Shown here: in pieces, positions 1 to 20,030 of the stretch
How positions within the stretch are numbered: the first letter of the stretch is position 1
Layout of the letters: the number at the start of each line of letters is the position of its first letter
Virus record (IMG/VR): IMGVR_UViG_3300032088_000124
Coordinates: 1-20,030 of that record
Reading direction: 5' to 3' (one strand)
DNA from: a virus
Length of the DNA: 20,030 bases
Program-made: the position numbers and the translations under genes
Notes under the pieces: generated by a model
The model's database searches: none
Told to the model about the DNA's origin: nothing
What the model saw: only the letters and a program-made list of their open reading frames with translations

Positions 1-372
1 CAGACGATATACGTCTCCCCCTTTCAAGCAAGGAAGTACCTTGCTACGTTTACGAACTATTTAATAGAGTTTACGAGTCAGGCAACAAGCGAGAAGTTCA
101 TTGTGGTTCTTGATGTGGTAAAAGACAATGCTAGATACACAAAAGCAACGATAGGAACTCACAACAATTCCCCCATAACAGGAGACATTAAGATGACAGA
201 TACAGGGTTCTATACTTATCGAATACTAGGACAGAATTCAGGCTCTAATTTAGACCCTACAGACGCATCAGTAGTCGGAGAGTGTGAGGTGGGAGTTCTC
301 CAGATCATTGGAGAAGAAGCGTGGACGATTCCTAAAATTTCAATCCCTAATAATGTCGTATATTACGAATAA
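1..372 (+). CDS. Partial phage structural-type protein, 3' end
   Basis: The reading frame is open from the first base and ends with TAA, so this is the last 124 codons of a gene starting before the window. The sequence is beta-rich with no transmembrane segment. It alternates Thr/Tyr/Ile strands and contains a YTYRILGQNS stretch followed by NLDPTDASVVGECEVGVLQI. I recall similar sequences as small conserved proteins near virion genes of Bacteroidota phages, but I cannot name a function. The GTG near position 103 gives a nominal start, but the frame continues upstream with good coding character, so it is not the true start. The portal ATG follows the stop directly, which implies one virion operon. 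A head or tail surface role is inference from position only. Confidence 0.75.
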   Translation, partial: QTIYVSPFQARKYLATFTNYLIEFTSQATSEKFIVVLDVVKDNARYTKATIGTHNNSPITGDIKMTDTGFYTYRILGQNSGSNLDPTDASVVGECEVGVLQIIGEEAWTIPKISIPNNVVYYE

Positions 373-2139
373 ATGGACATACTTAAACTAGCACAATACG
401 TCCCAAAGTCATATGAAGAGAAGTCTTCAGGCAAAGGGTGGATAAACTACGGAGACGACAACCTGTATCCGCAGTATTTAGTTGACCTGTATCAAAAGTC
501 AGGCACTCATAACGCTCTATGTACCTCAATAGCATATATGATATTCGGGGAGGGTCTAAAAACAGACAGCCTTGACGCTCGTCTCAAGATGGAGGAATGG
601 AGTCTTAACGATGAAATCCGCAAAGCGTGTCTAGATTTAAAGATACAAGGGGGGTTCGCATTAGAAATCATCTATTCTATAGACAGAACGACCATATCTA
701 AGGTCAGGCACCTTCCTTTCGAGAATATACGCTCAGGAGAGGTAAATGACAGGGAAGAGGTGGAATTCTATTACTATTCTAGAGATTGGGCAGACAAAAG
801 ATGTGAACCTGAAGAGGTGCATTGTTTCGACCCTTCCAAGAGTAAGAAGTTTCCTGTTCAAATTCTCTACGTCAAGCCGTTCTCTGTGGGGTCTTTTGCC
901 TATCCTTCTGTAGATTATCAGGGAAGCATCTCCTATATTGAGCTGGACAAAGAGATTGCATCGTATCACATCTCAAACATACGCTCAGGACTCGCTCCCT
1001 CGTATGTCATTTCGTTTCTTAACGGCTCTCCTCCTGTAGAGGAACGCAACCGCATCAGAAACGACATAGAGAGTCAACTCGCAGGAGCTACAAACGCAGG
1101 GAAGTTCATCATAACGTATTCAGACCAACCTGACAGGAAGCCTTCCTTTGAGCCTTTCCCATTAACGGACGCAGACAAGCAGTATCAGTTTCTCTCAACG
1201 GAAACTACAGACAAGATTATGGTCGGTCACAGGGTAGTCTCTCCTGCTATGTTTGGAGTTAAGACAGCAGGACAGCTAGGAAGCACTCAAGAGCTAGAGG
1301 TAGCATCTCAACTATTCGAGCGTCAGGTCATCTTACCCTTTCAGAAAGTAGTTGATAAGGCTGTGAAGTCTATTTTTAGAGCCGCAGGGATACTCGACCC
1401 TGTCAAGCTACATAAGACCCCCCCTATAGTAGTCCAAGCCTCTCAGAACGCTCCTATCAAGTCAGAGCTATCAGAAGACGACATACTAGACCTAGACCTA
1501 GCTGTGAACTCTTTAATAGAAGCAGGAGAGGTAATGAGCGATGAGTGGGAATGCATAGACTCAAGAAGGGTAAACTATGAAGAGGAGGAGAAACAGGATG
1601 CGCTTTGGTCATTTGCTAGAGTTATAGGAGGAGGAAGAGATGAAAGCGACCCCTCACAGGTCTCTAAACAAGACAACAAACTCATAAAAATTCGCTACGC
1701 TTATATGCCTAAAAACTTAGGGGGTTTCGGAGTGAATCCAAGCACAGGAGAAGAGTATAAAAGCAGAGACTTCTGTACTAAGATGGTCAACGCAGGTAAC
1801 AAAGTTTGGGCAAAGGAGCAGATAGAACTAGCATCTTCAAAAGCCGTCAATAGAGGATGGGGAGCAGGAGGAGCAAATACATACGACCTCTTTTTAAACC
1901 ATTGTTCTAAGGACAAATTCTACAAGGGAGGAGGTAGCTGTCAACATTTTTGGCAGAGAATGACCTATCTCAAGAAAGGCAACAAGAAGATAAGCGTCAA
2001 CCAAGCAAAGAAGATAATGAGAGAGGCAGGATATGACCCTATGGAGGTCAATAGTCCCAAAGTCGCAAAGCGTCCACGCGATATGGATGGGAGAGGGTTT
2101 GTAGATGGGCGCGGAAATTGGACAACACCTAGAAACTAA
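373..2139 (+). CDS. Phage portal protein with C-terminal Cys/His domain
   Basis: 588 residues. Residues about 20-350 look like a portal: an N-terminal WINYGDDNLYPQYLVDLY segment, then a central part with ISYIELDKEIASYHI and, near residues 275-335, TTDKIMVGHRVVSPAMFG followed by a helical stem-like stretch. The portal is the dodecameric ring at the capsid vertex through which terminase packages DNA and to which the tail attaches. After an acidic linker (about 360-430), residues 435-550 form a separate module with SRDFCTKM, VNRGWGAGG, YDLF and GGGSCQHFW (C468, C523, H525). That pattern resembles the C-terminal region of MuF-type head proteins. I recall the same fusion in other Bacteroidota phages. 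The next gene starts inside the stop (TAATG). The portal call is firm; the C-terminal relationship is inference. Confidence 0.88.
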   Translation: MDILKLAQYVPKSYEEKSSGKGWINYGDDNLYPQYLVDLYQKSGTHNALCTSIAYMIFGEGLKTDSLDARLKMEEWSLNDEIRKACLDLKIQGGFALEIIYSIDRTTISKVRHLPFENIRSGEVNDREEVEFYYYSRDWADKRCEPEEVHCFDPSKSKKFPVQILYVKPFSVGSFAYPSVDYQGSISYIELDKEIASYHISNIRSGLAPSYVISFLNGSPPVEERNRIRNDIESQLAGATNAGKFIITYSDQPDRKPSFEPFPLTDADKQYQFLSTETTDKIMVGHRVVSPAMFGVKTAGQLGSTQELEVASQLFERQVILPFQKVVDKAVKSIFRAAGILDPVKLHKTPPIVVQASQNAPIKSELSEDDILDLDLAVNSLIEAGEVMSDEWECIDSRRVNYEEEEKQDALWSFARVIGGGRDESDPSQVSKQDNKLIKIRYAYMPKNLGGFGVNPSTGEEYKSRDFCTKMVNAGNKVWAKEQIELASSKAVNRGWGAGGANTYDLFLNHCSKDKFYKGGGSCQHFWQRMTYLKKGNKKISVNQAKKIMREAGYDPMEVNSPKVAKRPRDMDGRGFVDGRGNWTTPRN

Positions 2140-2702
2140 TGGGACTAACTACAGAAGTATTATTTGTCAATCCTGACTACTTAAAAAGACTAACCAATCT
2201 GAACGGCTCAGTAGAGGATTCCTATGTCATCCCGTCGGTTATTATCGTACAGGATAAAATTCTACAGCAGTATCTAGGGACAAATTTGATGGAAGCACTA
2301 CTAGCTCATATTAAGGCAGGGACTCTAGCAGGTAATGATGAGATTCTAGTAGATGACTATGTCAGGAAGTGTGTCGCGTGGTGGACTATGGTGGATTTGA
2401 TTCCTAGCCTATACGTAAAGATTGACAACGGAGGTCTAGTCATAAGAATGGCTGAAAATACCACACCAATTTCTTCAGCTGACTTGCATAGGGAAATAGA
2501 AAGAGCGCGACAGAACGCTCAATTTTACACCGAGAGACTTGTCTCATATCTATGTCAGAACTCTAGTCTGTATCCTGCTTATTCGACAAACTCAGGAAGC
2601 GATATGAGTCCCGTCAGAGAAACATACAACCAAAATGGAATGACTTACTCTTTCGGTCAAGAGGGGGAAACATTAAAGACGCTTAGAGGTCTATTAAAAT
2701 GA
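2139..2702 (+). CDS. Probable head-tail connector (DUF6712-like)
   Basis: 187 residues, mostly helical. An early segment (about residues 30-60) reads YVIPSVIIVQDKILQQYLGTNLMEALL, matching the pattern of DUF6712-like proteins of Bacteroidota phages and of gp6-type connectors, in which helices pack around a ring adaptor. The middle has VRKCVAWWTMVDLIPSL and the C-terminal half a helix rich in Arg/Glu (DLHREIERARQNAQFYTERLVSYL). It lies directly after the portal with a TAATG overlap, the usual place for the adaptor that docks under the portal. No catalytic motif is visible. Family resemblance is from memory of sequence pattern; the connector role is inferred from fold type and position. Confidence 0.6.
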   Translation: MGLTTEVLFVNPDYLKRLTNLNGSVEDSYVIPSVIIVQDKILQQYLGTNLMEALLAHIKAGTLAGNDEILVDDYVRKCVAWWTMVDLIPSLYVKIDNGGLVIRMAENTTPISSADLHREIERARQNAQFYTERLVSYLCQNSSLYPAYSTNSGSDMSPVRETYNQNGMTYSFGQEGETLKTLRGLLK

Positions 2703-2872
2703 ACAGAAAAGAAAATGTACAACTCTTAAAGGATTGGATAAAAAACTATGGAGACAATTATACAGACCCTCATAAGCCTAATACCGAGCCTCCTCGCTGT
2801 AGTGGGTGTGTATGTGAACCTGACGAGAGAAGTGGAGAGACTGAGGGGGCGTGTGTTCAGCCTAGAGAGTGA
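2699..2872 (+). CDS. Small overlapping ORF, 57 aa, unknown
   Basis: Starts at an ATGA overlap with the connector stop, the coupling used throughout this genome, and encodes 57 residues beginning MNRKENVQLLKDWIKNYGDN. The first 25 residues look like an ordinary amphipathic helix. The rest is Pro/Cys/Glu-rich (RCSGCVCEPDE) and is read through the start of the next gene in another frame, so its composition is partly dictated by that gene. About 125 nt overlap with the 2748-2957 gene. Nested small genes beside an endolysin recall Rz/Rz1 spanin pairs, but I see no lipobox or signal peptide, so I do not call it a spanin. Without this ORF there would be a 45-nt gap between genes that are otherwise joined. 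Real gene status is uncertain. Confidence 0.45.
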   Translation: MNRKENVQLLKDWIKNYGDNYTDPHKPNTEPPRCSGCVCEPDERSGETEGACVQPRE

Positions 2873-2957
2873 CAGAGATGAGGTTAAGCTATTAGTGAAG
2901 GAATGCATTGACGGAATCCAAGAACTCAAAATCTTACTAGCTAAGAAAGGAATATGA
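2748..2957 (+). CDS. Membrane-anchored coiled-coil protein, 69 aa
   Basis: The 69-residue product has one N-terminal hydrophobic helix (about residues 4-23, IIQTLISLIPSLLAVVGVYV), then a charged heptad-like helix (TREVERLRGRVFSLESDRDEVKLLVKE) and a short C-terminal helix. This topology, a membrane anchor with a periplasmic or cytoplasmic coiled coil, is common among small phage lysis-associated proteins such as inner-membrane spanin subunits and accessory holins. Its stop overlaps the endolysin start by an ATGA junction, so it is translated with the peptidase. A lysis role is inference from topology and neighbour. The start is the first ATG in frame and lies inside the small ORF at 2699-2872. 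Confidence 0.72.
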   Translation: METIIQTLISLIPSLLAVVGVYVNLTREVERLRGRVFSLESDRDEVKLLVKECIDGIQELKILLAKKGI

Positions 2958-3331
2958 ACAAACTCAAATACTTTAAGTTGTCAGAATTTGACTCCCCCGA
3001 TTGTGAAGGATCTGGAGAAATGATGGAGGAGGAATTCCTTGAAAGGTTAGATGTAGCACGAGATATTGCAGGTTTTCCCTTCATAGTAAATTCAGGATTT
3101 AGAACGATTTCTCACAATAAAGCACTAAAGGAGAAAGGCTACAAAGTAGCTAAAAATAGTTCTCATCTTTTGGGATGGGCAGCAGACCTGCATTGTGGAA
3201 GTGGAAAACGTAGATTCTTAATGATTGAAGCACTTCTTGACGCAGGATTCACGAGGCTAGGGGTGGGGGATTCGTTCATTCACGTGGATTGCGACCCTGA
3301 GAAGCCTCAGATGACTATATGGACGTATTAA
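2954..3331 (+). CDS. Peptidase M15A-type endolysin
   Basis: 125 residues, the usual size of phage M15A (zinc D-Ala-D-Ala carboxypeptidase-like) endolysins. It carries the family zinc signature: S70-H71 with GWAAD ending at D78 (SxHxxGxAxD), and the C-terminal FIHVD with H110 and D112. H71, D78 and H110 are the expected metal ligands. The substrate is peptide cross-links of the host cell wall, cut at lysis. The N-terminal FKLSEFDSPDC segment and NSGFR turn are also typical. There is no signal peptide, so export would depend on a holin; two membrane proteins nearby are candidates. It starts at an ATGA overlap, and an AAGGAAT just upstream is one of the few Shine-Dalgarno-like stretches in the window. 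Confidence 0.9.
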   Translation: MNKLKYFKLSEFDSPDCEGSGEMMEEEFLERLDVARDIAGFPFIVNSGFRTISHNKALKEKGYKVAKNSSHLLGWAADLHCGSGKRRFLMIEALLDAGFTRLGVGDSFIHVDCDPEKPQMTIWTY

Positions 3332-3337
3332 CCCCCT

Positions 3338-4045
3338 ATGAGACCTCGACTATCAGGAAACAAATTAGAGGCATTTAAACGGCTTACAAGGGACGAGAGG
3401 CGTATCCTAGTAATAGGAGACCTACACGAGCCTTTTTGCTTAGACGGATACCTAGAATTCTGTCAGAAGACCTACGCAAATTTTAATTGTAATCAGGTTA
3501 TATTTATAGGGGATATTTTAGACAACGCATTTGCCTCATTTCACGAAACTCAGGCAGAACTTCCATCGGGTCAGGATGAGCTAGATTACGCCATAGCTAA
3601 GATTCACAAATGGAGGGACGCCTTCCCTGTTGCTGATGTAATCATAGGCAATCACGACAGAATAATTGCGAGAAAATTAGTCAGATCTGGAGTGCCTCAA
3701 AAATGGCTCAAATCATTCAACGAAGTTCTAGGTACTAATTGGAATTGGACTGAGCGCATTGTCTACGATGGGGTGCAATATCTTCACGGAGAAGGAGGAA
3801 CTGCACGAACTAAAATGAAGGCAGATATGATGTCGACTATACAGGGGCATATTCACACTCAATGCTATGTTGAATGGAGTTCAGGTTCAAAACGATGTCT
3901 ATCTATGCAGGTAGGGTGTGGAGTCGATAGGGAAAGTCTAGCTATGTCCTACGCCAAAGCATTCAAATTTCAACAGATAGCCTGTGGAGTAGTTATCGGA
4001 GGACATACAGCAATCAATGTAATGATGAACCCCCCCAACTTATGA
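3338..4045 (+). CDS. Calcineurin-like metallophosphoesterase
   Basis: 235 residues with the complete metallophosphoesterase motif set in order: GDLH (D28, H30), GDILD (D59), GNHD (N105-D107), YLHG (H150) and GHIH (H171, H173). These bind two metal ions and hydrolyse phosphomono- or diesters. The real substrate cannot be told from sequence. Phage enzymes of this fold include nucleotide and nucleic-acid phosphatases. It sits between the endolysin and two small membrane proteins, an unusual place for a DNA-processing enzyme, and is co-translated with the 24-residue peptide after it by an ATGA overlap. The ATG follows a short C-rich stretch six bases after the endolysin stop, with no Shine-Dalgarno sequence. 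Confidence 0.9.
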   Translation: MRPRLSGNKLEAFKRLTRDERRILVIGDLHEPFCLDGYLEFCQKTYANFNCNQVIFIGDILDNAFASFHETQAELPSGQDELDYAIAKIHKWRDAFPVADVIIGNHDRIIARKLVRSGVPQKWLKSFNEVLGTNWNWTERIVYDGVQYLHGEGGTARTKMKADMMSTIQGHIHTQCYVEWSSGSKRCLSMQVGCGVDRESLAMSYAKAFKFQQIACGVVIGGHTAINVMMNPPNL

Positions 4046-4116
4046 GCATAGTCTACACCTCATTAATTCTAGCAATATCAGCAGGAATCTTGATACTAAC
4101 CTTAACCAATGAATAA
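4042..4116 (+). CDS. 24-aa single-helix membrane peptide
   Basis: The ATG overlaps the phosphoesterase stop (ATGA) and the ORF ends inside the start of the next gene. It encodes 24 residues, nearly all one hydrophobic helix: MSIVYTSLILAISAGILILT followed by LTNE. Such tiny membrane peptides in lysis regions can act as pinholins or antiholins, but this is inference from topology. Support for a real gene is its coupling on both sides and the fact that it exactly fills the gap of about 65 nt between two good genes. Too short for a family assignment. Confidence 0.55.
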   Translation: MSIVYTSLILAISAGILILTLTNE

Positions 4117-4327
4117 GCAACTAATAGAGATACTAAAGGCGTTTGACCTCAGTCAACTTCTTAAAGGCAAAGGAGACCTTCGCAGATGGAGTGCAAAGCG
4201 TACTATAGGGGGTCTGATTGTGGTCTATGCCCTGACGAGTATGGACGGAGCAATAACAACGAACGGAATCCTCCTCTGTTGTGTGGGAATTCTCCCTCTT
4301 TGCCTGTCATTCCTGGAGAAAGACTAG
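4109..4327 (+). CDS. Two-helix membrane protein, holin-like
   Basis: 72 residues. An N-terminal amphipathic, basic segment (about residues 1-30) is followed by two hydrophobic stretches, about 33-48 (IGGLIVVYALTSMDGA) and 53-69 (GILLCCVGILPLCLSFL), ending in EKD. Two short transmembrane helices with charged ends fit a class II-like holin. Together with the M15 endolysin 0.8 kb upstream this suggests the holin of the system. No sequence family is recognised, and other membrane roles are possible. It is the last gene before the terminator at 4348-4378, so the structural and lysis operon ends here. Confidence 0.6.
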   Translation: MNKQLIEILKAFDLSQLLKGKGDLRRWSAKRTIGGLIVVYALTSMDGAITTNGILLCCVGILPLCLSFLEKD

Positions 4328-4347
4328 AAAAATTTAGCTGTGTTTGA

Positions 4348-4378
4348 GAAGCCTCTGCGTTTGTGGGGGTTTCTTTTT
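4348..4378 (+). terminator. Intrinsic terminator
   Basis: GAAGCCTC (4348-4355) pairs with GGGGTTTC (4366-4373), 8 bp with two G-T wobbles and a 10-nt loop, followed at once by TTTTT. It lies 20 nt after the holin-like gene and before a gap that contains a promoter-like site. It is the only hairpin in the window with a proper U-tract and marks the end of the head/lysis transcription unit. Confidence 0.8.
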
Positions 4379-4466
4379 GCCCTATAAAAAAAATATAAAA
4401 AAACTTTGCCTTGTGAACCCCTGTTTATGCTAAAAAAACCAAAACCACACCCTAAGAACACAAAAT

Positions 4467-4474
4467 TAAGTTTG
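4467..4474 (+). promoter_or_regulatory. Bacteroidota-type -7 element (TAnnTTTG)
   Basis: TAAGTTTG matches the TAnnTTTG -7 consensus of Bacteroidota primary-sigma promoters exactly, in the AT-rich gap after the terminator and before the early-type gene block. A clear -33 TTG at the right distance is missing, and the predicted start of transcription (about 4481) would fall on or just after the annotated ATG at 4479. Translation would then start on a leaderless message or at the next in-frame Met (4506). A TATAAT also overlaps it at 4475-4480. Weak call. Confidence 0.35.
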
Positions 4475-4478
4475 TATA

Positions 4479-4730
4479 ATGGAATGTTATGACTATCTTA
4501 GCCGTATGTATAACAACAACACACACACAATTAAGCGCAGCATTATTGAAATAATAAAGCAAAACTGCGAACTAGATAAAACAATTAAACACAAAATCAA
4601 TCAGAAGTATTCTATTGAATGGCTTGAGTCAGATGACACTTGGTCAGTAGTTAATGCTTTTGGTTTTGGTTGCTTTTCAAGTATTGATTTCGATGAATGC
4701 AAAAAAACAATAAAACTAATGTCAAAATGA
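4479..4730 (+). CDS. Small protein of unknown function, 83 aa
   Basis: The product has an N-terminal helix region rich in Asn/Thr/Lys (NNNTHTIKRSIIEIIKQNCEL) and a C-terminal half with aromatic residues (IEWLESDDTWSVVNAFGFGCFSSIDFDECKK). I recognise no family. Codon use is more A/T-rich than the neighbouring virion genes (AAT, AAA, TTT frequent), unlike most of the window, which may mark recent acquisition or early-gene bias. It is the first gene after the terminator and probably leads the early operon. The start could be the ATG at 4479 or the one at 4506 if transcription starts at the promoter-like element. The stop overlaps the next ATG. Confidence 0.65.
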   Translation: MECYDYLSRMYNNNTHTIKRSIIEIIKQNCELDKTIKHKINQKYSIEWLESDDTWSVVNAFGFGCFSSIDFDECKKTIKLMSK

Positions 4731-4840
4731 AACACATCATTGAAAAAATGCGAGAGATTGCAGAGTTGGAATCTCAAATAAGAGAGAAAAAGAAAGAGAT
4801 TGAAATTTTAATGAACAAAGAAGAAAACAAATCAAAATGA
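4727..4840 (+). CDS. 37-aa coiled-coil peptide
   Basis: ATGA overlaps on both sides (with 4479-4730 and 4837-5259) frame a 37-residue ORF. Its product is one continuous charged helix: MKHIIEKMREIAELESQIRE, then KKKEIEILMNKEENKSK, with heptad spacing of Ile/Leu/Met. It is probably a small oligomeric coiled coil. No function can be assigned. Without it there would be an unexplained 106-nt gap, and the coupling at both ends supports translation. Confidence 0.6.
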   Translation: MKHIIEKMREIAELESQIREKKKEIEILMNKEENKSK

Positions 4841-5259
4841 ACACAATTACATTCACATTCAAAGGGGCAGAGATAACAGACCCAACTATGGACGAGACAG
4901 GACGTTTTAAAGTCAATCCTGTAGGATACTATGGAGAGCCATATCTACTAGCATATCAGGACGCAAAGGTCATCGAATTACAGAACCTCATAGATGAGGA
5001 GATAGTAGGGAACTTTTGCCTAGAGGACACAAGCTACTCAAATGACCTCTGTCGCTCTCTGACTATTTTCAAGGGAGATTCATCTATTCAAATCTTCACG
5101 CCAAATCATCCTGATTCTGATGAGGAGAATGAGCAATTTGACACCTACTCTGTAATGTTTGAGGATGCAGAAGGTCTCATATCAAACACCCTAGACGGAG
5201 AGAGCAATCTCACTTATGTCATTGACAAGATTCAGGACTTAATGGATGAGATGAAGTAA
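4837..5259 (+). CDS. Acidic protein of unknown function, 140 aa
   Basis: 140 residues, strongly acidic (NHPDSDEENEQFDTYSV near residue 95), with no membrane segment and no motif I recognise. The N-terminus MNTITFTFKGAEITDPT and the block GRFKVNPVGYYGEPYLLAY look like a beta-rich fold, and the C-terminus (LTYVIDKIQDLMDEMK) is helical. Small acidic early phage proteins are often host-takeover factors or DNA mimics, but nothing specific is visible here. It is followed by a 76-nt gap that holds the tRNA-like mini-helix and a hairpin. Confidence 0.75.
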   Translation: MNTITFTFKGAEITDPTMDETGRFKVNPVGYYGEPYLLAYQDAKVIELQNLIDEEIVGNFCLEDTSYSNDLCRSLTIFKGDSSIQIFTPNHPDSDEENEQFDTYSVMFEDAEGLISNTLDGESNLTYVIDKIQDLMDEMK

Positions 5260-5260
5260 A

Positions 5261-5305
5261 TATCTGAATGGTTCTAGAGGGGTTCGATTCCCCTCGCAGA
5301 TACTA
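5261..5305 (+). ncRNA. tRNA-like acceptor/T-arm mini-helix
   Basis: GAGGGGTTCGATTCCCCTC (5277-5295) is a perfect tRNA T-arm with the invariant loop TTCGATT. It is flanked by TATCTG (5261-5266) and CAGATA (5297-5302), which pair perfectly like an acceptor stem, with only 10 nt (5267-5276) in place of D and anticodon arms. The 3' end continues CTA rather than CCA. Candidates are a tRNA that lost two arms, a tRNA-mimicking RNA element in the mRNA leader, or an attP core copied from the 3' end of a host tRNA. The paired 5' strand argues against a plain attP. No aminoacylation identity can be assigned. Confidence 0.6.
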
Positions 5306-5308
5306 ACC

Positions 5309-5335
5309 GCAGGACTCCTGCATAAAATCCATACA
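5309..5335 (+). promoter_or_regulatory. Leader hairpin 14 nt before start codon
   Basis: GCAGG (5309-5313) pairs with CCTGC (5317-5321) over a 3-nt loop, followed by the A-rich spacer ATAAAATCCATACA and the ATG at 5336. There is no U-tract, so it is not a terminator. Same layout as the elements at 6232, 7312 and 12331. Confidence 0.55.
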
Positions 5336-5788
5336 ATGGAACATTTAACAAAGACCATAGCTGAGGTCAAATCAGCACTAGACCAAGCGACTCAAGTCCT
5401 TGAAGAAAATCAAACGCTTAGAGAGGAGATTAAGAGCCTCAAAGAGAGTCAGACAGGCACAGCGTCCATAGAAGACCTAAAAGTCCTTGAGATGGCTTAC
5501 CAAGCAGGGAGAGACGCTGTCATAGGGCAGTTAAGGTTTGCTAGTTATGAAACTAGTCACGAGATAGAAAAATCTACTTACTCAGATGGCTTTGAAGTCT
5601 CATTTTGTAAAGAGGTAGAGATAGAGATTTCTGTGGATGCTATCATAGATGAATGTTACGAAGAGGAGGAGATGGATAGCGATGACTTTAAGAAGCTACA
5701 GGAGGACATTCAATTCACATTAAAGGCTCAACTGGAGACCGATGTCTTGAATTTAGAGCAGATAACAACTAACAAAATTGAAGCGTAA
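5336..5788 (+). CDS. Coiled-coil protein of unknown function, 150 aa
   Basis: 150 residues. Residues 1-40 form a coiled coil (TIAEVKSALDQATQVLEENQ then TLREEIKSLKES). The middle has EMAYQAGRDAVIGQL, and the C-terminal half is very acidic (DECYEEEEMDSDDFKKLQED). No family recognised. It starts after the hairpin leader rather than by coupling. Its stop overlaps the next ATG (TAATG), so it heads a three-gene run of small helical proteins (5336, 5788, 6036), which may act together. Confidence 0.72.
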   Translation: MEHLTKTIAEVKSALDQATQVLEENQTLREEIKSLKESQTGTASIEDLKVLEMAYQAGRDAVIGQLRFASYETSHEIEKSTYSDGFEVSFCKEVEIEISVDAIIDECYEEEEMDSDDFKKLQEDIQFTLKAQLETDVLNLEQITTNKIEA

Positions 5789-6036
5789 TGAATTACGAAT
5801 TTATAGAAGAACAGATAGCAGTTGTCTTGGAAGACCTTGCTTACCATCAGGAACAATTCAACAAAGCATTAGCAACTCAGGAAGGACTACAAGCGATTGA
5901 AGGAGACTTTAAGGAAAAGCTAGTAATAGAAGCAAGGGATAACGTCAAATGGTTTGGGAAGAGAATAGACCACGACAACAATATGCTTGACGTTTTATAC
6001 ACAGCTAGAGACCTAACCAATAACCCCCCGAAATAA
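5788..6036 (+). CDS. Small helical protein of unknown function, 82 aa
   Basis: 82 residues, almost all helical: an acidic first helix (FIEEQIAVVLEDLAYHQEQF) and a second with EKLVIEARDNVKWFGKRIDH, then a helix with DVLYTARDLTNN ending PPK. No membrane segment and no known motif. TAATG overlaps on both ends place it in the coupled run 5336-6200. A scaffold or adaptor role is possible, but nothing in the sequence specifies it. Confidence 0.7.
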   Translation: MNYEFIEEQIAVVLEDLAYHQEQFNKALATQEGLQAIEGDFKEKLVIEARDNVKWFGKRIDHDNNMLDVLYTARDLTNNPPK

Positions 6037-6200
6037 TGGAAGACTATAACATCAATTTCCAAGAATTACTTAACAAGATGACTCTACAAGACCTCAAGAA
6101 GTTTAAGGAGCGTCTAGGCAAAGAATTTGACAAGCGACTAGCAGAAGAAATCGCTCAACTAGAGGAGGCTAGAAACGCCTTAAATTTATTATCTAATTAA
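6036..6200 (+). CDS. 54-aa charged helical protein
   Basis: Starts at a TAATG overlap with the preceding gene and encodes 54 residues: MEDYNINFQELLNKMTLQDL, then a long Lys/Glu helix (KKFKERLGKEFDKRLAEEIA, QLEEARNALNLLSN). It looks like a helical hairpin or coiled coil. No function recognised. Coupling and regular coding character support it. It is followed by a 66-nt gap with a GC hairpin. Confidence 0.65.
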   Translation: MEDYNINFQELLNKMTLQDLKKFKERLGKEFDKRLAEEIAQLEEARNALNLLSN

Positions 6201-6231
6201 GTATAGTTTATATTACATTTACAATTAATCA

Positions 6232-6266
6232 GGGGGGCGATTCTGCTCCCCATAAATTCAAAAAAG
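6232..6266 (+). promoter_or_regulatory. Leader hairpin 15 nt before start codon
   Basis: GGGGGGC (6232-6238) pairs with GCTCCCC (6245-6251), 7 bp with one wobble and a 6-nt loop, followed by ATAAATTCAAAAAAG and the ATG at 6267. There is no U-tract. Upstream, 6201-6231 is AT-rich (TTTATATTACATTTAC) and could hold a promoter, but no clear consensus is present. Confidence 0.6.
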
Positions 6267-6671
6267 ATGGCAACATCAAAAATCAAGTCTATCACGAAGA
6301 CAGAAAATACGTGGAACGGACAATCAGGGACAATGTACGACTACAGAGTCACAATGGAGGACGATGCTGAGGGCATTGCGTCAAGCACATCTCCTGAAGC
6401 ACCCCCTTACATCGTAGGGGATGAAGTTGAGTACACAGCCTCAGAGAATAAGTTCGGTAAAAAGCTAAGGATTAAGAAGTCAAGCACCTTCCCTGATGGG
6501 GGAGGATGGAAGCCTGACCCTGCGAAGGAAGACAGGATTTCTAATTCGTGGGCATTGAACGCAGCTATCCAGATCATTGGGAAATGTGCAGATAAAATGT
6601 CCTATGACGAGTATGTAGAAGGCGCAGGTCTAGTCGCTAAATTATTACTTCACAAACGTGACAACCTATGA
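6267..6671 (+). CDS. Putative OB-fold ssDNA-binding protein
   Basis: 134 residues. The N-terminal half (about 1-75) alternates strands in an OB-like order: KIKSITKTENTWNGQSG, MYDYRVTMEDDAEG, PPYIVGDEVEYTASENKFGK, LRIKK. It resembles small single-stranded-DNA-binding proteins I recall from Bacteroidota phages, where the TWNG and GDEVEY pieces recur. The C-terminal half, SNSWALNAAIQIIGKCADKM onwards, is helical. It would coat ssDNA at the fork or during recombination and fits the nearby RecE-like nuclease and initiator. There is no acidic SSB tail at the end. The assignment rests on pattern and context. It starts behind a GC hairpin, and its stop overlaps the next ATG. Confidence 0.55.
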   Translation: MATSKIKSITKTENTWNGQSGTMYDYRVTMEDDAEGIASSTSPEAPPYIVGDEVEYTASENKFGKKLRIKKSSTFPDGGGWKPDPAKEDRISNSWALNAAIQIIGKCADKMSYDEYVEGAGLVAKLLLHKRDNL

Positions 6672-7078
6672 GCAAATTTAGCATAGAGGCTTACATAGAT
6701 ATTCAGCCTCATATCAAACCGACTGAAGAGCGTATCCTGAGTCTTTTGAGCAAAGGGGGTGTAACCCTTAGAGAAGTCTCTGAGCGTCTTAATATGGCTC
6801 TTCAAACTGCCTCTGCAAGATTGAGCGAGTTACACGACTCAGGACTGATTCATCAGTCAGAGCATAACAATTCAAAGTATCACTTAACCCCCTTAGAGAA
6901 TATCGCCTCTGTTAAGTACAAGCGAGACAGGAAGAGATTTGAAAAGTGGAAGAAACTAGGGGAAGAAAGAGGGTTCTTTGGGATGGCTCAGGCTGACCTG
7001 TTGGACGAGTATTACGACAAGGAAGGAAAGGAGAAACACCCCTCTCCAGAAATTAAACAATCAGAACTTATATTCTAA
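6668..7078 (+). CDS. Winged helix-turn-helix DNA-binding protein
   Basis: 136 residues. Residues about 18-75 form a MarR-like winged helix: TEERILSLLSKGGVTLREVS, recognition helix ALQTASARLSELHDSGLI, and a wing HQSEHNNSKYHLTP. The C-terminal part is basic (KYKRDRKRFEKWKKLGEERG) and then acidic. It probably binds DNA as a transcriptional regulator; the target is unknown. Position among early genes and next to a second helix-turn-helix gene suggests a control pair. ATGA and TAATG overlaps join it to both neighbours. Confidence 0.7.
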   Translation: MSKFSIEAYIDIQPHIKPTEERILSLLSKGGVTLREVSERLNMALQTASARLSELHDSGLIHQSEHNNSKYHLTPLENIASVKYKRDRKRFEKWKKLGEERGFFGMAQADLLDEYYDKEGKEKHPSPEIKQSELIF

Positions 7079-7308
7079 TGGCAAAGCACGACAACAGCGA
7101 CTTCAAGAAGTTTATCAAAAAGCACTACGGCACTCAGGCAAATTGTGCCAATGAATTAGGGGTCACAACTATGACCATATACCATTGGATAACAAGCAAC
7201 CCTAGAGGGATGTTAAAGTACGCCCCTGAGATAGTAAATAAGTGTAATACCACTTGGACACAATTAGCAGGAGAAGTCCTGCATAGAGAAGAAGAGTTAA
7301 ATCAATAA
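7078..7308 (+). CDS. Small Cro-like helix-turn-helix protein
   Basis: 76 residues. Residues about 19-40 read TQANCANELGVTTMTIYHWI, a clear helix-turn-helix (scanning helix TQANCANEL, turn GV, recognition helix TMTIYHWI), followed by NPRGMLKYAPEIVNKCN. It resembles Cro/CI-type or terminase-small-like DNA-binding domains. It is too small for an extra sensory domain, so a Cro-like repressor is the best reading. No operator pair was identified. Start inside the previous stop (TAATG). Confidence 0.65.
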   Translation: MAKHDNSDFKKFIKKHYGTQANCANELGVTTMTIYHWITSNPRGMLKYAPEIVNKCNTTWTQLAGEVLHREEELNQ

Positions 7309-7311
7309 TCA

Positions 7312-7344
7312 GAGGGGGACTACCCCCCTCACAAAATCAGTAAA
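7312..7344 (+). promoter_or_regulatory. Leader hairpin 14 nt before start codon
   Basis: GAGGGGG (7312-7318) pairs with CCCCCTC (7324-7330), 7 perfect bp with a 5-nt loop, beginning four bases after the preceding stop. The spacer ACAAAATCAGTAAA leads to ATG at 7345. No U-tract. Confidence 0.6.
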
Positions 7345-7584
7345 ATGGCTAAATTTATTAAGAAAGAAAACAAGAAAGTAACTGCTCCGAAAGTAGAGCG
7401 TAAAAAGATTCAGACAACAACCCTGAACATCCTAGAGGGAGACCTCATCGCAACTAACAGAGGATGGAAAAAAGCAATGTGTGACGCTTATATGGACAAG
7501 GAAGGGATTATCTGCGTTGAGATAAAGACCTTTGGTCTGTGGAAATATATGAGCTATGACCAAGCAATAACGATACAGAGATGA
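7345..7584 (+). CDS. Small basic protein of unknown function, 79 aa
   Basis: 79 residues with a Lys-rich N-terminus (MAKFIKKENKKVTAPKVERK) and a likely small beta domain after it (LNILEGDLIATNRGWKKAMCDAYMDKE, then CVEIKTFGLWKYM). The basic tail suggests nucleic-acid binding. No family is recognised. It overlaps the nuclease gene by an ATGA junction, so it may accompany the recombination function. It starts behind the hairpin leader. Confidence 0.65.
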   Translation: MAKFIKKENKKVTAPKVERKKIQTTTLNILEGDLIATNRGWKKAMCDAYMDKEGIICVEIKTFGLWKYMSYDQAITIQR

Positions 7585-8291
7585 AGCACTTGACACAGCT
7601 ATCATATTCGTCTTTGAAATCGTTCATTAAGTCTCCAGCTCACTTCTTAGCATATAAGAGAAGGGACTTTGTTGAATCAGCCTCTATGCGCTTAGGCACA
7701 GCCGTTCATTCGGCTCTGCTTGAGCCTGAGGAGTTCAAAAAGATTTACGATGTAACCGATTTGAGGAAGAACACAAAAGCATATAAGGAGATGCTATCGA
7801 ACAACCCCAAAAAGATTTATCTGAATAACTCAGATTGGAGAAGCATCCAAGAAATCAAGAGGAGATTTGCACAGAACAGGGAAGCAACTGAACTGCTAGA
7901 CTTATGTAGTAAGCGAGAGACCGAAGTGAAGGCAGATATTCAGGGGATTCCTTTCAGGGGGTTTGTGGACGCAATGTCTAAGGATGTTATCATAGACTTA
8001 AAGACAACACAGGATGCAAGTGCAGACGGATTTAGTCGAAGCGTGTACAACTTTTCATATCATTTACAGGCTGCCATCTATAAAGAGTTGACAGGAGCAA
8101 GTGAGTTCTACATCATAGCGATTGAGAACACCGCCCCCCATAACATTTGTATTTATAGGCTTAGTCAGGACGCTCTAGATAGTGGATACGCAATGATGAC
8201 CAAAGGAATACAATCGTTTAAGGATTGGGACGGAGAGGAAACAGGATACGTAAATAGTGGCATCATAGACCTTCCAAGATGGGCGAAGTAG
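7581..8291 (+). CDS. RecE/ExoVIII-like PD-(D/E)XK exonuclease
   Basis: 236 residues. The motifs of the exodeoxyribonuclease VIII-like PD-(D/E)XK family are in order: N-terminal LSYSSLKSFIKSPAHFLAYK, GTAVHSALLEP (H43), RGFVDAM (D130), VIIDLKTT (D139, K141) and YHLQAAIY (Q163). These form the metal site and core helices of a dsDNA 5'-3' exonuclease that makes ssDNA for recombination. The length matches phage versions that consist of the nuclease domain only. An OB-type ssDNA-binding candidate lies upstream and the replication initiator directly downstream (13-nt overlap). No annealase (RecT/Erf) is visible in this window. A RecB-like repair role is a less likely alternative. Confidence 0.85.
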   Translation: MKHLTQLSYSSLKSFIKSPAHFLAYKRRDFVESASMRLGTAVHSALLEPEEFKKIYDVTDLRKNTKAYKEMLSNNPKKIYLNNSDWRSIQEIKRRFAQNREATELLDLCSKRETEVKADIQGIPFRGFVDAMSKDVIIDLKTTQDASADGFSRSVYNFSYHLQAAIYKELTGASEFYIIAIENTAPHNICIYRLSQDALDSGYAMMTKGIQSFKDWDGEETGYVNSGIIDLPRWAK

Positions 8292-8983
8292 TACGACAAT
8301 TTAAGGGGATCTGGATACCTGCGGACATTTGGCTCAGTAAGGAACTCAAGCCTGTGGACAAGATACTCCTTGCAGACATTGATTCCTTTACAGGCAACGG
8401 CAAAGCGTTCTACAAATCGAATGCAACTATAGCTAAGGAACTAGGCGTCTCTCTCAGTACGGCAAAGAGAGCGATTAAGACACTTTTATCTTTAAAGTAC
8501 ATTCACATATCAGGAACTACGTCAAAGCGTGTCTGTAGGTCTCTAATTGGATTTAGGGATTCGGGTCACATTGAACGCGATGAGGTTCAGAATGAATTTG
8601 ACAAGGTTCAAAATGACCCCCCACTAGGTTCAAAATGCACCACAACTAATACAGAGACTAATTCATCTACTAATTCACTACTAAGGGAGGGGATAATGTT
8701 GCCATTTATGGATTCAAGATTTAAACTTGCTTGGATTATGTGGATTGATGAACGCAAAGCGAGACGATATGGACGATATACTCAAATCGGAGAACAGGCA
8801 GCACTACACAAACTCTACAAGGAGTCAGGAGAAGACTTAGATACAGCGATAGAAATGATTAACGAATCCGTAGCAAACGGATGGCGCGGAATTTTTCCAT
8901 TAAAAAAGAACAAAAATGAACGAATTAGAAATAAGGGATTCGATAGTGAAGAGTATCTCGCTCATCTCAAGACCCTCAAATAA
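8279..8983 (+). CDS. Winged-helix replication initiator, lambda O-like
   Basis: 234 residues in three parts. Residues about 10-85 form a winged helix (WIPADIWLSKELKPVDKILL, FYKSNATIAKELGVSLSTAK as the helix-turn-helix, then LSLKYIHISG), the replisome-organiser N-terminal type common in phages. Residues 100-138 are a low-complexity Asn/Thr/Ser linker. Residues 145-208 are a helical C-terminal domain ending DTAIEMINESVANGWRGIFP, typical of phage replication proteins that recruit helicase or loader. The linker-coding DNA carries iteron-like and AT-rich repeats (8583-8685), like the lambda origin inside gene O. It overlaps the nuclease gene upstream and the partner gene downstream by 68 nt. Confidence 0.8.
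   Translation: MGEVVRQFKGIWIPADIWLSKELKPVDKILLADIDSFTGNGKAFYKSNATIAKELGVSLSTAKRAIKTLLSLKYIHISGTTSKRVCRSLIGFRDSGHIERDEVQNEFDKVQNDPPLGSKCTTTNTETNSSTNSLLREGIMLPFMDSRFKLAWIMWIDERKARRYGRYTQIGEQAALHKLYKESGEDLDTAIEMINESVANGWRGIFPLKKNKNERIRNKGFDSEEYLAHLKTLK
8583..8685 (+). other. Candidate replication origin: iterons plus AT-rich repeats
   Basis: Three direct copies of AGGTTCARAATG begin at 8583, 8604 and 8626 (21- and 22-nt spacing). They are followed by ACTAAT at 8645, 8657 and 8669 and ACTAAG at 8680 (12-, 12-, 11-nt spacing) in AT-rich DNA. The third iteron is read in a different codon frame from the first two, so its conservation reflects DNA and not protein. The layout (iterons, then an AT-rich repeated unwinding-type region, inside the initiator linker) matches the lambda-type origin. 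Function is inferred. Confidence 0.6.
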
Positions 8984-9482
8984 GATAACCGCCTCTGACG
9001 CTTGGGAAAGAGGAACGAATGTACGGAGCGCATTCAAACACCAACCTGCTCCGACTCACGCCTGTCTGATGGCTCTCCTGAAGGACGCGATTGATTACCT
9101 TGACTACAATAAAACGATAACAGGGACGAAGAACTTTGTTGACGCTGTGGATTACCTAATCAGTCAATTCCCTGCGATGAAATTAGAGGAATGGTCAGTC
9201 ATAATGACCCGACTCAAAGCAGGGGTCTATGGAAAGATGTACGAGCGTTTGAAACTTCCTGAGCTGGTAGAGATATTCCAACAATACGAAGGGGAGAGAG
9301 CCGAAATGATGGAGCGAAACATCAAGAGACAGAAGGACTTACCTCCTACCCCCCTGACAGAAGAACAGAAGGGACTAATGAAGAGACTCCTTGCAGACTT
9401 AAAACTCCCTGAAGATGACACAGACGACAGGGGTCGATGGGATTACATACAATATCCAAACAGCCCCGATGAAGATTCTTAA
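8916..9482 (+). CDS. Replication-associated protein, possible helicase-loader role
   Basis: 188 residues, helical and soluble. A conserved-looking core (about 45-130) reads HACLMALLKDAIDYLDYNKT, ITGTKNFVDAVDYLISQFPA, MKLEEWSVIMTRLKAGVYGK, then MYERLKLPELVEIFQQYEGE. I recall this core from Bacteroidota phages and prophages but not a proven function. It begins 68 nt before the initiator stop, an unusually long overlap here. No later in-frame Met would keep the core intact. It follows the initiator as lambda P follows O, so a helicase-loader role is a positional inference. No Walker motif is present, so it is not a DnaC-type ATPase. Confidence 0.7.
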   Translation: MNELEIRDSIVKSISLISRPSNKITASDAWERGTNVRSAFKHQPAPTHACLMALLKDAIDYLDYNKTITGTKNFVDAVDYLISQFPAMKLEEWSVIMTRLKAGVYGKMYERLKLPELVEIFQQYEGERAEMMERNIKRQKDLPPTPLTEEQKGLMKRLLADLKLPEDDTDDRGRWDYIQYPNSPDEDS

Positions 9483-10107
9483 TCTATACGCTTGTCTAGG
9501 GGGGAATAGATACAAGTGGGATGAGGTGGCAGATATTGAAGTGACCGCTGTGGAATTAGATGCAGACCTAGCTCGATTGTATCAAGAGAGATTCCCACAG
9601 GACAGAGTCATCGTTGCTGACGCTCATCAGTATCTTCTTGACCACTATTCTGACTTTGATTTCATTTGGAGCAGTCCCCCCTGTCCGACTCATAGCAAGG
9701 CGCGATTTGCACGAAGAGAAACGACAACGACAGAGTACCCTGATATGAAACTCTACCAAGAAATCCTATTTTTGAAACATTGGTTTAAAGGGAAGTATGT
9801 AGTTGAGAACGTAAAACCATACTACACCCCCCTCATCCCCCCTAAAATAAGAGGACGTCATCACTATTGGACGAACTTCCTAATCCCCAATGATCTGGAG
9901 AATCCTGAACTATCATTTATGGAGGGAAAGGACGAGGTTAACAGGTATTGTGCCTATCACGAGATAGACCTCTCCACGTATAAAGGAGGACAAAGGAAGG
10001 ATAAGATAGCGAGGAACTTAGTAGACTACAAAGCAGGAAAGAGGATACTAGAATCAGCCTTTGGAATTATGAGACAAAGTGAACACAATCAACTAGACTT
10101 ATTCTAA
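9469..10107 (+). CDS. Small DNA cytosine-C5 methyltransferase
   Basis: 212 residues. Motif I is LNLYACLGGNRYKW (residues 4-17), motif IV is SSPPCP with catalytic C72, motif VI is VVENV (E113), and RGRHHYWTNF (129-137) stands where motif VIII is expected. A C-terminal part ARNLVDYKAGKRILESAFGI resembles motif X. The enzyme would transfer a methyl group from SAM to cytosine in phage DNA. It is much shorter than typical C5 enzymes (over 300 residues), leaving little room for a target-recognition domain. It ends exactly in QLDLF, a sliding-clamp-binding motif. The start is taken at 9469 (14-nt overlap), because residues from the upstream ATG at 9415 are read through the previous gene and precede motif I needlessly. 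Confidence 0.85.
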   Translation: MKILNLYACLGGNRYKWDEVADIEVTAVELDADLARLYQERFPQDRVIVADAHQYLLDHYSDFDFIWSSPPCPTHSKARFARRETTTTEYPDMKLYQEILFLKHWFKGKYVVENVKPYYTPLIPPKIRGRHHYWTNFLIPNDLENPELSFMEGKDEVNRYCAYHEIDLSTYKGGQRKDKIARNLVDYKAGKRILESAFGIMRQSEHNQLDLF

Positions 10108-10370
10108 TGGACAGAAGACAAGAACAGAGAGAGAATCTGATGATTCAGATACAAGAAAATGAGTGCATAATAGCTGACGGACTAGACCACGCAATAATAG
10201 GAGTCACAGCAGGAGCAAATATGCAGGTTGTGTATTCAGCGGCTTTAATCATACACCAATACCTCAACGAAGGAATGAACGAAGAGGACGCTCTAGATGT
10301 ATTCTATTTTGATTTAGTAGGAGGAAATCAAAGCGGAGACAATTCCCCTGTTTTTTTATTGGACATTTAG
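10107..10370 (+). CDS. Conserved small phage protein, unknown, 87 aa
   Basis: 87 residues: an N-terminal charged helix (MDRRQEQRENLMIQIQEN), then ECIIADGLDHAIIGVTAG, VVYSAALIIHQYLNEGMNEE and DALDVFYFDLVGG, ending NSPVFLLDI. The arrangement DGxDxAIIGxT, VVYS, ALDxFYFD and PVFL recurs in small proteins of many unrelated phages, as I recall, always of unknown function. No catalytic or binding motif is clear. Start overlaps the methyltransferase stop (TAATG). A 15-nt gap separates it from ninG. Confidence 0.7.
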   Translation: MDRRQEQRENLMIQIQENECIIADGLDHAIIGVTAGANMQVVYSAALIIHQYLNEGMNEEDALDVFYFDLVGGNQSGDNSPVFLLDI

Positions 10371-10385
10371 GCTTATATTGTGCGA

Positions 10386-10793
10386 ATGGCATCAGCTAGG
10401 CAGAAACTCATCAAGGATCTGGATAAGGTCTTTAGTTTATTCATAAGGATGAGAGCGTCTGATGAGAACGGCTATGCTACCTGTTTCACTTGTGGACAGG
10501 TTAAGAAATGGAAGGAGGGGGATGCAGGGCATTTCATCAGTCGTGGAGCGTACTCAACGCGATGGAACGAGTTCAATGTACAATTTCAAGACAAGAAATG
10601 CAACATCTTTCAGAATGGTCAGCAGTATCTCTTCTCTGTAGCGTTGAATCGTCTATATGGGGAGGGGACTGCTGCCACTCTGTTAAGGAAGTCTAAGGAG
10701 ACAAGGAAGTATAGTATGGACGACCTTAGAGATATGATAGCAAAATATAAGGACAAAGTTGAAGACATCAGAAGAGCTAAAGGATTGGAATAG
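10386..10793 (+). CDS. ninG: NinG-like recombination protein
   Basis: 135 residues from the ATG at 10386; a GTG two codons earlier is possible but less likely. The NinG signature is present: CFTCGQ (C33, C36), DAGHFISRGAYSTRW (about 46-60), and KKCNIFQNGQ, which is the position of the second Cys cluster but keeps only one of its two usual cysteines. NinG of lambda is a small zinc-binding protein that substitutes for RecFOR in RecBCD-independent recombination and is thought to act like an HNH-type or Holliday-junction factor. The C-terminus is a basic helical tail. It lies in the replication/recombination block, as in lambdoid phages. Confidence 0.8.
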   Translation: MASARQKLIKDLDKVFSLFIRMRASDENGYATCFTCGQVKKWKEGDAGHFISRGAYSTRWNEFNVQFQDKKCNIFQNGQQYLFSVALNRLYGEGTAATLLRKSKETRKYSMDDLRDMIAKYKDKVEDIRRAKGLE

Positions 10794-11256
10794 TTGGATA
10801 GAAACTAACTACCAAAAACTTATCTCCTCAGCTAAGGGGATGCATTCTGACCCCTATGATTTAGTTCATCATACCTATCTGAGAATCATTCGACTTGATG
10901 GAGTGAAAATGAAAAACGTAATGCAGAACCCTTTCGGATATTTTAACAGGGCGATGTTTATGGAAGCGACTCGGGGACGATTTATGAAAGAGTACGAACT
11001 AAGAGAACTCCCTCAACCTGTTTTAGTATCAACATACGACCTCTCAAAAGCGTTTATGATGGAGAACTTCTACCTAGCTACTGAGAGACTTTCTTGGTTT
11101 GATATGACCACTTTGAATCTGTACTGCGATGGTTACAATATGGCTCAAGTCGCGGAAGAGTCAGGAATAAAAAAGAGTACATTCTACACCTCTCTTCATA
11201 GGTCAAAAAAGAGACTGAAAGAGTATTTTGATAACCATATAACCAAACAACATTGA
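10759..11256 (+). CDS. Sigma-70-family (ECF-like) sigma factor homolog
   Basis: 165 residues. Residues about 30-80 resemble sigma region 2: DPYDLVHHTYLRIIRLDG, then NPFGYFNRAMFMEATRGRFM. Residues about 107-155 are a region-4 helix-turn-helix: TERLSWFDMTTLNLYCDGYN, MAQVAEESGIKKSTFYTSLH and RSKKRLKEY. The two-domain layout without region 1 or 3 is the ECF type; such phage proteins redirect host RNA polymerase to late promoters. No ATG exists before codon 28. I take the TTG at 10759, which overlaps ninG by 35 nt, because residues before codon 28 look like a helix (WIETNYQKLISSAKGM) that belongs to the fold. The stop overlaps the next small ORF (TGATG). Confidence 0.7.
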   Translation: MKTSEELKDWNSWIETNYQKLISSAKGMHSDPYDLVHHTYLRIIRLDGVKMKNVMQNPFGYFNRAMFMEATRGRFMKEYELRELPQPVLVSTYDLSKAFMMENFYLATERLSWFDMTTLNLYCDGYNMAQVAEESGIKKSTFYTSLHRSKKRLKEYFDNHITKQH

Positions 11257-11363
11257 TGCTCTGTAATACCAATAAAATATGGTTTTTCAATCTTCTCAAC
11301 TTTTTGATACTAGGATACCACAATCCAGGCATAATGCCTTTACGACCCCTTAAAACGCCTTAG
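11256..11363 (+). CDS. 35-aa membrane peptide
   Basis: The ATG at 11256 overlaps the sigma gene stop (TGATG), and the ORF ends in TAG three bases before the next gene, filling a gap that otherwise looks intergenic. The product has a hydrophobic segment, IWFFNLLNFLILGY (residues 8-21), then HNPGIMPLRPLKTP. One membrane helix with a basic, Pro-rich tail suggests a short membrane-inserted peptide, and the coupling suggests translation. No family recognised. A perfect dyad, AGGCATAATGCCT (11327-11339), lies within the coding DNA and could alternatively be an operator for the next gene. Confidence 0.5.
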   Translation: MLCNTNKIWFFNLLNFLILGYHNPGIMPLRPLKTP

Positions 11364-11366
11364 ACG

Positions 11367-11780
11367 ATGTTTGTAATATCAGCACAAAAGAGAGCAAATC
11401 GGATGCAAATCTGCAAGGATTGTGAGCATTATTTGACCCTGACTAAGTCCTGCGGAACGCTCGGAATCGGGTCAGAAGTAGAGGACGAAAATGGCGAGAA
11501 AGTAAAACTATGTGGATGCGTTATGCCAATCAAAACGACCCTGAGAATCTCATCCTGCCCCCTAAATAAATGGAGTAGATACATAAGTGACGAAGACATA
11601 GAAAACATCAAACTATTATTAAAAGATTTAGAGGGCAAAGACAGGATAGAAGGTAATCAAAATCTCCAGCTCACAGAGCTATGGAATAAAGCATCAGGAG
11701 GAAATAAGAAAGTTAGCAGTTGTAATTCCTGCGTGAGACAAACAATAAAAGAACTAAAACAATTTATCAAAGATGAATAA
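11367..11780 (+). CDS. Cysteine-rich zinc-ribbon-like protein, 137 aa
   Basis: 137 residues. The N-terminal 70 contain C16 and C19 (ICKDC), C29 (SCG), C49 and C51 (LCGC) and C64 (SSCPLNKW); a last pair sits near the end (SCNSC). Six cysteines in knuckle-like spacing suggest one or two zinc ribbons. I recall the KLCGCxMPIK and SSCPxNKW pieces from small phage proteins of Bacteroidota. The C-terminal part is helical. A nucleic-acid or protein-binding role is likely; no enzyme motif is visible. The gene overlaps the DnaA-like gene downstream by 8 nt. Confidence 0.65.
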   Translation: MFVISAQKRANRMQICKDCEHYLTLTKSCGTLGIGSEVEDENGEKVKLCGCVMPIKTTLRISSCPLNKWSRYISDEDIENIKLLLKDLEGKDRIEGNQNLQLTELWNKASGGNKKVSSCNSCVRQTIKELKQFIKDE

Positions 11781-12105
11781 TATCTATATGATGGTAGGAA
11801 AGTTATCCTATGCAAATAAAGACTATGAGGGAGAGGTAGCACTAGAACAATGCAAGAGAGGAGTCGAGCGTCTAGGGGTTGAATGGGAGGAGGTGCAAGG
11901 GACTTGTAGAGTCAGGAGGATAGTTGATGCGAGAAAGCTATGCTGTTCTCATCTCAGAGTCAAAGGGTGGACATTTGACAGGATAGCGGATGCAGTTGGA
12001 TACACGAATCACGCAACAGCCCTACACCACGTAAAAAGAGCAGAGGAGATGAAAATCTTTGACAAGGACTTCCTAAACAAGTATCTAACCTTTATACAAG
12101 CATAA
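11773..12105 (+). CDS. DnaA domain IV-like DNA-binding protein
   Basis: 110 residues. Residues about 48-93 match the C-terminal DNA-binding domain of DnaA: RRIVDARKLCCSHLRVKGWT, FDRIADAVGYTNHATALHHV, where YTNHATALH stands at the place of the DnaA-box-reading GRDHTTVLH signature. There is no AAA+ domain, so it is a stand-alone DnaA-box-type binder. It could steer host replication, bind phage origin-like sites or regulate transcription. The N-terminal 45 residues (MNNIYMMVGKLSYANKDYEG onwards) are of unknown fold. It is placed in the early/regulatory block, upstream of terminase. Overlaps on both sides imply co-translation. Confidence 0.75.
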   Translation: MNNIYMMVGKLSYANKDYEGEVALEQCKRGVERLGVEWEEVQGTCRVRRIVDARKLCCSHLRVKGWTFDRIADAVGYTNHATALHHVKRAEEMKIFDKDFLNKYLTFIQA

Positions 12106-12332
12106 TGACACCACGAAGAGCAAAGAGGTACATTAACACCTCAAACGATTGGATACTATTCGCAACAGATAACAAAGAAGATAAGCATAACTTCAGGGTA
12201 ATAATGAGCCGAAATGAAGCGTGGGAGATACTCTTGAATCTAGCTATCTCAGATTACCCCATAAGAGAAACATTAAGAAACATATTAAACACAGCAGACG
12301 AGCATCTAAGAGACAACCCTAAAGAAGAATAG
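12105..12332 (+). CDS. Small protein of unknown function, 75 aa
   Basis: 75 residues with a basic start (MTPRRAKRYINTSNDWILFA), a middle strand-turn (DNKEDKHNFRVIMSRNEAW), and a helix (EILLNLAISDYPIRETLRNI) ending acidic. No recognised family and no membrane segment. Joined to the DnaA-like gene by a TAATG overlap. It is the last gene of the regulatory block before the terminase leader hairpin. Confidence 0.65.
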   Translation: MTPRRAKRYINTSNDWILFATDNKEDKHNFRVIMSRNEAWEILLNLAISDYPIRETLRNILNTADEHLRDNPKEE

Positions 12333-12363
12333 ACTCTCCAGATCAGTCTTAAAATAATACGAT
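12331..12363 (+). promoter_or_regulatory. Leader hairpin 14 nt before start codon
   Basis: AGACT (12331-12335) pairs with AGTCT (12345-12349) over a 9-nt loop; the 5' arm begins within the stop codon of the preceding gene. The spacer TAAAATAATACGAT leads to the ATG at 12364. No U-tract. The stem is weaker than at 6232 and 7312. Confidence 0.45.
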
Positions 12364-12738
12364 ATGAGCATACAATCGGACAAAACAAACACTAAAAAAG
12401 AGGCTATGATAAAAGCCTTAGAGAAGACTCTAGGGATAGTTACCTCAGCCTGTACCCTTGCAAAGGTCTCAAGGAGTCAGCACTATCATTGGCTTAAACA
12501 AGACCCTGAATACAAGCAAAGGGTCACAGACCTTGAGAACATCGCTCTAGACTTTGCAGAGAGCCATCTACACGGACTTATCAAAGAGGGTAGTGCTGCT
12601 GCTACCATATTCTTTCTAAAGACGAAAGGGAAGCGCAGAGGATACGTAGAGACGACATCTATCGAAGTGACAGAGAAGAAACCTCTGACTTGGATGGACG
12701 AGGTAGTAATCCGCAAAGAGATAGCAGAGAGTAAGTGA
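12364..12738 (+). CDS. Terminase small subunit-like protein
   Basis: 124 residues. The N-terminal third holds a helix-turn-helix (KKEAMIKALEKTLGIVTSAC, TLAKVSRSQHYHWLKQDPEY) of the phBC6A51-type found in phage terminase small subunits. The rest is helical (IALDFAESHLHGLIKEGSAA, ATIFFLKTKGKRRGY), where the IKEGSAAATIFFLKTKGKRRGY pattern is characteristic of such proteins. It would bind phage DNA and present it to the large subunit. Its gene lies directly upstream of the large terminase with a GTGA overlap, which makes the call stronger. It opens a new block behind the hairpin leader. Confidence 0.8.
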   Translation: MSIQSDKTNTKKEAMIKALEKTLGIVTSACTLAKVSRSQHYHWLKQDPEYKQRVTDLENIALDFAESHLHGLIKEGSAAATIFFLKTKGKRRGYVETTSIEVTEKKPLTWMDEVVIRKEIAESK

Positions 12739-13892
12739 AGCAACCTGCGACATATTACCACGCTCAGACATCCCGAAAGAAGATTCAGGTGCATCAGGGT
12801 GGGTCACGTAGTGGGAAGACTATGTCACTCCTCACACACATCATAGAGACCTGTTACTTCAATGAAGGGAGTGGGTCTGTTATTACGATATGCAGAAAGA
12901 CCTTCCCTGCGCTCAGAGCGTCCGTTATGAGAGACTTCTTTGAGATACTAGAGAGGGAAGACATATACAACCCTGCTCATCATAATAAGTCAGAAAGCAC
13001 ATACCGACTATATGGGAATCTAATCGAGTTCATTAGCGTCGACCAATCAGCCAAGATGCGAGGAAGGAAGAGGGAGATGCTCTACATCTGTGAGGCTAAT
13101 CAGCTAGACCTCGACGACTGGAGACAGCTAATTTTGAGAACGACAGGACGCATCCTTCTTTGCTTTAATCCGTCCGACGAGTTTCATTGGTTATATGACG
13201 ATGTCATCCCACGAGATGACTGCGACTTCTTTCAGACCACATACAAAGACAACCCCTTCCTAGAGCAATCTGTCATAGATGAGATAGAGCGATTCAAGGA
13301 CGTAGATGAACACTTTTGGAAGGTGTATGGACTAGGGGAGAGGGGAGTGAATAAGAGCGCAGTTCTGACGCATTGGAAGCAAGTCAAACAGATACCCCCT
13401 GAATACAAGTTTATGAATGTAGGTCTAGACTTCGGATACACGAATGACCCTAGCTGTATAGTGAAGGTGTACACCGATGGACACGGATTCTGCCTAGATG
13501 AGATATGCTACTCTACAGGACTCACAAATGAGACCTTGTCTAAGATACTCAAAGACGCAGAGATAGGAAGTACAGACACTATTATTGCGGATTGTGCAGA
13601 GCCTAAGTCAATAGACGATATACACGCACGAGGGTTCAATATCCACCCTTGCAGAAAGGGTGCGGATTCTATTAGATCTGGATTGGACTTTCTTAAATCT
13701 AGACCCCTAATGATTACAGAACGCTCTATAAATGGCATCAAAGAGCTAAGGAATTACAAGTATAAAGAGGACAAGAACGGACGTATTCTGAACGCTCCTG
13801 TGGACGCATTCAATCACTTCATAGACGCCTCTAGGTACGCAATCACATTCAATCAATCAAATCCCAATTTCGGGAGCTATACGCTCGGGTAA
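12735..13892 (+). CDS. terL: Terminase large subunit (DNA-packaging ATPase/nuclease)
   Basis: 385 residues. N-terminal ATPase: Walker A GGSRSGKT (22-29), Walker B MLYICE with catalytic E120, and coupling motif LLCFNPSDEFHW (141-152). C-terminal RNase-H-like nuclease: LDFG (D232), IIADC (D286) and FIDASRY (D364), the three expected metal-binding acids. It pumps DNA into the prohead through the portal and cuts it. The length is normal to slightly short for the Terminase_3-like class. Translation starts at GTG (12735), overlapping the small subunit stop; the sequence AGTGAAGC has no Shine-Dalgarno, as elsewhere. Downstream comes the tail chaperone gene and not the portal, an unusual order. Confidence 0.94.
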   Translation: MKQPATYYHAQTSRKKIQVHQGGSRSGKTMSLLTHIIETCYFNEGSGSVITICRKTFPALRASVMRDFFEILEREDIYNPAHHNKSESTYRLYGNLIEFISVDQSAKMRGRKREMLYICEANQLDLDDWRQLILRTTGRILLCFNPSDEFHWLYDDVIPRDDCDFFQTTYKDNPFLEQSVIDEIERFKDVDEHFWKVYGLGERGVNKSAVLTHWKQVKQIPPEYKFMNVGLDFGYTNDPSCIVKVYTDGHGFCLDEICYSTGLTNETLSKILKDAEIGSTDTIIADCAEPKSIDDIHARGFNIHPCRKGADSIRSGLDFLKSRPLMITERSINGIKELRNYKYKEDKNGRILNAPVDAFNHFIDASRYAITFNQSNPNFGSYTLG

Positions 13893-13921
13893 GCATTTTA
13901 CACATTAATCGTTAATAAGAT

Positions 13922-14613
13922 ATGACCTTCCAAGTCCCACTCAAATACGCAGACCTAAATCTAGGACAACTGATGACCCTCCAAACGGAGGAGGACAGAT
14001 TCAAGAGAGTCGCATCCTGCGCGGATGTAACTATCGAGGAACTCAGAGACGCTCCAATGAGTGACGTAATTAAAGCAGATGAACACCTGAAGAGAATAGC
14101 TGAGGAGGAAACAGGCAGACATCTCAAAGTAATTGAACTCAACGGACAGCAGTACGGATTCATCCCAAATTGGCAAGAGTTTAGTCTAGGGGAGTGGATA
14201 GACATAGAGGAGTATTCAGGAGATTTCTGGAATAACGCCCATAAGATTATGAGCATTTTATACAGACCTATCTTGAGAAGGCAGGGAGACGTTCACACGA
14301 TAGAGAAGTACACAGCGAAAGAAGACTCAGAAGCGTTCAAACTCCTCCCTGCTGACCTCTTCGGTGGGTGTATCCTTTTTTTTTTGAATTCAAGAAGGAC
14401 ACTACTGCACACTATGAAGTCCTCTTTGATGAAGGTAGCGGAGAGCCTGACGCATTCAGCAGTAAATGGGGATGGTATCCAAGCCTCTACGCTCTCGCAG
14501 GAGAAGACATTCAAAGGATGGACGCGATTACTGAGAAGAGTGTGGGGTCTATTTTCACGCACCTCGCTTTCCTCAAAGACCTCCACTACAAGCTAAAAAA
14601 TGATAACGTATAA
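13922..14613 (+). CDS. Putative tail assembly chaperone with -1 frameshift
   Basis: The zero frame opens at 13922 (MTFQVPLKYADLNLGQLMTL) and reads well to a T10 run at 14376-14385, with a core GFIPNWQEFSLGEWIDIEEY and HKIMSILYRPILRR. After the run the zero frame (to 14596) becomes Ser/Arg-rich nonsense. The -1 frame continues with good coding: FEFKKDTTAHYEVLFDEGSG, SSKWGWYPSLYALAGEDIQR, then MDAITEKSVGSIFTHLAFLK, ending at 14613. I recall the SLGEWIDxE..HKxMxxLYRPI and WGWYxxLxxLAGxD pieces in one protein in related phages. A -1 shift (or one more T) gives a 230-residue product. A slippery run plus a downstream stem is the device used by tail chaperones. Alternative: a homopolymer miscall. 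Confidence 0.7.
14376..14427 (+). other. -1 frameshift signal: slippery T10 and downstream stem-loop
   Basis: T10 (14376-14385) lets zero-frame CTT TTT TTT TTG slip to TTT GAA in the -1 frame. After a 6-nt spacer (GAATTC), AAGAAGGAC (14392-14400) pairs with GTCCTCTTT (14419-14427): 8 of 9 positions, one a wobble, one mismatch, 18-nt loop. Slippery run, spacer of 5-9 nt and stem are the standard parts of a -1 programmed frameshift. Confidence 0.55.
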
Positions 14614-15547
14614 CAACATAGTAAACCGCTTTGAGAAGTTTGTAGAAGACCATCTTTTCTTAAAGACCTTTACACACGGCTCTCCTTCAGGCGTGGACTT
14701 AGATAAGTTTGAAGTGTATCCAGCTCTGCATCTAGTCTATACAGGAGCGACTTATGACAACACCTCGAAAGAGTATAGCTTTGAGGTTTACATCCTAGAC
14801 CTCCCCCCTGACAAAGCGGATAAGGTAGACAATCAAACGCAATTAGTCAGCAACGCAGAACAGGTAGCTGAGGACATCCTAGCCGATATGATGAACGGAG
14901 ACAATGTCTTCAATTTCAACGACCTTTATTCTGTCACGAGTGCAAGTTCCACACCCTTAGAGGAGACCACATCGAACTCACTCGCAGGGGTTCTCTTGAG
15001 TATAAGCATAGAGGTAGGCTACACCTTTGACTCGTGCAATGCTCCGCTTTCAGGCGTCACTCCTTCAGGGTCTCAGATTCCAAGCGGAGGAGGTGGGACA
15101 ATTTCCACAATACACTACACCTCATCTAGGGATACAAATTTCGGGGTAGGGTCTACTGATATTCTAGTCCCAAATGTCAATGATGGATATTGGTTAACTA
15201 GCTCAATCAATCTAAGAAAGAGTGTATCTTTTCTCTTAAGCGGAATTTTTAAGCGTCACGAGATTCACGGACTCAACTCCTCAGCAGCAGTCTCAGGAGA
15301 ATTCGTATTCAGAGTATCAGCAGACTCAGCAGGTGTTGTCTCAATAACTTTGGCAACTTCAGGGGCAGCCTTTGGAGGTACAGCAAGTCATACGTTCACA
15401 TCAGCAGGGTCGGTTGATTTAACTATCTCAGGGAGTACCACCAACATATCTTCAACATTTGCATACTTCGGGGCAGCTATTATCAGCAACACTACAGGAG
15501 TTGTGACTATGTCATCGGCTCAATTAACTATAAACAATCAATTCTAA
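14600..15547 (+). CDS. Tail-associated protein with C-terminal beta-rich domain
   Basis: 315 residues. Residues about 1-155 are a compact alpha/beta domain (MITYNNIVNRFEKFVEDHLF, VDLDKFEVYPALHLVYTGAT, LDLPPDKADKVDNQTQLVSN, AEQVAEDILADMMNGDNVFN) whose pattern I recall from Bacteroidota phage tail-completion or connector-type proteins. A Gly-rich linker (SGSQIPSGGGGTI) leads to about 150 residues of Ser/Thr/Gly-rich beta structure (IHYTSSRDTNFGVGS to QLTINNQF), like virion decoration or fibre domains. Many homologs I recall end at the linker, so the extension may be variable. The start overlaps the chaperone 3' end by 14 nt. Exact role is unproven. Confidence 0.65.
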   Translation: MITYNNIVNRFEKFVEDHLFLKTFTHGSPSGVDLDKFEVYPALHLVYTGATYDNTSKEYSFEVYILDLPPDKADKVDNQTQLVSNAEQVAEDILADMMNGDNVFNFNDLYSVTSASSTPLEETTSNSLAGVLLSISIEVGYTFDSCNAPLSGVTPSGSQIPSGGGGTISTIHYTSSRDTNFGVGSTDILVPNVNDGYWLTSSINLRKSVSFLLSGIFKRHEIHGLNSSAAVSGEFVFRVSADSAGVVSITLATSGAAFGGTASHTFTSAGSVDLTISGSTTNISSTFAYFGAAIISNTTGVVTMSSAQLTINNQF

Positions 15548-15684
15548 TGTCACACCACGAACTAACAAAAGAGGAGAAGTTCCACATTCAAACTCAGGAG
15601 GAAGTGGCGCGATGGGATAAGGTATTCACTATCCTTGATGACTTAGAGACTAGACTTAAATTAATAGAAACCAAAACTAAATAG
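15547..15684 (+). CDS. 45-aa charged helical protein
   Basis: TAATG start inside the previous stop; 45 residues, MSHHELTKEEKFHIQTQEEV then ARWDKVFTILDDLETRLKLI and ETKTK, all helical with coiled-coil spacing. No family recognised. It sits in the tail operon two bases before a small membrane protein gene. Coupling, coding character and the filled gap support it. Confidence 0.6.
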   Translation: MSHHELTKEEKFHIQTQEEVARWDKVFTILDDLETRLKLIETKTK

Positions 15685-15686
15685 AT

Positions 15687-15842
15687 ATGGAATTTTTCAA
15701 TAACAACTGGGTAGAGATTATCCTCGCAATTATTACCTTATTAGGTACAATTACAGCCTTGACTGAAACGACAAAAGACGACGGAATCTTAGACATCGTA
15801 ACAAGAATTTTCAACGCTATAATCTTCGGACGCAACAGGTAG
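15687..15842 (+). CDS. Small single-helix membrane protein, 51 aa
   Basis: 51 residues: an N-terminal MEFFNNNWVE, a hydrophobic helix EIILAIITLLGTITAL (about 10-25), a polar turn with TETTKDDG, and a second amphipathic helix ILDIVTRIFNAIIFGRNR with a basic end. Similar small proteins occur in many phages between head and tail genes and are sometimes called holin-like; no function is established. It could be a holin component, although the lysis block is elsewhere. ATG two bases after the previous stop, with no Shine-Dalgarno. Confidence 0.6.
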   Translation: MEFFNNNWVEIILAIITLLGTITALTETTKDDGILDIVTRIFNAIIFGRNR

Positions 15843-15845
15843 AAA

Positions 15846-16400
15846 GTGGCACAGGAAACTAAATACTATGAAGCAGCACTCAAGAAGTACGCAGGTCTCT
15901 TAGCGAACGCAGCAAAGCGAACACTAGGGACTAGAACTATAGGCAAAAACAAGTCGTATGGTAAAGCGTCAGGGGCATTGCAGAAGAGTCTGAAGTTTTC
16001 TATAGATGGTCAGGATGCTATTTTCGGCTCTCCAGATCCGTCAGCTACGTTCATATATTGGGGCGTTAATGGCACAGAAAAGCATCGAGGCTCTCCGTTC
16101 TCGTATGGTTCTAAACAACCCCCCTCAAGTGTCATTAGGCAATGGATGAAAGTTAAGCCTGTCAGATTGAGGAATAAGAGTGGGGCATTCATAGAGCAGA
16201 CTGAATCGCGTCTGAGTTCAGCAGCGTACCTCATTGCAAGGTCTATCAAAAAGAAGGGAATAGCCTCCCTGAAGTATTGGGACATAGCATACAAAGAAAC
16301 CCTACCACGAGCAGAGAAGAAACTAGGCGAGGCATTTGCAAAAGACCTCTTCAGTCACTTTGCAGTTAAGGTAGGTAATATAAAATTGACAAGTAAATGA
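15846..16400 (+). CDS. HK97 gp10-like tail-completion protein
   Basis: 184 residues from a GTG three bases after the preceding stop. The sequence has the HK97-gp10-like pattern: N-terminal helix (YEAALKKYAGLLANAAKRTL), a long strand region with FIYWGVNGTEKHRGSPFSY, then VIRQWMKVKPVRLRNKSG and a helix SSAAYLIARSIKKKGIASLK. The AYLIARSIKKKGI segment is typical of the family. This protein caps the tail end that docks to the head connector. It is followed by the tail protein gene with an ATGA overlap. The next upstream ATG would not fit, so GTG is kept. Confidence 0.75.
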   Translation: MAQETKYYEAALKKYAGLLANAAKRTLGTRTIGKNKSYGKASGALQKSLKFSIDGQDAIFGSPDPSATFIYWGVNGTEKHRGSPFSYGSKQPPSSVIRQWMKVKPVRLRNKSGAFIEQTESRLSSAAYLIARSIKKKGIASLKYWDIAYKETLPRAEKKLGEAFAKDLFSHFAVKVGNIKLTSK

Positions 16401-17641
16401 GCGCACAGATAGACAGCAAACCGACAAAAATAATACCTGCAAATCAATCTCTGATATTTAGCATATCGGACTCAGGCACGACCCCTGACAGGTTTGTAGT
16501 TTGGGTCAATGAGGACTCTGTGGAAATCGCAAAGCTATACTTAACCCCCAATACAAACAATGTCGCTTTCTTCAATCTCGCAGAGGTAGTCAGGGACAGG
16601 GTAAAAGTAGACGACAAAATCAGAGATGAGAGCGCAACCCTTCTCAGCTATTCTACCCTTCCCTTCACAACAGGAAGGAACGGACTCAAAGAGTATGAGG
16701 TAGAGGTCGGAACTTTTACAGGCTCAACAGAAAGCGCACCACAAGACTCAGACAAGGTCTATCTTCTTGATGGAGTAGAGCAAATAAGCGCAGGACTACA
16801 TCCGTCTTTTACCGATTACTATGCAACTGCATTGACTAAAAAAGTATGGCTTACAGACAGGATTCCTGTCAGCGATGTCATAACGATTGAAGCGTCTGAC
16901 GATGAAGAGGGATGCATAGCCTTTCTAAATGACATTAATATAATCGGAGGACTAGCTGCGCAGATAAAAACAACTATCAAAAACGCAACAGGCACGGCTC
17001 TCAGTACAATATATGACACAATAAACGTGGCAAATGGAGCGCAACTACCAAGCGCATCGGACATCAATCAGAAACTCACGTACTTAATGGCGTACCCTAA
17101 AAACTTTGAGAGCTGGAGTTCAGGAGAGTTGTCAGCCAATCCAACTTGGGATAGCTATGAGATACAACTTCTATCAGGCTCAGGTGCTAAATTAAGCAAC
17201 GTACTAAGTGTTAAAAGAAGGTGTACACAGGAGAAGCATAAGAACACTCAACTAGCTTGGACAAACTCAGTCGGAGGATGGGACTCTGTTCTCTTTACAG
17301 GACGCACAGAACACACCGACTCAGTCTCCTCAAAACCCTTTAAGAAAAACATAGGGGATTGGGATGCGTCAACGTATTCCTTTCTACCTGAAGCAAGAGA
17401 ATCACAAGCGTATCAGGTCACAGGAAAATCAATGTTCAAACTGACAAGCATAGACTTCTCATTCGCAGATATTGAACTTATCAAATACGCGATTCGCTCA
17501 GATAATTTAATGATGAGAGCAGGGTCAGGAGATTGGATACCTGTCACAATAGATACAAATTCCTACAACGTAAAAGAACGATTCTCAGGCGTCTTCTCTG
17601 TCTCGTTATCTGTTACCCTAGCACAATCCCTCAGATGTTAA
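16397..17641 (+). CDS. Tail structural protein, 414 aa
   Basis: 414 residues, beta-rich, without membrane segment or enzymatic motif. It begins SAQIDSKPTKIIPANQSLIF and contains repeated strand-like blocks, for example FVVWVNEDSVEIAKLYLTPN, LTYLMAYPKNFESWSSG, and a C-terminal segment SGDWIPVTIDTNSYNVKERF, FSGVFSVSLSVTLAQSLRC. The IPANQSLIFSIS start and the C-terminal layout resemble tail or baseplate proteins of Bacteroidota phages as I recall them. It precedes the 755-residue tail protein with a 7-nt overlap. A distal-tail role is a position-based guess; no close family name is certain. Confidence 0.65.
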   Translation: MSAQIDSKPTKIIPANQSLIFSISDSGTTPDRFVVWVNEDSVEIAKLYLTPNTNNVAFFNLAEVVRDRVKVDDKIRDESATLLSYSTLPFTTGRNGLKEYEVEVGTFTGSTESAPQDSDKVYLLDGVEQISAGLHPSFTDYYATALTKKVWLTDRIPVSDVITIEASDDEEGCIAFLNDINIIGGLAAQIKTTIKNATGTALSTIYDTINVANGAQLPSASDINQKLTYLMAYPKNFESWSSGELSANPTWDSYEIQLLSGSGAKLSNVLSVKRRCTQEKHKNTQLAWTNSVGGWDSVLFTGRTEHTDSVSSKPFKKNIGDWDASTYSFLPEARESQAYQVTGKSMFKLTSIDFSFADIELIKYAIRSDNLMMRAGSGDWIPVTIDTNSYNVKERFSGVFSVSLSVTLAQSLRC

Positions 17642-19902
17642 GGCTAGTCGTTTGGAATAGCGCAGAGACGGCTCAACATACCATTGAGCTATACGACCAC
17701 GCACCTGTAAATTTGAACTATCAATTTGCTGATGTTTCCCAGATCAACAAGACTCAGGGGTCATATTCTCAGACTTTTAGGATACCTGCCACTAAGCAAA
17801 ATAAGGATTTCTTTGGTTCTATAGACAAGGCAAATATACAGGATACTTCTGACCTTATAGTCTCAAATTACAGCGTGAAGCAGAAGATAAAAGCGTCCCT
17901 GAGCTATAACACTATCCCCCTGATGAATGGCTATGTTCAAATCAAAGCCGTATATGTTCAAAAGAAGGACTTTGCTGATATTGAACTCATATTTTTTGGA
18001 GACACTATCGACCTAGCTACTGCGCTAAAAGAAAAGAAAATAGCTGACCTGTCAACAACTTCAATAGACCATACTCTAAACTATACGAATCTAATTATTT
18101 CGATGACTCTCGCATTGAAGTCAGGAAATGTAGTGTATGGATTAATGGATAAGGGTAGAAATTGGACATTCGCAGAAGGACAAGACCCCCCATACTCATC
18201 AACATCAGGTCTATGGCAGGGAGACTTTACTCCATACGTCAGAGCGAAGTGGTTAGTGGATACGATAATGTCTGAGGCAGGGTACACATACGACTCAAAT
18301 CTATTCGACTCCGCAGACTTCCTGAAGATTTACCTCCCTGCGTACAATGGTTCTATAACACCTCGCTCAGATGACGATAGCTCAGAGACTCAGGTGGCAG
18401 GAGTAGGGTTGTCCTCAGACTTTACCACGACTTCAACAAGCAACGTCATTGTCCCTCTTTTAGATTCAGTATCAGGAGGCTTTGACTTCTCAAATAATTG
18501 GGACAATGCTACCTACAAATGGACTGCCCCATATAGCTGCTCAGTAACTTTTACTCTCTCTATAAGCACATCAATAGGAACAACAGGATATGCAACATCT
18601 CAAGTAATGCGAAGCATTTCAGGAACAGATGTTCCTGTTGTGCAATTAAATGGAAATGGGTCTTTTCAATGGACTACAACTATCGCAACAGGGGAGACTT
18701 TATCTGTGTACACAAAAACCTCAGCAGGAACTATTATACTAAGTTCAAACCCTGTAAGTCAGAACTTCTCAACCTATTTCAGAATAGACAGCGTCTCAGA
18801 ACCTCTACAAGGTCAAGACGTAGATATGAGTCTCAACTTCCCTGACATTAAACAGATTGATTTCTTGATGGGATTGCAGAAGATGTTTAACCTTGTCTTT
18901 GTCCCTGATAATAGAAAGCCAAATCATCTGCTAATTGAGCCGATGCAGGACTACATAGCGACAGGAACTAAGAAAGATTGGACAAACAAAATAGACTACA
19001 ATAAAGACGTTCTAATAAAACCGACCACAGACATTCAAAAGAATGTATTTGATTGGGAGAACTCAGCAGGTCAGGACTTCATAAACGTAGCCGTTCAGCA
19101 GTCAACGGATAGAGTATATGGACGGCATAGAATAGAAGACAAAGACAATGACTTTGCTACAGGAGAGGCAAAAGTTCAGACTCAATTTGCCCCCTATATT
19201 TTGAGCAATATCCCCAGCTCTTCCATAGCTATTCATAGATGTATAGACAAAGGAGGAAAGGGAGTTCAGAGTCCAAAGGCACGATTAGCGTACTACAATA
19301 GTATTGACACCTCATTTGGAGAAGTCTATATCTACAATGATTCTCTAGTAAGTACAAATATAGGATTCCTTCCAAACTTCAGTAACTACAACGCAATTAG
19401 TCCGACAGTCTCAAACAATGATTTAAATTTTGGATACGAGAGAGCGTTCATCTTCTTAAACTCGCACCCTGTAAATACTCAGTATTATCGTTATTGGATG
19501 GGGTTTGTCAATGAACTATACTCTTCTGACTCTAGACTCCTGACAGCGTATGTCAAACTCAATCGGGCAGACATCCAAGACTTTGAATTCTCGGATAGGA
19601 TATACATCAAAGACACATACTACAGAATCCTGAAGATAAGCAACTATGACGCTACAACAGGGGGAGTCGTAAAGGTGGACTTTATCAAGATTCTGTCTGA
19701 CGTTCCTGATTGTGCTGACCTGCCCACAGGACAAAGAACTTCAGGCGCATCATTAGGAGCAATTACATTTAACGGAGGAGCAACTGACTACGGCTCACAA
19801 GCGTGTTGTGAGCGTTATGGATACGTATGGTTTCCTGACAAAGCAGGAGGCAACCCTAGATGCTACCCAAGTACATTCATCCCAACACCTCCCATAACAT
19901 AA
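17635..19902 (+). CDS. Large tail/baseplate protein with inserted jelly-roll-like domain
   Basis: 755 residues from the ATG at 17635 (MLRLVVWNSAETAQHTIELY). The frame is open 34 codons further upstream, but that part is read through the preceding gene. The N-terminal core has the pattern APVNLNYQFADVSQINKTQG, SYSQTFRIPATKQNKDFFGS typical of Bacteroidota phage tail proteins. Residues about 256-388 (18400-18800) form a beta-rich insert with FDFSNNWDNATYKWTAPYS, similar in style to C1q/TNF-type jelly rolls. The C-terminal core resumes at MSLNFPDIKQIDFLMGLQKM. The last 40 residues carry ACCERYGYVWF and RCYP, a small Cys module. It likely forms the baseplate hub or host contact; function is inferred. 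Confidence 0.7.
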   Translation: MLRLVVWNSAETAQHTIELYDHAPVNLNYQFADVSQINKTQGSYSQTFRIPATKQNKDFFGSIDKANIQDTSDLIVSNYSVKQKIKASLSYNTIPLMNGYVQIKAVYVQKKDFADIELIFFGDTIDLATALKEKKIADLSTTSIDHTLNYTNLIISMTLALKSGNVVYGLMDKGRNWTFAEGQDPPYSSTSGLWQGDFTPYVRAKWLVDTIMSEAGYTYDSNLFDSADFLKIYLPAYNGSITPRSDDDSSETQVAGVGLSSDFTTTSTSNVIVPLLDSVSGGFDFSNNWDNATYKWTAPYSCSVTFTLSISTSIGTTGYATSQVMRSISGTDVPVVQLNGNGSFQWTTTIATGETLSVYTKTSAGTIILSSNPVSQNFSTYFRIDSVSEPLQGQDVDMSLNFPDIKQIDFLMGLQKMFNLVFVPDNRKPNHLLIEPMQDYIATGTKKDWTNKIDYNKDVLIKPTTDIQKNVFDWENSAGQDFINVAVQQSTDRVYGRHRIEDKDNDFATGEAKVQTQFAPYILSNIPSSSIAIHRCIDKGGKGVQSPKARLAYYNSIDTSFGEVYIYNDSLVSTNIGFLPNFSNYNAISPTVSNNDLNFGYERAFIFLNSHPVNTQYYRYWMGFVNELYSSDSRLLTAYVKLNRADIQDFEFSDRIYIKDTYYRILKISNYDATTGGVVKVDFIKILSDVPDCADLPTGQRTSGASLGAITFNGGATDYGSQACCERYGYVWFPDKAGGNPRCYPSTFIPTPPIT

Positions 19903-20030
19903 TGGACAAAGGCAACAAAATACTAGAGGCAATCCTTCTCCTTCAGGAAATGGACACCCCCCAAAAACTTCCGATGTATCACTATGCACTCGACTACACA
20001 CTAACCGCTATCTTCCTATTCGCTTACGGA
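19902..20030 (+). CDS. Partial membrane protein, 5' end
   Basis: The ATG overlaps the preceding stop (TAATG) and the frame stays open to the window end (43 codons). The product begins MDKGNKILEAILLLQEMDTP and then QKLPMYHYALDYTLTAIFLF, so a transmembrane helix seems to start near residue 30. Not enough is present for a family. It is coupled to the large tail protein and belongs to the same operon. Confidence 0.55.
   Translation, partial: MDKGNKILEAILLLQEMDTPQKLPMYHYALDYTLTAIFLFAYG

What the first reader, a model, noticed from the sequence alone, without database searches (positions are those of the whole stretch)
5261..5305. tRNA-like mini-helix without D and anticodon arms
A consensus T-arm (GAGGGGTTCGATTCCCCTC) is enclosed by a perfect 6-bp acceptor-like stem, with 10 nt where about 40 nt of D and anticodon arms should be. 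It sits in a 76-nt gap in an operon and is followed by another hairpin. It could be a tRNA-mimic recognised by RNase P, CCA-adding enzyme or EF-Tu, a decayed tRNA, or an attP core. The paired 5' strand is unexpected for a plain attP.
Basis: partly seen in the sequence, partly recalled or inferred. Interest (0 to 1): 0.72.

Follow-up and report, generated by a model that had tools for sequence, protein, structure and literature searches.

The report
Mini-tRNA mimics punctuating phage operons
A 45-letter RNA that copies only the acceptor stem and T-arm of a tRNA sits between two genes of this phage, belongs to a large, unannotated family found between genes in phages of many bacteria (and some archaeal viruses), and most likely marks places where host tRNA-processing enzymes cut the long viral messenger RNA.

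Summary
It is one member of a structured-RNA family that appears undescribed: no Rfam match, no ARAGORN call, no annotation under most matches, and no paper found in an open-access library. Members occur in phages or prophages of Bacteroidota, Actinomycetota and Bacillota, plus single genomes from other phyla and two archaeal haloviruses. Across 112 distinct sequences all ten variable base pairs show changes on both sides (covariation 0.71 against 0.17 shuffled). Invariant parts are a D-loop-like GG connector and the T-loop, i.e. what makes a tRNA elbow; an ACNA-like 3' end is frequent. In five annotated actinophages, 48 copies lie on the coding strand (none on the other) and fill 42 of 67 longer gene gaps, starting about 9 nt after one stop codon and ending about 45 nt before the next start. 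Decayed tRNA and attP are not supported. Best explanation: phage "mini-tRNA punctuation", intercistronic RNase P (and perhaps RNase Z) processing sites, comparable to t-elements. The structure and gene-gap placement are shown; the cleavage is inferred.

The parts
5257..5259 (+). stop codon (TAA) of the upstream gene (ORF 4837-5259)
5261..5266 (+). 5' strand of acceptor-like stem (TATCTG)
   Evidence: pairs with 5297-5302; equivalent stem covaries in the family
5267..5276 (+). 10-nt connector AATGGTTCTA in place of D and anticodon arms; AAYGGTTNT in the pattern-selected set, D-loop-like GG at 5270-5271
   Evidence: connector was part of the search pattern, but descriptor-found actinophage elements also carry GG, mostly at the 4th-5th connector position (that descriptor required a GG near the connector start)
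5277..5295 (+). T-arm: 6-bp stem GAGGGG/CCCCTC with loop TTCGATT
5297..5302 (+). 3' strand of acceptor-like stem (CAGATA), after one unpaired G at 5296
   Evidence: offset-1 class, 31 of 114 members
5302..5305 (+). ACTA: N73-C74-N75-A76-like 3' end (consensus ACNA in this class; full CCA uncommon)
   Evidence: actinophages: A 41/50 then C 48/50 right after the stem
5309..5321 (+). small downstream hairpin GCAGG-ACT-CCTGC, not followed by a T run
   Evidence: arms kept, loop changed in L002/L004
5336..5788 (+). downstream gene of unknown function; carried along with the element in relatives
4837..5259 (+). upstream gene of unknown function; unrelated sequence stands here in L002/L004

Best explanation
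The element is an RNA signal that imitates the part of a tRNA read by tRNA-end-processing enzymes: a coaxial acceptor/T-arm helix of about 11-12 bp, a T-loop, and a GG in the connector that could stand in for D-loop G18-G19 and complete the elbow. It lies in polycistronic phage mRNA between a stop codon and the next ribosome-binding region. Host RNase P would cut at the 5' base of the helix, just after the upstream stop codon; RNase Z or exonucleases may trim or cut after the helix near the ACNA sequence. This would separate cistrons and give the downstream mRNA a new, structured 5' end (or release a ~42-nt mini-helix), setting stability and relative expression of neighbouring phage genes. Shown: sequence, structure by covariation, strand, gene-gap placement, multi-copy use, wide distribution. 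Inferred: GG/T-loop elbow contact, recognition by RNase P or RNase Z, cleavage, effect on expression.
For: Covariation in 112 distinct sequences: 81.3% of cells paired against 50.5% shuffled, score 0.714 against 0.173, 0/500 shuffles as high for either; all 10 variable pairs have two-sided changes; slid registers fall to 42-56%. 92 of 114 members have at least 5 of 6 acceptor pairs in either register against 10% when arms are swapped between members. In 5 annotated phages 48 elements, all on the coding strand, 0 on the other, 0 in 50 shuffles, filling 42 of 67 gaps of 50 nt or more; typically ~9 nt after a stop and ~45 nt before a start. In IMG/VR loci only 9 of 78 lie inside a same-strand ORF against 58% of random positions; median 39 nt to the next ATG. 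Actinophage ends: +1 G 42/50, -1 A 37/50, A then C after the stem 41/50 and 48/50. RNase P reads the T-arm/acceptor stack from the elbow and needs a T-loop but not a D-loop (PMC4919913); acceptor+T-arm model substrates are cleaved (PMC11143913). t-elements are known RNase P/Z signals (PMC8662596; PMC4326828). Rfam, ARAGORN and the annotations under most matches show nothing.
Against: No transcript or cleavage data were available. The 3' end is ACNA, rarely ACCA, whereas bacterial RNase P of the common type favours RCCA. In about half the actinophage elements the stack is 11 bp plus a mismatch instead of 12 bp. In the window copy an energy model favours another pairing of the outer part by 1.8 kcal/mol, and 24 of 92 family members do not have both stems in the MFE. 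The window has a single copy, so 'punctuation' is argued from relatives. Haloviral copies lack the AC.
Confidence: 0.66

Rival explanations
1. Ribosome-directed element: the mini-helix with tRNA-like elbow acts on the ribosome that has just terminated (for example at the L1 stalk or E site) and controls recycling, reinitiation or initiation on the next gene.
For: Strong placement just after stop codons and before start codons; the elbow motif is also what the ribosomal L1 stalk reads (PMC4919913 and its reference list).
Against: Distance to the next start varies widely (3-250 nt); acceptor-end features (first pair G-C, unpaired A at -1, A-C after the stem) are kept in actinophages, which a ribosome contact does not explain; many gaps in the same operons lack the element.
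Confidence: 0.12
2. The released ~42-nt mini-helix is the product: a small RNA acting in trans, for example a decoy for RNase P, CCA-adding or T-loop modifying enzymes, or an anti-defence RNA.
For: Compact, tRNA-enzyme-like fold; up to a dozen copies per genome would raise the dose.
Against: Each copy has its own stem sequences, and fixed placement between cistrons is not needed for a trans RNA; many phages carry one copy.
Confidence: 0.09
3. mRNA-end protector: a stable hairpin that shields 5' or 3' ends without specific recognition by tRNA enzymes.
For: Stable T-arm helix in gene gaps.
Against: Generic hairpins need no conserved TTCRANN loop, GG connector or ACNA 3' end.
Confidence: 0.06
4. 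attP core or decayed tRNA gene, carrying a host tRNA 3' half.
For: T-arm consensus resembles tRNA 3' ends; a Bacteroides phage has a true tRNA-Arg next to an integrase.
Against: No matching tRNA end in 395 Bacteroidota genomes; no integrase found among window ORFs scanned; covarying 5' strand; multiple copies with different sequences.
Confidence: 0.02

Closest known systems
t-elements (plant mitochondria; Haloferax volcanii 5S rRNA leader)
   Same: tRNA-like structures bordering genes that serve as RNase P and/or RNase Z signals for mRNA or rRNA end formation (PMC8662596; PMC4326828)
   Different: Those are heterogeneous and organellar or cellular; this is a uniform ~42-nt fold with conserved connector, spread over phages of several bacterial phyla and repeated within operons; cleavage not shown
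Mitochondrial tRNA punctuation
   Same: tRNA structures between genes of a polycistronic transcript mark cuts (established knowledge)
   Different: There the marks are functional tRNAs; here no anticodon, no D-stem
RNase P model substrates (acceptor stem + T-stem + T-loop)
   Same: Same architecture and size; T-loop needed, D-loop dispensable (PMC11143913; PMC4919913)
   Different: Synthetic, RCCA 3' end, no D-loop-like connector; the phage elements are natural and end in ACNA
MALAT1 mascRNA / menRNA (RF01684)
   Same: Small tRNA-like RNA cut from a longer transcript by RNase P and RNase Z (established knowledge)
   Different: Keeps short D- and anticodon-like arms; eukaryotic; window match only 12.5 bits over the T-loop, far below threshold
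Phage phi80 M3 RNA, P1/P7 C4 RNA
   Same: Phage RNAs cut by bacterial RNase P (PMC11143913)
   Different: phi80 M3 lies at the oop position, its sequence has no T-arm, and the family model finds nothing in phi80; C4 was not tested here

Membership tests
tRNA gene | cloverleaf with D and anticodon arms and an anticodon | tested here: not met
   ARAGORN none; 10-nt connector instead; Rfam tRNA not matched
tRNA gene | acceptor/T-arm stack with TTCRANN loop | tested here: met
t-element (tRNA-like processing signal at gene borders) | tRNA-like structure at gene boundary | tested here: met
t-element (tRNA-like processing signal at gene borders) | cleaved by RNase P and/or RNase Z | not testable with these tools
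   needs RNA biochemistry or end-mapping RNA-seq
RNase P substrate | T-loop plus coaxial helix of about 12 bp to the cleavage site | tested here: met
   6-bp T-stem plus 5-7 bp acceptor-like stem; half of actinophage copies have 11 bp
RNase P substrate | 3' RCCA | tested here: not met
   ACNA consensus; A and C kept, second C mostly not
attP core | identity to a host tRNA 3' end | tested here: not met
   0 of 395 Bacteroidota genomes sampled
attP core | integrase in the same genome | tested here: inconclusive
   none among the ORFs scanned in the 20-kb window, but the phage genome may be incomplete
intrinsic terminator | GC hairpin followed by T run | tested here: not met
   no terminator-like site on the + strand at 4800-5800
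Any Rfam 15 family | score above gathering threshold | tested here: not met
   window stretch 5150-5450 has only sub-threshold matches; three multi-copy phage loci give only one true tRNA

The most novel reading that the evidence does not exclude
Tailed viruses of bacteria and archaea share a compact 'mini-tRNA punctuation' signal: stripped-down tRNA elbows placed between genes so that the host's essential RNase P (and RNase Z) cuts polycistronic viral mRNA at set points, an operon-processing layer of phage gene expression not previously described.
Probability: 0.55. Interest if true: 0.92.

Novelty: new variant of a known kind. Interest (0 to 1): 0.84.

Why it matters
If right, an essential and nearly universal ribozyme, RNase P, would be a routine processor of phage mRNA, and many unannotated gaps in phage genomes would have a meaning. 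It gives a directly testable model for how phages tune neighbouring genes in long operons, an annotation rule (some annotated starts overlap these elements), natural minimal substrates for the RNase P and RNase Z fields, and possible compact RNA-processing parts for multi-gene constructs. Even without the cleavage, a covarying RNA family in phages of several phyla that Rfam 15 does not cover is new.

Tried and rejected
(1) attP: searched the 3' half in 395 Bacteroidota genomes, none. (2) Pseudoknot between GGTT (connector) and AACC (5305-5308): appears in the window MFE, but the downstream partner is not a fixed feature of the relatives' sequences (by eye); it was not counted formally. (3) phi80 M3 RNA as a founding member: its sequence and the model say no. 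(4) E. coli genomes and plasmids: no match to one 43-59-nt variant each, which shows only that those variants are absent. (5) A cellular rather than phage element: only 2 of 395 Bacteroidota genomes (a lower bound, few candidates scored per genome) and 3 of 118 Streptococcus genomes have it. (6) Literature: ten searches found no description in phages; the library is open-access only. (7) The S. pyogenes start-site paper was looked at for prophage processing sites; nothing usable in the main text.

Full report
Between the stop codon of ORF 4837-5259 and the ATG of ORF 5336-5788 lie 76 nt that hold a 6-bp stem (5261-5266 with 5297-5302), a 10-nt connector AATGGTTCTA, a 6-bp T-stem with loop TTCGATT, one unpaired G at 5296 and an ACTA end, followed by a small hairpin at 5309-5321. 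ARAGORN and Rfam see nothing there. A promoter/terminator scan gives no promoter-like site and no + strand terminator.

The first lead came from a blastn search of phage records: very short, weak matches turned up in unannotated or gene-border gaps of a crAss-like phage, a Corynebacterium phage and Mycobacterium phages. Read side by side, these share the connector AAYGGTTYT and the T-loop but have different stem letters that still pair. Nearly all IMG/VR hits turned out to carry flanking complementary stems.

Statistics on 112 distinct sequences: 81.3% of pair cells are standard pairs against 50.5% after shuffling; covariation score 0.714 against 0.173 (0 of 500 shuffles as high); all ten pairs that vary have changes on both sides; sliding the 3' partner by 1-3 columns drops pairing to 42-56%. 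The two pairs next to the loop never vary because the pattern fixed them. Allowing the one-nucleotide offset seen in the window (31 members against 61 without it), 92 of 114 members have at least 5 of 6 acceptor pairs, against 10% when arms are swapped between members. Close relatives show it too: the Cuke and MrMiyagi elements at the same gene junction have T-stems CCGGGG/CCCCGG and CCCTGG/CCAGGG.

The anatomy matches what forms and surrounds the tRNA elbow. The T-loop is TTCRANN. The connector carries GG after about three nucleotides in the pattern set and in most elements found by a looser descriptor that required only a GG near its start; some read ACTGGCAGA, which looks like a tRNA D-loop without its stem. 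After the 3' strand the offset class has A-C-N-A (A 22, C 23, A 22 of 31), and actinophage elements have A 41/50 then C 48/50, with +1 G 42/50 and -1 A 37/50. That the GG touches the T-loop as G18-G19 do is inference.

Placement is the strongest functional clue. In five annotated phages (Mycobacterium phages Cuke, Indlulamithi and Predator, Streptomyces phage Endor1, Gordonia phage VanLee) a descriptor scan finds 48 elements, all on the coding strand, none on the opposite strand, none in 50 shuffled sequences. They occupy 8 of 15, 9 of 14, 5 of 9, 8 of 12 and 12 of 17 gaps of at least 50 nt in the operons examined. Typical spacing is about 9 nt after the upstream stop and about 45 nt before the next start. 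In IMG/VR contigs, 9 of 78 elements fall inside same-strand ORFs of 80 aa or more (random positions 58%), and the next ATG lies a median 39 nt downstream. With the covariance model alone, Indlulamithi has 10 and Cuke 8 matches, phi80 none.

Distribution: genome-contig hits include Chryseobacterium, Epilithonimonas, Dysgonomonas, Lactobacillus, Streptococcus, Paenibacillus, Lachnospiraceae, Treponema, Glycomyces and a planctomycete; Streptococcus prophages carry close copies. That all genome-contig hits are prophages was not checked one by one. Two haloviruses, HF1 and HRTV-5, each have two elements at matching junctions in gaps of about 100 nt, with T-arm and GG but without the AC end. Few cellular genomes have it (2 of 395 Bacteroidota, a lower bound; 3 of 118 Streptococcus). 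This fits a viral element, either shared or arisen more than once.

For the window itself, contigs L002 and L004 carry a different upstream gene yet an identical element and a related downstream gene (75% protein identity; alignment), so the element travels with the downstream gene or is under selection of its own. L003 is near-identical to the window. The window phage's terminase is closest, at 36-38%, to Bacteroides and Phocaeicola phages.

Mechanism. Published work says RNase P clamps the elbow and the T-arm/acceptor stack and needs a T-loop but not a D-loop (PMC4919913), and that bare acceptor/T-arm hairpins are substrates (PMC11143913). In plant mitochondria and Haloferax, tRNA-like t-elements at gene borders are RNase P/Z signals (PMC8662596; PMC4326828). 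From structure and placement I infer that the phage elements are cut by host RNase P at the 5' base, just behind the upstream stop codon, with RNase Z or exonucleases possibly acting on the 3' side. No cleavage data were available, and ACNA rather than ACCA, 11-bp stacks in half of the actinophage copies, and a rival fold in the window copy are the main cautions. Ribosome-directed and trans-acting readings are less likely but open.

Novelty. No Rfam family, annotation or paper in the searchable library describes it. It works like a t-element or mitochondrial tRNA punctuation if the inference holds, but it is not shown to be one: the defining cleavage is untested. I rate it a new variant of a known kind, with high interest because the structure is established and the mechanism is directly testable in standard laboratory phage-host pairs.

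Noticed in passing
L197 (halophage HF1) 10292-10359: A predicted hammerhead ribozyme (annotated in the record) fills a gene gap just before the helicase gene, the same kind of slot as the mini-tRNA elements; a self-cleaving RNA in such a slot fits the idea of RNA punctuation.
   Followed up: no
L193 15964-16010, L194 14208, L192 12437 and 12720: Annotated start codons of Indlulamithi gp53, Predator gp49 and Cuke genes lie upstream of or inside an element, so these starts may be set too early.
   Followed up: partly
L141 and L142 (Streptococcus phages Javan523 and Javan39): T-arm elements sit in long apparently non-coding stretches upstream of the terminase region; Javan39 has a variant (TATGGTATTA connector) with a 9-bp acceptor-like stem.
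   Followed up: partly
window 5309-5321: A 5-bp hairpin directly follows the element; its arms are identical in L002/L004 while the loop changed (ACT to ACA). Function unknown.
   Followed up: partly
L009 93-165: Bacteroides phage Versailles has a full tRNA-Arg about 100 nt before an integrase gene, a likely true tRNA-type att region and a useful contrast.
   Followed up: no
L206 6668-6739 and L197 40817-40887: Haloviruses HRTV-5 and HF1 keep a tRNA-Thr (noted as truncated and probable attP in HF1) beside an integrase, distinct from their mini-tRNA elements.
   Followed up: no
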